Below, in pieces: positions 1 to 64,000 of a stretch of DNA of 64,000 bases. Positions within the stretch are counted from its first letter, which is position 1. Each line of letters begins with the position of its first letter. The notes below the pieces were generated by a model that saw only the letters and a list, made by a program, of their open reading frames with translations, was not told the origin of the DNA and did no database searches. Both the position numbers and the translations under genes were made by a program. The DNA lies in NCBI RefSeq assembly GCF_000504285.1, contig NZ_KI632511.1, positions 989,372 through 1,053,371 of the forward strand, written 5' to 3'. The DNA comes from Actinospica robiniae DSM 44927. Its GTDB lineage: Bacteria > Actinomycetota > Actinomycetes > Streptomycetales > Catenulisporaceae.

Positions 1-319
1 TGGAGTTGCGCAGGAACAGCATGCCGCGCGAACGCAGGAACTTGAACGGCAGCCGCGCCGCCGCACACGTCTCCCACACCAGGTCCAGCACCCGCTCGGC
101 GTCCTGCGGGGTGGCCGAGACGTGGATCTTCCAGCCCTGCTCCGGCAGGCCGTGCCCGTCCGGCAGCACGTGCCACCAGTCCCCGTTCGGCCCGGCGCTC
201 CAGCCGGCCGGGGCCGGGCGGCGCACCTGCGGGAAGGGAGGCGTGAGGTCCTCGCGCAGCGCCGGGTGGTCGTAGAAGTACGGGTCGGCGAGGCAGTACG
301 CCTCATACCGTCTGTCCAT
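1..319 (-). CDS. Class III/IV lanthipeptide synthetase (LanKC/LanL-like), N-terminal part
   Basis: The minus strand reads from ATG at 319 without a stop to the window edge (106 codons), so only the N-terminus is present. It begins MDRRYEAYCLADPYFYD, the very conserved opening of LanKC/LanL enzymes, followed by DWWHVLPDG, GWKIHVSATPQDAE and PFKFLRS, which form the start of the phospholyase domain. Family members dehydrate Ser/Thr in a precursor peptide by phosphorylation and elimination and then cyclise it; kinase and cyclase domains would lie outside the window. A strong Shine-Dalgarno (GGGGAGGAC) sits before this ATG. An in-frame ATG at 355 would add 12 residues but lacks the conserved opening. 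No precursor gene was seen in the 430 nt upstream, so it may lie elsewhere. Family assignment is secure; class III versus IV is not decided. Confidence 0.88.
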   Translation of the reverse strand, partial: MDRRYEAYCLADPYFYDHPALREDLTPPFPQVRRPAPAGWSAGPNGDWWHVLPDGHGLPEQGWKIHVSATPQDAERVLDLVWETCAAARLPFKFLRSRGMLFLRNS

Positions 320-751
320 AACTACGTCCTCCCCTAGCTTCCCCTGGCCGATCATCCGCGAGCGCGGCCCGCCGTGGGCGGCGGCGCCGGACGATGGTGC
401 GTTGTCCCGCTCGGCGAGATTTATTTCAGCCGCGGCGGCGCACGGACAAGACAGCGCACAGCCCCGTTATGCGCCCCTGCCGTCGAGTACGGCCTCCCAC
501 ACGGGTGACGTTTAGCGCATGCGGCGCCGAATGGAGTAGTTGACGAAGCGGCGGTGAGCAGGGGGAAGTGTGGTACCACAGGGGACCTGGAAGATCGCAC
601 ATACGTTTCAGCGTTCGCGGGGAGTGCGGGCCACCCGCTGCCGCGCCGATGCCCCGTGCACGCCGCCCCGAGCGCCGGTTCCCGACGGCGCGTCAGCTCA
701 CGCGCCGCCGGGAGGCGCCCGTCGTGCGCGCCGCGGGCCGACTCAGGACCC
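320..751. other. Gene-free stretch upstream of the lanthipeptide synthetase
   Basis: These 432 nt separate the lanthipeptide synthetase start from the stop of the alpha/beta hydrolase gene, both on the minus strand. The only frames open across it are GC-driven shadows of the hydrolase gene. I looked on the minus strand for a short precursor peptide (leader followed by Ser/Cys-rich core) and found none: the ATG at 520 is stopped after two codons, and a GTG frame at 500 gives a 24-residue Arg-rich peptide without the expected composition. It presumably holds the synthetase promoter. Confidence 0.4.
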
Positions 752-1570
752 TTACTGATCCTCTTCGGTCAGGAAGTCGCGCACCAGCCGCACGAACTCC
801 TCCGGCCGCTCACGCATCAGGAGGTGGCCGCAGTCCACCTCCGCGTAGCCGGCGCCGGGCACCGCCGCGGCGAAGGCCCGGGCCTGCTCCGGCGCAACCA
901 GCGTGTCCTGGCCGCAGCCGATCACCAGCGTCGGCGCGGAGATCCGCGGCAGCAGGCCCCACACGTCCAGGGACGCGACCAGCGCGAGCTGGCGCAGCCG
1001 GCCCGGCGCCGGCGGGTAGAGCCCGTCGAGCCCGATCCCCGCCGCGTCGAGCATCCCGAGCTGCCCGCGGCTGAAGGCGACCATCATCGCGAACCGGGAG
1101 AACGCGGCCGGGTCCCCGGCCAGCCCGGTCCAGACCGTGAGCAGGTTGCGCATATAAGCGTCGGGCGCGCCCAGCCCCGCGACCGGCACCAGCCGGTGCA
1201 CCAGCTCCGGCCGCGTCGCGGCGAGCTCGGCGGCCACCGACCCGCCGAGCGAGTGGCCCACCACGTCCGCCGGCCCCCGGCCCAGGTCGCCGATCACCGC
1301 CGCGACCTGCCCGGCGAGCAGCGTGACGGTCAGCTCGCCCCCGTCATCGCGCGCCGCGTCGCTCCCGGAGAGGTCCGGCAGCACCACGGTGCGCACGTCC
1401 GCGAACTCCTCCGCCACCCCCTCCCACGAACCCGACCCCTCGTTCGTCCCGTGCACCAGCACGAGCGGGCGCCCCGAGCCGAACACCCGGTAGGGCACCA
1501 CCGCCCCACCCACCTTGATCTCCCTGGTCTGCGCGTTGTTGATGTCAGTGATCTCAGTCATCTTGTTCAT
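752..1570 (-). CDS. Alpha/beta hydrolase
   Basis: A 272-residue alpha/beta hydrolase fold enzyme. The oxyanion motif HG is at 40-41, the nucleophile elbow GHSLGG places Ser107, the acid is Asp222 (GCGQDTLV) and the base His249 (CGHLLM), giving a complete Ser-Asp-His triad at the spacing normal for small esterases, epoxide hydrolases and haloperoxidase-like proteins. No signal peptide is present, so it is cytoplasmic. I start it at ATG 1570 (MNKMTEITD) because the 37 residues encoded upstream are Arg/Ser-rich and come from a low-complexity tract; ATG 1561 is an alternative. It is divergent from the XRE regulator gene starting at 1749, a common arrangement in which the regulator controls the hydrolase. 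The substrate cannot be told. Confidence 0.88.
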   Translation of the reverse strand: MNKMTEITDINNAQTREIKVGGAVVPYRVFGSGRPLVLVHGTNEGSGSWEGVAEEFADVRTVVLPDLSGSDAARDDGGELTVTLLAGQVAAVIGDLGRGPADVVGHSLGGSVAAELAATRPELVHRLVPVAGLGAPDAYMRNLLTVWTGLAGDPAAFSRFAMMVAFSRGQLGMLDAAGIGLDGLYPPAPGRLRQLALVASLDVWGLLPRISAPTLVIGCGQDTLVAPEQARAFAAAVPGAGYAEVDCGHLLMRERPEEFVRLVRDFLTEEDQ

Positions 1571-1633
1571 GTCGATCAGTGTGCTGAGCCCTGGCCGCGA
1601 TGAGGAGCGGAGAGATGTTCCTAGGAGCGACGA

Positions 1634-1709
1634 TCCCTGTCTCCGGCTCCTGGCTCCTTGTTCTCCGCTCCCGGTTCTCAATCCTCAGTCCTCAGCTCTC
1701 GCTTCTCGG
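1634..1709. repeat. Pyrimidine-rich low-complexity tract
   Basis: On the plus strand this 76-nt stretch is nearly all C and T with scattered G, built from degenerate copies of CTCC, TTCTC and CTCAG. Adenine is almost absent until about 1680. It lies between the divergent hydrolase and XRE genes, where their promoters and the regulator's operator should be. Strand asymmetry and imperfect repeats suggest slippage or a purine-strand structure; it is not coding in any frame I would accept. Confidence 0.55.
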
Positions 1710-1748
1710 CCGCGGCGCAGAGCGGACCGGGCGGAGAGGATGGTGGAC

Positions 1749-2603
1749 ATGACGATGCAGCGCGACGAGCTGGCCGACTTCCTGCGCCGTTGCCGCGAAC
1801 GGCTCGCGCCGCAGGAGGTCGGCCTGCCCGCCGGAGCGCACCGGCGCACCCCCGGGCTGCGAAGGGAGGAGCTGGCCACCCTCGCCGGAGTCTCACCCGA
1901 CTATGTCGTGCGTCTCGAGCAGGCCCGCAGTTCCCAGCCCTCGCCCCAGCTGCTCGCCGCGCTCGCCCGCGCGCTGCGCCTGACCGCGGACGAGCGCGAC
2001 CACCTTTATCTCCTATCCGGCCACCGCCCGCCCGAGCCCGACCGCGCCGGTGAACAGGTGCGCCCCGCGCTGCTCTACCTGCTCGAGTGCCTGGAGGCCA
2101 CCCCGGCGCAGCTGCTGACCGACCTCGGCGACCTGCTCGCGCAGAACGCGTTGGCCGAAGCGCTCTTCGGCTGCGTGTGCACGATCGCGGAGCCGGACCG
2201 CAACGTCGTGTGGCGCTGGTTCACCGACCTGGGCATGCGCGAGGCCTACCCCGAAGACGAGCACGAGGACCTCAGCCGCCAGCACGTCGCCGACCTGCGC
2301 GCCGCAGCCGCCCGCCGCGGCCACGACCGCGCCTCGCGCGAACTCGTCGCCCGCCTCGAATCCGCCAGCAAGGAGTTCGCCGACCTGTGGCCACGCCACG
2401 AGGTCGCCGTGCGCCGGGCCAGCCGCCTGCGCGTAAGCAACCCGTCCGTCGGCCCGATCGAGTTCGACTTCGAACTCCTCCACACCCGCGCCGCCGACCA
2501 GCACCTGCGCCTGTTCACCGCGCCCCCCGCCTCACCGAGCATCGAAGCCCTCGAACTCCTGCGCGTCATCGGCCCCGAGACCGCCCACCGCAGCCACCGC
2601 TGA
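1749..2603 (+). CDS. XRE-family regulator with MmyB-like ligand-binding domain
   Basis: A 284-residue transcriptional regulator. Residues about 5-65 form the HTH domain, with the family signature RRTPGLRREELATLAGVS followed by DYVVRLEQAR and SPQLLAALARAL. The remainder (LLYLLECLEATPAQLLTDLGDLLAQNALAEALFG and so on) is the MmyB-like PAS-type ligand-binding domain found in many actinobacterial helix-turn-helix regulators. The start at 1749 is preceded at 9-15 nt by GGAGAGG; ATG 1740 directly abuts that sequence and is less likely. In this family the regulator commonly controls the divergent neighbour, often an oxidoreductase or hydrolase, which here would be the alpha/beta hydrolase. The ligand is unknown. 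Confidence 0.9.
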   Translation: MTMQRDELADFLRRCRERLAPQEVGLPAGAHRRTPGLRREELATLAGVSPDYVVRLEQARSSQPSPQLLAALARALRLTADERDHLYLLSGHRPPEPDRAGEQVRPALLYLLECLEATPAQLLTDLGDLLAQNALAEALFGCVCTIAEPDRNVVWRWFTDLGMREAYPEDEHEDLSRQHVADLRAAAARRGHDRASRELVARLESASKEFADLWPRHEVAVRRASRLRVSNPSVGPIEFDFELLHTRAADQHLRLFTAPPASPSIEALELLRVIGPETAHRSHR

Positions 2604-2714
2604 CCGCGCTGCGGCGCTGACGGCCGCCGGCCGACCGCAACCCGCATCGGGCCTCGTCGTCCGCAGCCGGCCGCGACCGGCGCAGGCCGGCCGCGCCTCC
2701 GCGTCCATCTCGTC

Positions 2715-3596
2715 TCAGGGCTCGATGTTCTCCAGATCCTCGAGCAGGCTCGGCCCGACCGGAAGCCAGCCCAGGGCCGCGCGGGTGTGTTCGGACGAGG
2801 CCGGCTGGTCCATCGCGAAGATCGGACCGAACGGGCCGAAGGTCTCCTGCGGCACGGCCTCGACCGGCAGGCGCAGACGCCGGCCGATGACCGCCGCGAT
2901 GTCGCGTACCGCATCGCCCTCGTCGGCCACCGCGTGCCAGGAGGTTCCGGCCGGAGCCGACTCCAGCGCCAGGCGGAAGAGCACCGCCGCGTCCCGGGCG
3001 TGCACCGCGGGCCAGCGCTGGGCGCCGTCGCCCGGGTAGCCGGCCACCCCGGTGCGCCGCGCCGCGTCGACCATCAGCCCCGCGAACCCGCCCCGGCCCC
3101 GGTCGTGCACCGTGCGCGGCATCCGCACCGCCGAGCTGCGCACCCCTTGCGAAGCCAGCTCCAGCAGTTCGTTGACCGTCCGGCCCCGGTCGCCCACCGG
3201 CCCGTCGGTGGGCAGCGGATCGGACTCGGTGGCCGGGCGCCCGGCTATCCACGGCGTGCCCGAAACCGTGACGATCGGCCGGCCGCTGCCCACGAGCTCC
3301 GCGCCGAGCGCGGTCCGGGCGGCACGCTCCTCGGCCAGCGCGCGGGCGAGCGCGTCCGGGTCGCCGTACTCGCGGCTGAAGGCGAGGCTGATCACGCCGT
3401 CGGCCCGGGCAGCGCCGGTCCGCAGGATGTCGAGGTCCTCGATCCGGCCGCGCAGCACCTCGGCCCCGGCCGCGGTGAGGGCGAGCGCGGAGGTGTCCGA
3501 GCGGGCGAGCGCGAGGACGGTGTGGCCGTTGGCCAGCAGCTCGGCGACGACGGCGGTGCCGATGGTGCCGGTGCCGCCGGTGACGAAGACGTGCAT
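2715..3596 (-). CDS. NAD(P)-binding SDR / NAD-dependent epimerase-dehydratase family protein
   Basis: A 293-residue Rossmann-fold protein. The N-terminus MHVFVTGGTGTIG contains the extended/atypical SDR nucleotide-binding motif GGTGTIG (residues 7-13), followed by a divided acidic segment and LAFSREYGDPDAL. Later residues lack an obvious YxxxK catalytic pair, as in atypical NmrA/YwnB-like members that act as NAD(P)H-linked reductases or sensors. It is divergent from the TetR gene starting at 3681, and a perfect inverted repeat lies between them, so it is very probably the target of that repressor. The substrate is unknown. Confidence 0.86.
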   Translation of the reverse strand: MHVFVTGGTGTIGTAVVAELLANGHTVLALARSDTSALALTAAGAEVLRGRIEDLDILRTGAARADGVISLAFSREYGDPDALARALAEERAARTALGAELVGSGRPIVTVSGTPWIAGRPATESDPLPTDGPVGDRGRTVNELLELASQGVRSSAVRMPRTVHDRGRGGFAGLMVDAARRTGVAGYPGDGAQRWPAVHARDAAVLFRLALESAPAGTSWHAVADEGDAVRDIAAVIGRRLRLPVEAVPQETFGPFGPIFAMDQPASSEHTRAALGWLPVGPSLLEDLENIEP

Positions 3597-3612
3597 GGTT
3601 CTCCCGAGATCG

Positions 3613-3663
3613 ATGGGACTCTTGTCCCATCACTCTAGCGCGGTGATGGGACAAGAGTCCCAT
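3613..3663. promoter_or_regulatory. Perfect 21-bp inverted repeat: probable TetR operator
   Basis: Arms at 3613-3633 and 3643-3663 are perfect reverse complements separated by 9 nt (TCTAGCGCG). Each arm is itself a near-palindrome with core GGGACTCTTGTCCC (or its complement), so the region can be two adjacent operator sites facing each other. It lies between the divergent SDR and TetR genes and ends 5 nt before the TetR -10 box, where a bound repressor would block both promoters. Binding by the TetR protein is inferred from position and symmetry. Confidence 0.82.
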
Positions 3664-3667
3664 GCCC

Positions 3668-3673
3668 TAGGAT
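3668..3673 (+). promoter_or_regulatory. -10 box (TAGGAT), leaderless promoter for the TetR gene
   Basis: TAGGAT ends 7 nt before ATG 3681, placing the expected transcription start at or next to the start codon. No Shine-Dalgarno is needed or seen. This supports ATG 3681 rather than ATG 3672, which lies inside the box. Confidence 0.6.
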
Positions 3674-3680
3674 GGACCCC

Positions 3681-4259
3681 ATGGCGCGATGGCAACCGGG
3701 AGCGACCCAGCGGCTCGTCGTCGCGGCCGTGGAACTGTTCAACGAGCAGGGCTACGACGCCACCACGGTCGCGCAGATCGCCGAGCGCGCCGGGGTGACC
3801 AAGAGCACCTTCTTCCGGCACTTCTCAGACAAGCGCGAACTGCTCGTCGCCGGGCAGGAGACCCTCAGCCGGCTGCTGGCCGACGGGATCGGCGAGGCGC
3901 CGGCGACCGCGAGCCCGCTCGAGGCGGTCGCCGCGGGCCTGGTGCGCGCGTCGAGCGAGATGGGCCCGGCGAACCGCGAACTCGGCCCCGGCCTGAAGGC
4001 GGCCGTCGCCGCGAGCACCGAGCTGCAGGAACGCGACGCCCTCAAAAGCGTCGGCCTCGCCGCCGCCATGAGAAAAGCGCTGGTCGAGCGCGGCGTGCCC
4101 GACCCGACCGCGCATCTGGCCGCCGAGTTGGGCGTCCTGGCGTTCAAGCGCGGCTACGCGCACTGGTCCGAAGCCGCCCGCGACGACGGCGAAGGCCTCG
4201 CCCCGCACGCCCTCGCAGCCCTCGACGACCTGCGCGCCGCGACCGCGACCCTCGGCTGA
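3681..4259 (+). CDS. TetR-family repressor
   Basis: A 192-residue TetR protein. Residues about 8-55 (LVVAAVELFNEQGYDATTVAQIAERAGVTKSTFFRHFSDK) are a textbook TetR HTH with recognition helix VTKSTFFRHF; the remaining alpha-helical part is the ligand-binding/dimerisation domain. It is transcribed divergently from the SDR oxidoreductase, with a perfect inverted repeat and a leaderless -10 box directly upstream, so autoregulation and control of the SDR gene are likely. The inducer is unknown. The start is chosen from the leaderless spacing; ATG 3672 would add three residues. Confidence 0.92.
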   Translation: MARWQPGATQRLVVAAVELFNEQGYDATTVAQIAERAGVTKSTFFRHFSDKRELLVAGQETLSRLLADGIGEAPATASPLEAVAAGLVRASSEMGPANRELGPGLKAAVAASTELQERDALKSVGLAAAMRKALVERGVPDPTAHLAAELGVLAFKRGYAHWSEAARDDGEGLAPHALAALDDLRAATATLG

Positions 4260-4434
4260 CACCCCGCCACCCCGCCACCCCGCTCGCTGCCGCCGAACGC
4301 CGGCGCCCGGCCGATCCAGCCCTTTCGGCCTGGCTGGGGTGGCGGCCGCGGCGGCAGGACGCCGTCACCGAGCTTAGCCCCGGCTCCTACCGCTGACGGC
4401 CGCCACCCTGAACCCCGGCTGACCAGTGTCAGCC

Positions 4435-7239
4435 TCACTCGATCCGCGTGCGGCCGAGCCGCTCCTGCTCCCTGCCTGCGAAGAGCCACCCGCCCGCTGT
4501 GGCGGCTGCGGGCAGGGCGAGCAGGACCAGCAGCAGGTCCGTGCCTGGCACTTCACGCAGCCGTTCGAGTGCTTCGATGCCGAAGAACGCCACCGTGTCC
4601 ACATACGCGATCACCGTTCCTCCCACTGCGGCGAGCAGCGCGAGCACGCCGGCCGTGGTGGCGGTGATGCCGCGGCGGGTACGGCCCCGGGCTCCGGACG
4701 CGGTCAGAATGCGCAGGTCGCCCGCCGATTCGGCGCGGATGAGCCCGACCATCATGGCGAGCACGCCGAGAGCGATGAGGATGCCGGCGACGGTGGCGTC
4801 GTCGCGGACCTCGGCCAGCGACGGAGCCTCGCTGCGCACCTCCACCGTCATCCCCGCGGCCAGCGCCATCTGCCGCGCGGAGTTGATCTGCAGCGCGGTC
4901 AGCGGCTGCGGTGCCTGGATCAGCCAGGCGGAGGTCGGCTCGACCGTCAGCTCGAGCGAGTGCACCGCGTGCTCGGAGACCAGGAGGTTCGGGTCCGCTG
5001 TGTCGGTGGGCAGCGCGGACAGCGTCTGCACTGACGGGTTCAGCGCCTGAGCGGTCCGGCCGTCCGGGCCGCTGAAGTCCCCGTAGAGCAGAAACAGTCC
5101 GGACAGGCCCTGCAAGCCCGGCCGCGAGGTGATCAGCATCGTCGTGGCCTGGATCGAGTGCGGGTCGATGCCGTAATGCGCGAGGAGCGCAGGGGTGGCG
5201 ACGAACAGGCTGCCCGAGTCGCCGCTGGTCTTCTGCGGCGTCTTGTGCATCAGGTCGGCCGCCACCGGCTGCAGCGCGAGGACGTCGCGGCTGCCGAGCA
5301 TCGCGGCGATCGCGGTGGCGTGCCGGGTCAGGGCCGCGGTGTCCTGGGCCGGGGAGCCGCCGTTCGGTCCCCGGCCGGTGCCGGGACCGTCGTTCGGCGC
5401 GTACACGACCAGTTGGTCGGACGGCAGGTTGGGGCCGAAGTAGTCGATCGGATCGCTGTAGCGGCCGGTGGTGATGAGGGTGACGAGCACCGCGATCAGC
5501 ACGGCCAGGCTGCCGGCCGCCAGAGCCGCGGCCGAGCGGACGCGGTACCGGGACAGATCGCGCAGCGCGAGCTTGGCGGCCGGCGGCAGCCGGCGCGCCG
5601 GGCCGGCCAGCCGCGCCACGGCGAAGGGCGCCGCCAGCGCCAGGCCCAGTGCGCTCAGCAGCAGCCCGCCGAGCTGGAAGAACGCTGCGCGGCCTCCTTG
5701 GGCGCCCCAGCCGCCGGAAGTGGCGAGCAGCACCGGTGCGCCGATCAGCAGCACCAGCGGGGGCGTCACCGATCGGTGGATCGCGACGGGCGGGGCCGGC
5801 CGGTCGGAGAGCGCTGAGACGATCGGCATCCTGGCGACGGCGTGCGCCGGGCGCCACGCGGCCGTCGTCGCGCAGACCACGGCGAGGATCGCCACGCAGA
5901 CCAGCAGCCACCAGGGCACAGCGGTCCACGGCACGAGGTGCCCGGCGTTGCGCGAGAAGCGGGGAGCGTAGGCGATCCAGGCCGCGAGGCCCAGCCCCGT
6001 GCCGAGCACCGCGCCGAGCGCGCCGGTGAACGCCCCGTCGGCCATGACGGTCAGTCGGATGTCGCGTTCGGTGGCGCCGAGCGCGGCGAGCATGCCCAAG
6101 GCGCGCTGACGTCGACGCGCCAGGGCGGCGAACCCGGCGACCGCCACCAGTCCGGTGAAGACCAGCGCGAGGACGGCGACCGCGAGCACGATGATCTCCG
6201 GCGTGATGCCGGACGACGCCTGCGGGGCCTGCGCGGTCATCCCGTCCGGCAGCGCGCCCGCCGCCAGCTCGGCCGGCGAGGCGTCGAAGAGCACGGTCAC
6301 CGTGTCCGCCGGCCCGAGCGCCGCGCCCGGGCCGAGCCGGCCCGGACCGGCGAGGGCGAACTCGTCGTCGAGGTTCAGCGGGTCCTGCACGATGCCGACG
6401 ACGCTGAGCGCGTCGCCGTTCTCGTGCCAGACGCCGCCGACATGCAGCCCCAGCGTGTCCGCCAGCGAGCCGGTCACGGCGATCTGCCCGGCGGCCGTCG
6501 GGTAGCTCCCGGAGACCAGGGAGAGCATCGGCCGCCCGTATCCGCCGTCAGGGTCCTGGGTACGCAGCTCAGCCCCCTGGGACAGGCCGGTGTCCAGGTT
6601 CCGGTTCTCGATCACGTCGAGCGTGCCGAATCGTGAGCGCAGCGCGGCGAGGTCGTCGGCGAGGCGCGGGTCTCCGCCGGCGAGTTGTACCGCGTGGTTC
6701 GCGGAACCGAAGCCTTGGTTCGAGGGCGGCGACGCGTCGACCGCGACGGCCGAGCCGACCACGGTGCCCGCGACCGCCAGCGTGATCAGCGCCGACACGA
6801 TCACATGCTGACGCCACTCGCGGCGGAAGAGCCGCCACGCCCATCGCAGCATCGCGCGCCGCGCGCTCGCTCGCGGCGTCGTGCGGTCGGCGGGGTCCTT
6901 GGTCTGGGTGGGCGAGCCGCCCTCACGGTCCTCGCCTTCGCCTTCCGTGGAGTCGCGCTTCCACACGTCCCACCGGCCGGTGTCCCGCACGGCTCGTGCA
7001 TACGCGCCACCGACGACGCCGACGAGCCAGTCCATGCTCATACCCTGCTTGGCCCCATCGGGCAGAAACGACAGGCCCACGGCGACTACGGACGCGATCG
7101 CGAGCCAACGCCACGAGATCGAGAACCGCTTCTGGGCGCCGGCCGGGGTGCCGGCCTCGGCGTCGCTGCCCGCGCGCAGCAGCCGAAGCCACCCCAGCAT
7201 CGCGCCGAGGATGAGGAAGACGATGCTCAGCCGTTCCAT
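4435..7239 (-). CDS. FtsX-like ABC transporter permease, duplicated type
   Basis: A 934-residue membrane protein encoded just after an ABC ATPase. Two hydrophobic segments lie near the N-terminus (about 4-21 and 44-60), then a linker of charged residues, a third segment (VIVSALITLAVAGTVVGSAVAV), an extracytoplasmic domain, and an FtsX core of three helices containing the coupling stretch ARRRQRALGMLAALGAT. A second half repeats this plan (ALRDLSRYRVRSAAALAAGSLAVL to the C-terminal helices near LRILTASGARGRTRRG). This is the MacB/LolC-like mechanotransmission class rather than a channel-type importer. ATG 7239 overlaps the ATPase stop by 13 nt, indicating translational coupling; the longer upstream frame is Arg-rich shadow. 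The N-terminal extra helices are unusual for the class. Confidence 0.88.
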   Translation of the reverse strand: MERLSIVFLILGAMLGWLRLLRAGSDAEAGTPAGAQKRFSISWRWLAIASVVAVGLSFLPDGAKQGMSMDWLVGVVGGAYARAVRDTGRWDVWKRDSTEGEGEDREGGSPTQTKDPADRTTPRASARRAMLRWAWRLFRREWRQHVIVSALITLAVAGTVVGSAVAVDASPPSNQGFGSANHAVQLAGGDPRLADDLAALRSRFGTLDVIENRNLDTGLSQGAELRTQDPDGGYGRPMLSLVSGSYPTAAGQIAVTGSLADTLGLHVGGVWHENGDALSVVGIVQDPLNLDDEFALAGPGRLGPGAALGPADTVTVLFDASPAELAAGALPDGMTAQAPQASSGITPEIIVLAVAVLALVFTGLVAVAGFAALARRRQRALGMLAALGATERDIRLTVMADGAFTGALGAVLGTGLGLAAWIAYAPRFSRNAGHLVPWTAVPWWLLVCVAILAVVCATTAAWRPAHAVARMPIVSALSDRPAPPVAIHRSVTPPLVLLIGAPVLLATSGGWGAQGGRAAFFQLGGLLLSALGLALAAPFAVARLAGPARRLPPAAKLALRDLSRYRVRSAAALAAGSLAVLIAVLVTLITTGRYSDPIDYFGPNLPSDQLVVYAPNDGPGTGRGPNGGSPAQDTAALTRHATAIAAMLGSRDVLALQPVAADLMHKTPQKTSGDSGSLFVATPALLAHYGIDPHSIQATTMLITSRPGLQGLSGLFLLYGDFSGPDGRTAQALNPSVQTLSALPTDTADPNLLVSEHAVHSLELTVEPTSAWLIQAPQPLTALQINSARQMALAAGMTVEVRSEAPSLAEVRDDATVAGILIALGVLAMMVGLIRAESAGDLRILTASGARGRTRRGITATTAGVLALLAAVGGTVIAYVDTVAFFGIEALERLREVPGTDLLLVLLALPAAATAGGWLFAGREQERLGRTRIE

Positions 7240-7961
7240 GCGACCGCGCCGCCTTCCTCGACCATCTGACCGTCCTTCAGGTGCACCACTCGGTGCGCCA
7301 GGGATGCCAGCTTCGCGTCGTGCGTGACGACGACCGCGCCGACGCCGGCACGCTCGCACGCGTCGGCGAGCAGCCGCATGACCGCCTCGCCGTTGGCGGA
7401 GTCCAGCGCCCCGGACGGCTCGTCCGCCAGCAGCAGCTTCCGGCCGCCGACGACCGCGCGGGCGATGGCCACCCGCTGGCGCTCGCCGCCGGACAGCTCG
7501 TCGGGGAAGGCGTCGACGCGCTCTTCCAGACCGAGCCGGCCGAGGGCGTCGACCGCCTCGGCCCGGGCCTTGCGGGCCGGCACCCCGTCCAACTCCAGTG
7601 GCATCGACACGTTCTCGGCCGCGGTCAGCCCGGCGAGCAGGTTGTAGTCCTGGAAGACGAACCCGATCGTGCGCCGCCGCAGCCGGGCGCGCTCGCCGCG
7701 AGAGAGGCCGGCCACGTTCCGGCCGGCGATGAAGACCTCTCCACTGCTCGGCTCCTCGAGGCTGCCGGCGACGGTCAGCAGCGAGCTCTTGCCCGAGCCG
7801 CTCGGACCCATCACCGCGACCATCGTGCCGGCGTCGACCACGAGGTCGACGCCGCGCAGCGCGTGCACCTCACCCGCGCCGCGGCCGTAGCGCTTCGCGA
7901 CGCCGCGCAGCTCCAGCAGGCCGGACGGCCCGTCCCCGCCTACTCCAGTTGTTCCCTTCAC
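7227..7961 (-). CDS. ABC transporter ATP-binding protein (LolD/MacB type)
   Basis: A 244-residue ATPase with Walker A GPSGSGKSS (52-60), Q-loop in FVFQDYNL, signature LSGGERQR (156-163), Walker B LLLADEPSG (about 177-185) and H-loop VVTHD. The motif set matches ATPases that pair with FtsX-like permeases, such as LolD, MacB and BceA. The start GTG 7961 has a good ribosome site (GGGAGGG, 5 nt spacing). It overlaps the permease gene by 13 nt, so the two form one operon. A histidine kinase/response regulator pair is transcribed divergently from 8130, the usual partner of antimicrobial-sensing or lantibiotic-resistance exporters. Confidence 0.94.
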   Translation of the reverse strand: MKGTTGVGGDGPSGLLELRGVAKRYGRGAGEVHALRGVDLVVDAGTMVAVMGPSGSGKSSLLTVAGSLEEPSSGEVFIAGRNVAGLSRGERARLRRRTIGFVFQDYNLLAGLTAAENVSMPLELDGVPARKARAEAVDALGRLGLEERVDAFPDELSGGERQRVAIARAVVGGRKLLLADEPSGALDSANGEAVMRLLADACERAGVGAVVVTHDAKLASLAHRVVHLKDGQMVEEGGAVAWNG

Positions 7962-8117
7962 GGAACCCTCCCAGTGCGTGTGTGGGCCTCCAGGCTGCTG
8001 GAACGCGCGCCTACGCCTCTTCTGCGCACGGTTGGATTTCGACGGCGGGCTCGGCCTCCACCCAGGGTTAGAGGCGTCTCTGCCTCCGGGTAGAGGTGCA
8101 CGCTCCGGACCTGGCCG

Positions 8118-8123
8118 TACGAT
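8118..8123 (+). promoter_or_regulatory. -10 box (TACGAT), leaderless promoter for the kinase/regulator operon
   Basis: TACGAT ends 6 nt before the GTG start of the histidine kinase, and no Shine-Dalgarno is visible. Upstream, two similar blocks (GGTTAGAGGCG at about 8067 and GGGTAGAGGTG at about 8087) look like a direct repeat that could bind a regulator. Confidence 0.55.
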
Positions 8124-8129
8124 CGGACG

Positions 8130-9341
8130 GTGAGCACAGAACCCGCGGCGGCGCAGACCATTGACGCACTGGTGCGGGCACGCCGTACTCAGGACGCGAT
8201 CTCACGGTGGATGCGCGCGCTCGGGCCGATCCTCACCATCGCCGTCGTGCTCGACGTCCTGCGCACGCAGCCGGGGCCGGGGTTCACCGGGGACGGGATG
8301 GAGGTCTTTTTCATGACCTGCGCGTTCGTCGCAGGCGCCCTCGGTACGCAGTACCGAGAACGCGGCTCGCGCAGCCACAACGCCTCCGCTGTCCTGCTCG
8401 TCATCGCGTCCGTCGGGCTGATGAAGGTGCAGTCGAATCACACCGGTTACATCGCCTTGTTCGTGGCGCTGTTCCTGCTGGCGCGGCGCCTGCCGACGCG
8501 CTTGGCGACCGCGTTGTCCGCGATCGCCGTGGGCTTCCTGGTGCTGGCCGGGGCGACCACACAGCGCGAATCGACCTTCTCCTCGCTGCTCAGCGCGCTC
8601 ACGATCGGCGGATTCGTCGGACTGACCATGCTGACCCAGCACCTGCGCGAGGCGAACGAGCAGGCCGAGCGCCGGCTCGACGAGTTCGAGCGCACCCGGG
8701 CCGCCGAGACGCGGGCGGCCGCCCTGGCCGAACGGCAGCATCTCGCGCGCGAGATGCACGACGTGCTCGCGCATTCGCTCTCCGGCCTGATGATCCAGCT
8801 CGAGGCCGCACGGCTGCTCGCCTGCCAGGACGGCGACGACCCGCGGCTGCCGGAGACGATCGAACGTGCCCACCGGCTCGGCAAGTCAGGCCTCGATGAG
8901 GCGCGACGCGCCATCGAGATGCTGCGCGGGGACGACCTGCCCGGCCCCGACCAGTTGCCCGGGCTCGCCCGCCGCTGCGAGGAGAACCTGGGCATACCGT
9001 GCCCCCTGACCTACGTCGGCGAGCCGCACGAGCTGTCCTCCGAAGCCAGGCTCGCCGTCTACCGGGTCGCGCAGGAGGCGCTGACGAACGTCGCCAAGCA
9101 CGCCCGCGGCCCGGAGCGGGTCGAGATGCGGCTCGCCTACGAGCCCGACGGAGCCGAGCTGAGCATCGAGGACTTCTCCGCCGACCTCGCCGTCGCCGAC
9201 CACCCGTCGTCGATTACCGAGCCCGTGGGTGAGGGCTACGGGCTGACCGGTATGCGCGAGCGCGCCGAACTGCTGGGCGGCACCCTCGATGCCGGTCCGA
9301 CCGAGACCGGCTTCCGCGTCGTCCTGAAGGTGCCCTCATGA
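8130..9341 (+). CDS. Sensor histidine kinase, NarL-type system
   Basis: A 403-residue membrane kinase. Six hydrophobic segments (about 30-45, 58-75, 86-100, 106-118, 128-142, 152-168) leave little extracytoplasmic sequence, so it may sense within the membrane or through its partner transporter. The HisKA_3 domain has REMHDVLAHSLSG with phospho-acceptor His210, and the HATPase_c domain carries the N box in VAQEALTNVAKHA and the G box GYGLTGMRERAELLGG. The stop overlaps the response regulator start by 4 nt (ATGA). It is divergent from the FtsX-type ABC exporter, a known functional arrangement in Gram-positive detoxification modules; regulation of that exporter is inferred. Confidence 0.94.
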   Translation: MSTEPAAAQTIDALVRARRTQDAISRWMRALGPILTIAVVLDVLRTQPGPGFTGDGMEVFFMTCAFVAGALGTQYRERGSRSHNASAVLLVIASVGLMKVQSNHTGYIALFVALFLLARRLPTRLATALSAIAVGFLVLAGATTQRESTFSSLLSALTIGGFVGLTMLTQHLREANEQAERRLDEFERTRAAETRAAALAERQHLAREMHDVLAHSLSGLMIQLEAARLLACQDGDDPRLPETIERAHRLGKSGLDEARRAIEMLRGDDLPGPDQLPGLARRCEENLGIPCPLTYVGEPHELSSEARLAVYRVAQEALTNVAKHARGPERVEMRLAYEPDGAELSIEDFSADLAVADHPSSITEPVGEGYGLTGMRERAELLGGTLDAGPTETGFRVVLKVPS

Positions 9342-10054
9342 CGGAAGCGACAGACCAGACCGGGTCTACGCGGTCGACGGACACGCCGCCGATCAGGGTG
9401 CTGACCGCCGACGACCAGCGCGTGGTACGCGAGGGGCTGGCCATGCTGCTCGGGCTGATGCCGGGCGTGGAAGTGGTCGGCGCGGCCAAGGACGGCCTGG
9501 AGGTGCTCCAGCTCGCCGCCTCGGCCCGGCCCGACGTCGTCCTGATGGACCTGCGCATGCCGCACTGCGACGGCATCGAGGCCACCCGCCGGCTGCGCGA
9601 ACAGTACCCTGAGATCAAGGTCATCGCGCTGACCACGTACGCCGACGACCGGTCGGTGCTCGACGCCCTACGCGCCGGCGCCCGCGGCTACCTCACCAAG
9701 GACTCCGGCGCGGCGGAAATCCACCAGGCGCTGCAGACAGTCGTCGAAGACCGCTCGGCGATCGACCCGGCCGTTCAGCACCATCTCGTCGCCGCAATCG
9801 CCGCCCCCGCCCAGCCCACCGCCGGCGCCGCCCCGGCCGCGCCCCCGGCGCCCGCCGGGCTCACCCCGCGCGAGCTGGAAGTCCTCGCGCTCATCGCGGC
9901 GGGCCTGACGAACGCCGAGATCGCCGGTCGGCTGTTCGTCAGCGAGGGCACGGTCAAGAGCCACATCAACCACCTGCTGACGAAGATCGGCGCCCGCGAC
10001 CGCGCGCAGGCCGTCTCCTACGCCTACCGGCACGGTCTCGCCGGAACCGGCTGA
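9338..10054 (+). CDS. NarL/LuxR-family response regulator
   Basis: A 238-residue two-domain regulator. The receiver domain has acidic residues TADDQR and phospho-acceptor Asp71 (VVLMDLRMP), the conserved Thr in ALTTYADD and the Lys in LTKDSGA. An Ala/Pro-rich linker follows, then the LuxR-type HTH LTPRELEVLALIAAGLTNAEIA with VSEGTVKSHINHLLTKIG. It shares ATGA with the upstream kinase gene, so the two are co-translated. The probable target is the divergent ABC exporter operon, its own operon, or both. Confidence 0.95.
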   Translation: MTEATDQTGSTRSTDTPPIRVLTADDQRVVREGLAMLLGLMPGVEVVGAAKDGLEVLQLAASARPDVVLMDLRMPHCDGIEATRRLREQYPEIKVIALTTYADDRSVLDALRAGARGYLTKDSGAAEIHQALQTVVEDRSAIDPAVQHHLVAAIAAPAQPTAGAAPAAPPAPAGLTPRELEVLALIAAGLTNAEIAGRLFVSEGTVKSHINHLLTKIGARDRAQAVSYAYRHGLAGTG

Positions 10055-10609
10055 ACCCGCGGGCGGGCCGAGCGGTAGTGCAGGCCGCGCCGGGAGGTCA
10101 GTCACGCCAGCTGCGACAGGCCTCCGCGGGAAAATCAGCACTCGATGACATTGAGCTGCCCGACATCATGCCCAGTCCGTTCTCACGCTGGATGCCGTTG
10201 GACGACTGTCAGAAGCTGCCTGGCGGTTACTCGGCCTCTCGGCCTCGCGCCGTAGCTTCGGGGCACCCGGCCGAGACCGCGCCCGGTTGTTCCGGCCCAT
10301 CCCTCGACTCATTACCGCATTACCGGTATCGATAATTCGTTAATTGTCCAAAACTGGGACCCGGACGGGCTTCACTGATGAGTCAACATAATCCCGGTTA
10401 TGTTGTGCGGGCTTCTGGAGGACCGATTCTGCGCCCGACGGCGAGTGTCCGGACTCGACAGGTCTGACGCGGGCTCAGTGTGAGTCGGCAGTTCGTTGCC
10501 TCCGAGTGCGGGCCCGCACGCGAAACACCGTCACAAAAGATCAGCGAGCTGACCTGCACTGGAAGCTTGAAAACAAGCTCTGAGCCTTCCGCCGGACTTC
10601 GTAGCTCTG
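10055..10609. other. Gene-free stretch with AT-richer segment
   Basis: These 555 nt follow the response regulator and show no convincing coding frame. The segment 10310-10350 is noticeably AT-rich for this genome, and it is followed by an 8-bp inverted repeat at 10384-10405 and a small stem AGCTTG-AAAA-CAAGCT at 10564-10579. The lowered GC and lack of frame bias suggest foreign or decayed DNA at the edge of the accessory region. Confidence 0.45.
10384..10405. repeat. Inverted repeat CAACATAA-6-TTATGTTG
   Basis: Perfect 8-bp arms (10384-10391 and 10398-10405) flank a 6-nt centre TCCCGG. The size and AT-rich arms resemble the core sites of tyrosine recombinases or a dimeric repressor operator. 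No recombinase gene is adjacent, so the role is open. Confidence 0.4.
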
Positions 10610-11014
10610 ATGACGCGAGCGAACCTGTACCGAGCCTTAGACGGTGTCTCGTGCACATGCTGCGTCACGTTCGTCTCCGAGCTGCTCGCAGGCCCGGCCG
10701 AGCCCGGTGCGCGCATGATCCGGTTCCTCCTCGACCTTCAATTGCGCGCCGCCTGGTATCTGTACCTGCGCCCGGGTGGCGATTGCGTCGTCGTACAGTG
10801 CGACCACGACATCTCCCACGATCCCGGAGTGCTGTTCGGGCCCGACGGGAAGCCAGCCGAAACCCGGACAGAGGTCTACTGGTGCGCGCCGAACGTCGAG
10901 AGCTTCGCCTACCGCTTCTGGGCCGAGCACACCCTCTGGTTCGCGATCTTCGACCGCCTCCAAGCCCGCGATCTCCCCTCGGAACAGCGCGCATACCTGG
11001 CCCATTGCCTCTGA
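10610..11014 (+). pseudogene. SMI1/KNR4 (SUKH)-like C-terminal fragment
   Basis: The frame gives 134 residues (or 99 from ATG 10715). The part from MIRFLLDLQLRAAWYLYL onward, ending SFAYRFWAEHTLWFAIFDRL and SEQRAYLAHC, strongly resembles the C-terminal half of SMI1/KNR4 (SUKH) proteins, which typically end with YRFWLENEIWFAL and LTPEQRAYL. SUKH proteins are often immunity factors for polymorphic toxins. The N-terminal half expected for the family is absent; the residues before 10715 look unrelated. I therefore read it as a truncated remnant, although expression of the short form cannot be excluded. The SUKH link rests on recognised motifs, not a search. Confidence 0.5.
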
Positions 11015-11044
11015 ACCCATCGATCGGGGCGTCGCCCGATGGAT

Positions 11045-12160
11045 TCAGCCATCGAAGAACTGCCAGGCCACATCGAGATCGGCGAGCTCGCTGAGCGCCG
11101 AGCGGTCCGAGGCGCCGAGCCAGAAGTGGTAAGAGCCGTCCTTCCCCTGGCCTCCTGAGGCGATCACCCCGGGAGCGACATAGAAGTCCATGTCGTAGCC
11201 GTACCAGCGAGCCGGCGCGAGGGGTACGCCGCGCAGACGTTCGATCAGACGTTGAGCTTCGCGTGCAGGCCGACGATTGAGAAGCGCGCAGTAAGGAGCG
11301 GACATCCCCGCTTCGTGTAGGGAGAACTGGATCAGGAAACCGCTCAGCGGCTCCGGCTCGGCGAGCGGCTCCACATCCTCGGTGGTCCAGATGGTCGGGT
11401 CGCCGTCCTCCGCGTACTGATCCAACGACCACTCGAAACAGCCCTGGTTCTCCCAGCCGAAGACCAAGGACCCGTCCGCAGGCTCCGTATAGAGCCGATC
11501 CGGCCCCATGATGTGGTTCTGGGTCCCGAGCACAACCGGACGGTTGTGCCGCTCGGGCCGGCCGTGGGCAAGCCGGTAGAGCGCAGCCAGCCTCGCGGGC
11601 ACGCGCGCCGAAACGGCCGGCGGCAGCCCGGCTGCGGGGTCGGGCGGCCCGTACCACGAGGCGATGAACTCCTCCAGCGCTGCGGCCCGATCACACGCGA
11701 GCGTATCGAGCCAGCTCAGGTCCGGCACTGCCGGCGGTGCCGCCACGGGGCGTACCACGTCGAGGATGTGGCGTTCCAGCGGCGGGACGATGGCCATGTC
11801 CACCTCCCACAGCTCCTGCTTCCCGGAGAGGGTGCTCGTGATTGAACAAGCGCGGCGCCTTTCGAGCTTGCCCAGGTAGAGCGGATCGTCTCCGGAATCA
11901 AAGAGCAGGTGGGCGGGCAGGTGCTGTCGGGCCGGATCGGACAACTCGCCGGGCAGCGGGAGCCCGTCGTCACGCAGTCGGAACTCGGCGCTGGACCATA
12001 CACACGACGAAGACTGTGAATCTCGCGAAGGGACGATGATCGCCGTTGCTGCTTCTCCAAGCAGGATCTGACACCCTCCACCTTCAAGCCGCTGGACGTG
12101 TACGCCGACCAAGTCCTGCAATTGTTCGGCGGTCGCCGCAGCCAGGGGTGTCAGGGGCAT
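11045..12160 (-). CDS. Uncharacterised protein with SMI1/KNR4-like features
   Basis: A soluble 371-residue protein without signal peptide or membrane segment. The middle (RLAALYRLAHGRPERHNRPVVLG, then NHIMGPDRLYTEPADGSLVFGWENQG and LSGFLIQFSLHEA) has the rhythm of SMI1/KNR4-related cell-wall or immunity proteins: a helix ending in a Tyr-Arg-His loop, then strands with a conserved WENQG. The C-terminus DGSYHFWLGASDRSALSELADLDVAWQFFDG is distinctive. It converges with the SUKH-like remnant just upstream and sits in a cluster of other short-range, rapidly evolving genes. An immunity role is a guess; the family is not one I can name. Confidence 0.6.
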   Translation of the reverse strand: MPLTPLAAATAEQLQDLVGVHVQRLEGGGCQILLGEAATAIIVPSRDSQSSSCVWSSAEFRLRDDGLPLPGELSDPARQHLPAHLLFDSGDDPLYLGKLERRRACSITSTLSGKQELWEVDMAIVPPLERHILDVVRPVAAPPAVPDLSWLDTLACDRAAALEEFIASWYGPPDPAAGLPPAVSARVPARLAALYRLAHGRPERHNRPVVLGTQNHIMGPDRLYTEPADGSLVFGWENQGCFEWSLDQYAEDGDPTIWTTEDVEPLAEPEPLSGFLIQFSLHEAGMSAPYCALLNRRPAREAQRLIERLRGVPLAPARWYGYDMDFYVAPGVIASGGQGKDGSYHFWLGASDRSALSELADLDVAWQFFDG

Positions 12161-12252
12161 GACCGGAGCCTATCGAGAGACGCGACACTGGGAAATGATC
12201 AAGTTAAAGACGACGATCAAGATCATCTAATGCGTCCTTCCCGCAGGCTGAG

Positions 12253-12450
12253 CAACTTCCGTCGGTGCACCTTGTAGAGACGCTCCCAGACGTTGCCGAG
12301 TTGGCCCACATCCCGTGAGCTCGGGAGGCCTATGGCGCTGCCCAAGTCGAGGCCAACCGTTTCGGAGGCTGGGCCGCCAGCCCCGATCCGGCCCTCGCCG
12401 AGGCGGCAACCAAGCTTCTCGCCTGGTTCCCCGCAGCCTCACGTATCTCT
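12253..12450 (+). pseudogene. Remnant of a HEAT-repeat protein
   Basis: One plus-strand frame reads EAYGAAQVEANRFGGWAAS then PDPALAEAATKLLAWFPAAS, a pattern typical of one actinobacterial HEAT-repeat unit (alpha-helix, DPD turn, LLAWFP). The same frame before it (VHLVETLPDVAELAHIP) is interrupted by a TGA at about 12316, and no start or downstream continuation is present. It directly precedes the DUF6928-like gene on the same strand. I see it as the tail of a degraded gene; it covers most of the otherwise empty 12161-12500 interval. Confidence 0.4.
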
Positions 12451-12500
12451 TTGCCGATAGGGTGCCGCCCATCGAAGGTGATCCGACCCAGGGGGAAGCA

Positions 12501-13319
12501 GTGGGTGCCAAGACCGAGATACTGGCGTTCGCGGCCGGCGACATCACCGATGTGCTGCGTCGGCCCGGGGCATCCGATCCGGCAGCCGCCGAGGAGTTGG
12601 TGCGTCGCCTGGCGCCAGGCTGGCAGGTCGAGACCGCCGAGGGTGAGAGTCTCGCCGAGGCGACCTATCCGCCGAGGGACACGGTCTACGTGCTGAGCGT
12701 TCCGGGTCTCGATCTTGTGTGCGGGCTGAGTTTCCTACGCGGCGGCGGTTCGTCGCTGCCCGAGCATGTCCTCAGCGAAGGCGCCGGACGCCGAATCGTC
12801 TATCACCGGATGCACAGCGGCACCGACGGTGTCGAGATCGCGCTGTGGAATCAGGGAGCCCTGGTGCGCGCGATCGGCATCAACGGGGTGCAAGGCGTCG
12901 TGGAGGATGTCGGCGACCGGTTGCCGTTCGAGGAGCCGTTCTGGGCCGGCCAGCGCCCGCACGAGCCAGAGAGGTTCATCGTCGGAGCCGGTCCGAGCCC
13001 CTTCCCGACGCCGTTCCACCCGCTCACCTTCGGCAACGAGGCGGTTCGGGCGCTGTTCGGCTTCACCGTGGAAGGCCGCCGCGCACCCGACGACGTCGAT
13101 CCGTGGGCGGTGCACCTGCGCGGGTTCCGCGTGACCGATCCGGATGCTCCAGCTCTGGCCGAACAGCAGGCGCAGATGCGCGAGGTCATGGCCAGAATGA
13201 CGCGGACCTCCTACCGGATGGAGAAGGCGCCGGACGGCAGGATCGTCATAGTGCCCAGCGAGCCGAGTGATCTTCCGGCCCGGGCAGCTACCGACTCAGG
13301 CGGACCCGCCAACGTCTGA
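12501..13319 (+). CDS. DUF6928-like uncharacterised protein
   Basis: A 272-residue cytoplasmic protein beginning MGAKTEILAFAAGDITDVLRR. This opening, the PPRDTVYVLSVPGLDLVCG strand pair, the IVYHRMHSGTDGVEIALW segment and the block PFHPLTFGNEAVRALFGF with HLRGFRVTD match an actinobacterial family I recall as DUF6928, whose function is unknown. The start GTG 12501 is chosen because AGGGGGAAG lies 3-11 nt before it and the family begins MGAKT; the frame is open farther upstream but that sequence belongs to a decayed HEAT gene. No partner gene is coupled to it. Confidence 0.75.
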   Translation: MGAKTEILAFAAGDITDVLRRPGASDPAAAEELVRRLAPGWQVETAEGESLAEATYPPRDTVYVLSVPGLDLVCGLSFLRGGGSSLPEHVLSEGAGRRIVYHRMHSGTDGVEIALWNQGALVRAIGINGVQGVVEDVGDRLPFEEPFWAGQRPHEPERFIVGAGPSPFPTPFHPLTFGNEAVRALFGFTVEGRRAPDDVDPWAVHLRGFRVTDPDAPALAEQQAQMREVMARMTRTSYRMEKAPDGRIVIVPSEPSDLPARAATDSGGPANV

Positions 13320-13553
13320 CCGTACATCAGCCCAGATCTTCTCGAGCTCGGCCCGCGTGATCTCTTCCGTACGCGAGTCGTCGCGCCCAACCGTCGAGCG
13401 GGCCCTCGCGTCCCTAAGGTGCCTGTGGATTACTGCCAGCGCGCAAGGGAGTTGTAGCAGCGGGCCCGAGCGGTCTGACTGACTCGGACGAGGGCGGTGG
13501 AGGACCTGCCGTAAGACGTGCTGAAGACCTCGGGCAGCGTAGTCTTCGGTCAA
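13296..13553 (-). CDS. Short hypothetical protein, doubtful
   Basis: An 85-residue frame whose last 24 nt overlap the end of the DUF6928-like gene on the opposite strand. The C-terminal half (LPCALAVIHRHLRDARARS then EEITRAELEKIWADV) has a believable helix-forming composition and G/C-ending codons, unlike most shadows here, while the N-terminal part is less convincing. It may be a small gene or the tail of a decayed one. No ribosome site is evident. The rest of 13320-13776 shows nothing I can interpret. Confidence 0.28.
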   Translation of the reverse strand: MTEDYAARGLQHVLRQVLHRPRPSQSDRSGPLLQLPCALAVIHRHLRDARARSTVGRDDSRTEEITRAELEKIWADVRSDVGGSA

Positions 13554-13776
13554 GGGCTGCCTCTGACCTGCACGTGGACATTACATGCTCGTGCAGTGAC
13601 ACCGAGATGCTCTTTAGCCAGGACACGCTCGTGCGTCATCGCACTCAGTCCACCCGTCACCACACAGCCGCATGCTGGCGTACCGCTCATGTGACGTGGG
13701 GCGGGCGCGTCGGATCGTGGCCCTCAACTTGCGAAGATCGGTTGCCAGAGTGGCCCCGGCCGGGCACCATGGCTCC

Positions 13777-14259
13777 ATGGCGATTCGGGGGAGTTTCCGC
13801 TGCGCGACGTGCGTGGTTGCGGCACTGGCGTTCACGGCAGGATGCTCGCCTTCATCGAGCCAGTCCGCGGTGGCCCATCACAATTACAGCTATCAAGCCG
13901 TTGTCGAGCCGTCGCCCTGGCACGCCGGCGACCTCATATCGGTGACGTGGACGCCCCAAAATAACGGATCCGTGACCAACGCGGCTCCTGCGCAGCTGCG
14001 GCTGGCGTTCGTGATCTACGGGCCGTTCTCCAGCGTTGCCGAGCTCAAGCGCGTTATGGCCGGTCCTTCGTCCGCATGGCCGGAGCCTGCCGCTAACGGC
14101 AGGACGGTCACGGCAGACAGCTGGTCCGGCACCACGACACACGGAACCCTGCAGTTGCCGAAGGATCTGAAGCCTGGCCTCTACGACACCCGGCAGCAGG
14201 TTTCCGTCGTCGGCGGCGGCGCGTCCTCCGGAGACGGCATCGTCACCGTCGTTGGATGA
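13777..14259 (+). CDS. Putative lipoprotein
   Basis: A 160-residue protein with an N-terminal lipoprotein signal: MAIRGSFRC, a short hydrophobic core VVAALAFTAGC, and a Ser-rich start of the mature chain (lipid-attached Cys about residue 20). The mature part, including HAGDLISVTWTPQNNGSV and APAQLRLAFVIYGPF, reads as beta-sandwich, like small immunoglobulin-fold surface proteins, ending with DTRQQVSVVGGG. The long upstream extension to 13672 is Arg-rich and rejected. Function is unknown. Confidence 0.66.
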   Translation: MAIRGSFRCATCVVAALAFTAGCSPSSSQSAVAHHNYSYQAVVEPSPWHAGDLISVTWTPQNNGSVTNAAPAQLRLAFVIYGPFSSVAELKRVMAGPSSAWPEPAANGRTVTADSWSGTTTHGTLQLPKDLKPGLYDTRQQVSVVGGGASSGDGIVTVVG

Positions 14260-14518
14260 CATCGACCGCGGATCTTCTCCGGACCCAGATTCATGGAGCT
14301 TGGACGGGCGAGCGTCCCGGCTCGGTGGTGACGGGTCGCCACTCGGGGGCCGCGGTGCGTCGCCCGTCCCCCGCCCCACCTGCGCCATATCCGCATTCTG
14401 CGATATCCAGGGCTATCGATTCGTTATCAGACATTCCTGTCAAGACTTGATCTTGCCCGGGTAGCCTACGTGCGCGGACTTTTCCGCGATCATGGACCAG
14501 GTTGAGGGGGAGCAAGAC

Positions 14519-16618
14519 ATGTCAGGCGAAGAGCCTGCGGACACGCCCGAGCGGGAGCCCGCAGTGGCGGACGTGGCTACGAACACAGCGATGGATGCGG
14601 CCGCGGCGCCGGCCGATGGATGGACGAGCCCGGACGGAGCAGCGCCGACGGCGGCGACGGCGCCCACGATGGCGGTGCCGGCGCCCACGATGGCGGTGCC
14701 GGTGGCGCAGCCGCAGGCTCCTGCCGCGGGCCAGCCCGGTTACGGTTACGGCATCCCACAGCCGTATCAGCACATGCCGTCTCCGGAGGAGATCCAGGCC
14801 GCTGTGGTGGCCACGCGCAAGCGCAAGCGCAGGCTGTGGACGTTGGCCGCGGTGGTGGCCGTGGTCGCGGTGGTCGGCGCCGGGGTGACGGTGTACGAGA
14901 ACGAGCGCCACGGCGACTCCGTGGTCAGCGCAGTCACCTGCACGCCGTCGAAGCTCGTCTCGTGCCTGATCAAGCAGCCGGCCGGCGCCTTGACGCTGAG
15001 CGACACACCGACGTGGGACCAGGCCGCCGTCCCGACGGCCGACACCTTCGGCACGCATATGACCGCCGACGCCAAGGGCATGACGGATCAGTCATCGATT
15101 CTGGTGAGCGGTGACGGGGCGAACTCCTTCGCGCACACCGACTGGAACGCCGTCGACGGCAACGACGTCGACATGGTGCTGATCAAGTTCGACACGATCA
15201 AGGGCGCGCAGAGCTGGAACGCCACGCGCAACGGCGAGATCCTCGCCGCCTACCCCGGGCAGGCGGCGGCCGTTCCCGGCGACTCGGCCGAGAAGGCGCA
15301 CGCCGCGGCCAAGGCCGACGCCACCGGGACCTTCCACGCGGCCTATTCGGCCGTGGTGGGGAACATGGTGCTGAACCTGTCGTACTCGAGCCCGAACACG
15401 TTCGACCCGGCGGACCTGCAGAACTGGGCCGGCACCGAGCTCACCTCGCTGTGGTCCGCGCCGGCACCGGCCAAGGACCCGGCCGACAGCACAGGCAACG
15501 GAACCGAGGACGTGGCCTGCCCCGACCTCAGAGCGTGCCTGCCGTCGATGCCGAGCGGATACGTGCCCTGGGGCGCCTCGGCCAACTCCGATTGGATCGG
15601 TGCCACAAGCCTGACCGTCAAGCAGTTTGTCGACGGCCGCTGGGACAAGAAGTCTCGATCGGAAGTGATCTCCGACCTCGAGGCAGACGATGTCACCGGC
15701 ATCGTCCAGATCGACTGGGTGGACGCCTCCAGCCGGCAAGCCGACATCTATCTACTCAAGACGCTGACCCAGTCGGCCGCCACCGCGCTGTTCAACGAGT
15801 TCGACGAACCTTCCGATTTCGAGGGCTACATCAAGTCGAACGCCTACTCCACCGGCGCGACCGGCGTGGACGCATGGTATGGCAGCAGGGCGGATCCCGA
15901 CGGCCTCGTCCAGTCGACCTTCACCGGGCAGGTCGGAAACATCGTCCTTGCGGGTTCGGTGAACTTCGAAGGGCACTTCGACAAGTCGCTGGCCGGCAAG
16001 TGGATCGCCGATGCCGTCAAGCGGGTGCAGGGAACGAAGTCGACCCAGCCGATCGGGCTGCCCTCACTCGCGACCCCGACGATCCAGATCCCGGCTCAGG
16101 GCTCGTGCGCCGCATCGGGCGACTGCCTGATGGCCCAGCCGTCCGACAGCAAGGACACGACGACGACGTCCAAGGTGGCGCGCACCAAGTCGGTCAGCGC
16201 CATGCAGTACTCGAGCGGCTACGAGAGCGACGAAACCATGCAGTACGACACGTGGCTCTCCTCGGACGGGTTCCAGAGCGCGGAACACCGCTCGTGGACA
16301 TCCTCGTCGAGCGGGGCCAACGCCGAGGGCGCGCTGGTGAAGTTCGGCTCGCCGGCCGAAGCCCAGGCAGCCGCGCTACTCGAATACGGGCTGGGCACCG
16401 AGAACGACCGCGACTGCACGATCAGCTCGATCTCCAACGCCCTCTGCATGGCCACGCCCGTCGGGGTGAACGACTACTTCCAGATGGAGACCGTCACCGT
16501 GCTGGCATGGAAGGGCGACTACGAGGTCCGGGTCAACGTGACCATCTCAAACGAGGCTCAGGTCGCGCAGGCCTACGCCTGGGCCGAACAGCAGCTGGCA
16601 ACGCTTCCCGCGAGCTGA
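14519..16618 (+). CDS. Membrane-anchored protein with three repeated extracytoplasmic domains
   Basis: A 699-residue type II-like membrane protein. A Pro/Ala-rich cytoplasmic N-terminus includes a tandem APTMAVP repeat and GQPGYGYGIPQPYQ; RKRKRRLW precedes one transmembrane helix (about 104-122). Outside are three related units of roughly 170-190 residues, each opening with a close Cys pair (CTPSKLVSC, CPDLRAC, CAASGDC) and containing an edge strand pattern with A/G-W-x-S and a final helix that would pack against a sheet. The start ATG 14519 has GAGGGGGAG at 8-nt spacing; ATG 14492 is less likely. No enzyme motif was seen. It may be a cell-envelope sensor or anti-sigma-like protein, but no partner gene adjoins it. 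Confidence 0.72.
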   Translation: MSGEEPADTPEREPAVADVATNTAMDAAAAPADGWTSPDGAAPTAATAPTMAVPAPTMAVPVAQPQAPAAGQPGYGYGIPQPYQHMPSPEEIQAAVVATRKRKRRLWTLAAVVAVVAVVGAGVTVYENERHGDSVVSAVTCTPSKLVSCLIKQPAGALTLSDTPTWDQAAVPTADTFGTHMTADAKGMTDQSSILVSGDGANSFAHTDWNAVDGNDVDMVLIKFDTIKGAQSWNATRNGEILAAYPGQAAAVPGDSAEKAHAAAKADATGTFHAAYSAVVGNMVLNLSYSSPNTFDPADLQNWAGTELTSLWSAPAPAKDPADSTGNGTEDVACPDLRACLPSMPSGYVPWGASANSDWIGATSLTVKQFVDGRWDKKSRSEVISDLEADDVTGIVQIDWVDASSRQADIYLLKTLTQSAATALFNEFDEPSDFEGYIKSNAYSTGATGVDAWYGSRADPDGLVQSTFTGQVGNIVLAGSVNFEGHFDKSLAGKWIADAVKRVQGTKSTQPIGLPSLATPTIQIPAQGSCAASGDCLMAQPSDSKDTTTTSKVARTKSVSAMQYSSGYESDETMQYDTWLSSDGFQSAEHRSWTSSSSGANAEGALVKFGSPAEAQAAALLEYGLGTENDRDCTISSISNALCMATPVGVNDYFQMETVTVLAWKGDYEVRVNVTISNEAQVAQAYAWAEQQLATLPAS

Positions 16619-16639
16619 CCAGCGTTCACCGCACCGCGT

Positions 16640-16680
16640 GTCCGGCCGGTCCACCCGTCTACGGGTCAAACCGGCCGGAC
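16640..16680. terminator. Bidirectional hairpin terminator
   Basis: Perfect 11-bp arms GTCCGGCCGGT / ACCGGCCGGAC (16640-16650, 16670-16680) enclose a second stem ACCCGT/ACGGGT, giving a long stable hairpin 21 nt past the stop of the large membrane protein gene and ahead of the converging GrpB gene. There is no U-tract, as usual in actinobacteria. Confidence 0.7.
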
Positions 16681-16694
16681 GCGCGCTCGCGTTC

Positions 16695-16724
16695 ACGGGC
16701 GAGGGCGAGGGCGAGGGCGAGGGC
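16695..16724. repeat. Tandem GGGCGA hexamer repeat
   Basis: Four perfect GGGCGA copies (16695-16718) and a fifth variant GGGCGC follow one another in the intergenic space between the two convergent genes. It is a simple-sequence repeat prone to slippage; no gene contains it. Confidence 0.8.
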
Positions 16725-16815
16725 GCGGGAAGCCCGAGGAAGACGCCCGCTGTGAAACGGCACCCGGGCGGGCCGGGCGCCAAGATCGTGGTCACACCTG
16801 GCGGCAAGCCACGCG

Positions 16816-17427
16816 TCATCGAGTACGGTCATCAGCATCCCCCACGTCCGAGCTGCGAAGCCGCCAGCCCGTCTCGCCCGCCCAGCGTTCTGCACTTGTC
16901 ATCAGCACCTCCGTCGCAGGTGCCTTGATCTGGCCATAGTCGAGTAGATCGGGCACGCTCTGTGCCAAGCGCGTCTTGAACGCTCCCCAGCTGTGCCGGG
17001 CGCGTTCGTCCGCGCGCAGGAACTCGCGGAACAGCAGGGCGTAGCGCGTGTTCGGCCCGTCGTGCCGGCGCACGTGAACGTTGCAGGAACGGTCGCCGGC
17101 CGGCGGCGCGAACACCAGCTTGGGGCACTGCGCCCCCGCCGACACCTCAGTGCGGTTCCACGGCTCCGGACGGCAGCGGAACCCCAGCTTGGACATCAAC
17201 GGCACGATGATGCGCTCATCGACCTCGGGAACGCGGATCTGCATGTCGATGCAGTTCTTCGCAGGCAGCCCGGGCACGGAGGTCGAGCCCACGTGGTCGA
17301 TCGCCAGCGCCACAGAGTCGAGCACGCCGGCGATCTTGCGTGACAGGCCGTCGAACTCGATCGGCCAACGAGGGTCGTAGGCGGCGAGAACCACGCCATG
17401 AGAGGACAGCTCGTCAGGAAACGGCAC
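16816..17427 (-). CDS. GrpB family protein (UPF0157)
   Basis: A 203-residue member of the GrpB family, which belongs to the nucleotidyltransferase-like fold. The diagnostic block AIDHVGSTSVPGLPAKNCIDMQIRV (G-S-T-S with later D-x-Q) is present, as is the pattern CNVHVRR that continues the active-site sheet. Length is normal for the family. GTG 17427 is chosen because a TACGGT box lies 7 nt upstream (leaderless); GTG 17448 would add seven residues. The biochemical role of the family is not settled. Confidence 0.88.
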   Translation of the reverse strand: MPFPDELSSHGVVLAAYDPRWPIEFDGLSRKIAGVLDSVALAIDHVGSTSVPGLPAKNCIDMQIRVPEVDERIIVPLMSKLGFRCRPEPWNRTEVSAGAQCPKLVFAPPAGDRSCNVHVRRHDGPNTRYALLFREFLRADERARHSWGAFKTRLAQSVPDLLDYGQIKAPATEVLMTSAERWAGETGWRLRSSDVGDADDRTR

Positions 17428-17434
17428 CCGCCAG

Positions 17435-17440
17435 ACCGTA
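17435..17440 (-). promoter_or_regulatory. -10 box (TACGGT), leaderless promoter for grpB-like gene
   Basis: On the minus strand TACGGT ends 7 nt before GTG 17427, with no ribosome site between. Confidence 0.5.
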
Positions 17441-17556
17441 CCGATCACCGAGCTCTGTCTTCAAGGGGAGAAGCCCGCGGTGCTCGATGAGACCCACTGA
17501 GCAATGCTCCCGCGCGCGGTCAGCGGTCCAAGGTGTTCCAGTCCGCTGGGCGCAGC

Positions 17557-18141
17557 TCAGGCCGCTCGGATGCGGGCGTGCAGGTGCATATCGTGCCTGC
17601 CGTCGTCGTGTACGGCGGCGCTGCGTTTGGTGCCTTCGAGGATGTATCCCGCCTTCGCCGCGACCCGGCAGGACGCGTTATTGCGAGTGGAGTGGTCCAG
17701 GTACATCCGTTGGAAGCCGGCCTCGTTCAGCGCCCAGGCCGAAAGCGTTTCTACGGCGCGAGTCGCCAGGCCGGCGCCGCGGGCCTGCGGGAGCACCCAG
17801 TAGGCGACCCCGGCTATGCCGTCGTCGAAGTCCCAGCCGCGGGTGGCGATCCGGCCGAGCACTTCGCCGTCGGCTTGCGCTATCGCCCAGTGGCCGCCCC
17901 TCTCGGAGTTCCAGTCCTGCCGGCAGGCCTCGAACCATTGCTGAACGTCAGCCTCGGCGCGGGGGCGACGCGTGTGCCAGCGGCGGATCTCTTCGTCCTG
18001 GTAGGCGGCGAGGAACACGGGGATGTCGGCTGATTCCCAGGGCCGCAGCAGCACTCCGTTCCCGGCGTTCAGGACGGGCTGCGGTGAGCTGGAGAGCCGG
18101 CCGGACGGTATGACGGGCGGTGTCGATACGAGGCGAGTCAT
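17557..18141 (-). CDS. GNAT family N-acetyltransferase (RimJ/RimL-like)
   Basis: A 194-residue acetyltransferase. After a variable N-terminus, VLLRPWESADIPVFLAAYQD starts the fold; GVAYWVLPQARGAGLATRAV contains the acetyl-CoA pyrophosphate-binding loop (Q/R-x-x-G-x-G/A, here QARGAGLA), and LDHSTRNNASCRVAAKAGY is the conserved N-x-x-S-x-x-V-x-x-K-x-G-Y/F motif of the RimJ/RimL branch. It would acetylate an amino group on a protein or small molecule; the substrate cannot be told. It lies alone on the minus strand after the GrpB gene. Confidence 0.9.
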   Translation of the reverse strand: MTRLVSTPPVIPSGRLSSSPQPVLNAGNGVLLRPWESADIPVFLAAYQDEEIRRWHTRRPRAEADVQQWFEACRQDWNSERGGHWAIAQADGEVLGRIATRGWDFDDGIAGVAYWVLPQARGAGLATRAVETLSAWALNEAGFQRMYLDHSTRNNASCRVAAKAGYILEGTKRSAAVHDDGRHDMHLHARIRAA

Positions 18142-18396
18142 GAGTCATGATCCTGTGACGGCGGCCTTGCACGTCAAGGCCGCAGGGCGGCAAACCGGCA
18201 AGAGCCGGAGCGGGGCGGTCGCCTGCTGGTGCTCGACCGAACCACGGACGACCCGGACGACCCGGACGAACTGCTGTACTGGGCTTCTCCGGGCCGACCT
18301 TCAGCTTCGCCGCGCAGCTGGCGACCACGCGCCTAAGGAGCGGCGAGCAGTATCGAGTGACTCTTTGGCGACACCTGGCGCCGCCCCGCAAAGATC

Positions 18397-19533
18397 TCAG
18401 GGTTCGTTGCGTGGGAGGCCGGCGGCCGCGAGGTTCTGGGCAAGGTCTGCCATCTCGAGGTCGACGGCGAAGACCACGAAGTCGTCGGTGACCGGCATGA
18501 TCGTCTGCCAGTCCAGCTCACCGAGGGAAACCGCGACGGCGCAGACCGTCTCGCGGCTTACTGCCACCTTCGACAGCCTGAGCTCCTGTGCGAGGAGACG
18601 GGCCGTATCCCGCACGGCGCTCATGTCGATGTCCGCGTAGCCGGTCATGTCGGCGGGGGACCAGACGATGTCTTCGCCATCACCGTCTTCGTCGTCACCT
18701 TCAGCGAGGAAAGCCTGGCGGTCCTCCTCCAGACCAACGTGGACCGTCACAGCGGAGGGGTCAAATCCGTCGGCGTACGCGAGCGCGACGCAGTACGCGG
18801 CTGCTTCGAGATCGAACTCCCGAACGGCTCGCAGTACCTGCACCCCGAGTTCCGCCTGGACAGTGCTGCGTGCCGCGTCTATCGAGAAGTCAGCCGGCGG
18901 GCGCTCATACAGCGTCTCGCCGAGGCGCCCGGGGTTGATGCTCGTCAGCCGAAGAAGGCCTTCGCCGTCGTACATTGCCTCGATACTGGCTTGGGGCGTC
19001 GGGTGACGCAGCGCGCCGGACGCGCGCTTGGCGTGCTGTACTTCGATGCGAACAACGCTGTTGTCGATGTAATCGTACGTCTCGATGTCGCCACCGAAGG
19101 TCGCGGCGGACGCGGTCGAGCGGATCCGGCCGGATTCGAGGAGATACTCGCGCAGGTAGATCCCTCGACCGTCCGCGTTGTAATGAGCCTCCTCGATGAG
19201 GTCGGCTCGGTACATCCGGAGGGTCTCGTAGACGAGCCGGCCGTTGAGGAACCCGCTGTATTCGAGCACGGTGACCACGCGGTCGTCGACATCGAAGCCG
19301 AGTTGATAATGATCCTGCGTCAGCGGCGGACGCCGGTCCAAGCGCCGGCCGGGCCGCAGGAGATTGCGCTCGTGCCACAACGGCTGCAGGTCGAACGCAT
19401 CACCCTCGTACCACTCCCACCGGACCACCCCGGCGTACGCGGCAGCCCGGCGCGACTCACGCTCGTCGGCGAGGTGCGCGAACTTAGAGTCCAGGTCGGA
19501 CAGGTCGGACAGGCTGGTCACGCGCCAGATCAT
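18397..19533 (-). CDS. Uncharacterised 378-residue protein
   Basis: A soluble acidic protein (MIWRVTSLSDLSDLDSKFAHL ...) with no signal peptide or membrane segment. The middle (HYQLGFDVDDRVVTVLEYSGFLNGRLVYE, MYRADLIEEAHYN) is rich in short beta strands and aromatic residues, reminiscent of YD/Rhs-adjacent immunity proteins, but I recognise no family. ATG 19533 has GAGGG 6-10 nt upstream and forms an ATGA overlap with the small frame at 19530-19802. The TTG at 19560 would add nine residues. Confidence 0.6.
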   Translation of the reverse strand: MIWRVTSLSDLSDLDSKFAHLADERESRRAAAYAGVVRWEWYEGDAFDLQPLWHERNLLRPGRRLDRRPPLTQDHYQLGFDVDDRVVTVLEYSGFLNGRLVYETLRMYRADLIEEAHYNADGRGIYLREYLLESGRIRSTASAATFGGDIETYDYIDNSVVRIEVQHAKRASGALRHPTPQASIEAMYDGEGLLRLTSINPGRLGETLYERPPADFSIDAARSTVQAELGVQVLRAVREFDLEAAAYCVALAYADGFDPSAVTVHVGLEEDRQAFLAEGDDEDGDGEDIVWSPADMTGYADIDMSAVRDTARLLAQELRLSKVAVSRETVCAVAVSLGELDWQTIMPVTDDFVVFAVDLEMADLAQNLAAAGLPRNEP

Positions 19534-19802
19534 AACCGCACCCTCGGACAACGATCCCAACGCTGCCCGATCAACTCGCCCATGGCGGAGACCTGCTGGA
19601 TGGCCAGCGCGCCGGTGACGTCCGTGGCGGCCGCGTTCGCGTCGGCGACGCTCCAGTCGAGCGTGACGGTTGCGCCGCCCGAACTCTCGTCGACCGCGCT
19701 CTGCTCGAACGAGATCGACGTCAGCGCGATGCGGGTGGCGGCATCGGCCGGACCCGCGGCCGCGCAGACTCCTGTGATACCCATCGCGGCTACCGGGCCC
19801 AC
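19530..19802 (-). pseudogene. Truncated secreted Ig-like protein fragment
   Basis: A 90-residue frame with a signal-like start (MGITGVCAAAGPADAATR, cleavage plausible after ADA) followed by IALTSISFEQSAVDESSGG and ATVTLDWSVADANAAATDV. This is the first Ig-like strand set of larger actinobacterial secreted proteins that share S-V-D-x-S-x-G and W-T/S-V-x-D-x-N-x-A-A. The sheet is not completed; the last 20 residues are out of character, so it looks like a gene cut short. Its stop overlaps the next gene start as ATGA, which could still couple translation. Confidence 0.4.
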
Positions 19803-19893
19803 CGTAACAGGGCCCTACGACACGGTCGGTGTCCTTGAACCGTGGGACGCCCTCGGTTCCCGGCGCTCGCGCCGGACGGGACGGGCACCCGGG

Positions 19894-19899
19894 TACGGT
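19894..19899 (+). promoter_or_regulatory. -10 box (TACGGT), leaderless promoter for the phosphotransferase gene
   Basis: TACGGT ends 8 nt before ATG 19908; it decides that start over GTG 19902, which would lie too close to the box. Confidence 0.5.
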
Positions 19900-19907
19900 G
19901 AGTGCCC

Positions 19908-20807
19908 ATGACGGAATCCGAGATCAACGTCAGTGAAGATCTGGTCCGCGAGCTGCTGCGCGAGCAGCATCCGGACCTGGCCGGGCTGCCGATCCGCGAA
20001 GTGGCGGGTGGGTGGGGCAACCAGATGTGGCGCCTGGGGGACGACCTGGCCGTGCGGATGCAGCGGATGGACACCAGTTCCGATCCGCAGCTCAAGGAGC
20101 GGCGCTGGCTGCCGCTGCTGGCCTCGCGCCTGCCGCTGCCGATACCGACTCCGGTGCGCAGCGGGGCGCCGTCCGCGCTCTTCCCCAAGATCTGGACGGT
20201 CATGACCTGGGTCGAGGGCACGCCCCTGGACCACGAGCCGATCACGCGCGGCGAGCACGCGGCCGATGCGCTGGCGGCGTTCCTCAAGGCGCTGCATGTG
20301 GAGGCGCCGGCCGACGTCCCGGGACCGGCGGGCTTCGGCGTTCACCCCAAGGAGTGCACGGACGGGTTCGAGCACTTCATGCGGTCCGTGGACCTCGACT
20401 GCTTCGCCGAGGACGAAGTCAGGGCCGTGTGGGACGACGCGGTGGCGGCGTCGGAGTGGCGGGGGCCGGGGGTGTGGGTGCACGGCGACCTGCATCCGGC
20501 GAACGTCGTCGTCGCGGACGGCACGCTGGCGGGCGTCGTCGACTTCGGCGCGGTCTTCACCGGCGACCCGGCGTGGGACCTCGGGGCCGCCTGGCTGCTG
20601 CTGCCCGAGGGCGGCGCATCACGGTTCTTCGACGCCTACGGGCAGGTGGACGAGGCGACGTTCCGGCGGGCGCGCGGGCTGGCCGTGATGAAGAGCCTGT
20701 TCCTGCTGCTGATGGGCCAGAACGGGGACCGCGGCCTGCCCGGCGGCAAGCCGACCTGGGGGCCGGCGGGCCGCTCGGCCCTCGATCGTGTCCTGCGGGG
20801 GCTTTGA
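19908..20807 (+). CDS. Aminoglycoside/choline phosphotransferase family protein
   Basis: A 299-residue kinase of the APH fold. The catalytic loop VHGDLHPANVVV gives His192, catalytic Asp194 and Asn199, and the metal-binding VVDFGAVFTGDPAWDLG supplies Asp212. The N-lobe has GGWGNQMWRLGDDLAVRM, where the ATP-anchoring residue would lie. Such genes are annotated as aminoglycoside phosphotransferases, but most are probably small-molecule kinases of unknown substrate, so resistance should not be assumed. It stands alone and converges with the TetR gene at 20848. Confidence 0.9.
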   Translation: MTESEINVSEDLVRELLREQHPDLAGLPIREVAGGWGNQMWRLGDDLAVRMQRMDTSSDPQLKERRWLPLLASRLPLPIPTPVRSGAPSALFPKIWTVMTWVEGTPLDHEPITRGEHAADALAAFLKALHVEAPADVPGPAGFGVHPKECTDGFEHFMRSVDLDCFAEDEVRAVWDDAVAASEWRGPGVWVHGDLHPANVVVADGTLAGVVDFGAVFTGDPAWDLGAAWLLLPEGGASRFFDAYGQVDEATFRRARGLAVMKSLFLLLMGQNGDRGLPGGKPTWGPAGRSALDRVLRGL

Positions 20808-20847
20808 CGACTTCGACTGTTCGGAAGCGGCGTGATCGATGGATCGA

Positions 20848-21546
20848 TCACGCCGCGGGAGGCTGCGGGCCGCCGGCGTCACTGCGGGCGGTGTGCCAGC
20901 GGTTCTCGTAGTGCGCAGTGGTCGGGGGCGGGCCCGGCAGGGGGCTGGGTTCGGCGGTGAAGAGCCCGTCGATCGCGACGCCGAGCAGGCGCTGGTGCAG
21001 GATTCGGTCGGCGTCGTCGGCTTCGGCGACGGGGCTGGTGCGGGCGAACTGGCTGATCAGCCAGTTGATGTCCATCGGGGTGACGTCGGCGCGCAGCCGC
21101 CCGTCGCGGTGGGCGCGCTTGACGAGCCGGTCGTGCAGGTCGCGTGCCCGGAGGGCGAAGGACAACATCTCCGGCGTGGTCTCGATGGTGCCGGCCAGCG
21201 GGGAGAGGGAGCCGATGCGCAGGGCGACGCAGGTGCGGATGTATCCGGCCAGCGCGTCGGCGGCGTCGGGCAGTTCGAGCGCGTCGGTCGCCGCGTCGAC
21301 GGCCTCTTGCATGGACAGCACGCACAGGCGCTGGAGCAGCTCGGTCTTGCTGCCGTAGCGGCGGTAGAGGCTGCCGATGCCCAGGCCCGCGCGGGCCGCG
21401 ACGAGGGCGACGGAGGCCGAGGCGCCGTGGGCGGCGAACACCTCGCGCGCGGCGTCGAGCAGGAGCCGGTCGTTGCGCACGCCTTCGGCGTGACGCCCGC
21501 GCGGGCGCGCAGGATCAGCCGGGCGTGGAGGAGGGTCGGCGGGCAC
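20848..21546 (-). CDS. TetR-family repressor
   Basis: A 232-residue TetR protein. The HTH runs from RLLLDAAREVFAAHGASASVALVA to ARAGLGIGSLYRRYGSK, with recognition helix IGSLYRRYG. The C-terminal helical domain is of the type found in regulators with GTIETTPEMLSFA before the last helices. It is divergent from a quinone-reductase-like gene, and three copies of its likely operator lie between the two starts. The start GTG 21546 fits family length; the first 20 residues are Pro/Arg-rich and could be dispensable. Confidence 0.9.
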   Translation of the reverse strand: MPADPPPRPADPARPRGRHAEGVRNDRLLLDAAREVFAAHGASASVALVAARAGLGIGSLYRRYGSKTELLQRLCVLSMQEAVDAATDALELPDAADALAGYIRTCVALRIGSLSPLAGTIETTPEMLSFALRARDLHDRLVKRAHRDGRLRADVTPMDINWLISQFARTSPVAEADDADRILHQRLLGVAIDGLFTAEPSPLPGPPPTTAHYENRWHTARSDAGGPQPPAA

Positions 21547-21565
21547 GGCTCGAGCCTAACGGATT

Positions 21566-21627
21566 GCGGAGCGGATCGCTCCGCTATAGATTTGCGGAGC
21601 GATCCGCTCCGGAAAGCGATCCGCTCC
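21566..21627. promoter_or_regulatory. Operator cluster: two full and one partial CGGAGCG-3-CGCTCCG palindromes
   Basis: CGGAGCG-GAT-CGCTCCG at 21567-21583 and CGGAGCG-ATC-CGCTCCG at 21595-21611 are perfect dyads with opposite centres, and a third copy lacking its first residues (AGCG-ATC-CGCTCCG) ends at 21627. Centre-to-centre spacing is 28 and then about 21 nt. They lie between the divergent TetR and oxidoreductase genes, so TetR most likely represses both. The AT stretch TATAGATTT between sites 1 and 2 may contain the -10 element. Confidence 0.82.
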
Positions 21628-21649
21628 GAGAGAAACATGGAGGCGTGCG

Positions 21650-22621
21650 ATGCAGGCGGTGGTGCTCTGCGAGTTCGGTCCCCCGGCCGCGCTCGGGTTC
21701 GTCGAGGACTGGCCCGAACCGGTGCTGGGGCCCGGGCAGGCGCTGGTGGACGTCGCGTACGCGGGCATCACCTTCGTCGAGACCCAGATCCGCGCTGGGC
21801 GTCCGCCGAATCCCGCGATGGCCCCGGCGCTGCCGGCCGTGCTCGGCAACGGTGTCGGCGGCGTGGTCACGGCGGTGGGCCCGGACGTCGACGAGGGCCT
21901 GGTAGGCACACGGGTAGTGGCTGCCGCGGGCGGGCGCGGCGGGTACGCCGAGTGGTGCGCAGTCCCGGTATCAGGGCTCGTCGCCGTTCCCGAGACACTC
22001 GCCCTCGATGCCGCGCTCGCCCTGCTGGCAGATGGGCGTACAGCGCTGGCGTTGGCCGACGCCGCCGAACCGCGGCCGGGCGAGACGGTGCTGGTGGAGG
22101 CCGCGGCCGGTGGCGTCGGCAGCCTCCTGGTCCAGCTCGCCGCACGCGCCGGCGCCCGGGTCATCGCGCTGGCCGGCGGGCAGCGCAAGCTGGAACTCGC
22201 CCGCGAACTCGGCGCCTACCTCGCCGTCGACTACCTCCAGCCGGACTGGGCGGCGACGGTCGCCGAGCAGGTCGGCACGCTCGATGTGGTCTACGACGGC
22301 GTGGGCGGCGGAGTCGGGCGGGAGGCGTTCGAACTGCTGGCCGCCGACGGCCGATATGCCGGGTTCGGCATGGCGAGCGGGAGCTTCGCGGACATCCCGG
22401 CCGGGCACAGGCCGGATGTGGCACGTGTCAGTTCAGGCCCGCTCCCGCCCGAACGAAGCGCGCAGCTCACCCGCCGCGCACTCGACCTCGCAGCCGAAGG
22501 CGTGCTGCGCCCCGTCATCGGCCAGCGCTTCCGCCTCGACCAGGCCGCGGACGCACACGCGGCGATCGAGTCCCGCGCCACCATCGGCAAGACACTCCTC
22601 GTCGTCGAGGGAGAATTCTGA
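21650..22621 (+). CDS. Zinc-independent quinone oxidoreductase (MDR family)
   Basis: A 323-residue medium-chain dehydrogenase/reductase. The GroES-like N-domain includes YAGITFVETQIRAGRPP and the GNGVGGVVTAVG segment; the nucleotide domain has AAAGGVGSLLVQLA, the A-x-x-G-x-x-G NADP(H) motif of quinone reductases. The catalytic zinc Cys/His set of alcohol dehydrogenases is missing, as normal for the QOR branch. GGAGG precedes ATG 21650. The divergent TetR gene and three operator sites suggest induction by a quinone or electrophile; substrate unknown. Confidence 0.92.
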   Translation: MQAVVLCEFGPPAALGFVEDWPEPVLGPGQALVDVAYAGITFVETQIRAGRPPNPAMAPALPAVLGNGVGGVVTAVGPDVDEGLVGTRVVAAAGGRGGYAEWCAVPVSGLVAVPETLALDAALALLADGRTALALADAAEPRPGETVLVEAAAGGVGSLLVQLAARAGARVIALAGGQRKLELARELGAYLAVDYLQPDWAATVAEQVGTLDVVYDGVGGGVGREAFELLAADGRYAGFGMASGSFADIPAGHRPDVARVSSGPLPPERSAQLTRRALDLAAEGVLRPVIGQRFRLDQAADAHAAIESRATIGKTLLVVEGEF

Positions 22622-22643
22622 CCGCAGAAGCCTGATACGGGGG

Positions 22644-22649
22644 CACAAT
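22644..22649 (+). promoter_or_regulatory. -10 box (CACAAT), leaderless promoter for the DUF6193-like gene
   Basis: CACAAT ends 7 nt before ATG 22657 and overlaps the alternative ATG 22648, favouring the downstream start. Confidence 0.45.
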
Positions 22650-22656
22650 GCTCGGC

Positions 22657-23463
22657 ATGGAGCAGACGGCGGGCCGGCATCTCAGCGTGGTCGATGCGCA
22701 TCATGAGTTCTACGAGGACGTCGTCGCGGCCGGCGGCCTTCTTCCGGCCCTCTTGCAGGTGGGCGCGGACCTGGGACTGGATCTCGGCACGCCCGTGCCG
22801 GTGCCGGACGGATCCCTCGACGAGGTGTGGTTGCGGGCGCCGACCCCCAGCCGCGCCGACCTGGTGGTCTCAGCCCACGGATTCGAACGCTGCTTCAGCC
22901 TCGACAACCGCGAATCCGGCATCGCGCACGCCCGCGGGCGCACCCCGGATCTGACGGCGGTGGCCAGGGCCGTGGCCGCGTGGTGCGCCGGCGCCGACCC
23001 GCGCCGGATGAAGGCCGCCGCCGCCTTCATCGAGCTGCCGGCCATGGCCGAGGCCCTCGCGACCGGCTCGGTGGAGCTCGCGGTGGAGGAGAACTGGCAG
23101 CGGCGGAGGGGAAACTGGCAGAGGAGAAGGGACGGTGCGCCGGGGGAGAAGTGGCGCAGGCGCGGAGCGATCACCGGCTTGTGCGCCCTGTTCGACGCCG
23201 CCTACGCCGAGCCGCGCCTGCGCCGCTTCTACGCCGTCACGAGTCATTTCAACCTGTGGTTCAGCCGCTGCACCGACTTCCCGTTCGACTGCGTCGGCGC
23301 CGTGATCGAGCCGCACGACGACGGGAGCTATCGGGTGTGGCGGCGGCCGAACCGCGATGCCCACGACGAGTTCGACAATCCGCGGGCCGCCGTCGCGCGC
23401 GCCGTCGAACTCCTGCCCCCGGACTGCGACGGCGCGGTCCTCGGCACCCTCTCAGACGCCTGA
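22657..23463 (+). CDS. DUF6193-like protein
   Basis: A 268-residue soluble protein. The C-terminal portion RRFYAVTSHFNLWFSRCTDFPFDCVGAV with DDGSYRVW closely follows the pattern of DUF6193 proteins (LR-x-L-x-P-W-T-S-H-x-x-L-x-F-S-R), sometimes called natural-product biosynthesis proteins by association only. An internal duplication, NWQRRRGNWQRRR (about residues 145-157), is Arg-rich and probably a recent expansion. Its function is unknown. It follows the quinone reductase gene at 35 nt but has its own leaderless-type promoter. Confidence 0.68.
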   Translation: MEQTAGRHLSVVDAHHEFYEDVVAAGGLLPALLQVGADLGLDLGTPVPVPDGSLDEVWLRAPTPSRADLVVSAHGFERCFSLDNRESGIAHARGRTPDLTAVARAVAAWCAGADPRRMKAAAAFIELPAMAEALATGSVELAVEENWQRRRGNWQRRRDGAPGEKWRRRGAITGLCALFDAAYAEPRLRRFYAVTSHFNLWFSRCTDFPFDCVGAVIEPHDDGSYRVWRRPNRDAHDEFDNPRAAVARAVELLPPDCDGAVLGTLSDA

Positions 23464-23611
23464 GGCGCCGCCCGGAAGGCCTCCGCGCCCGAGGGACCGG
23501 TCCCTTCTTCCCCGTGTTTCCATGCTTATCAGGCTACTCAGCCTGCTTGGCACGATTTGTCGAGCCTTCGCCGACGGGGCGCCGGCGGGGCACGGAACCG
23601 GGAGGGACATC

Positions 23612-24256
23612 ATGTACAGGAAGAGTTGGGCGCACCTCGCGCTCGCCGGCGCGGTACTCGCCACGGCGTCCGCCTGCGGCAGCGGCAGCGGCAGCGCGGG
23701 CCACGGCGGCGGCGGTACGTCGTCGACCGGGCGTACGTCGTCGACCGGGCGTACGGCCGCGGCCGCCGCGTCGTCCGGGAGCCACACGGCCGGGTTCGCC
23801 TCCGTCACCACCGGCTGCGTCCTGCCGGCGAAGACGGTGGCGCGCCTGAGCGAGCGCGACGTCTCGCAGGCCGAGTCGATCCAGATGACGCTGACGACCT
23901 CGGCGAGCGCGGCGCACGGCTGCATGTATTCGGGCACAGAGCACGGCTCGACCGTGCTGGTCGGCATCGGCTACGAGCCGACCCGGCCCGGCGCCACCGC
24001 GCTGCAGTACCTCGCGGAGAACAAGCTGGCGCAGGATCAGACGATGCTGCTGGCGCAGCGGGACGTGCCGGGTCTGGGCGACGCGGCGAAGGTCGGTACG
24101 GCCACGATCGAAGGCGAGACCATCGACGTCGTCTCGCTCGTCCAGATCCACGCCGGCACCGTCGCCGACATCTCGGTCACCGTCAGCGGGACGTCAGTGT
24201 CCGAGGACGACTCGATCGCGCTGGCCCGCGCGGTGCTGGCGGCCGTCTACCACTGA
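23612..24256 (+). CDS. Putative lipoprotein
   Basis: A 214-residue secreted lipoprotein. MYRKSWAHLALAGAVLATASAC is a complete lipoprotein signal with lipidated Cys22; the mature start is a Gly/Ser linker containing a tandem TSSTGR repeat encoded by an 18-nt duplication at about 23716-23752. The folded part has conserved-looking Cys residues (GCVLP, GCMYSG) and repeats the plan of DUF3558-like lipoproteins: a Cys-containing helix, strands, and a C-terminal helix ending DDSIALARAVLAAVY. GGGAGGG precedes ATG 23612. Exact function is unknown. Confidence 0.75.
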   Translation: MYRKSWAHLALAGAVLATASACGSGSGSAGHGGGGTSSTGRTSSTGRTAAAAASSGSHTAGFASVTTGCVLPAKTVARLSERDVSQAESIQMTLTTSASAAHGCMYSGTEHGSTVLVGIGYEPTRPGATALQYLAENKLAQDQTMLLAQRDVPGLGDAAKVGTATIEGETIDVVSLVQIHAGTVADISVTVSGTSVSEDDSIALARAVLAAVYH

Positions 24257-24261
24257 CCCGT

Positions 24262-24900
24262 CTACCACTGACTCGCCTCCCGCTGGCCGGGCGCGCGCCC
24301 CGCGCCGCGCGGGTAGAGCGGCTTCGCGGTGCTCGACTCGTGCGAGTACGGCTCGCGGGGGGCGGGGATCGCGCGGGCCGGTTCGGGCAGGCACTGGCCG
24401 CGGCGGATGAAGTGGGCCAGCAGGTGCGCGGTGGCGATCGTGTCGCCGAGGGCCTGGTGGGCGCCGACGAGGTCGATGCCAAGGAACGCGCAGCAGTCGC
24501 CGAGGGTGTGGTGGGCCAGCGGCAGGTGACGGTTCGCCAGCTGCCAGGTGCACAGGCCGCCGGTGAACGCGCTCGTCTCGATGCCCGACCAGGTGAAGTG
24601 GGCGTTGAGGAAACGGCCGTCGAACTGGGTCAGGCGGTGGGCGACCGGGACGCGGCCGGCGAAGAGGCTGTAGAGGTGGCGGGCGAGGGAGGCGAAACTG
24701 GGCGCCGCCTGCACCATCGCCGTGTCGATCCCGTGCACACGGGTCGGGCCGACGTCCCCGCCGCGCGGGCGCAGCAGGGTGTCCCATGTGCCGGTGATCT
24801 CGCCGTCCAGGTCCACGTGCACGACCGCGATCTCGACGATCGAGTCCTCGTGCAGCCGGAAGCCGGTGGTTTCGATGTCGAAGACGGCGTATCCGTTCAA
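24262..24900 (-). CDS. DnaQ-like 3'-5' exonuclease (DEDDh)
   Basis: A 212-residue exonuclease-domain protein. ExoI is YAVFDIETTGF (Asp and Glu of DEDD), ExoII is VAHRLTQFDGRFL (Asp), and ExoIII is GAHQALGDTIAT (His and Asp), so the active site is complete. It starts at TTG 24900 because GGCGGGGAG lies 8 nt before it and translation farther upstream lacks homology-like sequence. The C-terminus (PREPYSHESSTAKPLYPRG) is a short tail seen in actinobacterial relatives of the PolIII epsilon domain. It probably trims DNA or RNA ends. Its 3' end nearly meets the end of the lipoprotein gene. Confidence 0.88.
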   Translation of the reverse strand: MNGYAVFDIETTGFRLHEDSIVEIAVVHVDLDGEITGTWDTLLRPRGGDVGPTRVHGIDTAMVQAAPSFASLARHLYSLFAGRVPVAHRLTQFDGRFLNAHFTWSGIETSAFTGGLCTWQLANRHLPLAHHTLGDCCAFLGIDLVGAHQALGDTIATAHLLAHFIRRGQCLPEPARAIPAPREPYSHESSTAKPLYPRGAGRAPGQREASQW

Positions 24901-25054
24901 CGAGCCGCTCCCCGCCTTCTGATCCGCGTCGATCCGGGCTCGATGCTGTCCGGGTTCGTGGCTCGTAGTGTACGGGCGGCGCCGCGCACCGACACCTCGC
25001 CGCGCCGCGCCGCCGATCCGGACGTCGCGCCTGAACCTCGCGCCTGAGACAGGG

Positions 25055-25708
25055 TCAGGCCGGGCGCGGGTAGAGCACGTCATAGCCGATGAACTCGAAC
25101 ATGCTGCCGCCCGGCTCGAGCGGCACGGGCTCGGCGACGCGCCGGTGCGCCCCGACGAACAGGTCGAGCTCTTCGGGGCTGCGGAAGACCTCTGCGAATC
25201 CTTCGCGCTCGAACCAGGATGCGACGGCCGGGACCATGGCGGGGTCGGCGCGGCGGCCGCGGGTCCAGACGACCGTGCCGCCGCGCGCGCACAGCCCGGC
25301 GCTGGTGCGCACGGTGCGCTCGATGTCGGCCGGGACGATGTTGCCGAAGATCCCGCACAGCAGCACCAGGTGCGCGGGGGCGAGGTCGAGGTAGTGGTCG
25401 GTCAGCGCGGCGTCGCCGGTGACGACTTCGACGCCGTCGAGCCCGGCCTTCGCGGCCAGCTCGCGCGCGGCCTCGGTGTTGCCCGGGTCGAGCTCGACCA
25501 GGCGGGCCCGGACGTCGCGGCCGCGCGGATGCTCGGCGAGCACGGGGATCAGGTCCCTGCCTTGGCCGGCGCAGGCACTCACCGCGCGCAGCGGCCCGGG
25601 CGGGGCCTCGTCGAGCGCGGTGCGGATGCACGCCTGTATCGTCTCGAGCCGCACGACGAACGGGGATTCGGGGTTGTCGTACCGGTCGTGCCAGTTCTTC
25701 CAGTCCAT
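25055..25708 (-). CDS. Class I SAM-dependent methyltransferase
   Basis: A 217-residue protein opening MDWKNWHDRYDNPESPF, typical of a small actinobacterial methyltransferase family. Motif I is VSACAGQGRDLIPVL (replacing the usual G-x-G-x-G by A-G-Q-G-R-D), the acidic ribose-binding residue follows in ARLVELDPGNT, and VEVVTGDAALTDHY is motif III. It resembles methyltransferases whose substrate has not been defined. The start at 25708 has TACGAT 6 nt upstream, indicating a leaderless transcript, and the longer frame upstream is antisense shadow. Confidence 0.82.
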   Translation of the reverse strand: MDWKNWHDRYDNPESPFVVRLETIQACIRTALDEAPPGPLRAVSACAGQGRDLIPVLAEHPRGRDVRARLVELDPGNTEAARELAAKAGLDGVEVVTGDAALTDHYLDLAPAHLVLLCGIFGNIVPADIERTVRTSAGLCARGGTVVWTRGRRADPAMVPAVASWFEREGFAEVFRSPEELDLFVGAHRRVAEPVPLEPGGSMFEFIGYDVLYPRPA

Positions 25709-25714
25709 GACGGG

Positions 25715-25720
25715 ATCGTA
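25715..25720 (-). promoter_or_regulatory. -10 box (TACGAT), leaderless promoter for the methyltransferase gene
   Basis: On the minus strand TACGAT ends 6 nt before ATG 25708; no ribosome site is seen. Confidence 0.55.
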
Positions 25721-25747
25721 GGGCGCGGATCTCGCCGGGCCGCAGCC

Positions 25748-25777
25748 ATTTATTCGGCCGCGATTTATTCGGCTGCG
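25748..25777. repeat. Tandem 15-bp direct repeat between divergent genes
   Basis: ATTTATTCGGCCGCG (25748-25762) is followed directly by ATTTATTCGGCTGCG (25763-25777), differing at one base. It occupies the short space between the divergent methyltransferase and S4 genes, upstream of both -10 boxes, so it may be a regulator site or a replication-slippage product. The AT-rich half stands out in this genome. Confidence 0.6.
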
Positions 25778-25797
25778 TGACGGGGCGGCGGATCGGG

Positions 25798-25803
25798 TAA
25801 CGT
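25798..25803 (+). promoter_or_regulatory. -10 box (TAACGT), leaderless promoter for the S4 gene
   Basis: TAACGT ends 7 nt before ATG 25811. The identical box and spacing recur before the dioxygenase gene at 26285. Confidence 0.55.
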
Positions 25804-25810
25804 CGCGGGC

Positions 25811-26197
25811 ATGGTCGAGAACGACGCGGCGTCCGGGAACGTGCGCCTGGACGCGTGGATCTGGTCGGTGCGCCTGGCCAAGACCCGCTCCCAGGCCGCG
25901 GACGCCTGCAAGGGCGGGCACGTGCGCGTGAACGGGGACAAGGTCAAGCCGGCGCAGGCGGTCAAGATCGGCGACCAGGTGCGGGTGCGCCGCTCGGACG
26001 GCTGGGAGCGCACCGTCACCGTCACGAAGCTGATCTCCAAGCGGGTCGGTCCGCCGGCCGCGGCCGAGTGCTACACCGACGAGAGCCCCCCGCCCCCGCC
26101 GCGCGAGTTCGCCGGGCCGACCGCGGTGCGCGAGCGCGGAGCCGGACGCCCGACCAAACGCGAGCGGCGCGAGGTGGACCGGCTGCGCCACCGCTGA
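25811..26197 (+). CDS. S4-domain RNA-binding protein (Hsp15/HslR-like)
   Basis: A 128-residue basic protein. VRLDAWIWSVRLAKTRSQAADACKGGHVRVNGDKVKPAQAVKIGDQV is a complete S4 domain (about residues 11-60), as in Hsp15 and RqcP, which bind 23S rRNA or nascent-chain-tRNA on free 50S subunits during ribosome rescue. The C-terminal tail is Pro-rich then strongly basic (RPTKRERREVDRLRHR), typical of actinobacterial members. It is alone in its transcription unit and probably leaderless. Whether it acts with an RqcH homologue cannot be seen here. Confidence 0.9.
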   Translation: MVENDAASGNVRLDAWIWSVRLAKTRSQAADACKGGHVRVNGDKVKPAQAVKIGDQVRVRRSDGWERTVTVTKLISKRVGPPAAAECYTDESPPPPPREFAGPTAVRERGAGRPTKRERREVDRLRHR

Positions 26198-26271
26198 GGC
26201 CGCCGAGCGTCGATCACCGCCGGCCGTCGACAATCGCCCCAGGGCGGCGCGCGCGCCCGGACCCGGTCGGC

Positions 26272-26277
26272 TAACGT
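26272..26277 (+). promoter_or_regulatory. -10 box (TAACGT), leaderless promoter for the dioxygenase gene
   Basis: TAACGT ends 7 nt before ATG 26285, which argues against GTG 26279 as the start. Confidence 0.55.
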
Positions 26278-26284
26278 CGTGGGC

Positions 26285-27109
26285 ATGAGCGAAGCCGCGC
26301 CGCACGCCACCGTCGTCCCGCCGGTCCCGCAGGTGCCCGCCTCGGGCCGGATGCCGGCGCTCTACCTGAGCCACGGGGCGCCGCCGCTGGCCGACGACCC
26401 GGTGTGGCCGGGGCAGCTGGCGGCCTGGTCGGCGGCGCTGCCGCGGCCGAGCGCGATCCTGATGGTCTCCGCGCACTGGGAGGACGCGCCGCTCGCGCTC
26501 GGCGCGGTGCGCACGATGCCGCTGGTCTACGACTTCTGGGGTTTCCCGCGGCACTACTACGAGGTCGGCTACCCGGCGCCGGGCGCGCCCGGGCTGGCCG
26601 AGCAGGTCCGGGCGCTGCTGCGCACTGCGGGCCAGCCGGTGCAGGACGTGGCGGACCGGGGCCTTGACCACGGCGCGTACGTGCCGCTGGTGGAGATGTA
26701 TCCGCACGCCGACGTCCCGGTGCTGCAGATCTCGCTGCCGAGCTTGGACCCGGTGGCGCTGTTCGAGGTGGGCCGCCGGCTCGCGCCGCTGCGCGACGAG
26801 GGCGTGCTGATCGTCGGCAGCGGTTTCTTCACCCACAACCTCGCCGCCCTGACTCGGGACGGGTCCGTGGCGGCGGCGATGGCCGAGTTCGACGCGTGGG
26901 GCCGGGAGGAGCTGGACGCCGGCCGGATCGACGCCCTGCTCGACTTCGCCCACCGCGCCCCGGCCGCCCACGCCGCGCATCCGCGCACCGAGCACTTCGC
27001 GCCGCTGTTCGTCACGCTCGGCGCCGGGGAGGCGGACCTGGGCAGCCAGCGCAGCGTGATCGACGGGTTCTGGATGGGCCTGGCCAAGCGCTCGATCCAG
27101 CTGGGCTGA
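26285..27109 (+). CDS. DODA-type extradiol aromatic ring-opening dioxygenase
   Basis: A 274-residue LigB-fold enzyme of the YgiD/DODA group. Metal-ligand and active-site motifs are ALYLSHGAPP (first His), LMVSAHWED (second His), RGLDHGAYVPL (conserved His for catalysis) and HPRTEHFAPL near the C-terminus. Characterised relatives cleave catechol-type rings such as DOPA using Zn or Fe; the physiological substrate in actinobacteria is generally unknown. No signal peptide. The following aminotransferase gene lies 71 nt downstream on the same strand. Confidence 0.9.
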   Translation: MSEAAPHATVVPPVPQVPASGRMPALYLSHGAPPLADDPVWPGQLAAWSAALPRPSAILMVSAHWEDAPLALGAVRTMPLVYDFWGFPRHYYEVGYPAPGAPGLAEQVRALLRTAGQPVQDVADRGLDHGAYVPLVEMYPHADVPVLQISLPSLDPVALFEVGRRLAPLRDEGVLIVGSGFFTHNLAALTRDGSVAAAMAEFDAWGREELDAGRIDALLDFAHRAPAAHAAHPRTEHFAPLFVTLGAGEADLGSQRSVIDGFWMGLAKRSIQLG

Positions 27110-27180
27110 GCGCGCGCCGCGGCCTCGCAGCCGGGCGCTAGGGTGGCAGCGACCCGACCTGACCGTGCGCCGAGGGAGCC

Positions 27181-28383
27181 TTGAAGACCGTGACCGCCGA
27201 CCGACCGCTGCTCAACCGCCGTCTCGCCGAGTTCGGCACGACCATCTTCGCGGAGATGTCGCAGCTGGCCACGGAGACCGGCGCGATCAACCTGGGCCAG
27301 GGCTTCCCGGACACCGACGGTCCCGCGCCCGTGCTCGAGGCGGCCCGGCGCGCGATCGCAGAGGGCCGCGGCAACCAGTACCCGCCGGGCGCGGGCGTGC
27401 CGGAGCTGCGCCGCGCGGTGGCCGCGCACCGCGAGCGCCGCTATGGGCTGCGCTACGACCCGGACCGCGAGGTGCTGGTGACGGCGGGGGCAACCGAGGC
27501 GATCGCGGCGGCGCTGCTCGCGCTGCTCGAGCCCGGCGACGAGGTGATCGCGCTCGAGCCGTACTACGACTCGTACGCGGCGTGCATCGCGATGGCCGGG
27601 GCCCGGCGGGTGCCGGTGACGCTGCGCCCGGACGGGGACCGGTTCGTGCTCGACCTCGACGAGCTGCGCGGCGCGGTCACCGACCGGACCCGGCTGATCC
27701 TGCTCAACACCCCGCACAACCCCACCGGCACCGTCCTGCCGCACGAGCAGCTCGCCGCGATCGCGGCGCTGTGCGTGGAGCGGGACCTGCTGGTGGTGAC
27801 CGACGAGGTCTACGAGCACCTGGTGTTCGACGGGCTCGCGCACCGGAGCCTGGCCGAGCTGCCGGGGATGCGCGAGCGTACGGTGGCGATCTCCTCGGCG
27901 GGCAAGACCTTCTCGGTGACCGGCTGGAAGGTCGGGTGGGTGTGCGCGAGCCCGGAGCTGACGACGGCAGTGCGCACGGCCAAGCAGTTCCTCACCTACG
28001 TCGCCTCCGGCCCGTTCCAGTACGCCGTGGCCGAGGCGCTCGCGCTGCCGGACGCGCACTTCGACGCCCTCGCCGCGGACCTGCAGGCCAAGCGGGACCT
28101 GCTCTCGGGCGCGCTGCGCGACGCCGGGTTCGGGGTGATGCGCTCGCAGGGGACGTACTTCGTGACCGCGGACATCCGGCCGCTCGGGCTTCCCGGCCCG
28201 GAGGGCGTGGACGGCGAGGCGTTCTGCCGGGCGCTGCCGCACCGCGCGGGCGTGGTGGCGATCCCGAGCCAGGTCTTCTACGACCACCGCGGCGCCGGCG
28301 CCCCGTATGTGCGCTTCGCGTTCTGCAAGCGGCCCGAAGTGCTGGCCGAAGCCGCCTCCCGGCTCAAGGCACTCGCCCGCTGA
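27181..28383 (+). CDS. Class I/II PLP-dependent aminotransferase (DapC/kynurenine aminotransferase-like)
   Basis: A 400-residue fold-type I aminotransferase. INLGQGFPDTDGP and GNQYPPGAGVPELRRAV are the N-terminal signatures, TAGATEAI binds the cofactor phosphate, NTPHNPTG and TDEVYEHLVF are substrate and cofactor contacts, and SSAGKTFSVTGWKVGW contains the Schiff-base Lys242. The sequence is very close in pattern to M. tuberculosis Rv0858c, annotated as N-succinyldiaminopimelate aminotransferase, and to kynurenine/glutamine transaminases, so the substrate is uncertain. The start TTG 27181 follows GGGAG; GTG 27190 is an alternative. Confidence 0.92.
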   Translation: MKTVTADRPLLNRRLAEFGTTIFAEMSQLATETGAINLGQGFPDTDGPAPVLEAARRAIAEGRGNQYPPGAGVPELRRAVAAHRERRYGLRYDPDREVLVTAGATEAIAAALLALLEPGDEVIALEPYYDSYAACIAMAGARRVPVTLRPDGDRFVLDLDELRGAVTDRTRLILLNTPHNPTGTVLPHEQLAAIAALCVERDLLVVTDEVYEHLVFDGLAHRSLAELPGMRERTVAISSAGKTFSVTGWKVGWVCASPELTTAVRTAKQFLTYVASGPFQYAVAEALALPDAHFDALAADLQAKRDLLSGALRDAGFGVMRSQGTYFVTADIRPLGLPGPEGVDGEAFCRALPHRAGVVAIPSQVFYDHRGAGAPYVRFAFCKRPEVLAEAASRLKALAR

Positions 28384-28420
28384 ACCAGGCCGCCACGGCC
28401 CCGGCCCGGCCGCAGCCGGC

Positions 28421-29434
28421 TTATCCGTGCTCGTCGAACGCGGCGCGCACCCGCGCGTCGTCGGCTCCGGCGGCCAGCAGGGTGCGCAGCAGGATCCTGG
28501 CTTTGTACGGGCCGAGCCGGCCGCCGTTGATCAGGCCCCTGCGCTGCAGGTCGGTCTCGGCGCCGGGCGCGCCGTAGGTGTTGCGCAGCACGGGCCCGGC
28601 GCCGGTGCGGGAGGTGAGCACCACCGGGATGCGCGCGGCCAGCTCGCCGAGCGCGGGCGCGGTGCGCCCGGGCACGTGCCCGACCCCGAATCCGGCCACG
28701 ACCAGGCCCGCGACGTGCGGGGCGAACCCCGCCAGGGACGTATCGTCGTCCTCGTCGAGCACGAAGGTGTGCACGGGCACGCGCGTGGCGGCGAAGGCGC
28801 CGGCGGACGGCGCGGGCAGCGGGGCTCGGCGCGGCGGGCGCGTGAGGATGCGCACCCGGTCCTCCTCCAGGTGCCCGACCGGGCCGGTCTCGGGCGAGCG
28901 GAACGTGGCGGTGGAGGTGGCGTGCGTCTTGCGGACGTAGCGGGCCGGGTGCAGCTCGTCGTCGAAGGCGACGAGCACGCCGAGGCCGCGCGCCTGCGGG
29001 GCGGCGGCGGTGCGCACGGCCGCGAGCAGGTTCGCCGGGCCGTCGGCGCCGGCGAGGGTGGGGTTGCGCATCGCGCCGGTGAACACCAGCGGCTCCTCGT
29101 GCGCCCAGAGCAGGTCGGCGAGGAACGCGGTCTCCTCCAGCGTGTCCGTGCCCTGCGTCACCGCGACCCCGGCCGCCCCCTCGCGCACCGCCTGCCCGGC
29201 GCGCTCGACGAGGTCGGCGATCTGAGCGAAGGTCAGGTCGGCGCTCGGGTGGCGGGTGACATCCTCGATCCGCAGCCGCGTGCCGCCCTCGGTGAGCAGC
29301 GCGTCGAACCCGGGCACCGTAGCGGCCAGGTCCGCACCGCTCAGGCGCGCCACCACCGTGCCGCCGGGCCCGGAGGTGGTCCCGGCCATGGCGATGGTGC
29401 CGCCGAGGGTGTAGAGCACGACCTCATCAGGCAT
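28421..29434 (-). CDS. L-asparaginase family protein
   Basis: A 337-residue type I/II asparaginase fold. The first catalytic motif TLGGTIAM holds nucleophile Thr13, the second is VTQGTDTLEETAF (Thr and Asp), and Lys169 lies in VRKTHATS, completing the T-T-D-K set. There is no signal peptide, so the enzyme is cytoplasmic. Expected reaction: asparagine to aspartate and ammonia. It converges with the aminotransferase and is divergent from the RpiB-like gene across a 68-nt gap. Confidence 0.93.
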   Translation of the reverse strand: MPDEVVLYTLGGTIAMAGTTSGPGGTVVARLSGADLAATVPGFDALLTEGGTRLRIEDVTRHPSADLTFAQIADLVERAGQAVREGAAGVAVTQGTDTLEETAFLADLLWAHEEPLVFTGAMRNPTLAGADGPANLLAAVRTAAAPQARGLGVLVAFDDELHPARYVRKTHATSTATFRSPETGPVGHLEEDRVRILTRPPRRAPLPAPSAGAFAATRVPVHTFVLDEDDDTSLAGFAPHVAGLVVAGFGVGHVPGRTAPALGELAARIPVVLTSRTGAGPVLRNTYGAPGAETDLQRRGLINGGRLGPYKARILLRTLLAAGADDARVRAAFDEHG

Positions 29435-29490
29435 CGCAGGCCCCTTCCGTATCCGAGTGTTTCCACCCTAGCGCGGCGGGCCCGGGGGTT

Positions 29491-29496
29491 TAGGAT
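29491..29496 (+). promoter_or_regulatory. -10 box (TAGGAT), leaderless promoter for the RpiB-like gene
   Basis: TAGGAT ends 6 nt before ATG 29503, with no Shine-Dalgarno. Confidence 0.55.
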
Positions 29497-29502
29497 CACC
29501 GT

Positions 29503-29955
29503 ATGCGCATCTCCGTGGCCGCCGACACCCGCGACGGCATCGCCCCGCTCCTGCCGGCCGCGCTGACGCGGCTCGGCCACCAGGTCACGGCGCACGGCGC
29601 GCTCTCCGGGACGCGGGCCGCGCACGACGCGGCGTGCGTGTGGTCCGCGTGCGCGCGCGAGGCCGCGCGGGATGTGGCCGAGGGCCGCGCGGATCAGGCC
29701 GTGGTGGCCTGCTGGACCGGAACCGGCGCCTCGATCGCGGCGAACAAGGTCCCCGGGGTGCGCGCGGCGCTGTGTACGGACGCGACCACCGCCGCCGGCG
29801 CGCGCCGCTGGAACGACGCGAACGTGCTGGCTCTGAGCCTGCGCCTGCTGTCCGAGCCGGTGCTCGAGGAGATCCTCGAAGCCTGGTTCGCCGCGGCGCC
29901 GAGCACCGAGCCCGAGGACGTCGCGGCCCTCGCGCTGCTCGAGCAGGCTCCCTGA
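29503..29955 (+). CDS. RpiB/LacA/LacB-family sugar-phosphate isomerase-like protein
   Basis: A 150-residue RpiB-fold protein. ACWTGTGASIAANKVPGVRAALCTDATTAAGARRWNDANVLAL aligns with the RpiB active-site region (G-x-C-G-T-G-x-G-x-S-I-A-A-N-K). The catalytic Cys is displaced: where RpiB has GICGTG, this has ACWTGTG, a variant common in actinobacteria, so ribose-5-phosphate isomerase activity should not be assumed. No His residue corresponding to the ring-opening His was located with certainty. It is a single-gene unit convergent with the MATE transporter. Confidence 0.8.
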   Translation: MRISVAADTRDGIAPLLPAALTRLGHQVTAHGALSGTRAAHDAACVWSACAREAARDVAEGRADQAVVACWTGTGASIAANKVPGVRAALCTDATTAAGARRWNDANVLALSLRLLSEPVLEEILEAWFAAAPSTEPEDVAALALLEQAP

Positions 29956-29964
29956 GCCCGGGCC

Positions 29965-31344
29965 CTAACCCTCCCCGGACGCCCCGACGCGCAGCCACCG
30001 GGTGCCGCGGGCCCGGACCCACAGGAACGCCAGGCGCACGAGCGTGAACAGCCCGATCGCGCCCCACAGCCCGGTCAGCCCCCACCCGGCGCCGAGCACG
30101 AGCGCGAGCGCGCCGAGGAAGACCGCGGTGCACGCCAGCGACGCCCAGGCGAGGTAGGTCGCGTCGCCGGCGCCGATGAGCACGCCGTCGAGGACGAACA
30201 CGACACCGGCGACCGGCTGGAACGCCGCGGCGAGCACGAGCGCGGGGATCAGGGCGTGGCGCACCGCCGGATCGCCCGTGAACGCGCCGGCGAGCACGGG
30301 GCTCAGGGCGAGCAGCCCGATCCCGGTGACGGCGCCGAAGCCCAGGCCCCATCGGTTCATCCGCGCGACCACGGCCCGCACCTGCCCGGTGCGCCCGGCC
30401 CCGAGCTCGTGGCCGACCAGCGCCTGGGCGGCGATGGCGAGGGCGTCGAGGGCGAGCGCGAGGGTGGACCAGAGGTTCGCGGCGATGGTGTGCGCCGCGA
30501 GCGCGACCGTGCCGAGCGACCCGGCCGCCCACACCCCGGCCAGCAGGTAGACGCGCAGCCCGACCGTGCGGGTGAGCAGCGCGGCGTTCGCCGACAGGGA
30601 CGCGCGCAGCGCCCCGAGCTCCGGGCGCAGCGGGAGCTGCTCGGCGCGCGCGGCCCGGCGGGCGGTGCGCACGTAGGCGAGCGCCATGCCGCTCTGCACG
30701 AGCGCGGTCCCGGCCGCGGACCCGGCGATGCCCCACCCGACGGGGTAGACCAGCAGCCAGTTCAACGCCGTGTTCGCCACCGCGGCCACGCCCGCGACGA
30801 TCAGCGGGGTGCGCATGTCGTGCAGGCCGCGCAGCAGCCCGGTCGCGGCGAGCACCAGCAGCATCCCGGGTAGTCCGGCGGAGCTGATGCGCAGGTAGGT
30901 CTCGGCGTAGGGGGCGGCCTGGTCGGTCGCCCCGAGCAGGCGCACGATGGGTCCGGCGGCCAGCGCCCCGATCACCCCGAGCACGGCGCCGAGCCCGGCC
31001 GCCAGGTACATCCCGTCGATCCCGCGCGCCAGCGCCTCGCGCCGCCGCCCGGCTCCCATCAGCCTGCTGACCTGCGCGGTGGTGCCGTAGGCGAGGAACA
31101 CGCAGACGTTGACCAGGGTGCTGAGCGCGGCGCCGGCGGTGCCCAGGCCCGCCAGCTGCGCGGGTCCGAGGTGCCCGACGATGGCGCTGTCGGCGAGCAC
31201 GAACAGGGGCTCGGCCACCAGCGCGCCGAGCGCGGGCAGCGCGAGCGCGAGGATCTGGCGGGCCGAGACGTGCGACGCGTCGCGCAGGGCGGCGGCCGCG
31301 GCCGGGCTCTCGGCCTCCTGCGCGGGTATCGGCTCGGGGCTCAC
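29965..31344 (-). CDS. MATE-family efflux transporter (DinF-like)
   Basis: A 459-residue membrane protein with twelve predicted helices in two bundles. ILALALPALGALVAEPLFVLADSAIVGHLGPAQLAGLGTA is the MATE/DinF N-terminal signature, and the second bundle begins LTRTVGLRVYLLAGVWAAGSLG. Cation-driven export of drugs or metabolites is the expected activity; the substrate is unknown. GTG 31344 is preferred because GAAGAT lies 6 nt upstream, giving a leaderless start; GTG 31362 adds six residues. Confidence 0.9.
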   Translation of the reverse strand: MSPEPIPAQEAESPAAAAALRDASHVSARQILALALPALGALVAEPLFVLADSAIVGHLGPAQLAGLGTAGAALSTLVNVCVFLAYGTTAQVSRLMGAGRRREALARGIDGMYLAAGLGAVLGVIGALAAGPIVRLLGATDQAAPYAETYLRISSAGLPGMLLVLAATGLLRGLHDMRTPLIVAGVAAVANTALNWLLVYPVGWGIAGSAAGTALVQSGMALAYVRTARRAARAEQLPLRPELGALRASLSANAALLTRTVGLRVYLLAGVWAAGSLGTVALAAHTIAANLWSTLALALDALAIAAQALVGHELGAGRTGQVRAVVARMNRWGLGFGAVTGIGLLALSPVLAGAFTGDPAVRHALIPALVLAAAFQPVAGVVFVLDGVLIGAGDATYLAWASLACTAVFLGALALVLGAGWGLTGLWGAIGLFTLVRLAFLWVRARGTRWLRVGASGEG

Positions 31345-31413
31345 GGCGGGATCTTCCCACACGCCCCGCGTGGACGATCAAGCGCGCGGACGGTCAAGCC
31401 GGTGCCCGGGCGC

Positions 31414-32811
31414 TCACTCCTGCTCGCGCCGGTCCGACTCGAGCCCTTCGATGATGCCGGCGATGTGCTCGGGGTCGGGGTAGATGTCGGTGAACTCGTA
31501 TCCGGCGATCGTGCGCGGCCGGTCGATGCCGAGGTCCACCCGCAGCAGGTCGTCCCCGGCGACGCCGTGGCTGATCCAGTTCCCGGTCACCCGCAGCCGC
31601 GAGCGTACCGAGGGCATCGCGAGCAGGTGGTAGCCGCGGGTGGCGATCTGCGCGGGGACGCCGGAGAGCGGGATGCCCAGCGGCTTGGCCACCGCGCGCG
31701 GACCGCCGAGGTCGACCACGAGCCCGAGGTCCTTGTGGTAGTAGTCGCGCGGCGGGCGCCCCTGCATCGCCGAGACGACGTTGTCGGCCGCGACCTTCCC
31801 CTGGCGCATGGCGTGCTGCGCGGTCGGGGGGCACACGGCGTTGTCCACGCCCTCGCGCTGCTTGGCCAGGTCCGGCACGGCGGCGCAGTCCCCGAGCGCG
31901 AACACCCCGTCCCAGGCCGGCAGGCGCAGGTCCGCGCCGACCACCACGCGCCCGCGCAGCGACTCGCCGAGGCCGCGCACCAGCGGGGACGCGGCCACTC
32001 CGGCGGTCCACACCAGGGTCTGGGTCGGCAGGACGGAGCCGTCGGTCATCTTCACCTCGTCGTCGGTGACGGAGGCGACCGAGACCCCGAGGCGGAAGTC
32101 CACGCCGCGGTTGATCAGCATCTTCTGGGCCTTCGTGCCGAGCTCCTCGCCGAGCTCGGGCATGAGCGTGGGGGCGATGTCCGCGAGCGTCCAGTGGATC
32201 ATGTCCGGGTGCAGGCCCGGCATCTTGCGGGCGGCGTTGCGGGTGAGCTCGAGCAGGCACGCGCACGTCTCGGTGCCCGCGTATCCGCCGCCGACCACGA
32301 GGAACGAGCAGCGCCGCCGCTTCTCCTCGGCGCTGTTGGCCGCGGCGGCGAGCTCGAGCTGCGCGATGACGTGGTCGCGCAGACTCAGGGCCTGTTTGAG
32401 CGTCTTCATGCCGCGGGCGTGCTCGGCCAGGCCCGGGATCTCGAAGGTGCGGGTGACCGAGCCGGGGGCGAGCACGAGGTAGTCGTAGCGCAGCGCGTCG
32501 TCCTCCCCGGTGATCTTCCGGATGTAGAGGGTGCGCGCGGGCAGGTCCACCCCGAGCGCGCCGGCCGGCACGCGCACGGTGCGCCGCAGCAGGCGGGCCA
32601 GCGGGGTGGCGACCGAGGAGGCGCCGAGCACGCCGGAGGCGACCTGCGGGAGCAGCGGCAGGTAGAGCGAGTGGGAGGTGGGGTCCACCAGCATGATCCG
32701 GGCGTCGCGCGGCCCGAGGCGGCGTTCGAGCCGGCGCACGCACGCCAGGCCCGCGAATCCGGCACCCACCACGACGATCCGCGGCACCCTGGCCGCCTGC
32801 GCCTGCGTCAT
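31414..32811 (-). CDS. Type II NADH dehydrogenase-like FAD oxidoreductase (NDH-2)
   Basis: A 465-residue two-dinucleotide-binding flavoprotein. IVVVGAGFAGLACVRRL (about 12-28) binds FAD, FLVVGGGYAGTETCACL binds NAD(H), and GVFALGDCAAVPD is the second FAD motif. The central pattern VDPTSHSLYLPLLPQVASG replaces the DRRNHHLFQPLLYQVATA of classical NDH-2, a recognisable actinobacterial variant. C-terminal residues should associate with the membrane through an amphipathic helix. It would pass electrons from NADH to menaquinone without pumping protons. Confidence 0.9.
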   Translation of the reverse strand: MTQAQAARVPRIVVVGAGFAGLACVRRLERRLGPRDARIMLVDPTSHSLYLPLLPQVASGVLGASSVATPLARLLRRTVRVPAGALGVDLPARTLYIRKITGEDDALRYDYLVLAPGSVTRTFEIPGLAEHARGMKTLKQALSLRDHVIAQLELAAAANSAEEKRRRCSFLVVGGGYAGTETCACLLELTRNAARKMPGLHPDMIHWTLADIAPTLMPELGEELGTKAQKMLINRGVDFRLGVSVASVTDDEVKMTDGSVLPTQTLVWTAGVAASPLVRGLGESLRGRVVVGADLRLPAWDGVFALGDCAAVPDLAKQREGVDNAVCPPTAQHAMRQGKVAADNVVSAMQGRPPRDYYHKDLGLVVDLGGPRAVAKPLGIPLSGVPAQIATRGYHLLAMPSVRSRLRVTGNWISHGVAGDDLLRVDLGIDRPRTIAGYEFTDIYPDPEHIAGIIEGLESDRREQE

Positions 32812-32936
32812 CGCTCCCGCCGCCTTACTTCCGCGTGATCTTCCGACGCCCTCAGCCTCGCCCGCCCGGGCCCGGCCCGCACCCCGGGCACCGGGCGGCT
32901 ACGCCCGCCGGGGGAAGTGACGCGGCGTGAAGCGGG

Positions 32937-33941
32937 TCAGGGCCGCAGCAGGCGCGTGAGCGCCTGCGAGGTGCGCGAGGCGCGGATCGCGGCGCGCTGC
33001 TCGCGGGCGGTGGCGTCGATGTAGTTCTGGCTGGTGGTCAGGGAGGCGTGGCCGAGCAGCCGCATGATCTCCACCGCGCTCGCCCCGTCCTCGGCCAGGC
33101 GCGTGGCGAAGGTGTGGCGCAGCGCGTGCACCGACGCTCCTGCCGGGACCTGCCCGGAGACCCCGGCCTCCCGGTAGGCGCGCGAGACGAGGTACTGCAG
33201 GGCGCCGCGGCCGAGGCGCTCGCCGTCGGCGCCGACGAACAGGGGCTCGGAGCGGGCGGCCTCGCGTCCGGCGCGGCGGGCGGCGCGGGAGGCGAGGTAG
33301 TCCTCGATGACGGCTTCGAGCTCGGGTTCGACCGGGACGGCGCGTTCCTTGCCGCCCTTGCCGCGCACGGTCAGGATCCGCTCGCCGGTGCGCCCGCCGA
33401 GGCTCGCCACGGTCAGCTCGAGCAGTTCGCTCGAGCGCAGCCCGGCGCACAGGAGCACCGCGAGCACGGCGAAGTCGCGTTCGGGCCAGGGCGCGCGGCG
33501 CCGGGTCGCGTCCGCGGGGGCGGCGGCCGTCTCGAGCAGCCGCTCGGGAGTGTCCTCGCCGCGCAGCGGCTTGGGGTAGCGGTGCGGGGCCTTGGGCCGG
33601 CCGACCGAGCCCATCGGGTTGCCGGGGGCGAGCTCGTCGGCGACGAGGAAGGTGAAGAACTGGTTCCACACCGACCAGGCGCGCCCGATCGAGGAGGCGG
33701 CGCGCGGCTCGGCGTACTCGGCGAACGCGGCCCGCAGCGCCCGCCCGGTGACCTTCTCGAGCCCGAGCTGCCCGGCGTGCTCGCACCCGGCTTGGCGGGC
33801 CAGCAGCGCGCCGAGGCCTTCGAGGTCGCGCCGGTAGGCGGCGAGGGTGTTCGCGGACTGCTTCAGGGCGGCGCGCGAGCGCAGGAACTCCGCTATCGCC
33901 TCGGCGAGCGGCATCGGGCCGGTTCCGGGGTTCTCGTCCAT
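32937..33941 (-). CDS. Tyrosine recombinase (XerC/D-like)
   Basis: A 334-residue site-specific recombinase. Residues about 10-105 form the core-binding SAM-like domain (LAEAIAEFLRSR to VWNQFFTFLVADE). The catalytic set is complete: Arg169 (CAGLRSSEL), Lys in VRGKGGKER, His272 and Arg275 (HALRHTFATR), His298 (LLGHASLTTSQ) and Tyr307. Length and motifs are those of Xer or plasmid/ICE resolvases; without neighbouring att sites or excisionase I cannot tell whether it resolves chromosome dimers. The upstream sequence is a leaderless start (CACAAT, 6 nt). Confidence 0.9.
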   Translation of the reverse strand: MDENPGTGPMPLAEAIAEFLRSRAALKQSANTLAAYRRDLEGLGALLARQAGCEHAGQLGLEKVTGRALRAAFAEYAEPRAASSIGRAWSVWNQFFTFLVADELAPGNPMGSVGRPKAPHRYPKPLRGEDTPERLLETAAAPADATRRRAPWPERDFAVLAVLLCAGLRSSELLELTVASLGGRTGERILTVRGKGGKERAVPVEPELEAVIEDYLASRAARRAGREAARSEPLFVGADGERLGRGALQYLVSRAYREAGVSGQVPAGASVHALRHTFATRLAEDGASAVEIMRLLGHASLTTSQNYIDATAREQRAAIRASRTSQALTRLLRP

Positions 33942-33947
33942 GCGCTG

Positions 33948-33953
33948 ATTGTG
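33948..33953 (-). promoter_or_regulatory. -10 box (CACAAT), leaderless promoter for the recombinase gene
   Basis: On the minus strand CACAAT ends 6 nt before ATG 33941, and no ribosome site precedes that start. Confidence 0.45.
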
Positions 33954-34009
33954 CCCTGCGCCACCGACAGCCGCGCCGCCAGGCCCTTCTGACGGCGCGT
34001 CACCGCAGG

Positions 34010-35086
34010 TCAGGGCTCTTCGGGGGAGAGCTTCTCGAGGTGGGCGATCTCGCCGAGCAGCGCGGCCTCGAGCCTCTCCCACCGTTCGGCGTGCTCGGGC
34101 GCGCCGCGGCGCTTGCCGCGGCTGGGCATCTCGACGTACATCAGCAGGTACAGGTGCAGCCGGTAGAGGGTGAGCCGGCGCAGTTCGCCGTCGGTGAAGG
34201 CGCGGCCCGCCTCCCCGGTGGCGGCGCGGTACCCGGCGAGGAACGGGTGCCCGGGCTCGGACTCGATGCGCCGGAACAGGGCGGTGGAGACGAAGTCGAT
34301 CAGCGGGTCGCCGTAGAGGAAGCGTTCGCCGTCCACGAGGCCGCTCAGCTCGAGCGCGCCGTCGGGGCCGGGGGCGGCGAGCACGTTGCCGTCCCACAGG
34401 TCGAAGTGCACGAGCGCGGGCCGGCGCACGTGGGCGAGCACGTCGGCGTTGCGGCGTATCAGGGCACGGATCTGCTCGGCCGGCGCGGGCAGCGCGAGGT
34501 CCCAGGCCGCGGCGTCGGCCAGCAGCGCCTCGATGATCGCGCAGTACGCCTCGGGCCAGGTCGCGCCGTGCGGGCGCACCCCGTCGTCGTAGCCGAAGCT
34601 CCCGTCGGGCGAGCTCAGCGCGTGCACGCGTGCACACGCCGCCCCCAGCGCCGCGCGCACCGGGCCGCTCGGGTCAGCTTCGCCCGCTTCGCGCGCCGCG
34701 TCGAGGTAGTGGTAGAGCGGCTTGCCGGGCAACAGCGAGACCGCCATCCACTCGCCCCCGTCCGCGTCCTCGCCGTCGGCGTGGAGTGTGGCCACCGGCA
34801 CCTGCGGCGCCTCGTTGCCGAGCCGGGTCAGGTAGCGCGCCTCGGCCGCGACCATGCCGCGCTCGTAGGCGAGCAGCGTCACCCCGGGCGCCGGCCCGAC
34901 CTTGAGCACCAGCTCGCGTCCGTCGCGCAGCGCGACGCGCGCGACCGCCGCGAACTCCCCGCCGCCGAGCGCCTCCCATCCGCCGACCTCGGCCCCGGGC
35001 ACCGCCGCCTCGACCAGCCGCCCCACCACACCCTCGTCCAGCGTGCGCCGCGTCGGACTCGTGTGCTTTCGCTGTCCCACCGTCAT
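34010..35086 (-). CDS. Phosphotransferase family protein (APH/fructosamine kinase fold)
   Basis: A 358-residue APH-like kinase. The N-lobe has LGGGEFAAVARVALRDGRELVLKVGP with the ATP-binding Lys; the catalytic loop is PALVHFDLWDGNVL (Asp and Asn), a variant of HxDxxxxN shared with fructosamine kinase-3 and related bacterial enzymes; LVDGERFLYGDPLIDFVS holds the metal-binding Asp. The substrate is unknown. The start at 35086 has TAGCCT 6 nt upstream. It is divergent from the GtrA-like gene. Confidence 0.88.
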   Translation of the reverse strand: MTVGQRKHTSPTRRTLDEGVVGRLVEAAVPGAEVGGWEALGGGEFAAVARVALRDGRELVLKVGPAPGVTLLAYERGMVAAEARYLTRLGNEAPQVPVATLHADGEDADGGEWMAVSLLPGKPLYHYLDAAREAGEADPSGPVRAALGAACARVHALSSPDGSFGYDDGVRPHGATWPEAYCAIIEALLADAAAWDLALPAPAEQIRALIRRNADVLAHVRRPALVHFDLWDGNVLAAPGPDGALELSGLVDGERFLYGDPLIDFVSTALFRRIESEPGHPFLAGYRAATGEAGRAFTDGELRRLTLYRLHLYLLMYVEMPSRGKRRGAPEHAERWERLEAALLGEIAHLEKLSPEEP

Positions 35087-35092
35087 CGCGCC

Positions 35093-35098
35093 AGGCTA
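35093..35098 (-). promoter_or_regulatory. -10 box (TAGCCT), leaderless promoter for the phosphotransferase gene
   Basis: On the minus strand TAGCCT ends 6 nt before ATG 35086. Confidence 0.5.
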
Positions 35099-35181
35099 GC
35101 GCGTACGTGGCCTGCGGTTCACCCGGGCGTGATATGCGTACTGAGCACGGATCACCGGGAGCGGCGGGGGAGCGACGAGGT

Positions 35182-35622
35182 ATGAGCGGTACGGGCTGGT
35201 CACAGTGGCTGACGAAGGCACGCCTGCTGGAGATCGCGCGCTACAGCGCGGTCGGGTTCGGCACGTTCCTGCTCGACACCGCGAGCCTGATCGCGCTGCA
35301 CGGCGGCGCGCACCTGCAGCTCGCCCTCGCCACCGCGCTCGCCTTCGCCCTCGCGTCGCTGGTCAACTTCGTCCTGAGCCGCCAGTGGGTGTTCGAGCAG
35401 GCCTCCGCCGGCGCCACCCCGCGCGCGGCGCTGATCCGCTACACCGTCGTGGTCCTGCTGGGCCTCGGGGTGACCGCGGCGCTGGTGCCGGTGCTCTCCG
35501 GCACGGGCCTGGACTACCGGATCGCGAAGATCCTGGTCTCGGCCGTGGTCGGCGTCGGCAACTACTTCGCCTTCCCCCGGTGGGTCTTCCGGGCCGCGGC
35601 CCGGCCCGGGGCCCTAGCCTAG
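35182..35622 (+). CDS. GtrA family membrane protein
   Basis: A 146-residue protein with four hydrophobic segments and the GtrA signatures RYSAVGFGTFLLDTASL (helix 1) and SLVNFVLSRQWVFE. GtrA proteins are thought to flip undecaprenyl-linked sugars in cell-wall or O-antigen decoration; no glycosyltransferase adjoins it here. The start ATG 35182 has GGGGGAG and GAGG upstream; the longer frame from 35107 lacks hydrophobic character. Confidence 0.88.
   Translation: MSGTGWSQWLTKARLLEIARYSAVGFGTFLLDTASLIALHGGAHLQLALATALAFALASLVNFVLSRQWVFEQASAGATPRAALIRYTVVVLLGLGVTAALVPVLSGTGLDYRIAKILVSAVVGVGNYFAFPRWVFRAAARPGALA
35615..35620 (+). promoter_or_regulatory. -10 box (TAGCCT), leaderless promoter for the ABC operon
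   Basis: TAGCCT ends 6 nt before GTG 35627 and overlaps the end of the GtrA gene. Co-transcription with GtrA is also possible. Confidence 0.4.
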
Positions 35623-35626
35623 AGCG

Positions 35627-36598
35627 GTGGAGCACGAACCCGCGCCGCCGTCGCCCGGGATCATCCGCACCGAGCGGCTGACGAAGGTCTACCCCGGCAC
35701 CGACTTCTCCGCCGTCGACCAGCTCGACCTCGACGTGCGCCCCGGTGAGATCTTCGGGCTGCTCGGGCCGAACGGCGCCGGCAAGACCACCACCGTGGGG
35801 ATGCTCACCACCCGGGTGCTGCCGACCTCCGGGCGCGCCCACATCGGCGAGGTGGACGTCATCGCGCGCCCGGCGCTGGCCAAGCAGCTGCTCGGGGTCG
35901 TCTCCCAGCAGAACACCCTCGACCGGCAGCTGACGGTCTGGGAGAACCTCTACTTCCACGGCCTGCTGTTCGGGGTCGGCCGGGCCGCCTCGCGCGCGGC
36001 CGCCGACCGGCTGCTCGAGCGCTTCCACCTGGTCAAGTGGGCGAGGGCGTCGGTCTTCGCGCTCTCCGGCGGGATGGCCCAGCGCCTCATGGTCGCCCGC
36101 GCGATCCTGCACCGCCCGGCCGTGCTCTTCCTCGACGAGCCCACCGCCGGGCTCGACCCGCAGTCGCGCCTGGCCCTGTGGGAGATCCTCGGCGAGCTCA
36201 ACGCCGACGGCCAGTCGATCCTACTGACGACGCATTACATGGAGGAGGCGGACCGGCTGTGCGAACGCGTCGCGATCATGGACCACGGCCGGATCCTCGC
36301 CCTGGGCACCCCCACCGAGCTCAAGCGCGGCGTGGACGCGGACACGATCGTCACACTCAAGGCCACCGGCGACCTGCACCGGCTCGGGCAGGAGCTGCGC
36401 GAGCGGGTGCCGGGGGTCACCCGGGTGCGCACCGCCGGGATCTCGCTCGAGCTGCACCTGCGCGGCGCGGCCGGCTCGCTCGCGCGGATCGTGACGGCGG
36501 CGGAGTCCGCCGGGTACGAGGTGGCCGACCTGTCGGTGGCCGAGCCGAGCCTGGAAGACGTCTTCATCGGGCTGACCGGCAAGGAGCTGCGCGACTGA
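35627..36598 (+). CDS. ABC transporter ATP-binding protein (DrrA type)
   Basis: A 323-residue ATPase: Walker A GPNGAGKTTT, Q-loop VVSQQNTLDRQLT, signature FALSGGMAQR, Walker B VLFLDEPTAGLD and H-loop LLTTHYMEEADRL. The C-terminal extension (EPSLEDVFIGLTGKELRD) is that of the DrrA/CcmA exporter ATPases involved in drug or polysaccharide export. Its stop shares one nucleotide with the next start (TGATG), so translation is coupled to the permease. Confidence 0.94.
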   Translation: MEHEPAPPSPGIIRTERLTKVYPGTDFSAVDQLDLDVRPGEIFGLLGPNGAGKTTTVGMLTTRVLPTSGRAHIGEVDVIARPALAKQLLGVVSQQNTLDRQLTVWENLYFHGLLFGVGRAASRAAADRLLERFHLVKWARASVFALSGGMAQRLMVARAILHRPAVLFLDEPTAGLDPQSRLALWEILGELNADGQSILLTTHYMEEADRLCERVAIMDHGRILALGTPTELKRGVDADTIVTLKATGDLHRLGQELRERVPGVTRVRTAGISLELHLRGAAGSLARIVTAAESAGYEVADLSVAEPSLEDVFIGLTGKELRD

Positions 36599-37461
36599 TG
36601 AGTGCCGAGACCGCGATCCGCACCACCCCGGCGCGCTCCACCGCCGCGGCCTCGCGCACGGCGCTGGGCGCGCTGATCCTGCGGGACCTGACGGTGCTGC
36701 GCAAGAACTTCGGCGAGTTCGTCGCACGCACCCTGATCCAGCCGTTCCTGCTGGTGTTCGTCTTCCTCTACGTCTTCCCCACGATCGGGCAGGGGGTGGG
36801 CGGCGGGGGCGGGGCGGCCGGGGAGTCGGCGTTCGCGACGGTGCTGGTGCCGGGCGTGGTCGGGATCACCATCATGTTCCAGGGCATCCAGGCCGTCGCG
36901 CTGCAGCTCTCGGCCGAGTTCGGCTACACCCGCGAGATCGAGGACCGGGTCCAGGCCCCGTGCCCGATCTGGCTGGTGGGGGTCGCGAAGATCCTGTCCG
37001 CGGCGGCCCAGGGGGTGATCTCGGCGCTGATCGTCTTCCCGATCGCCGCGGTGGTCCACGCCCGCGGCGTGCACGCGGACCTCTCGTTCCACTGGTGGAT
37101 CGTGGTCACCATCATCCCGCTCGCGTGCGTGGCGATGACCTCGCTCGGGCTGCTGCTGGGCACGAGCTTCGAGGCGCGCAACATCGGGCTGATGTTCGGG
37201 TTCGTGGTGCTGCCGCTGACCTTCCTCGGCGGCACCTACTACGAGTGGACGCGCCTGGCGCCGGTGAAGGTCGGCGCCTTCCCGTGGCTGCAGACCGTCG
37301 TGCTGGTCAATCCGCTGATCTACATCAACGAGGGGATGCGGGCGGCGCTGACCGAGGCGCCGCACATGCACCTGTACATCGTCTACCCGGTGCTGATCGG
37401 GTTCCTCGTGGTCTTCCTCGGCCTGGGGCTGCGCAACTTCCGCCGCAAGGTGCTCTCCTGA
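36598..37461 (+). CDS. ABC-2 type transporter permease (DrrB type)
   Basis: A 287-residue membrane protein with six predicted helices and the ABC-2 family segment PLTFLGGTYYEWTRLAPVK and NPLIYINEGMRAAL near the C-terminal half. An amphipathic start (DLTVLRKNFGEFVART) precedes helix 1. It forms an exporter with the preceding ATPase. A strong hairpin follows the stop. The exported substrate is unknown; no biosynthetic cluster adjoins it. Confidence 0.92.
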   Translation: MSAETAIRTTPARSTAAASRTALGALILRDLTVLRKNFGEFVARTLIQPFLLVFVFLYVFPTIGQGVGGGGGAAGESAFATVLVPGVVGITIMFQGIQAVALQLSAEFGYTREIEDRVQAPCPIWLVGVAKILSAAAQGVISALIVFPIAAVVHARGVHADLSFHWWIVVTIIPLACVAMTSLGLLLGTSFEARNIGLMFGFVVLPLTFLGGTYYEWTRLAPVKVGAFPWLQTVVLVNPLIYINEGMRAALTEAPHMHLYIVYPVLIGFLVVFLGLGLRNFRRKVLS

Positions 37462-37465
37462 GGGC

Positions 37466-37496
37466 GCGCCCCCGCCCGGCGGAGCGGCGGGGGCGC
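37466..37496. terminator. Hairpin terminator between convergent genes
   Basis: Arms GCGCCCCCGCC / GGCGGGGGCGC (37466-37476, 37486-37496) with a 9-nt loop lie 5 nt past the permease stop and just before the end of the convergent secreted-protein gene, so the hairpin can serve both directions. Confidence 0.65.
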
Positions 37497-37506
37497 ACCG
37501 GCTTCG

Positions 37507-39036
37507 TCAGGAGACGTTGAGCGCGGTGTCGTCGAGCACGAACGAGGTCTGCAGCTTCGAGCCCTCGGTGCCGGTGAACTTCACGGTGACGGACTGTCCG
37601 GCGTAGGCGGCGAGGCTGTAGCTGTGCTGGGTGTAGCCGGAGGCCTTGTTGACGTTGGAGAAGCTCGCCAGGGTCCCCAGGACGGCGCCGGAGGTGCTCA
37701 GCACCTGCACGCTCAGCGTGTCGTAGGCGGTCGAGCCGGTCTCGGCGGTGTCGATGTGCAGGTAGAAGGAGAAGCTCGCGTTCTTGCAGGCGGCCGGGAT
37801 GGCCACGGACTGCGCGAGCGTGTCGGTGGTGGCCGCGCCCCAGCCGTCGAGCCAGGCGTCGTAGCTGCCGGTGCGCGCGGGTTCGGCGGAGGTGTCCTCG
37901 ATGACGTTGACCGGGGAGTGCGTGGAGGTGACCGTCCAGGGCGAGGCCGAGCCGGTCTCGAACCCGGGGTTGCCCAGCAGCTGCGCCGCCGTGCACGAGG
38001 AGCCGCCGCCGGTGCCGGTGGCCGAGGCCGACGGGCTCGCGGTGGTCGGGGTCGCGCTCGCCGAGGAGGTCGCGGTGGTCCCGGATCCGGCGAGCCACGC
38101 GGTGGCGTTCAGGCCCAGCTGGGAGTCGGTGGCGTTCGCGTCGTTCCAGCCGTTCTCGAGCGTGTTGCCGCTCTGCCCGGTGCCGTCGTCGATGTCGGAG
38201 CTGTCGCCCCAGACCGCGACGCGGCCGGCGCCGAAGGTGCTGGTGGCGAAGAACGCGCCGGTGTTTCCGCCGGAGGTGGCCCCGGAGACGTAGACCAGGC
38301 CCTTGGCGTCGGCGTTGTCGGCCGGGTGCAGGGTGACGGTGGTGCCGTCGTAGATCGCGCCGCCGGTGACGGTGCCGAAGGAGCCGTGCAGGATCGGGTT
38401 GGCGGCGTCGGTGATCGCCTTGGGGTAGCCGCTGGCGATGTCGAGCAGATCGACCGAGAACCCGAACGGGTCGGTGCTGTCGACCGAGTTGTTCGTCATC
38501 AGGTCATTCGCGATGGCGGGGGAGTCGTACCCGTCGTTGTTGCGGTCGCTGCCGTTGTGGTCGACCACGAGGAACAGCCCGCCGCCGGCCTGCACGAACT
38601 TCATCACCGCGGTCTTCTCCGCGGCCGTGAGCAGCGTGTTGGCCTCGGGCAGGACGAACTCGTCGAAGTTCGACAGGTCCTGCGGGTTGGAGGAGTCGCC
38701 GTAGGTGATGGCCTTGGTGTTGGTCTGCAGGGTGTAGTTCCCGGTCTTCTGCAGCGCGACGCCCCAGGCGGAGATGGCGCCGGTCCAGTCGGTCTCGACC
38801 GTGGGGTTGGCCTTCTGCGCGGTGGGGTCGGGCATCGAGGTGCTGATGATCCAGTCGGCGTTGCCGGCGGTCTCGGCGTGCGCGTCGTCGAACAGGACCT
38901 TGAGTTTGGCGGTGGCCGCGTGCGCGTGCGGGCTGGCGGTCACGGCGAGCAGGCCGAGGGCGCAGGCCAGGGCCGCGGCGGTGACCGCGGCCGTGGCGCT
39001 GCCGGCCCGGGATCGGGCGAAGGAGCGTAGAGACAT
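37507..39036 (-). CDS. Secreted protein: GATase-like fold plus C-terminal beta-sandwich
   Basis: A 509-residue exported protein. MSLRSFARSRAGSATAAVTAAALACALGLLAVTASPHAHA is a Sec signal (cleavage after AHA, about residue 40). Residues about 45-310 (VLFDDAHAETAGNADW, YTLQTNTKAITYG, FVLPEANTLLTAAEKTAVMKFVQAGGGLFLVVDH) have the DUF4350/class I glutamine amidotransferase-like fold often found in surface proteins without catalytic Cys. A Ser/Thr/Ala linker leads to a jelly-roll module (LLGNPGFETGSASPWTVT ... SFVLDDTALNVS) of the type that binds carbohydrate or caps proteases. It is divergent from the GH30 glycosidase, so both may act outside the cell on polysaccharide. Confidence 0.78.
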   Translation of the reverse strand: MSLRSFARSRAGSATAAVTAAALACALGLLAVTASPHAHAATAKLKVLFDDAHAETAGNADWIISTSMPDPTAQKANPTVETDWTGAISAWGVALQKTGNYTLQTNTKAITYGDSSNPQDLSNFDEFVLPEANTLLTAAEKTAVMKFVQAGGGLFLVVDHNGSDRNNDGYDSPAIANDLMTNNSVDSTDPFGFSVDLLDIASGYPKAITDAANPILHGSFGTVTGGAIYDGTTVTLHPADNADAKGLVYVSGATSGGNTGAFFATSTFGAGRVAVWGDSSDIDDGTGQSGNTLENGWNDANATDSQLGLNATAWLAGSGTTATSSASATPTTASPSASATGTGGGSSCTAAQLLGNPGFETGSASPWTVTSTHSPVNVIEDTSAEPARTGSYDAWLDGWGAATTDTLAQSVAIPAACKNASFSFYLHIDTAETGSTAYDTLSVQVLSTSGAVLGTLASFSNVNKASGYTQHSYSLAAYAGQSVTVKFTGTEGSKLQTSFVLDDTALNVS

Positions 39037-39433
39037 ATCGGTGACCTAACGTGGGTATGTCAGGGACGTGTCCGATTGTGCGATGAGAACCCTTATGGGG
39101 CAATCATCCGGTTCATGGAGTCTTCGAGAACTCCACGGGAACAGCCGTCGCCGGGGCGACCTTCCAGGATCCCCGACCCGCCCTCGGCCGTCAAGGCACC
39201 GCCGGGCGGCGTGAGCCCGCCGCCCGCGCGCCGCGGCCCGTTCGACCCCCTCACCCGACCGGCGTTCGACACCGGCCCGGCGCCCGCATCGCAGGGCCCG
39301 AATGTAACTTTCACAACCACTTGACGTGGCTCTGACGTGGTGTTATCTCTACCCCGCAGCGGGCCTGAACCGGTTGTGCCGCGTCCTTCCCCGCGACCGC
39401 CCTCGTCCTCGCGATGCGAAGGAACCCCCCACG
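39037..39433. other. Divergent regulatory region between secreted-protein and GH30 genes
   Basis: These 397 nt separate the divergent exported genes. The right end carries a plausible promoter for the glycosidase (see 39321-39349). The middle is Pro/Arg-coding in all frames and shows no real gene. I did not see a classical cellulose or xylan operator (such as TGGGAGCGCTCCCA). Confidence 0.45.
39321..39349 (+). promoter_or_regulatory. Probable promoter of the GH30 gene with repeated TGACGTGG
   Basis: TTGACG at 39321-39326 followed after 17 nt by TATCTC (39344-39349) is the best -35/-10 pair upstream of the glycosidase. The motif TGACGTGG appears twice, at 39322-39329 and 39333-39340, 11 nt apart, overlapping the spacer; it could bind a regulator. 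The start codon is 85 nt downstream and has a GAAGGAA ribosome site, so this transcript would be leadered. Confidence 0.5.
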
Positions 39434-41395
39434 ATGCCCACCGACACACGGCCCGCCGCACCCCGGCGCCCGGGCCTGGCGCTCGCCGCCGGCCTGAGCG
39501 TGCTGGGCGTGGCCGCGGCCCTCGCCCTGCTCCCGTCCACGCCCGCCTACGCCGCCGACACCGCGACGATCAACGGCGCGAGCACCTACCAGACCATGGC
39601 CGGGTTCGGCGCCTCCCAGGCGTTCGGCCAGGCCTCCTCGCTGATGAACGCGCCGAGCGCCGAACAGCAGCAGGCCCTGGACTTCCTCTACAGCCCCACC
39701 GCCGGGGCCGGGTTGACCATCCTGCGCAACGAGATCTCCGCCGACTCCGGCAGCACCATCGAGCCCACCGCGCCCGCGAGCCCGAGCGCGACCCCGTCCT
39801 ACGCCTCGCTCGCCTCGATCAACCAGGACTCCGGCCAGCTCTGGCTCGCCCAGACCATCAAGGCCAAGTACGGGGTCTCCGACATCATCGCCGACGCCTG
39901 GAGCGCCCCGGCGTACATGAAGACCAACGACTCCGTCGACAACGGCGGCACCCTGTGCGGGGTGACCGGCGCGAGCTGCTCGAGCGGCGACTGGCGCCAG
40001 GCGTACGCGAACTACCTCGAGCAGTACGCCGCGGACTACTCGGCCGCCGGGGTCCCGCTGACCTGGATCGGCCCGGAGAACGAGGCGAACATCGCCACCT
40101 CCTACGACAGCATGCAGCTCAGCCCCGCGCAGACCGCGCAGTTCCTCGAGACCCTCGGCCCGGCCATCGCCACCTCGGGCCTGTCCACCAAGGTCGAGTG
40201 CTGCGCGACCGAGGGCTGGGACACCGCGCAGACCTACTCCGCCGCGATCGAGGCGGACGCGACCGCGAACCAGTACACCCAGGCGTTCACCAGCCACGGC
40301 TACACCCAGGCGCCGACCTCGCTGCTCTCCGGCTGGAGCAAGCCGGTCTGGCAGTCCGAGTGGATGGGCACCTCCAACGCGTTCGACGCCGCCTGGGACG
40401 ACGGGACCGCAGACGCCGGATTCACCTGGGCCCAGCGCATCTACCAGGGCCTGACCGAGGCGAACCTGAGCGCCTACCTGTACTGGGAGGGCGCGGACAC
40501 CAACAACGCCAACGGCGGCCTGGTCTGGCTCAACAGCAACGGCACCGCCTCCGCCTCCAGCCGCGTGTGGGCGTTCGCGAACTACAGCCGCTACATCCAC
40601 CCCGGCGCCGTGCGCATCGCCGCCACCAGCTCCAACGCCAACGTGGACCTGAGCGCGTTCAAGAACACCGACGGCACCGTCGCCATCGTCGCGCTCAACA
40701 CCGCCTCGAGCGCGGACACCGTCGGCTTCTCCCTGTCCGGCACCGGCATCACCACCGGCACCGCGACCCCGGTGCTGACCAACGCGTCGAGCAACGCGGC
40801 CAGCCAGAGCGCGATCTCGCTCGCCGGCGGCGCGTTCTCCGGCACCATCCCGGCCCGCTCCCTGGTCACCTACGTCGTCGCGAGCGGCACCGGCACCAGC
40901 GCCTCGCCCTCGCCGTCCGCATCGGCCTCCGCGTCGCCCTCTGCTTCCGCGTCCGCGTCCCACTCCGCCTCTCCGTCGCCCTCTGCTTCCGCGTCCGCGT
41001 CCCACTCCGCCTCTCCGTCGGCCTCCGCGTCCGCGTCCGCGTCGCACTCGGCCAGCCCGTCGGCCTCGGCCACCTCCTCCGCGACGTGCACCGTGCAGTA
41101 CTCCACCACCTCCCAGTGGGCCGGCGGCTTCACCGCCAACGTCGTGATCAACGACACAGGAAGCACCGCCATCAACGGCTGGACGTTGAAGTTCACCTTC
41201 GCGGGCGACCAGAAACTCTCCAACGCCTGGAACGCCACGGCCACCCAGTCCGGCGAGAGCGTCACGGCCGTGAACATGAGCTACAACGCGGCCATCGCCC
41301 CGGGCGCCAGCACCAGCTTCGGGTTCCAAGGCACCTGGACCGGCAGCGACGCACCGCCCACGAGCTTCACCCTCAACGGCGCCGCCTGCGGCTGA
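39434..41395 (+). CDS. Secreted glycoside hydrolase family 30 enzyme with CBM2
   Basis: A 653-residue exported enzyme. The signal peptide ends PSTPAYA-AD (cleavage near 40). The GH30 barrel follows: ITIDPS-like start INGASTYQTMAGFGAS, RNEISA, acid/base Glu217 in WIGPENEAN and nucleophile Glu309 in VWQSEWMG. A beta-rich side domain (VWAFANYSRYIHPGAVRI to RSLVTYVV) is typical of GH30. A Ser/Ala/Pro linker with repeated units leads to a CBM2 (about 553-653) with CTVQYSTTSQWAGGFTANV and conserved aromatic and terminal Cys residues. Family relatives cut xylan, glucuronoxylan or beta-1,6-glucan; the subfamily cannot be decided by eye. Confidence 0.92.
   Translation: MPTDTRPAAPRRPGLALAAGLSVLGVAAALALLPSTPAYAADTATINGASTYQTMAGFGASQAFGQASSLMNAPSAEQQQALDFLYSPTAGAGLTILRNEISADSGSTIEPTAPASPSATPSYASLASINQDSGQLWLAQTIKAKYGVSDIIADAWSAPAYMKTNDSVDNGGTLCGVTGASCSSGDWRQAYANYLEQYAADYSAAGVPLTWIGPENEANIATSYDSMQLSPAQTAQFLETLGPAIATSGLSTKVECCATEGWDTAQTYSAAIEADATANQYTQAFTSHGYTQAPTSLLSGWSKPVWQSEWMGTSNAFDAAWDDGTADAGFTWAQRIYQGLTEANLSAYLYWEGADTNNANGGLVWLNSNGTASASSRVWAFANYSRYIHPGAVRIAATSSNANVDLSAFKNTDGTVAIVALNTASSADTVGFSLSGTGITTGTATPVLTNASSNAASQSAISLAGGAFSGTIPARSLVTYVVASGTGTSASPSPSASASASPSASASASHSASPSPSASASASHSASPSASASASASHSASPSASATSSATCTVQYSTTSQWAGGFTANVVINDTGSTAINGWTLKFTFAGDQKLSNAWNATATQSGESVTAVNMSYNAAIAPGASTSFGFQGTWTGSDAPPTSFTLNGAACG
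40936..41019. repeat. Perfect 42-bp tandem duplication in the GH30 linker
   Basis: Two identical 42-nt units (40936-40977 and 40978-41019) encode the Ser/Ala/Pro linker. The duplication adds 14 residues without breaking the frame. Further shorter repeats of TCCGCG continue to about 41060. Confidence 0.85.
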
Positions 41396-41420
41396 CAGGC
41401 CGCCAGATCCCTGACGCACG

Positions 41421-41470
41421 GCTTCGGCCCCTCCCCGGTTCCCCGACCGGAACCCGGGAGGGGCCGAAGC
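41421..41470 (+). terminator. Rho-independent terminator after the GH30 gene
   Basis: Arms 41421-41442 and 41449-41470 (GCTTCGGCCCCTCCC... / ...GGGAGGGGCCGAAGC) pair over 22 bp with one mismatch around a 6-nt loop and are followed by CCCCTTT. It is 26 nt past the glycosidase stop. Confidence 0.85.
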
Positions 41471-41544
41471 CCCTTTCCCGGCCCGCGTTCCTACGGCACA
41501 ATGACCGTCAGGGGATTGACGGGTTCAACGGGGGGGATACCGCT

Positions 41545-42522
41545 GTGTCTGACGGAACGCTGGCCGAACCCGTCTGGGACAACGCGCCGGGCCAGATCCC
41601 GCGCCACCCGCTGCGCGCCGTGCTCGCCGCGCCGGGCCGGGCGGTGGCGCCGATCGAGGCGTGCAGGCAGTGCGGGGCGGCGGTGGGCGAGAAGGTGTTC
41701 GCCCTGTGCTGCGCCTCCTGCGCGCAGCCGCTCACGCTCGACTCCGACCTGACCGAGCCGGCCCGCCCCGACGCGCTGGCGCTCTTCGCCCTCGACGAGG
41801 CCGGCGCACGCACCGCGCTGCGCGCGTGGATCGCGCACCGCCGCCTCGCCCCGAAGTCGTTCAAAGCCGCCGCCGCCGTGCGCTCCCTCGACGGGGTCTA
41901 CCTGCCGTTCTGGGCATTCAGCGCGAGCACCCGCACGAACTACGTCGGGCGCCGCGGCGTGCACAAGTCCCGCTCCGTCTACCGCACCCACACCAACAGC
42001 GAGGGGCAGTCCGAGGGGTCCTGGGAGACCGAGCGGTACACCGACTGGGACCACACGGCCGGCCAGGTCGTGCGCTACTTCGACGGCGTACGCGTACCGG
42101 CGTGCACGCCGCTGCCGGACAAGGTCCCGGACTGGCCGCTCGCCGCGCTCGCCCCCTACGCGCAGGGCGCGACCGAGGGCCGGCGCATCATCGCCTACGA
42201 CCTCGAGCCCGGCCAGGGCTTCGTCCAGGCCACCTACCTCATGGGCGAGCAGATCGAGCGCGACGTCCGGGCGGACATCGGCGGCGACGAGCAGCGGATC
42301 AAGGAGGTGGCCACCGACTACGCCGACGAGTCGTGCACGCTGCTCCTGCTGCCGGCCTGGCTCGTGACCTACGCCCACGCCACCCGCACCTTCTCCGCGC
42401 TCGTCAACGGCTCCACCGGCGAAGTAGCCGGGGACCGGCCGTACAGCCGCACGAAGATCTCGGTGCTGATCGGCGCGATCGTCCTCGTCGCCGCCGTGGT
42501 GATCCTCCTGCTGCGGCCCTGA
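41545..42522 (+). CDS. Membrane-anchored protein with zinc-ribbon motif
   Basis: A 325-residue protein. A Cys-rich knuckle CRQCGAAVGEKVFALCCASCAQPL (residues about 38-61) has the CxxC ... CxxC layout of a zinc ribbon. A long soluble middle follows: LDGVYLPFWAFSASTRTNYVGRRG, YTDWDHTAGQVVRYFDGVRVPAC and TLLLLPAWLVTYAHATRTFSALVNGSTGEV, which resembles the TFIIB zinc-finger-type membrane proteins of actinobacteria and the C-terminal half of some Zn-ribbon transporters. One transmembrane helix ends the protein (VLIGAIVLVAAVVILLL). GTG 41545 is preceded by GGGGGGA. Function is unknown. Confidence 0.75.
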   Translation: MSDGTLAEPVWDNAPGQIPRHPLRAVLAAPGRAVAPIEACRQCGAAVGEKVFALCCASCAQPLTLDSDLTEPARPDALALFALDEAGARTALRAWIAHRRLAPKSFKAAAAVRSLDGVYLPFWAFSASTRTNYVGRRGVHKSRSVYRTHTNSEGQSEGSWETERYTDWDHTAGQVVRYFDGVRVPACTPLPDKVPDWPLAALAPYAQGATEGRRIIAYDLEPGQGFVQATYLMGEQIERDVRADIGGDEQRIKEVATDYADESCTLLLLPAWLVTYAHATRTFSALVNGSTGEVAGDRPYSRTKISVLIGAIVLVAAVVILLLRP

Positions 42523-42541
42523 CCGGGCCGCTCGTCGCCGC

Positions 42542-43039
42542 CTAGTCGCAGAGTCCTGACGGGGCGTCGGGGCCGCACCAGTTCAGGTTCAGCGCGTCGA
42601 TTTCGTCGTTCGCCGGGTCCAGGTCGAAGGTGATCGTGCCCTCGGGCAGCAGGGCCGGGTCGGAGGTCGTGAAGACCCACCCGGTGGCCGTGGTGCCGGA
42701 GACGGTCTGCAGCTTCCCGTGCGCGACCGCGCCGTCGGTGATGATGTTGTCGCTCATGTTGTCGCAGGGCGGCGCGCTCTCGGAGCAGTCCTGGTAGGTG
42801 CGCTCCTCCATGATGAACGTGCCGTCGCGCGCGACACTCATGTCGTTGCCGTGCCCGACCCATTTGCCCGCGAACGCGTCGAAGTTCGCCGGGGTCGAGG
42901 GTGCCGCCGCCGTCGGCGAGGCCGGCCCGCTCGTGGAGACCTGCGCGACAGTGCTCTGCGACGAGGCGGAGGCGCACCCGGAGGCGGCCAGCGCGGCCGT
43001 CACCGCGAACGCGCCGGCGATCGCTCGTGTCGTGTTCAT
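42542..43039 (-). CDS. Putative lipoprotein
   Basis: A 165-residue lipoprotein. MNTTRAIAGAFAVTAALAASGCASAS has a lipobox (AASGC) with Cys at about residue 22. A Ser/Thr/Pro linker leads to a small beta-rich domain with two Cys pairs (YQDCSESAPPCDNM and WCGPDAPSGLC) and the pattern FAGKWVGHGNDMSVARDGTFIMEE, characteristic of a lipocalin/DUF-type secreted fold. ATG 43039 is preferred; GTG 43051 is too close to its ribosome site. It follows the trypsin-STAND gene by 48 nt on the same strand and may be co-transcribed. Confidence 0.72.
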   Translation of the reverse strand: MNTTRAIAGAFAVTAALAASGCASASSQSTVAQVSTSGPASPTAAAPSTPANFDAFAGKWVGHGNDMSVARDGTFIMEERTYQDCSESAPPCDNMSDNIITDGAVAHGKLQTVSGTTATGWVFTTSDPALLPEGTITFDLDPANDEIDALNLNWCGPDAPSGLCD

Positions 43040-43087
43040 GTGCTCATCCACTCCTGGGGTAGGTCGGATCGCTGGTCGGTTCGGGGC

Positions 43088-46000
43088 TCAGCCGGCGCCG
43101 CGGCAGGGGGTCGTGACGCTCGCGCCGGGCGCGGCTTGCGCGAGCTGCGCCGGGGGCTGCAGGTCGCCCACGGCTCCGCACAGCTGCGCGGTGAGGCCGG
43201 CGGCGCTGGTGGTCCAGGCGGCCCCGTCGCCGCCGTAGACGTCGGTGTAGATCTCCCGGCTCTGGTCGCTCGCCCGGGGCGGGCCGACCGCCAGGACGAC
43301 CTCGCCGACGGCCAGGTTCATCGCAAGCGCGTCGAACACGACGTACTGGCCGATCAGTACGGGGGCGGAGGGCTTGGATACGTCCCACATGCGCATCGCC
43401 CCGGTCACCTCGACCTCCGCGAGGAAACGCCCGTCGGCGCTGAAGCGCACGGTCACCGCGGCTGATCCGCCGCCGGGCAGCGGCGCGACCTGCGCCGCTC
43501 CGTCGGCCGTGGTGCGCCAGAGCCCGACGCCTCCGGCGGGCGTGGCGGCCGCGAGCAGTGAGGCGCCGGGGGCGAAGTCGAGCGCGGTGGCCGGGCCGAT
43601 CCGGGCGGCCGGGGCGGCGAGCACGGCGGGGTGGGCCGGGTCGCGCACGTCCCACAGGGCCGGGGGCTCGTCCCCGCCGGGCCCGCTCGGGGAGGCGGCG
43701 ATCGCGAGGCTCGCATCGTCGGCGCTGAAGGACATGTCCCCGCTCGGGACGTGCGCGAAGTGCACGAGCTGTGTGGGCCGGGCCGGGTCCGCGGTGCCGA
43801 TGATCCAGGCCGAGTCGAGGAACTCGTCCCTCGCTACGAGCAGGTCGCCGCGCGGGCTGAAGGTGACGTCGAGGCTGTCCGCGCCGCCGACGACCCCGCC
43901 GACTCCGCCGGTGACTGTGACCGCGCCGCGCCGTACCGGGCGGGCCGGGTCGGTGATGTCGAACAGAGTGACCGCGTCGATGGATCCCACGGCGAGCAGG
44001 TGCCCGCTGATCGCGACGTTCTCCCCTTCGCCATCCGGGTCGGGCAGCGTCGAGAGCTGCTGCAGATGCGCGGGGTCGCTGGCGTCCCACAGCCCGACGC
44101 CGTCGAACCCCGACTCGGCCAGCACGCTCCCGTCGGGGGAGAGGGCGAGGGAGGCGGCCGCGCCCAGCGCCTCCAGCGTCTGTGCGCCGGGCGTCGTCAG
44201 GTTCGCCACGTCCCAGATCTTCACCTCGTCGTCCGGGATGCGCGGATCCGCCGAGCTCTGCGCGAGCGCGACCAGCGTCCCGTCGGGGCTCAGCGCGAGA
44301 CCGAGGCTTGCGCCGGGGTCCGGCAGCGTCGTCGCCGGGCCGTCCGGATTCGCCAGATTCCAAACATTGACATCAGCGCCTTGGTCTGAGGTGGCGGTGA
44401 ACAGGTCGTTCCCGTCGCGCGAGAAGACCAGGGCATCGCCCTCGCCACCGCCTCCGTCACTCAGATCCAGCGTCGACTCGAGCTTCGGGGCGCCCCCGCC
44501 CGACACGTTCCACAGCCGCACCCCCTGATCCGCGCCCGTCGCGGCCAGCTCGCGCCCGTCCGGGCTGAAGGCGACCGCCCGCATCACTCCGGAGCCCGCC
44601 ATCCGCGCGACCGACCTCGGAGACGCCGGTGCGGACAGATCCCACAGGCTCGTGCCGCCGTCCTGATCGGCCGCCGCCAGCCTCCCGCCGTCAGGGCTGA
44701 AAGCCAGGCCCCAGACCGTCCCGCTCCCCGCGGACATCCTCGCCTCGGGAGCACTGCCGGAACCCGGCCACAGCAGGACCCTGCCATCAGATTCGCCCGC
44801 GGCGAGCAGCGACGCGTCCGGGCTGAAGGCGAGCGCGAGCACCGATCCGCCCGCGGTCGCCGGTTCGCGCGTGCGCACCGGCCGCGCCGGGTCGGCGATG
44901 TCCCACACCGCGACCGCGCCGACGGTGGTGCCGAGTGCGAGCTGCTCACCGTCGGCGCTGAGCGCCATCGCCGAGACACCCACGTCCGCCAGGCTCGCCA
45001 CGACCTCGTGCCCGGCGCGGCTCCACAGCTCCACCTTCCCGGCGAGGTCCATCGCGATCACCGTGTCGCTGACCTCCACGCCGGAGACCGCCGGCGCCGC
45101 GATGATCCCGGGCAGCGCGATACCGCCGATCAGCGCGTCGAACGCCTCCGCCGTCGGCGCGCTCTGATACGCCGCGACCGCCAACTGCTTGGCCATGTTC
45201 GGGTTCGAACCGGCCAGCGCCGCCGAGCGCGAGGCGAACTCGCGCGAGAACGCCGCCTGCTGCTGCGTGACCCCGTAATCGTGCTGCTGGCCCGCGATCA
45301 CCGCGGCGCTCGCCCCGAGCAGGCTCGCCGCCACCAGCGCCCCGATCAGACCCCTGCGACGGCGCCGCCGCCGCGCCGCGACCTGCCGGCTCTCCTCGAC
45401 GAACTCCCGCTCGGCCGCCCCGACCTCCGCCGGCCGCGCCCGCATCCACTCCAGCGCCGCCTGAACCTGCCCCGGCCCGAGCACCCTGGTCCGGTCGCGC
45501 CCGGCGCCCGCCCACGCCCGCCGCGCCGCGCGCACCTGCTCCTGCCAGGTGCGAAACTCCCGGTTGCGCTCGACCCACTCGGCCAGCCGCGGCCACGCCC
45601 GGATCAGCGCCTCGTGCGCGAGTTCGACCGTGTACGCGCCGGCCGGCTGACGGGTGGTCACCACCAGCCGCGAGGTCGACAGGCGCGCGAGCACCGGGCG
45701 CTCGGCCGCGCCGAACTGGTCGCTCTCGGCCACCCGCCGCGTATCCGGGGAACGCTCCCCGGCATCGAGCACCTCGCCCGGCCGCACCAACTGGATGAAG
45801 ATCCGCTCGAGCGCGGCCTCCTCCGCCTTGTCCGCCCACTCGAACAAGCTGCGCTCGGCGATCCCCGCGAGCGCACCGCCCACCCCGCCCAACGCGTGAT
45901 ACGCCGCCGCGGTCAGCTCCCCGCGCGACTGCTCCCGCCACAACTGCGCCAACGTGAACTCGAGCAGCGGCAGCCCGGCCGCGCCCGGCGGGGTCTCCTC

Positions 46001-47362
46001 GAGGATCCGCTCGAGCAGGCCGTCCGCGAACCGCACCCCGCCGAGCCCTTCGAGCGGATCGGCCGCCACCGCGCGCAGCTGATCGCGCGTCAGCGGCGGG
46101 ATCACCACGTGCGTCTCATCCCACGCCGCCGCGACGTGCGGAGCCGCCTCCAGGTGCCGCAGGAAGTCGATCCGGGCGACCACCACCGCCTGCACGCCGC
46201 GCGACCCGTCCGGACGCCGCGCCGTCAGCGCCCCGAGCAGCGCGTCCAGATGCCCGGCCGTCTCCGGCGCCTCGGCCAGCAGGCCTTCGAACTGATCGGC
46301 CACCAGCAGCAGCCGCGAGCCCTCGGGCCACCCGGCCAGCGCCCGGTCGACCGCGACCTCGAGCCCGCCCGGCGCCCCGAGCTGCTCGCTCAACTCCTGC
46401 CAGCGGCCGCGCCAGACCTGCTCGTCCCCGGGCTCCGGCCCGGCCGGCCCGAGCAGCGCCCAGGCGACCAGCTCCGGCGCGGAATAGCGCCGCCCGTGCG
46501 GGATCCGCGCGACGAGGTAACGCCCCGAATCCCGCAGCCGCGCCACCAGACCGGCGTTGACCAGCGAGGACTTGCCCACCCCGGACGCCCCCAGCACCGG
46601 CACGATCGCCGCGCTCTCCCGCTCGACCAGATCCACCAGCCGCGTCGTCTCCGCCTCCCGGCCGAAGAACACCGACGCGTCGCCCTCCGCGAACGCCGAC
46701 AGGTCCCGGTACGGGTTGCCGGCCACCAGCGCCGCGCGCAGATCCGGCCAGTCCCGCTCGACCGACTCGACCGTCAACGCGTACCCGGTGCGCAGGCCCG
46801 CGTCCGCCTCCACCGTCACCACGATCCCGACGACCGCGCCGAGCTCCTCGTCGAAGATCGGGCCGCCGCTGAACCCCTGCGCCAGCACGAACGCCGCGTC
46901 CCGGTCCGCGCGCAGCTGCAGCCACCCGGTGCCCTCGCGCCCCTCGACCACCCCGGTGCTCCACACCCCGGCGTCCTTCGCGCCCCCGCGCCCCACCGGG
47001 AACCCGAAAGCCCGCCACCGGTGCCCGGCCAGCTCCTCGACGGCCGACAGGCGCATCGGCATGATCCCCTCGGGCGGCGGTGAGGCCAGCTCGAGCACCG
47101 CGAGGTCCCCGCTCATGTCCGCCCCGATCGGCGTGCTCACCCGCACCCGCGCCGTCAGCGGCCCCGGCCGTCCCGCGAGCGGGAAGTCCACCGTGACCTC
47201 CGCGCCCGCCTCCACAGCCGCGTCTCCGCCGAGGCCCAGCACGTCCGCGACCACGTGCGAGCACGTCAGCAGAAAGCCCCCGGCGATCAGGAACGCCGCG
47301 CCCTCCGGGCGCCCGTCCTCGCCCAGGACGCGGGCGATCGCCCGCTCCCACCCCCGGCTCAT
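43088..47362 (-). CDS. Trypsin-like peptidase / STAND ATPase / WD40 protein
   Basis: A 1424-residue conflict-type protein. The N-terminal trypsin-like domain (about 1-225) has a complete triad: His36 (LTCSHVV), Asp86 (SGDLAVLEL) and Ser165 (QGFSGGPIF). A STAND/nSTAND1 NTPase follows with FFGREAETTRLV, Walker A GASGVGKSS (258-266) and Walker B LLLVADQFE (351-359), then a winged-helix/helical section (ELAHEALIRAWPRLAEWV). A transmembrane helix (671-690, after ARRRRRRR) precedes about fourteen WD40-like blades (FSPDGxxLAAA...VRLWDV), two propellers' worth. Related proteins are proposed counter-invader NLR-like sensors whose WD40 part detects a ligand and whose protease is the effector. ATG 47362 is 1 nt after the Trypco1 stop, so they are coupled. 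Confidence 0.9.
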   Translation of the reverse strand: MSRGWERAIARVLGEDGRPEGAAFLIAGGFLLTCSHVVADVLGLGGDAAVEAGAEVTVDFPLAGRPGPLTARVRVSTPIGADMSGDLAVLELASPPPEGIMPMRLSAVEELAGHRWRAFGFPVGRGGAKDAGVWSTGVVEGREGTGWLQLRADRDAAFVLAQGFSGGPIFDEELGAVVGIVVTVEADAGLRTGYALTVESVERDWPDLRAALVAGNPYRDLSAFAEGDASVFFGREAETTRLVDLVERESAAIVPVLGASGVGKSSLVNAGLVARLRDSGRYLVARIPHGRRYSAPELVAWALLGPAGPEPGDEQVWRGRWQELSEQLGAPGGLEVAVDRALAGWPEGSRLLLVADQFEGLLAEAPETAGHLDALLGALTARRPDGSRGVQAVVVARIDFLRHLEAAPHVAAAWDETHVVIPPLTRDQLRAVAADPLEGLGGVRFADGLLERILEETPPGAAGLPLLEFTLAQLWREQSRGELTAAAYHALGGVGGALAGIAERSLFEWADKAEEAALERIFIQLVRPGEVLDAGERSPDTRRVAESDQFGAAERPVLARLSTSRLVVTTRQPAGAYTVELAHEALIRAWPRLAEWVERNREFRTWQEQVRAARRAWAGAGRDRTRVLGPGQVQAALEWMRARPAEVGAAEREFVEESRQVAARRRRRRRGLIGALVAASLLGASAAVIAGQQHDYGVTQQQAAFSREFASRSAALAGSNPNMAKQLAVAAYQSAPTAEAFDALIGGIALPGIIAAPAVSGVEVSDTVIAMDLAGKVELWSRAGHEVVASLADVGVSAMALSADGEQLALGTTVGAVAVWDIADPARPVRTREPATAGGSVLALAFSPDASLLAAGESDGRVLLWPGSGSAPEARMSAGSGTVWGLAFSPDGGRLAAADQDGGTSLWDLSAPASPRSVARMAGSGVMRAVAFSPDGRELAATGADQGVRLWNVSGGGAPKLESTLDLSDGGGGEGDALVFSRDGNDLFTATSDQGADVNVWNLANPDGPATTLPDPGASLGLALSPDGTLVALAQSSADPRIPDDEVKIWDVANLTTPGAQTLEALGAAASLALSPDGSVLAESGFDGVGLWDASDPAHLQQLSTLPDPDGEGENVAISGHLLAVGSIDAVTLFDITDPARPVRRGAVTVTGGVGGVVGGADSLDVTFSPRGDLLVARDEFLDSAWIIGTADPARPTQLVHFAHVPSGDMSFSADDASLAIAASPSGPGGDEPPALWDVRDPAHPAVLAAPAARIGPATALDFAPGASLLAAATPAGGVGLWRTTADGAAQVAPLPGGGSAAVTVRFSADGRFLAEVEVTGAMRMWDVSKPSAPVLIGQYVVFDALAMNLAVGEVVLAVGPPRASDQSREIYTDVYGGDGAAWTTSAAGLTAQLCGAVGDLQPPAQLAQAAPGASVTTPCRGAG

Positions 47363-47363
47363 C

Positions 47364-47819
<456 letters not shown>

Positions 47820-47954
47820 GTCCCACCCCACCTCACGTGCACGCCCCTGCGCGGCGCGCCTCGGCCACGACGCAGAGCAGCATACTGGCACGCCCGCGCC
47901 GCCAGGGCCGAACTTCCCCGACCGTTACCGCGCACCCGCCGACCAGGCTGCCGA

Positions 47955-49121
47955 TCAGGCCTCTGACCGGCCGTGTCCGTGTCCGTGCTCCGGGTGCTGC
48001 TCCGGCTTCTGCTTCGGCGCCCGGGTGCGCTTGACCGCGAGGAACGCCGCGTCGTCCCCGAGCCGCCCGCCCGCATGCGCCAGCAGGTCCTTGCACAGCC
48101 GCGTCACCAGCGTCTCCGGGTTGCCCGACGTCCAGTGCGAGACCCGCTCGGTCAGCGGGTAGAACACTCCGTCCTCGTCGCGGGCCTCGATCACCCCGTC
48201 CGTGTAGAGCAGCAGCACGTCGTCCTCGTCGAACGGGACGCTCTGGCAGACCGGAGAGCCGAGCCCGAGCGTCTGCACGCCCAGCGGGGGAGCGGACTCG
48301 CACTCCAGCTGCGTCACCCGGCCCTCGCGCAGCAGCAGCGGCGGCGGGTGGCCGGAGTTGGTCAGGCGCAGCACCGGCTCGTCGTCGGGGATGTCGACCA
48401 GCAGCGCGGTGATGAAGTGCTCGCCGGTCTCATCGCCCGTCCCGCAGAAGTCCACCAGGTAGCGGTGCACGTGCCGATCCAGGACCTCGGTGAGCGCGGG
48501 CTGGTCCGGATGCTCGCGGGCCACCAGCCGGAACGCGCTCAGCAGCAGCGCCGCCTCACCCACCGCGGCCAGCCCCTTGCCCCGCACGTCCCCGATCAGC
48601 AGCCGCGCGCCGTCCTCGATCCGGGTGGCGGTGTACAGGTCCCCGCCGATCTGCGTCTCGTCCTCCGCCGCCAGGTACAGGCTCGCGATCCGCAGCGGCC
48701 CCAGCCGCTCCGGCAGCGGACGCAGCAGCGCCCGCTGCGCCACCTCGGCCACCGACTGCGCCCGCTCCAACTGCCGCGACCTGCGCTCGCGCACGACCGT
48801 GAACACCACGATCAGCGCCGAGAGCGCGAGCAGCGAGCCGATCTGCGCCAGGTGGTTCGAGGTCATCAGCCCGCCGTGCAGCACCGCGATGACGATCTGC
48901 GCCACCACCGCCAGCGCCCCGATCGCGGCGATGGTGCGCGGCCCGCAGAAGGAGACCGCGAGCGCCGGCGCGATCACCAGCAACGGCCCGAGGTGGATGT
49001 CCGTGGGGGACTGGACGTCGATCACCGTGATCAGCACGATCAGCCCGACCGGGATCAGCACCAGGGCCCGGTTGCGCCCCTCGAACCTCTCGCTCCCGCC
49101 CCGCTGCGCCCGCACGGTCAT
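47955..49121 (-). CDS. PP2C-family (SpoIIE-type) serine phosphatase, membrane-bound
   Basis: A 388-residue protein. Residues about 15-115 contain four hydrophobic segments (ALVLIPVGLIVLITV, LGPLLVIAPALAVSF, AIGALAVVAQIVIAV, IGSLLALSALIVVFTVV), then a coiled linker. The catalytic domain has IGGDLYTATRIEDGARLLIGDVRGKGLAA (metal-binding Asp residues), NSGHPPPLLL, DVLLLYTDGVIEARD and GDDAAFLAVK. Such phosphatases usually act on anti-anti-sigma factors. The 135-nt gap before the Trypco1 gene on the same strand leaves open whether they share a transcript. Confidence 0.9.
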   Translation of the reverse strand: MTVRAQRGGSERFEGRNRALVLIPVGLIVLITVIDVQSPTDIHLGPLLVIAPALAVSFCGPRTIAAIGALAVVAQIVIAVLHGGLMTSNHLAQIGSLLALSALIVVFTVVRERRSRQLERAQSVAEVAQRALLRPLPERLGPLRIASLYLAAEDETQIGGDLYTATRIEDGARLLIGDVRGKGLAAVGEAALLLSAFRLVAREHPDQPALTEVLDRHVHRYLVDFCGTGDETGEHFITALLVDIPDDEPVLRLTNSGHPPPLLLREGRVTQLECESAPPLGVQTLGLGSPVCQSVPFDEDDVLLLYTDGVIEARDEDGVFYPLTERVSHWTSGNPETLVTRLCKDLLAHAGGRLGDDAAFLAVKRTRAPKQKPEQHPEHGHGHGRSEA

Positions 49122-49234
49122 GCATCCCACTCTGCTGCGTCCTGGTGCACGGCGCACGGCGACGTCACTCGTTTGGCACCTCGCGCCGGACGCTCCGCGC
49201 CGCATCACCCCGGCGATCATCGCGCGCTACGCTG

Positions 49235-49410
49235 GCGCACCCCGAAGGAATCGGCCAGGCCGCCTTCACCGCCCGGAACTGCTGGCTGGTCGAGCATGCC
49301 GACCTGGTGATCGGCTTCCCGCTCGCCACCGTCGACGACGGCTCCGGTACCTGGGAGACGCTGAACTACGCGGCCACGTCCGCTCGGCCCTACCTGGTCG
49401 CACCACTCGG
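49235..49410 (+). pseudogene. SLOG/Rossmann nucleotide-binding protein remnant
   Basis: In one frame IGQAAFTARNCWLVEHADLVIGFPLATVDDG then SGTWETLNYAATSARPYLVAPL matches the C-terminal helix-strand pattern of SLOG-type proteins (R-N-x-x-M-V-x-x-A-D, G-G/S-T-W-x-T-x-x-Y-A). The N-terminal Rossmann part and a start are missing, and the frame continues into unrelated sequence. SLOG domains often bind nucleotide second messengers, which is notable next to a cyclase island, but this copy is not functional as seen. Confidence 0.35.
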
Positions 49411-49512
49411 AATGCGCCGCCGCCCGCCGCGGCCTCTACCGGTCAGCCCACAGGCCACAGTATGTGACGTGCCGTAGGGGGGAAGACGGCGAAGTCGGGC
49501 GCGAGCGAAGCA

Positions 49513-49538
49513 TCATGCATAAGAGAGATTATGCATGA
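49513..49538. repeat. 10-bp inverted repeat TCATGCATAA-6-TTATGCATGA
   Basis: Perfect arms at 49513-49522 and 49529-49538 flank GAGAGA. A third copy of TCATGCATAA is found at 49782-49791. The right arm here and that third copy face each other as the ends of a 263-bp segment. Confidence 0.75.
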
Positions 49539-49791
49539 GAAGCTCGAAAAGCGGCTCCTCTGTGCCTGGAACCGATGCTTCGGTAGCAATGGACTTTCAT
49601 CCAGTTTGCATCTTGGGGAAAACGCAACGCCAGGCAGCATCCCGAGCCGCGCGATCCGAAGTGGATCAACGCCGCAGCATGCCGCACCGACTCATCGTGT
49701 GGCGCTCCACCCGTGCTTTCAGTCGCAAGGGCTTGCTGTCTGTTTTTGCAGGATCGCCGGATCGGGCATCCTGGGCACTTATCATGCATAA
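49529..49791. mobile_element. MITE-like element, 263 bp
   Basis: TTATGCATGA at the left end and TCATGCATAA at the right are perfect 10-bp terminal inverted repeats; with one mismatch they extend to 14 (TTATGCATGANAAG). The interior has lower GC than its surroundings and no acceptable gene, though short frames of 86-101 codons exist on both strands. No clear target duplication was found, so transposition is likely but not proven. No transposase with these ends is in the window. Confidence 0.42.
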
Positions 49792-49959
49792 AATCTGCCA
49801 GCTAGCGGGCCCCGGAACCACCAGCCCAGCAGCGCCTTGACGCGAGCGGCGCCGATGAATCAGGCCTCGACTACAACCTCAAGTGCTACCACGACCCGGC
49901 GACGGCAGCGCGGGAGGATACAACGGATACAAGAACTACCCGGAATTGGACTGCCCCAC

Positions 49960-50394
49960 GTGAGTGAATAGACCATCGACTTCATCCACCGTCTCGTGGC
50001 GGCGTTCCCCCCGCTCGAACTCGACTACGAGGCGCACGTCGCGAACAACGGCGAGGTCCTCCCCCACTTGTTCCTGATGATCGATCTGATGCCGACGCTG
50101 GTGAGCGCCTGCCTCGGCGACCCCGAGTATCAGGACGTCGACTGGGTCGGCGTGCTTGGATTCCTCGATCGCGAACTCGCCGCGGACCCGGCACCCGGCG
50201 AGATCCGCGCCGCCATCCTCACCTCTTTCGTCGACCACCTACCCGGCTCCGACCAGCTCGGATACGGCATCCATCGGTATCTGGGCCCGAACAACGCCAC
50301 CACTCCCCCCGCACTCGCCGGCGGCCTTGCGCTGCCGGTCGGCGGCAGGTTTCGAATTCGACGCGATCAGATATTTCCACGGGTTCGGCGGCGG
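49960..50394 (+). pseudogene. DUF7674-like protein gene with early amber codon, cut by an insertion sequence
   Basis: The frame reads GTG-AGT-GAA-TAG and continues TIDFIHRLVAAFPPLELDYEAHVANNGEVLPHLFLMIDLM and FLDRELAADPAPGEIRAAILTSFVDHLPG. This resembles DUF7674-type proteins (N-G-E-x-L-P-H, SFxENLP). TAG at 49969 is codon 4; one C-to-T change from CAG would explain it. Translation could restart at GTG 49996, keeping most of the fold. The 3' end loses character about 50310 and is abutted by the ISAs1-family insertion at 50405. I treat it as broken, with a possible expressed core. Confidence 0.5.
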
Positions 50395-50404
50395 GCGGCG
50401 CGCC
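50395..50404. repeat. Left 10-bp target duplication of the ISAs1-family element
   Basis: GCGGCGCGCC at 50395-50404 is repeated at 53458-53467, directly outside the two ends of the element. This fixes both element boundaries. Confidence 0.85.
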
Positions 50405-50420
50405 CAGGGCCTCTGCGTTC

Positions 50421-51662
50421 TCAGTGGCTGAGACCGAGGAGTGCGAGGGTGTCGTTGCGGTGGTCGCGCATGTGGTCGGTGGCGGCTGCGATGTTGGTCC
50501 AACCCAGGAGCTTGAGTAGCGCGAGTGCGAGGTTGCGGAGGCCGGCCATGACGCGCGGGGTGCTGCCGGTGCGGATCCGGCTGGCGTCCTCGCGCCAGGT
50601 CACGTCTCTGATGTGGTGCATTGCCTCGATGCCCCAGTGCTCGCGGGCGGCCTGGCCGAGCTTGACCGGCCCGGCCTGCTCGGAGGTGAGGCTGGTTATC
50701 GCGTAGGCGACCTCCTTGGTCCCGGCCCCGGGCGCCTTGCCTACGGCGCGACGGCGGGTGATCCGGATGACCTGTGCGGCGTGCGGGAAGTCGATGCCGT
50801 CGCACGGCGCGGTGCGGGTGATGCGCCTCTCCCGCCGCCCGTGGCCGATATCGAACGTCTCGGCGCTCGTGCCGGCCCGCTCGTGCTCGGCGTGGGAACC
50901 GGGAGCGAGCAGGTCCTGGGCCTGACGCAGGATCGAGGGTTGATTATCCTTCAGGAACAGCAGGTAATGCCCGCCTGCTGCGACGACGGCCTCGGCGGTG
51001 GCGCGTTGGGCGTGCAAGGCGTCCGCGGTAACCAGCAGGCCCGTGAGATCGACCCGGCCGAGCAGGTCCGGCAGCGCCGGGATCTCGTTGCTCTTGTCGG
51101 CGACCTGGACTTGCCCGATCACGCAGCCGGCCTCGGGCCGGTAGAGCGAGACCAGGTGCGGGCGGGTGCCGTCGGGCCTTGCCGCGCCGCGCACGCTCTT
51201 GCCGTCCGCGGCGGCCACCGGCAGCCGTGCCCCGTCGGCCTGGGCGCCGGCGTTCCTCGGGCGAAGGGCATCACGCTCGGTGCTTCGCAGCATCCCGGCC
51301 AGCCACGACCCGCACAGCATGTCCACCTCGTCCCCGTCGAGCACCTTCAGCGCCCGACCGAAGGTGGTGTCGGCAGGGCGCAGATTCCGGCCGGTGGCGC
51401 CGAGCCGATACAGGAACTCGTCGTCGGCGCTGCGGGTACGCCGAACCACCTCGACCATGGACTTCGCCCCGGCCAGCACCGCCGTCAACGCAGCGGCCAG
51501 CAGGAAGCCGAGCCGGTAGCGCCGCCCCCGGGCCCGGCGCCGGTCCGGGATCAGCCCGAGCACCTCGATCAAGGCCATCACCTGTCCGTCATCAAGCTCC
51601 ACCGCCTCCACCCCGGCTGCGGCCAACTGGCCGGACACGACCTCGATGAGGGAAGATGACAC
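50421..51662 (-). CDS. ISAs1-family transposase
   Basis: A 413-residue DDE transposase that looks intact. The N-terminal DUF4372/DDE_Tnp_1-assoc domain has ALIEVLGLIPDRRRARGRRYRL and ADTTFGRALKVLD; the catalytic region includes VAAADGKSVRGA (first Asp), LLVTADALHAQRATAE (second Asp) and EHWGIEAMHHIRDVTWREDAS (Glu). Its stop lies in the left inverted repeat, typical of ISAs1. GTG 51662 (AAGGAG about 10 nt upstream) is preferred to ATG 51710. Confidence 0.93.
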   Translation of the reverse strand: MSSSLIEVVSGQLAAAGVEAVELDDGQVMALIEVLGLIPDRRRARGRRYRLGFLLAAALTAVLAGAKSMVEVVRRTRSADDEFLYRLGATGRNLRPADTTFGRALKVLDGDEVDMLCGSWLAGMLRSTERDALRPRNAGAQADGARLPVAAADGKSVRGAARPDGTRPHLVSLYRPEAGCVIGQVQVADKSNEIPALPDLLGRVDLTGLLVTADALHAQRATAEAVVAAGGHYLLFLKDNQPSILRQAQDLLAPGSHAEHERAGTSAETFDIGHGRRERRITRTAPCDGIDFPHAAQVIRITRRRAVGKAPGAGTKEVAYAITSLTSEQAGPVKLGQAAREHWGIEAMHHIRDVTWREDASRIRTGSTPRVMAGLRNLALALLKLLGWTNIAAATDHMRDHRNDTLALLGLSH

Positions 51663-51783
51663 GCGGGCACGGCTCCTTGGATCGCATGGCCTCGAGAACC
51701 AGACGATCATCAGGGACCGTGCCCGCCTACATCAAACCTCTGGGCTGACATCAACCCGCCACAGAGCTCAAGCCGTCCGCGCC

Positions 51784-51793
51784 AACCTCACCC
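51784..51793. repeat. Left 10-bp target duplication of the IS4-family element
   Basis: AACCTCACCC at 51784-51793 is repeated at 53418-53427, flanking the inner element exactly. Confidence 0.9.
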
Positions 51794-51860
51794 CAATGCC
51801 GCTCAGCGTAGTGGGATCATGCTTGTGACCTGTGTGTTCGTGCGGTGATTGGTGGGGCGT

Positions 51861-51866
51861 TACGGT
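51861..51866 (+). promoter_or_regulatory. -10 box (TACGGT), leaderless promoter for the IS4 transposase
   Basis: TACGGT ends 6 nt before GTG 51873, the same spacing as in host genes of this window. Confidence 0.4.
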
Positions 51867-51872
51867 CGGGGG

Positions 51873-53138
51873 GTGTCGCATAGTGCTGTGGAGGGCCTGT
51901 CGGGCCGTTTGACGGATCATGTGTCGGTCGGGTTGTTGGCGGCGGCGGTGCCGCGTGTGGTGATCGATGACGCGGTGGCGGAGTTCGGCAGGGGTGCGAA
52001 GCGGGCGGATGCGAAGCTTCCGGCGCATGTCATGGTGTATTTCGCGATGGCGATGGCGTTGTTCGCGGACGAGGACTATCAGGAGGTCCTGACCCGGTTG
52101 ACCGAGGTCCTGAAGGATTGGGGGCGTTGGGACGCCGGGTGGGAGTGTCCCGGGTCGGGCGGGATCACCCAGGCGCGCAAGCGTCTGGGTTCTGACGTGG
52201 TCCGGGAGGTGTTCGAGCAGGTTGCGCAGCCGGTGGCGGGGATGCTGACGCGGGGGGCGTGGCTGGCGGGCAGGCGGATGGTCTCGATCGACGGGTTCGA
52301 GTGGGATGTGCCGGACAGTGCGGCGAACGCGGGGTACTTCGGGTACGCCGGTTCGGGCGGCAACCGGTCGGCGTTCCCGAAGATGCGGGTGGTGACGTTG
52401 GTCGAGTGCGGCTCGCGGGCTCCGATCGGCGCGGACGCGGGGCCGTGCGGCGGCAAGGGCAGCGGGGAGCAGTCCGCGGCGCGTCGGCTCTACCGGTTCC
52501 TCGACCAGGACATGCTGTTGTTGGCCGATCGCAACTTCTACTCGTTCGCCGACTGGTGTCAGGCGTCGCAGACGGGTGCTGAGCTGCTGTGGCGCCTGGG
52601 TGACACGATTGCGCTGCCGCTGGTCGCCAAGCTCGGGGACGGCTCGTACACCTCGGTGGTGTTCGCGTCGCGTACCTCGGCGAAGGTCCGTGAGCAGGTC
52701 CTGGCGGCGGCTCGGGCGGGGGCGGATCTGGAGGAGTTCGAGGATCGCGCGCGGCTGGTTCGGGTGGTGGAGTACGAGGTGGCGGACCGGGGCACCGCTG
52801 GGGAGCGGGAGCTGTTTTGCCTGCTGACGACGCTGCTGGATGCGCGCAGTGCCCCGGCCGCGCTGCTGGCGGCGGGATATCACGAGCGGTGGGAGCACGA
52901 GCAGGCGAACGCGCAGGCCAAGACGGTTCTACGGGGACCGGGGAAGGTCATGCGGTCCCAGAGCCCTGACATGGTGATCCAGGAGCTCTACGGCTACCTG
53001 CTCACCCACTATGCGATCAACTCCCTGATCTGTCGGGCCGCGACCGAGGCGGACATCGACCCGGACCGGGTGAAGTTCACCAACGCGGTCCGCATCATCC
53101 GCCGCCGGATCGATGATCCGGCGGCCTTTTCCCCCTGA
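51873..53138 (+). CDS. IS4-family transposase, catalytic core frame
   Basis: A 421-residue DDE transposase with ALFADEDYQEVL..., first Asp in VSIDGFEWDVPDS, second in LLLADRNFYSFADW, and the Y-(2)-R-(3)-E-(6)-K motif in YHERWEHEQANAQAK. The frame stops at FSP-TGA, while the next frame (+1) continues exactly as the C-terminus of relatives would (EGLAALLERFNTEI ... RSYPRVVKRARHNQYAVKK). The transition is at TTT-TCC-CCC-TGA. Either a single-base insertion broke the gene or a +1 frameshift at CCC-TGA makes the full protein. GTG 51873 has a TACGGT box 6 nt upstream; 51849 is another possible start. Confidence 0.85.
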   Translation: MSHSAVEGLSGRLTDHVSVGLLAAAVPRVVIDDAVAEFGRGAKRADAKLPAHVMVYFAMAMALFADEDYQEVLTRLTEVLKDWGRWDAGWECPGSGGITQARKRLGSDVVREVFEQVAQPVAGMLTRGAWLAGRRMVSIDGFEWDVPDSAANAGYFGYAGSGGNRSAFPKMRVVTLVECGSRAPIGADAGPCGGKGSGEQSAARRLYRFLDQDMLLLADRNFYSFADWCQASQTGAELLWRLGDTIALPLVAKLGDGSYTSVVFASRTSAKVREQVLAAARAGADLEEFEDRARLVRVVEYEVADRGTAGERELFCLLTTLLDARSAPAALLAAGYHERWEHEQANAQAKTVLRGPGKVMRSQSPDMVIQELYGYLLTHYAINSLICRAATEADIDPDRVKFTNAVRIIRRRIDDPAAFSP

Positions 53139-53394
53139 GGGCCTGGCGGCCCTGCTCGAGCGGTTCAACACGGAGATCACCGCACCGCGCGAGCTGCATC
53201 GCGAGCGGCGCCACCGTTCCTACCCGCGCGTGGTCAAACGGGCACGTCACAACCAGTACGCCGTGAAGAAGGCCACTGATGTCGGGGTACGCCACGCCGG
53301 GCCGCCGACCCTACGCATCGCCAACCTCCCGCCGGCACGCCAAGTGCTGCATCCGGGACGGATCAGCACGGGAAACCTCGAACTCACCGCATGA
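53139..53394 (+). other. C-terminal coding extension of the IS4 transposase in the +1 frame
   Basis: After the in-frame TGA, the +1 frame codes about 85 residues: EGLAALLERFNTEITAPRE, RSYPRVVKRARHNQYAVKKATD and on to TGNLELTA, stopping just inside the right inverted repeat. The basic segment RHRSYPRVVKRARHNQYAVKK is the usual C-terminal DNA-binding tail of actinobacterial IS4 transposases, so this was, or still is, part of the protein. Confidence 0.75.
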
Positions 53395-53531
53395 TCAATC
53401 TACCGTGAGCGGCATTGAACCTCACCCCGTCCATCAACTGAGAACGCAGAGGCCCTGGCGGCGCGCCGACGATGGAAGTCGGCAGGTCGGCGGCGCGCCG
53501 ACGTGGTTCGCTACCCGAGCGGGGGCCGCTG

Positions 53532-55505
53532 GTGACGACGTATCAGAGCACGAGGTTCGATGCCGAGATCGACGGGCATCTGGAGTTCGCCCGGTCCGCC
53601 GTCCGCAGCGTGCAGCTTGGCGCGGAGGACCGGGCGGCGCTGGTGGAGCAGTTCGCGGCGGTCGAGCGGAGGCTGACCGACCGGACGCATCGGCTGGCCG
53701 TGATCGGCGAGTTCTCCAGTGGCAAGAGCACTTTCATCAACGCGTTGCTCGGCGAAGAGCTGCTGCCCACCGGGTTGGCGCCGACGACCGCGGTCGCGCT
53801 GCGGATTCAGGCCGGGCAGGGGCGCGAGCTCGCCTTCCGGCTGGACGGGGAGGCGCGCGGGCACGTGCTCAGCGAGCCGGGTGGGACGCGGTTGTCCGCG
53901 CGGGGGCGGGCCACCGCCCGTGCCCGGGCCCGGCTGCGGCAGGTCGCGCCCGGGAAGGTCGAGGGCCTGCGCTCGGCGCTGGGTCTGCTGTGCGCGGATC
54001 CTGAGATCGGCGGATCCGTCACCGAGCTGAGCCTGGCGCTGCCGGCTGCGACGCTCATCGACGAGTTGGTGGTCATCGACACTCCAGGGGCCAATGCCGA
54101 CGACGAGCACCATGTGACGGTCACCCGGGAGGTCTTGGCGAACGAGGCCGACGCCGCGGTGGTCGTGCTGTCGGCCAACACTCCCGTCTCCGACAGCCTG
54201 GTCACGTTTCTGCTGGACACCCTGGACTTCGACCTGCTCTCGCGCTGCGTCTTCGTCGTCTCGTGGATGGACTCGATCCCGTCGCCGGAACGCGACGACC
54301 TGCTGGTGCGGATCCGCCGGCGGCTCGAACGCAAGCTTTCCCTGCGGTCCGTCACCGTGCTGCCGGCCGCACCCGTGTGGGCGTTGCGCGCGGCGCAGGG
54401 CGAGGCGCTCAGTGCCGATGAGCGCGGCTGGGCCGATCAGTTCCCGTCGCTGGTCGAGACGCTGCATACGATCATGCGCCGGCAGCGTGCGCTCGCCTCC
54501 GCCTCGACGGTGCTTCGGCTGTTGGACGGCGCCTTGGCCGCGATGCAGGACCGGCTCCGGCAGCAGGCCGGGCAGCTCGCCGCCGAACAGACGGCGCTGG
54601 AGCGGCTGCCGATCCACGATGTGGCGGCTTTTCTGCGCACCGAGGCCATGCGGGGGCAAGCGACGCTCGAGGGCCTGGTCACGGACCTCGAATCGAGCAT
54701 GTCCCGGCGGATCTCGAGCGCGCGCGGCTCGCTGGATTCCTCGACCGACGACGCGCTGGACGCGGCCCGGAGCAAATCCGCCCTCGCCACGTGCATGCGC
54801 GAGACGATCCCCGGACTGGTCCAGAACGCCCTCGCCGGACTCGAGCGGACGATCGGCGCCGAGCTGTCCGCCGCGAGCGGCCGGGTCTCGTCCGCGGTGC
54901 TCGGCGGACTCGATCGCGCGACGGCGGAACAGTACCGGCAGTTCGCCGCGATCAGCGGTTCCGGCGTGGTCTCGGGACGCTTCAGCGCCTCGGCCAGCGT
55001 CAGTCTCGGGGCCGTCGCCGACCTGTCCGGCCTCGGCTCCGCGGTGGACGCGGTGACCTCGGATGACAATAAGCTGATGGGGGCCGGGATGGCGAGCGGC
55101 GCGCTCATCGGCACCGCGATCGCCCCGGTGCTCGGCACCGCGATCGGGGCGCTGTTCGGCGCGGCGATACGGATGTTCGGCAAGCCGGCCAAGCAGGTGC
55201 GCGAGCAGTACAAGGAGAACGTCGGCGACGCGGTGTACCGGGCGTTCCGGGACGTGCGCTCCGTCGCCGAGCGGGCCGTATCAGATTTCTCCGACGCCGG
55301 CCGCGCCGCGCTCGACTCGCGCGTCGCCGCCCTGAAGGCGGCGTACGGGCCGGTGATCGCCGAGGCGATGCGCCGGCATCAGGAGCGGACCCGGGCCGTG
55401 CAGACGGAGCAGGCGTCGCTGCGCACCGCCGCGGCCGCCGTCGGCGAACGCCGCTCGGCCATCCAGGCCACCCGCGAGGCAATCGCCGTGCAAGACGCGG
55501 CGTGA
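53532..55505 (+). CDS. Dynamin-like GTPase 1
   Basis: A 657-residue bacterial dynamin-like protein. G1/P-loop is VIGEFSSGKSTFINALLGEELLP (about 57-80), G2 Thr lies in GLAPTTAVAL, G3 is VVIDTPGANADD and G4 VVSWMDS. Long helical stalk segments follow (LRQQAGQLAAEQTALERL and others). A hydrophobic hairpin GAGMASGALIGTAIAPVLGTAIGALFGAAIRMF (about 513-545) should act as membrane paddle. It is the first gene of a tandem dynamin pair; the upstream side was hit by an ISAs1 insertion 74 nt before GTG 53532, which may have removed or replaced the promoter. Roles of such pairs include membrane fusion, cytokinesis and phage-infection tolerance. Confidence 0.9.
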   Translation: MTTYQSTRFDAEIDGHLEFARSAVRSVQLGAEDRAALVEQFAAVERRLTDRTHRLAVIGEFSSGKSTFINALLGEELLPTGLAPTTAVALRIQAGQGRELAFRLDGEARGHVLSEPGGTRLSARGRATARARARLRQVAPGKVEGLRSALGLLCADPEIGGSVTELSLALPAATLIDELVVIDTPGANADDEHHVTVTREVLANEADAAVVVLSANTPVSDSLVTFLLDTLDFDLLSRCVFVVSWMDSIPSPERDDLLVRIRRRLERKLSLRSVTVLPAAPVWALRAAQGEALSADERGWADQFPSLVETLHTIMRRQRALASASTVLRLLDGALAAMQDRLRQQAGQLAAEQTALERLPIHDVAAFLRTEAMRGQATLEGLVTDLESSMSRRISSARGSLDSSTDDALDAARSKSALATCMRETIPGLVQNALAGLERTIGAELSAASGRVSSAVLGGLDRATAEQYRQFAAISGSGVVSGRFSASASVSLGAVADLSGLGSAVDAVTSDDNKLMGAGMASGALIGTAIAPVLGTAIGALFGAAIRMFGKPAKQVREQYKENVGDAVYRAFRDVRSVAERAVSDFSDAGRAALDSRVAALKAAYGPVIAEAMRRHQERTRAVQTEQASLRTAAAAVGERRSAIQATREAIAVQDAA

Positions 55506-55564
55506 GGACCCGCGCCGGGCAAGCCGGCGCACCGCCACCCTCGATATCCCGAATGGAGCGAACG

Positions 55565-57532
55565 ATGCCCGATGCTCTGGGCCAGGACCCGCTGAAGACC
55601 TTCAAAGGCATGCGGCTCGAACTCGCCGCGCTGATCGGCCGGCTGAGGTCGGTGGCGGACGAGCTGGAGAGCGCCGAGTTGCGCAACGCCGCGGCCGCGC
55701 TCGAACAGCGCGTCAACGAGGACGTGTTCCGCGTCATGGTGCTCGGCGAATTCAACTGCGGCAAGAGCACGTTGGTGAACGCGCTGCTCGGCGAGCGCGT
55801 TCTGCCCGCCTTCGCGCGGCCGTGCACCGCCGTGATCTGCGAGGTCGGCTACGGCCAGGAACGCCGTGCCGTGCTCTACCCCCGCGATGGCAGCCCGTCG
55901 TTCGAGTTGCCGATCGAGGAGTTGGCCGAGCACATCACGATCGACGACGAGGAGGCCGAGACGCTGCAGAACCGGTACAAGCTCGCCGAGATCACCTGGC
56001 CGCTCCCGCTGTGCGCGGACGGGGTGCAGCTCACCGACTCCCCCGGGACCAACGAGGACAGCATCCGGGAGGCGGTGACCAACGGCTATCTGGCTCGGGC
56101 GGACGCCGTCGTCTATGTGGTCTCGGCACTCGCGCCCTTCGGCAAGAGCGAGCGGACCTATCTGGAGAACCACGTCCTGCCGCTGGGCCACAGCGACATC
56201 TTCTTCCTGGTCACCCGGATCGACCAGGCGCCCGCCGAAGAACGCGCCGACGTGATCGAGGTCGTGCGCAAGCGGGTCGGCAGGGTCGGCGAGGAGCTGC
56301 AGGGGCGCGACGGGACCCGGCTCTACCCGGTCGTCGGAAGCCTGCTGTTCCCGGTCGACGGAAAGGGCGCCCTCGAGGGACGTCTGGCGCAGGACGCCGA
56401 GATGGTGCAGCGCTCCGGGCTCGCCGAATTCGAGGAGTCGCTGCGCGGGTTCCTGACCTCGAAGAAGGGGCGCGTCAAGCTCGCCGGGCCGAGCAGCGAT
56501 CTGCGCACCCGCCTGTGGAAGGCCAGGGCGCTGGTCCACGACCGCGAGGCGCTCTACGACCAGGATCTCGCGGGCATCGTGACCAGGTACGACGCCCAGA
56601 AGATCCGGCTGGACCTGCTCGATGACAAGCGGGCGGTCATTCTCGGCAAGCTCGAGAACGACATCAGGAGCCTGGAGCGGACGGCCGAGGACGCCTTCCG
56701 CCGCCGGCTGGCCGAACTGGCCGAGAAGTGCCCCGCGTGGGCCGAGGAGGCCGAGACACAGGGCCGGATCGAGTCGGTCTTCAAGGCGAAGAGCCAGGGT
56801 GAGGCGCTGGCCGCGGAGCTGACCACGATCCTGACCGACCGGCTCCGCGCCGAACTGCTGCGGTGGCAGTCCGGCGAACTCCTGCCGATGCTCACCGGGC
56901 AGTTGGGGCCGGTCGAGCAGGAGCTTGCCGCCGCCGTGGCCGACTTCCTCGAGGTGGTCCAGCAGGTGCGGGCCGCGATCACCGGCGGTGAGGCGGGCCC
57001 GGCCGTGGAGTTCGCCGAGACCCTCGCGGAGACCGGCTCGGCGTTCGGAGACGCATTGCCCTCCCAGGCGGGGAGGACCGCGGCGATGTCGCTGAGCGCC
57101 ATCGTGCTCACGCAGCTGGGCGTGCTGGTCGCCGCGGCCCTGCTCTCCTTCACGCCGCTCGGGCTTTTCACCGCCATGTTCGGCGCCGGCGCTATGCAAC
57201 GCGCGTTCCACGTCGACAGGATCAACAGCCAGGTGCGGCGCCAGGTCGGCGAGGCCTACGCGGCTCAGATCCGGGAGCTGTTGCCGGACGCGGCGCGTAC
57301 CGCGGGCGTGGGCGTCGGCGACCGTTTGCGGGCGTGGGCGCGCACGACCGGCGAGGGTCTGGCCGCCCAGACCGCGACGGTGCGCGAGCAGGTGGAGGCG
57401 ACGATCGAGGACAAGAAGGCCGGCGAGGCGCGGGTGGCCGGGCAGCGGGAGCGGATGCGCAGGCTCCTGGCCGAGGTCGACGCGATCGAGTTCGAGCGCG
57501 GCGGCCTGGCGGAGCGGATCAACCGGTCCTGA
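55565..57532 (+). CDS. Dynamin-like GTPase 2
   Basis: A 655-residue partner of the preceding gene with P-loop VLGEFNCGKSTLVNALLGERVLP, switch Thr in ARPCTAVIC, G3 LTDSPGTNEDS and G4 VTRIDQA. Coiled-coil-forming stalk helices follow, and AMSLSAIVLTQLGVLVAAALLSFTPLGLFTAMFGAGAM (about 511-548) is the membrane-inserting segment. The start ATG 55565 has GGAG 7 nt away; GTG 55502 would overlap the first dynamin stop as GTGA and could couple the two. In known systems paired dynamins co-assemble. A strong hairpin lies after its stop. Confidence 0.9.
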   Translation: MPDALGQDPLKTFKGMRLELAALIGRLRSVADELESAELRNAAAALEQRVNEDVFRVMVLGEFNCGKSTLVNALLGERVLPAFARPCTAVICEVGYGQERRAVLYPRDGSPSFELPIEELAEHITIDDEEAETLQNRYKLAEITWPLPLCADGVQLTDSPGTNEDSIREAVTNGYLARADAVVYVVSALAPFGKSERTYLENHVLPLGHSDIFFLVTRIDQAPAEERADVIEVVRKRVGRVGEELQGRDGTRLYPVVGSLLFPVDGKGALEGRLAQDAEMVQRSGLAEFEESLRGFLTSKKGRVKLAGPSSDLRTRLWKARALVHDREALYDQDLAGIVTRYDAQKIRLDLLDDKRAVILGKLENDIRSLERTAEDAFRRRLAELAEKCPAWAEEAETQGRIESVFKAKSQGEALAAELTTILTDRLRAELLRWQSGELLPMLTGQLGPVEQELAAAVADFLEVVQQVRAAITGGEAGPAVEFAETLAETGSAFGDALPSQAGRTAAMSLSAIVLTQLGVLVAAALLSFTPLGLFTAMFGAGAMQRAFHVDRINSQVRRQVGEAYAAQIRELLPDAARTAGVGVGDRLRAWARTTGEGLAAQTATVREQVEATIEDKKAGEARVAGQRERMRRLLAEVDAIEFERGGLAERINRS

Positions 57533-57537
57533 GGCCG

Positions 57538-57582
57538 GGCGGGCGGCCCGGTCAGTGCGTTTCGCCGGCCGGGCCGCCCGCC
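57538..57582. terminator. Bidirectional hairpin terminator, 14-bp stem
   Basis: Perfect arms at 57538-57551 and 57569-57582 (GGCGGGCGGCCCGG / CCGGGCCGCCCGCC) with a 17-nt loop. It lies just after the second dynamin stop and overlaps the last codons of the convergent cyclase-like gene. Confidence 0.8.
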
Positions 57583-58727
57583 GCTTCCTCCTCGTGCGGA
57601 TCGGGCTTTGCGACCGCCGTGCCCTCGGCACGAGTGGGCGAGGTGGGAATGCTGTGGTGGTAGATGCTGCCCTGGCCGACGGTCATCGCGACGCCGTTGT
57701 CCTTCACCACGGTCAGCTGGTTGATCTGCCCGATCCCGGTTCCCGGCGCCGGCGCGGCCCGCTCGTCGAGCAGTTTGCGCAGGTCCGCTGCGGCTTCGGG
57801 GTGGTCATGAAGCAGGACGCCCAACTCCCCGGTCCACGGCGCGAGCAGCGCGCCGCGCGCGGCCTCGGGATCCTTGGCCCCCTCGACGAGTCGGGCGTCG
57901 GTCTCCAGCCGCTGCTCGGCCGCGCGGGCCCGATCGGCCCCGGCCCGGTGGAACACCTTGCCGAACAGGCGTTTCACGGCCGACCAGGAGTCCGTGGCCA
58001 TCGCCGTGACCATTGTGGTGGCCCCGGCGGCGGCCAGCGCGTCCAGTTCCTTCAAGGTGAGCACAGCCCCTCCTTGCTCGATTCGCTCGACGTGCCGGGC
58101 TTGCTGGACCGGCCGGGTCTCCCGGCCACTCGGCGCCGAGGCCGCGAATGCGGGTACGAACAGCCAGGCCTGACCCGTGAACTCCTTCACCGCGATGCTC
58201 CGCGGTTCGAACTCCTCGGGGAAGACTTCGAGGGAGCCGTACCGCACGGCGTCTTCGTAGTAGTGGCCTGACACGACGAGCGCCAGCGGCGTGTCGGCGG
58301 GCGCGCCGCGCAGCGCCTCGCGCAGTTCGCCGGCGTCGAGCAGCCGGGCGAGCACCTCGAGTTGCGGGCCGTAGACCGTGTCGCCCTCGGCCACGTCCAC
58401 CTCGCCGGCGTGCAGCGCCGCGCGGACTCGGATCCGCAGCGGGGAGTGCTCGCCGACCGTGCGGTTGTGCCGGCGCAGCCGGAGCGCGAGGTCGCGGATC
58501 ACCGCGGTGAGCAGGTCGGCTTTCGGCGCCCCGGGCGGTGCGACGATGCGCAGTCCGTCGCCGAGGTCCCCGAAGACGCATGCGCCCGGGGCGATCGCGT
58601 TGCGCTCGAGCGATGCCTCGGCCGACTCTCTCAGTACTCTGCGGATTTCGGTGAGTGGCGCCCGGCCGCGGCCGGAGGACTTCTCGATGTCCACGGCGAG
58701 CAGGGCCCGGTATTCGAGTCTTGACAA
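57552..58727 (-). CDS. Class III nucleotide cyclase-like protein with C-terminal amyloid-like motif
   Basis: A 391-residue protein. The N-terminal half is a cyclase homology domain: RALLAVDIEKSS (first metal Asp12), CVFGDLGDGLRIVAP (second acidic site), RIRVRAALHAGEV (core strand), YGPQLEVLARLLDA (equivalent of the N-L-A-x-R-L segment, Arg kept, Asn lost). The lost Asn makes true cyclase activity doubtful. A middle helical part has LAAAGATTMVTAMATDSWSAVKRLFG. Near the C-terminus (about 335-358) lies INQLTVVKDNGVAMTVGQGSIYHH, like the amyloid signalling motifs of actinobacteria; the STAND protein encoded 10 nt upstream bears a similar motif at its N-terminus. The arrangement is that of an effector recruited by an NLR-like sensor. 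Confidence 0.82.
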   Translation of the reverse strand: MSRLEYRALLAVDIEKSSGRGRAPLTEIRRVLRESAEASLERNAIAPGACVFGDLGDGLRIVAPPGAPKADLLTAVIRDLALRLRRHNRTVGEHSPLRIRVRAALHAGEVDVAEGDTVYGPQLEVLARLLDAGELREALRGAPADTPLALVVSGHYYEDAVRYGSLEVFPEEFEPRSIAVKEFTGQAWLFVPAFAASAPSGRETRPVQQARHVERIEQGGAVLTLKELDALAAAGATTMVTAMATDSWSAVKRLFGKVFHRAGADRARAAEQRLETDARLVEGAKDPEAARGALLAPWTGELGVLLHDHPEAAADLRKLLDERAAPAPGTGIGQINQLTVVKDNGVAMTVGQGSIYHHSIPTSPTRAEGTAVAKPDPHEEEAAGGPAGETH

Positions 58728-58737
58728 ATCTGCTCCT

Positions 58738-61700
58738 TCAGCGTGCCCAGGGGTTGTCGAAGTCGCCGAGTGCCACGATGCGCCGCTCGGCCTCGCGCAG
58801 TTCCTCTTCGCCTTCCGCGCGCTGCGCCTCGGTCAGTGCGCGCAGGATCGCCAGCGCCTCCATGCCGACTGCCTTGGCATCGGCCATCCGACTGTCGTTG
58901 TACGTGCGCAGGCACAGGCGGGAGAGCACGAGGCCGAGCGATGCCCGGTACCGGTCGGGGTCGGCCGAGGCCAGCGCGCGGAACTGTTCGGCGGTGCTCT
59001 CGGCCAGCGCGAGTGCCTTCGGGAGCTGGTTCAGTTCGAGCAGCTCATCGCAGACCTCGTTCAGCTTGAACGCACAGCGCAGCGGCGCGGACGTGGTACG
59101 AAGCCCGGCCGCCTGGCCGAAGACCTTCGCTGCCTGCTCGAGGACTGCGACCGCCTCCGTGACGGCATCACGATCGCCCGTCTGTACGAGCACGCAGCCC
59201 AGCACGTACAGCCCCACGCCGAGTTCCTCCGCGTGCGCCGCGGGGTTGGCCTTGGCGAGAATCGCGCACAGCTCGACCGACTCGCGCAGCACGGCGAGCG
59301 CCTTGTCCGTCTCGTCGATGCACGCGAGGTGGATGCCGTGATTGTGCAACGCGGCGGCAAGGTGCGGCGCATGGCCCTGATTGTCTCGGGCGAGGCCGCG
59401 CAGGATCTCGACCGCCCGGCCGCTGGCCTCCGCGGCCTCGCGGTCCCGGCCTCTTTTGGACAGCGTCTCGGCGAGGCTCAGCAGCGCCATCGCGGAGCCC
59501 GGCAGCCGCGCCGCGGCGTCCGCGTCGCGCGGGTCGGGGCCGGCCTTCAGCGCCTCCCGCGCGACTGCCTCGGCCTGCTCGGTCTTGCCCGAGGCCGCGA
59601 GCGCGTCGGCCAGGTTGTGCAGCGCCAGCACGAAAAGCTGCTGATGCGCGCCTGGATTCTCGGCTCGCAGGCCCCTGAGCAGGTCCGCGCTCCGGGTCTG
59701 GGTCTGCACGGACTGGCAGGCCCGGCCCATCTTCAGCTCGAGGGCGCCGAGGTTGTTCAACGCGCCGGCGAGTTGCGACAGGTGGGCCGCTGGAGCGTGC
59801 GCGAACAGCCGCTCGTACATCTCGACGGCGCCGTCCAGAGCGGCATGCGCCCGGTCTCGCCGCCCGAGCTGTTGCAGGCAGGTCCCGAGATTCGTCAGGT
59901 AGCGGGCCAGGTCCGCGGTGTACGCGGCGGGGTTCGCCTCGGCCAGGCGCCGGCCGGCCGCCACCGCGTCCTCGAACAGGCCCAGCGCCTCGGCGGCCTC
60001 GCCGAGGTTCGCCAGGCGCAGCCCCAGGTTGCTCAGCGAGATCGCCCACAGCGCTCGGTACGCCGTCGGATTCTGCGCGGCGAGCGAGCGCAGGAGCTCC
60101 TCGGCCTCCCGCGTCGGCGCGAGGGCCTCGTGCTGCCTGCCGATCCGCTCGAAGGCGTTGCCGAGCCCGTTGAGCGCCGCGGCCAGCCACGGCAGGTGCT
60201 CGGCCGGATTCTCCGCGGCGAGCTCGCGCAGGATCGCGGCCGCCTGCCCGGCCGAGGCGAGCGAGGCGGCCGGGTGGCCGGCTTCGAATTCGATGACGCT
60301 CCGGTTGCCGAGCGCGGCGGCGAGCAGCGCGCGGTGGGCTCCGGCCGCCACCGCGGGAAGCGCGCGCAGGCTGGAGGCCGCTTCGTCCGCGGCGGCGAGG
60401 GCCTGGACGTTGCGGCCCAGCCTGTTGAGCACGCCGCTGAGGTTGCTCGAGGCCATCGCGAGGTCGGCGAGGTACTGTGCCGGCTTCGCGGCGGCCAGTT
60501 CCCGATAGAGCCGGACCGATTCGGCCAGCGGGGCGACGGCCGCCTCCCCGCCGCCCGCCTCGTGCAGCGCCGAGCCGAGATGGCAGAGCACGAAGGCGAG
60601 GGAGGCCCGGCGCTCGGGCCGCAGCCGTCCGGCCCGGGCACGCGCGATCGGCACGGCCTGCGCGAAGCGCTCCGCGGCCAGGGCGGGGCGTCCGGCGTGT
60701 CCGAGCCGGATGCCGCTGTCGCAGAGCCACTCGACGCGGTCTTCGTCGCTCAGCCGCCCGGCGAGGTGATGACCGGCCAGCCGGTCGGTCACCTCCGCCG
60801 CGCCGGAGTCGAGGTCGGTGTGCCGGCCGGCCGGCAGGGCCTGGTGCACGCTGGCCAGCGCGGCGAACAGCTCCGGTGTGAGGGGCGTGGCCCGGTCACC
60901 GTCGCGGCCGATCGCGGCGAGGGCGCTGAGCGCGGCGCTCCCCCCGGACAGAAACCGCCGGGGCTGGAGAACGGCCCACGGGTAGAGCACCTTCGGGCCG
61001 ACGCCGGGCCAGCGTGAGGCCGCGGCCGCGAGGAAGACCAGGGCCCGCGCCGTCCACGCCGGAGCGTCGCCCGCGTCGGTCCCGTCGAGCGGAAGCAGCA
61101 CGTCTACCGCCGCCTTCGCGGCCCATGCGTACTCCGGATAGGCGACGCCGTCGCCGGTCAGCGTGAGCGCGAGGAAGTCCTCGGTCAGCCGGTCCGGGTA
61201 TAAGGGTTCGAGAAAGGTCTCGAGGCCCGGTTCGGCCGACGGGTAGCAGACCGCGTGGTCGTCGAGCAGCTGCGGCGCGGCGAGCGGTAACGCCTGCTTG
61301 GCCAGCACGGCCGCAGCCTGTCTACGGTCGGCCGGACCGGTCAGCGCGGCTGTGAACACGACACGGTTCATCACCGGCGCCGGGGTGAAGTACGTACGCT
61401 GTTGCGGGTTGAGCTCGTGCACCGGGTCGCCGTACTGCTGTTCCCAGTGCTTGTACTCGCGCCGCAGCAGGTACCGGGTCAGGTCGGCCATCGCGGCGCC
61501 GCGCGGCGCTGATGCTCCCCTGGCCGCCGCGTCGACCGCGACCAGCGCGGCCATGTGCACGGCGAGGGTCAGGCCGAACTCGGGCAGGCCCAGATCCGAG
61601 GGCGGTTCGAGGGTGTGCGCGTCCGCCAGCTCGTATTTCGCGGCGAAGGCCGTGCGAGCGGCGACGAACATCTCCTGCCGCGGGTCCGGGGCGCCGGCTG

Positions 61701-62397
61701 CGGGCCCTTGAGCGAGGGGGCCGAGCCGCTGAACCGAGAACGCGCCGCCGAGCTCCTCCACCTGGCTCTCGATCCCCTGCCAGTCGCCGTGCGACCGCGC
61801 CAGCAGCACGACCCTGGTGCGCACGCCGACCTGGCGGAGCACGGTGTCGTTCAACAGGTGCTTGAGATGGCTCGACGGCCACTCGTTGGCGTAGTCGACC
61901 AGCAGCAGCACCCCGGCGCAGCCGTCGAGCCGCAGGTCTGTCGCCTCTTCCGGCGGACGCATGTGCGGCCCCTGAACCGCTGTCAGGACCTTCCATCCCG
62001 CAGCGGAGGACTCGGCGGCGAGCTCCGCGGACAGGCGGCTCTTGCCCTGGCCGCCTTCGCCGTGCAGCCAACGGACCGAAAGCCGCGGCTCGCCATCCCG
62101 CCACTCCCGCAGTTGCTGGAGCTCACTGGACCGGCCGGTGAAGCCGACCACCGCGTACCGGGCGTTGAGCATGCGGCTGGCGACCGCCCGGAAGAACGTC
62201 GTGCCCGGGTCCCGCGGCCGGCGCCAACCCTCCAGCCAGTAGACCGGCACGAGGTCGCTGAAGACGTGGATGTTCCCCACGCCGACTTGGAGGGAGTGGC
62301 CGCCCGTGCTGTAGACGTGCTGGGTGACGGAGATGTGCCGCGTGGCGGTCAGGTCGATCGGCGGATCCTGCTCGTCGTCACCGGGCTGTTGCGGCAT
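58738..62397 (-). CDS. STAND NTPase with TPR repeats (NLR-like sensor)
   Basis: A 1219-residue cytoplasmic protein. Residues about 22-46 (ISVTQHVYSTGGHSLQVGV then GNIHVF) form a short motif that parallels the C-terminal motif of the downstream cyclase-like protein and includes an LQVG core as in RHIM-type amyloids. The STAND NTPase has FTGRSSELQQLREW, Walker A HGEGGQGKSRL, Walker B VLLLVDYANEW and sensor VVLLARSHGDW. From about 540 to the end are around ten degenerate 44-residue TPR units (NPAAYTADLARYLTNLGTCLQQLGRRDRAHAAL). ATG 62397 has GAGGAGCGAG upstream. Order with neighbours (Crp-like, STAND, cyclase-like) suggests one operon. Confidence 0.88.
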   Translation of the reverse strand: MPQQPGDDEQDPPIDLTATRHISVTQHVYSTGGHSLQVGVGNIHVFSDLVPVYWLEGWRRPRDPGTTFFRAVASRMLNARYAVVGFTGRSSELQQLREWRDGEPRLSVRWLHGEGGQGKSRLSAELAAESSAAGWKVLTAVQGPHMRPPEEATDLRLDGCAGVLLLVDYANEWPSSHLKHLLNDTVLRQVGVRTRVVLLARSHGDWQGIESQVEELGGAFSVQRLGPLAQGPAAGAPDPRQEMFVAARTAFAAKYELADAHTLEPPSDLGLPEFGLTLAVHMAALVAVDAAARGASAPRGAAMADLTRYLLRREYKHWEQQYGDPVHELNPQQRTYFTPAPVMNRVVFTAALTGPADRRQAAAVLAKQALPLAAPQLLDDHAVCYPSAEPGLETFLEPLYPDRLTEDFLALTLTGDGVAYPEYAWAAKAAVDVLLPLDGTDAGDAPAWTARALVFLAAAASRWPGVGPKVLYPWAVLQPRRFLSGGSAALSALAAIGRDGDRATPLTPELFAALASVHQALPAGRHTDLDSGAAEVTDRLAGHHLAGRLSDEDRVEWLCDSGIRLGHAGRPALAAERFAQAVPIARARAGRLRPERRASLAFVLCHLGSALHEAGGGEAAVAPLAESVRLYRELAAAKPAQYLADLAMASSNLSGVLNRLGRNVQALAAADEAASSLRALPAVAAGAHRALLAAALGNRSVIEFEAGHPAASLASAGQAAAILRELAAENPAEHLPWLAAALNGLGNAFERIGRQHEALAPTREAEELLRSLAAQNPTAYRALWAISLSNLGLRLANLGEAAEALGLFEDAVAAGRRLAEANPAAYTADLARYLTNLGTCLQQLGRRDRAHAALDGAVEMYERLFAHAPAAHLSQLAGALNNLGALELKMGRACQSVQTQTRSADLLRGLRAENPGAHQQLFVLALHNLADALAASGKTEQAEAVAREALKAGPDPRDADAAARLPGSAMALLSLAETLSKRGRDREAAEASGRAVEILRGLARDNQGHAPHLAAALHNHGIHLACIDETDKALAVLRESVELCAILAKANPAAHAEELGVGLYVLGCVLVQTGDRDAVTEAVAVLEQAAKVFGQAAGLRTTSAPLRCAFKLNEVCDELLELNQLPKALALAESTAEQFRALASADPDRYRASLGLVLSRLCLRTYNDSRMADAKAVGMEALAILRALTEAQRAEGEEELREAERRIVALGDFDNPWAR

Positions 62398-62545
62398 CTC
62401 GCTCCTCGGGTGGGGCGCTCGGGCGGGAGGGCTTGGGGATGGATCGGCTGGCTGCTGGTGTCAGTCTGCGCCGCGTCGGCCCGCGAGATCCCCTCGCAGC
62501 ACGGGATCGTCCCGGATCGCCCGCCGCGGCCGCGGTCGCAGCGGG

Positions 62546-63280
62546 TCACGGGTAGGCGATCGCGTAGAGCCGGTGGACGTCCAGGACCCTGATGGAGCGG
62601 TAGCCGGTGGAGACCACGCCCTCGTCGCGCAGTGCCCGCAGGACCTTGTGCACCGTCGGTTCCGCGGCGCCGGCGAGCGTCGCGATCTCCGGCTGGGTGA
62701 GCGGCCAGGTCACCAGGATCCCCTGGCCCGACTCGACTCCGTACGTGACAGCGGTCTGATGAAGCACCCTGGCCAGCCGGGTCCGCACGTCGCAGCCGGT
62801 GAACTCGACGCGCCGCCGGTTGGCGTTGCGGAGCTTCGCGACGACCGAGGTGTTGATGATGTGCGCTATCTGCGGATCGCGCCGCGTGCAGTCGAGGAAT
62901 TCGGCCCGGGAGACGACGCGGGCCACCAGGGCGCCGCACGTGGTCACGGTCGCGGATCTCGGCCCGCCGTCCACCGCGGAGAGCTCACCGACCAGATCGC
63001 CGCCCATCCGGACCGCGAGCAGCGCGTCCCGGCCGTCCTGGGTCAGGGCCGTGGCCTTGACCACGCCGTCGATGAGGATCATGACGAATGTGGTCTCCTC
63101 CCCCTCCCTGATCAGCACGCGGCCCGCCGCCGGATACTGCGCCAGCGAGCCGAGCGAGAGCAATCGGGCACGCGCGGGGGGACCGAGACGTCCGAGCACG
63201 CTCGCCTCGGGCCAGGCCAGATCGCCGCGCTCACGGTTCCTGGCGCGTTCTGCGGGGGTGCCCGCCGTGAGATCCACCAT
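62546..63280 (-). CDS. Crp/Fnr-family regulator with cNMP-binding domain
   Basis: A regulator of about 244 residues (ATG 63280; GTG 63379 would add 33). The cyclic-nucleotide-binding roll includes VLIREGEETTFVMILIDGVVKATALTQDG and the phosphate-binding cassette GELSAVDGGPRSATV, a good match to the G-E-x-A-...-P-R-S/T-A consensus needed to bind cAMP or cGMP. The HTH is at the C-terminus (LTQPEIATLAGAAEPTVHKVLRALRDEGVV). It precedes the STAND gene by 148 nt on the same strand and is divergent from another cyclase-like gene, so it could sense a product of, or control, this cluster. Confidence 0.9.
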   Translation of the reverse strand: MVDLTAGTPAERARNRERGDLAWPEASVLGRLGPPARARLLSLGSLAQYPAAGRVLIREGEETTFVMILIDGVVKATALTQDGRDALLAVRMGGDLVGELSAVDGGPRSATVTTCGALVARVVSRAEFLDCTRRDPQIAHIINTSVVAKLRNANRRRVEFTGCDVRTRLARVLHQTAVTYGVESGQGILVTWPLTQPEIATLAGAAEPTVHKVLRALRDEGVVSTGYRSIRVLDVHRLYAIAYP

Positions 63281-63557
63281 TCTCACCAGCCGCCTTCCGA
63301 CCGGCGCCCACACGCCGTGTTCGTCCGGATACCCGGGAACATTGTGCCCCGATCCCGGCCCTCGCGTATCAGGATTCACCTAACCGACGGGGAGCCGGGC
63401 CGCGCCGAGCGCCTGAAACGCTCCGAACACCTCGCAGAGCCGCCGGATCCCGTATTGCGACGGCGTGGCCCGGCGCGCGCCGCGGGAGAGTCGAACCGTG
63501 GCACACGCGGCAGGAGGGGAGCGCCTGGCTCCCGATCGCTCGGTACGGAGGGGGAGA

Positions 63558-64000
63558 ATGATTTTGCCCGAGAGCGAACCGGGGGTCAGGCGCCTGTGCG
63601 TCGCGGTCTGCGGGCGGCGCGGCCTGCTGGCCTCGGCCTGCCTCGCCGGGGGATACGACCGCTTCTATGTCTTCCCGGCCCCGGGCGGCGACGGCGAGGT
63701 GGGGATCGCCCCGCCGGGGATCGACGAGGCCGGGTTCGCGGCCGGGCTCATCACAACCCTGCGGACGGCGATCGCGGCCGACCCGGCCGCCGCTCCGACC
63801 CGGCTCGCCCTGCACGTCGGAATCGTGCGCGTGCGCGACGACCGCTTTGTCGGGTCCGCCGTCGATCGCGTCCTCGACCTGGTGCGCGGCGAGGCGCCGC
63901 CCGGACCGGGGCGGCTCGGGGCGTGCGCCGTGCTGGCGGCGGTCACCGAATCGCTGTTCGGCGACCTGCTCGGCGAGGGCTGGTCGTCGGTAGGCTGGCA
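63558..64000 (+). CDS. Cyclase homology domain protein, 5' part
   Basis: The frame begins MILPESEPGVRRLCVAVCG (ATG 63558 after GGAGGGGGAGA) and is open to the window edge, giving 147 codons. RLALHVGIVRVRDDRFVGSAVDRVLDLVRG and VTESLFGDLLGEGW correspond to the second half of the class III cyclase-like fold, as in the protein at 57552-58727, but the N-terminal metal-binding Asp of that fold is missing (RLCVAVCGRRGLLA), suggesting a non-catalytic or binding role. It is divergent from the Crp-like regulator. The C-terminus, where an amyloid-like motif could be, lies outside. Confidence 0.65.
   Translation, partial: MILPESEPGVRRLCVAVCGRRGLLASACLAGGYDRFYVFPAPGGDGEVGIAPPGIDEAGFAAGLITTLRTAIAADPAAAPTRLALHVGIVRVRDDRFVGSAVDRVLDLVRGEAPPGPGRLGACAVLAAVTESLFGDLLGEGWSSVGW

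Follow-up and report, generated by a model that had tools for sequence, protein, structure and literature searches.

At one end of the window, as we call the whole 64,000-nucleotide stretch of Actinospica robiniae DNA that was analysed, a gene for a Crp/Fnr-family transcription regulator (62546..63379, minus strand; 277 amino acids counted from the first GTG) lies beside a divergent gene for a cyclase-like protein (CLP). This arrangement raises the question of whether the regulator and the cyclase relatives near it constitute a signalling circuit, and what each part would contribute. The initial annotation described the regulator as flanked by two cyclase-like genes, and it offered a heteromeric cyclase, a cyclase paired with a binder, or sensors derived from cyclases as possible readings. 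The divergent gene, CLP2 (63558-64073, plus strand; 171 amino acids), is indeed an immediate neighbor; the window holds 63558..64000, and the last 73 nucleotides were completed from the genome, as had been proposed. The other gene, CLP1 (57552-58727, minus strand), is not, as it lies outside the segment originally annotated and is separated from the Crp gene by a 3.66-kb gene (58738..62397, minus strand) for a 1219-amino acid STAND/NLR-like NTPase with TPR repeats. Gaps of 148 nucleotides (Crp-STAND) and 10 nucleotides (STAND-CLP1) separate the three genes. The STAND protein matches TPR_12 (Pfam, E 5.5e-18), its matches to AAA_16 (E 0.016) and nSTAND_NTPase5 (E 0.03) are weak and under the Pfam cut-off, and a Walker A sequence, GEGGQGKS, was read by eye. 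Two dynamin-like GTPase genes (53472..57532, plus strand; Dynamin_N, E 1.4e-24 and 6.3e-25) converge on CLP1. Dynamin genes are also found next to Crp and CLP genes in loci L052 and L119, and their membership in the same system is uncertain. The surrounding region also carries transposases and other conflict-type genes.

The Crp protein matches the Pfam families cNMP_binding (E 8.2e-16) and HTH_Crp_2 (E 3.6e-14), both above the cut-off, and its start may be later than the first GTG, for example at the ATG at 63280. Its cassette, GELSAVDGGPRSATV, keeps the Glu and the Arg-Ser of E. coli CRP. As the initial annotation had claimed, the cyclic-nucleotide cassette is intact as judged from these residues, and ligand binding is predicted. 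The protein resembles E. coli CRP and the PDB protein 3d0s in its domain order and cassette, whereas its recognition helix reads AAEPTVHK in place of CSRETVGR. At the position of E. coli CRP S128 it has an Asn. The same Asn is carried by 3d0s, which we take to be the cAMP-binding CRP of M. tuberculosis, and the residue is therefore not diagnostic of the ligand. The single PF00211 match in the genome is another, canonical class III cyclase at 9047244, which could supply the Crp ligand.

CLP1 consists of a class III cyclase-like domain (residues 1-205; 58113..58727, minus strand), a helical-looking domain (residues 206-339; 57711..58112, minus strand) and a C-terminal tail with a possible amyloid-type signalling motif (57555..57710, minus strand). 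The Pfam model PF00211 fails to reach this protein. A profile of the CLP1 family finds the Mycobacterium avium class III adenylyl cyclase Ma1120 in the PDB (E 6.2e-6), and the same enzyme (4wp9) is the best Foldseek match of the CLP1 AlphaFold model (pLDDT 59.7; E 1.6e-7, probability 1.00), the models of CLP1 and CLP2 both being low-confidence single chains built from two-row alignments (window and L064). Profile and model thus both place CLP1 in the superfamily of class III cyclases, with Ma1120 as the nearest solved relative of both its family and its predicted fold. The first cyclase had been said to keep its acidic sites and to lose the catalytic Asn, and this holds: both metal Asps (D13 and D57) and the Arg (R128) are kept, and E124 occupies the Asn position. 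The Lys base contact also appears absent by eye. Given these two absences, CLP1 may be inactive. However, because Ma1120 is active with Ala at the Asn position, and changing this Ala to Asn abolishes activity (PMC4215837), loss of the Asn is a weaker sign of inactivity than the initial annotation implied. CLP1 is thus like Ma1120 in keeping the metal Asps and Arg without the Asn, and it differs in having Glu at this position, a further domain and a tail.

The further domain has a paralogue in the same genome (L005, E 2.4e-9) and exists in relatives as a separate gene, CLP1C, found next to CLP1 in L036-L041; we infer that it resembles the described BELL effector domain. When the window CLP1 tail was compared with the tails of seven relatives, the best match was L038 CLP1C (0 of 1000 shuffles as good; 13 to 713 for the others), and 0-7 of 1000 shuffles were as good for the CLP1 and CLP1C tails of L036 and L038-L041. 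Between the window CLP1 tail and the N-terminus of the neighboring STAND protein, the match that an amyloid pairing would predict was not significant, with 149 of 1000 shuffles as good.

CLP2 has diverged further. The DG at the second acidic site is retained, but of the residues expected in an active class III cyclase CLP2 lacks the Asn and the Arg. Its first metal Asp is also absent according to a hand alignment of the first strand (RRLCVAVC versus EYRALLAVD), which places Cys18 there, in line with the earlier reading of this protein; this strand is left unaligned by automatic alignments, and the assignment is that of the hand alignment. Comparison of the CLP2 and CLP1 profiles with hhalign gave a probability of 97.2% (E 4.5e-11), and a hidden Markov model built from CLP1 proteins only placed four of seven CLP2s above inclusion and three not. 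On this sequence evidence CLP2 is homologous to the CLP1 family. The proposed profile test of superfamily membership thus came out in favor of CLP1, whereas CLP2 is tied to the superfamily through the CLP1 profile and its own profile alone found no cyclase in the PDB. A fold search with the poor CLP2 model gave a PII-like protein as best match (E 0.029) and Ma1120 at E 0.067. Of 25 members of this family, none matches Pfam at E 0.01. Purifying selection acts on the CLP2 genes, dN/dS being 0.21-0.56 in six pairs of CLP2 or CLP2-like genes. A scan of genome contigs with CLP2 returned one locus, in Catenulispora pinistramenti (L064), and no relatives of CLP2 or of the CLP1 clade were found in viral contigs.

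Similar gene sets recur in other genomes. Among window-like Crps (over 110 bits, the window's own Crp excluded), 20 of 39 have a CLP within 1.5 kb and 19 have none, compared with 6 of 27 other Crps with one. From the cyclase side, a Crp gene is present in 25 of 28 family neighborhoods fetched through CLP1 and in 23 of 30 class neighborhoods fetched through CLP2, and two of the three Crp matches in the window's own genome sit with CLPs. The CLP-side neighborhoods and the Crp-side test agree, and the Crp-CLP2 grouping is beyond chance. A relative of the STAND gene in L040 adjoins Crp, CLP2 and CLP1 in a different gene order, but near two of three STAND relatives there is neither a CLP nor a Crp. 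A literature search, with most subscription papers and preprints outside its coverage, returned no published description of the Crp-CLP pairing. This recurrence, the palindrome described below and the STAND gene as a member of the set go beyond what was initially annotated.

A palindrome, CCCGTATTGCGACGGC (63449..63464, plus strand), lies between the Crp and CLP2 genes and is the predicted Crp operator. It has one mismatch to CCCGTAYTNNNACGGG, and the consensus CCCGT-N6-ACGGG is conserved at the Crp-CLP junction of related loci. Across 915 kb of loci, CCRTAYTNNNACGG gave 22 matches at 20 distinct sites, all of which adjoin a Crp or CLP gene, and a single match in the reversed sequences. The palindrome was discovered in one family and then tested in 30 loci outside the discovery set, where CCGT-N6-ACGG is present upstream of 15 of 23 Crp-adjacent CLPs and of 2 of 10 other CLPs, compared with 117 of 4000 random windows that contain it. 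Seven of the 15 positive loci, from one genus-level group, share one identical site, so that the positives represent only eight distinct site sequences. The other eight of the 23 loci have no site, including L097, L102, L115 and L120, which carry the same recognition helix. When the full 16-mer was searched in 197 genomes, 8 of 49 sites were no more than 60 nucleotides from the 3′ end of a matched Crp that is followed by a CLP. The asymmetric YT of the site points to the CLP in divergent loci and the opposite way in tandem loci, and this flip fits a DNA site.

At the level of whole genomes the pattern differs from that of E. coli CRP. The CRP site is TGTGA-N6-TCACA, and the spacer between Crp and CLP2 matches such sites at no more than 6 of 10 letters. 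A genome-wide regulon for the predicted site was also rejected, since the window's own genome holds 16 matches versus 14 in the control and the 197 genomes hold 49 sites versus about 93 in the reversed control (summed by hand), without enrichment. Within the window the palindrome count, one found with 2.66 expected, is not unusual. A site with two mismatches lies in the Crp-STAND gap (62490-62505); the window holds six such sites with 3.00 expected, and we do not count this one as a second operator.

Both the palindrome and the gene grouping could have other explanations. Rather than serving as a Crp operator, the palindrome might act as RNA, forming a hairpin where Crp and CLP meet and so setting translation or termination between them. 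In tandem pairs it overlaps the last Crp codons, and few shuffles fold as well as the 40-nucleotide RNAs from L111, L113, L036 and L101 (5, 2, 8 and 11 of 200, respectively). RNAs from the divergent loci, however, fold no better than shuffles (97 of 200 as good for the window, 87 for L038 and 177 for L049), in the window the site is placed between divergent genes, upstream of CLP2, and the orientation of the asymmetric letters in tandem loci is the reverse of that in divergent ones, all of which make a hairpin distinctly unlikely. That unrelated genes have come together by chance in a gene-dense island, a reading for which the nearby transposases and conflict-type genes would speak, is highly improbable in view of the recurrence across several families and the conserved palindrome; the counts oppose chance for Crp with CLP2, and less so for the STAND and dynamin genes.

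Other readings accept the grouping and assign the cyclase relatives different roles. In a heteromeric cyclase, CLP1 would provide the metal site, CLP2 the remainder, and Crp would read the product. The genes for CLP1 and CLP2 are direct neighbors in L036-L040, and the Asn is lost in all nine family CLP1s whose piece also holds a CLP2 and kept in 14 of 21 without one, as if tasks had been divided, although nine of the 14 are near-identical, some pieces are incomplete and the correlation amounts to about two clades. In a class III site, however, the second half has to contribute the Asn and Arg, and CLP2 lacks both; combining it with CLP1 would therefore give a poorer site than a CLP1 homodimer, which keeps the Arg. 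For many Crp-CLP2-like pairs, moreover, the fetched piece holds no CLP1. This arrangement therefore appears a poor prospect, and of the three options initially offered it is the least supported; the better fit is a cyclase with a binder or a cyclase-derived sensor. The set might instead be a pure sensing and transcription device in which both CLPs are inactive nucleotide-binding sensors and the Crp ligand comes from elsewhere, for example from the cyclase at 9047244, the one PF00211 match. Catalytic residues are lost in graded fashion across the Crp-partner CLPs, and PMC7159879 reports conflict systems whose cNMP cyclase domains are inactive. Against this, neither metal Asp is lost from CLP1 and its Arg is kept too, as in active Ma1120 (PMC4215837), and we regard the device as possible, if on the whole unlikely. 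Pycsar is a pyrimidine cyclase system comprising PycC with PycTM or PycTIR. An anti-phage system of this type would have the STAND-CLP1 pair in place of the effector, and infection would lead CLP1 to make cUMP or cCMP. PycTM is next to a CLP in 7 of 28 family neighborhoods, one of them in the same genome (L044), and is above the Pfam cut-off beside Crp and CLP in L044 and L052. The Crp also matches the PADLOC PycTIR model (E 1e-12), and its Asn occupies the uracil-reading position of PycTIR (PMC11224242). The match, however, covers only the nucleotide-binding domain common to all Crps, the Asn is shared with 3d0s, the window set has neither PycTM nor a TIR part, and CLP1, CLP2 and the L044 CLP have no PADLOC match. 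We thus consider a Pycsar-type system rather doubtful.

The set nonetheless shares features with several known systems. As in Pycsar, a class III cyclase relative sits beside a protein with a cyclic-mononucleotide domain, and PycTM occurs in some homologous loci. The Pycsar receptors described in PMC11224242 act as effectors, halting growth or killing the cell, whereas the window receptor is a DNA-binding Crp accompanied by two divergent cyclase relatives, one dead by sequence. A further likeness is to NLR-BELL amyloid signalosomes (BASS) and to STAND conflict systems (Kaur et al. 2020, 2021), in that the window STAND gene has as its neighbor a protein that resembles an effector and carries both an extra domain and a short tail. 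In BASS one short motif occurs at the NLR N-terminus and again at the C-terminus of the effector; the window tail match is not significant. The accessible parts of PMC7159879, PMC8195603 and PMC7889193 mention cNMP cyclase domains, several of them inactive, and CRP-like factors in STAND conflict systems, but the combination of a Crp, two cyclase relatives and a common DNA site in the window differs from the systems as described there. BrxR/WYL proteins are putative ligand-sensing regulators, about half of which co-localise with defence systems (PMC9122601), and the window Crp belongs to a family unrelated to these regulators of phage-defence islands.

Taken together, a Crp, two degenerate cyclase relatives and a common palindrome, with similar sets in many relatives, suggest an unannotated signalling circuit, which may partly serve defence. 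In the model we favor, conservation of CCCGT-N6-ACGGG suggests that Crp binds this site between its own gene and CLP2, through which it would control CLP2 and perhaps also its own operon, Crp-STAND-CLP1. CLP2 would be a decayed class III cyclase that selection has retained for a non-catalytic role beside Crp, most likely nucleotide binding or partnership with Crp or CLP1. CLP1 would be the enzyme or effector arm, activated by the STAND/NLR-like receptor encoded 10 nucleotides ahead of it; if CLP1 is active, its cyclic nucleotide would be the natural Crp ligand and the loop would close. Some relatives join the same parts to the Pycsar membrane effector PycTM, pointing to use in defence or conflict there, and in other actinobacteria the Crp-CLP2 pair seems to stand alone at a stable chromosomal place. 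We hold this proposal as a whole, comprising Crp-palindrome-CLP2 control, a STAND-CLP1 effector arm and CLP2 as non-catalytic partner, to be somewhat more probable than the contrary.

A broader and more tentative idea, which we think less likely than not, is that a widespread, unannotated actinobacterial pair joins a Crp that has an operator of its own to a dead cyclase of the CLP2 type, which would have become its dedicated partner without enzymatic function. In Catenulisporaceae-like bacteria this pair would be connected with an NLR-like receptor and with another cyclase that is possibly active, and together they would form an immune circuit based on cyclic nucleotides, one of whose receptors is a transcription factor. 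If true, this would give cyclic-mononucleotide signalling in conflict systems a transcriptional branch and would provide a clear example of a dead enzyme retained as a regulatory partner.

In the 9.9-Mb, single-contig genome of A. robiniae, the gene for a Crp/Fnr-family regulator (Crp; 62546-63379, minus strand) is the first of a minus-strand series that starts at 63379 and continues with a STAND/NLR-like TPR protein of 1219 amino acids (STAND; 58738-62397) and then a cyclase-like protein (CLP), CLP1 (57552-58727). A second, degenerate CLP, CLP2 (63558-64073, plus strand), is encoded divergently from Crp; its gene was completed from the genome sequence, as the initial annotation had advised, and the protein lacks Asn and Arg and keeps the second acidic DG. 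That annotation had Crp flanked by two cyclase-like genes, which is right for the divergent CLP2 but not for CLP1, because it left out the intervening STAND gene.

Several neighboring features deserve mention. Two adjacent dynamin-like GTPase genes (53472-57532, plus strand) converge on CLP1 and give LeoA-type PADLOC matches; dynamin genes also adjoin Crp and CLP genes in loci L052 and L119 of related genomes. Just past the window beyond CLP2, a SUKH-3 immunity gene and a long RHS-like gene (L002:3672-8226; RHS named by eye) form a polymorphic-toxin layout, and a 1437-amino-acid protein with a trypsin-like domain, nSTAND1 and WD40 repeats (43088-47401) is another conflict-type STAND protein of the region. 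The sequence CATTGTGC at 63340-63347, slightly upstream of the likely Crp start and found by eye in L038-L040 and L049-L050 though not in L036, may be coding sequence or an element of a promoter.

Profile searches place CLP1 inside the cyclase superfamily, as the initial annotation had supposed. When a profile of nine CLP1-family sequences was compared with the PDB, the top match was Ma1120, a class III adenylyl cyclase of Mycobacterium avium (E 6.2e-6), followed weakly by other class III cyclases. Ma1120 was also the best Foldseek match (E 1.6e-7) of a weak CLP1 model built from a two-row alignment (pLDDT 59.7, pTM 0.57). Cyclases were likewise matched by a profile from eight complete-type CLPs (best E 2.8e-5) and filled the top five places for a 25-member profile that included CLP2-type proteins (3mr7, E 2.2e-6). 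For CLP2 the same expectation was borne out in part: its profile and that of CLP1 matched each other (97.2%), and a CLP1-only HMM placed four of seven CLP2s above inclusion, but the CLP2 profile alone found no cyclase in the PDB, and the CLP2 model (pLDDT 51.3) gave no clear fold, with a PII-like protein as its best match (E 0.029). None of 25 CLP family members matched Pfam at E 0.01, NCBIfam gave these members nothing but one weak, irrelevant match, and the CLP of L044, a second locus in this genome, reached no better than E 0.092 against PF00211.

The earlier reading of individual residues holds for all three proteins. Crp carries both Pfam domains, cNMP_binding and HTH_Crp_2, and its phosphate-binding cassette is intact, with Glu and Arg-Ser retained. 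CLP1 keeps both acidic sites (D13 and D57) and R128, with E124 at the position of the catalytic Asn, and CLP2 has Cys in place of the first metal Asp, as judged by hand alignment of the first strand. According to the accessible text of PMC4215837, Ma1120 has Ala164 at the Asn position, retains the Arg and is active, and the A164N change abolishes activity; thus, CLP1 cannot be called dead for its missing Asn. The usual Lys base contact is missing from CLP1 by eye, and we therefore venture no guess at its substrate, if any.

Residue loss is graded across the CLP family. Complete members have Asp, Asp, Asn and Arg (e.g. L044, L048 and L054); others keep both metal sites and have lost Asn (window CLP1, L036-L042, L099, L111, L113 and L114); others again lack the first Asp and Asn, with the second acidic site either kept (CLP2 of the window and L095-L097) or also lost (L101 and L103-L107). 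In a tree, the window CLP2 clusters with other CLP2s (support 100/99) and, less surely and on long branches, with decayed Crp-partner CLPs of other families (91/92). By a simple counting method, dN/dS is 0.21-0.56 in six pairs of CLP2 and CLP2-like genes, which argues that the decayed copies are maintained; CLP1 gave 0.18-0.37 (three pairs) and Crp 0.12 (one pair).

The pairing of Crp with CLP genes recurs widely. A CLP1 relative is present in 13 of 14 genomes of the family (own included), and a Crp gene in 25 of the 28 neighborhoods fetched through these relatives. A CLP2 profile matched 29 of 394 genomes in a class-wide sample (own included; at most eight candidates scored per genome), where 23 of 30 fetched neighborhoods contain a Crp gene. 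Over both sets, Crp lies within about 1.3 kb of 56 of 72 CLP genes, a count in which near-identical loci are counted apart and the window CLP1 is a miss since STAND intervenes. Because these loci had been found through CLPs, the test was redone from the Crp side. Crp matches at E 1e-10 occur in 188 of 197 class genomes, and 67 flanks were taken (32 loci from searches and 35 hand-picked from the 197-genome matches). A CLP gene lies within 1.5 kb of 20/39 window-like Crps (>110 bits, own excluded) versus 6/27 other Crps; for those at or below 100 bits the figure is 2/21. Two of the three Crp matches in our genome are beside CLPs. In one actinobacterial family (L095, L101, L105 and L135-L137), the Crp neighbors look similar by eye with or without a CLP2-type gene, so gain or loss of CLP2 seems to happen at one constant position.

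The junction itself carries a palindrome. Aligned Crp/CLP2 spacers of related loci contain CCCGTATTGCGACGG-type palindromes in all seven displayed, and the core CCRTAYTNNNACGG occurs 22 times in 914,909 bases of loci and once in the reversed sequences. These matches represent 20 distinct sites (the window and L002 share one, and L113 matched on both strands), 18 of which are at a Crp-CLP junction; the others are upstream of Crp in L045 and upstream of a CLP in L117, whose fetched piece has no Crp. In tandem pairs, the palindrome overlaps the last Crp codons. Among class loci independent of motif discovery, CCGT-N6-ACGG lies upstream of 15/23 Crp-adjacent CLPs, 2/10 other CLPs and 117/4000 random windows, although seven of the 15 positive loci share one identical site, leaving eight distinct site sequences. 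Scanning 197 genomes with CCCGTAYTNNNACGGG gave 49 sites; in eight cases the 3′ end of a Crp match that is followed by a CLP is no more than 60 nt away. The pattern is not enriched overall in the 197 genomes (49 versus about 93 control matches, hand sum) or in our genome (16 versus 14), and any control by Crp through it would therefore be local. At one position the window site departs from the 16-mer; since one such palindrome per 64 kb is expected by chance, what speaks for it is that its location is conserved.

The binding sites of E. coli CRP have arms and a spacer of the same lengths. Most loci with a site have the recognition helix AEPTVHK or AEPTVFK, which differs from that of E. coli CRP; L097, L102, L115 and L120 have the same helix and no palindrome, and L100 has a one-letter variant of the site. 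An RNA hairpin would be an alternative reading, and the fold of the site does beat most shuffles in L111, L113, L036 and L101. It does no better than most shuffles in the window, L038 and L049, and the asymmetric YT of the site faces opposite ways in divergent versus tandem loci, both of which favor a DNA site.

At the position equivalent to S128 of CRP, the window Crp has Asn, as do the Crps of L036-L040 and L045, the first of the Crps in L049 and in L050, and 3d0s, the cAMP-binding CRP of M. tuberculosis. The residue is Thr in many class loci (e.g. L095-L107). In the part of PMC11224242 available, Asn at this position reads uracil in the Pycsar TIR effector PycTIR, but its presence in 3d0s as well means that Asn does not point to one particular ligand. 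Where the Pycsar membrane effector PycTM is present, the residue is Asp in five of seven cases (L044, L046, L048 and, in both L049 and L050, the second Crp), the other two having Asn (L045) and Thr (L052). PycTM was found in 7 of 28 family neighborhoods (six by our HMM, L052 by Pfam); in the class set, 2 of 30 neighborhoods have it at a distance of some kilobases. One such set, Crp-PycTM-CLP, is in our genome at about 1.813-1.815 Mb (L044:7806-10058). Its CLP retains all four catalytic residues. Because PADLOC matched PycTM and not the cyclase relative, the set looks like an unrecognized Pycsar-type locus.

CLP1 consists of the cyclase-like domain, a further domain and a short tail, and in L036-L041 the further domain is a separate gene, CLP1C. 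In L036 and L038-L041, the CLP1 tail resembles the CLP1C tail more closely than shuffled sequences do (0-7/1000 as good), although of 673 other gene ends, a set that includes relatives, 3 to 18 score equally well. The window CLP1 tail matches the L038 CLP1C tail (0/1000 shuffles equal), and its comparisons with six other tails range from 13/1000 to 713/1000; it shows no significant match to the adjacent STAND head (149/1000). The arrangement resembles NLR-BELL amyloid signalosomes as outlined in the portion of PMC7889193 at hand, and by this analogy we infer that the second CLP1 domain may be a BELL domain. Elsewhere in our genome, at about 2.746 Mb, a stand-alone second CLP1 domain precedes a gene with a hydrophobic stretch (L005:1369-2892), with an FRGxxQIQQGG motif in both by eye. 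STAND relatives occur in three other family genomes. The one in L040 has Crp, CLP2 and CLP1 beside it, with a gene order unlike that of the window; the fetched pieces around those in L242 and L243 have no CLP or Crp, which suggests that STAND works elsewhere too. The L242 relative faces a small gene (L242:2023-6789), and a similar GAQGP-x-A-x-AYV motif, seen by eye at both ends, makes an amyloid-type pair possible.

Sequence comparison thus establishes the gene set, its residue losses and recurrence, the conserved palindrome and selection on CLP2-type genes. A literature search conducted mostly outside subscription papers and preprints found no paper on Crp-CLP pairing. The closest published ideas are Pycsar and the STAND-type conflict systems with cNMP cyclase domains, several of them inactive, and CRP-like factors, as set out in the accessible text of PMC7159879 and PMC8195603. 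In the mechanism we propose, STAND would activate CLP1, which may make the ligand of Crp, with CLP2 as a putative non-catalytic partner, and Crp would bind the palindrome.
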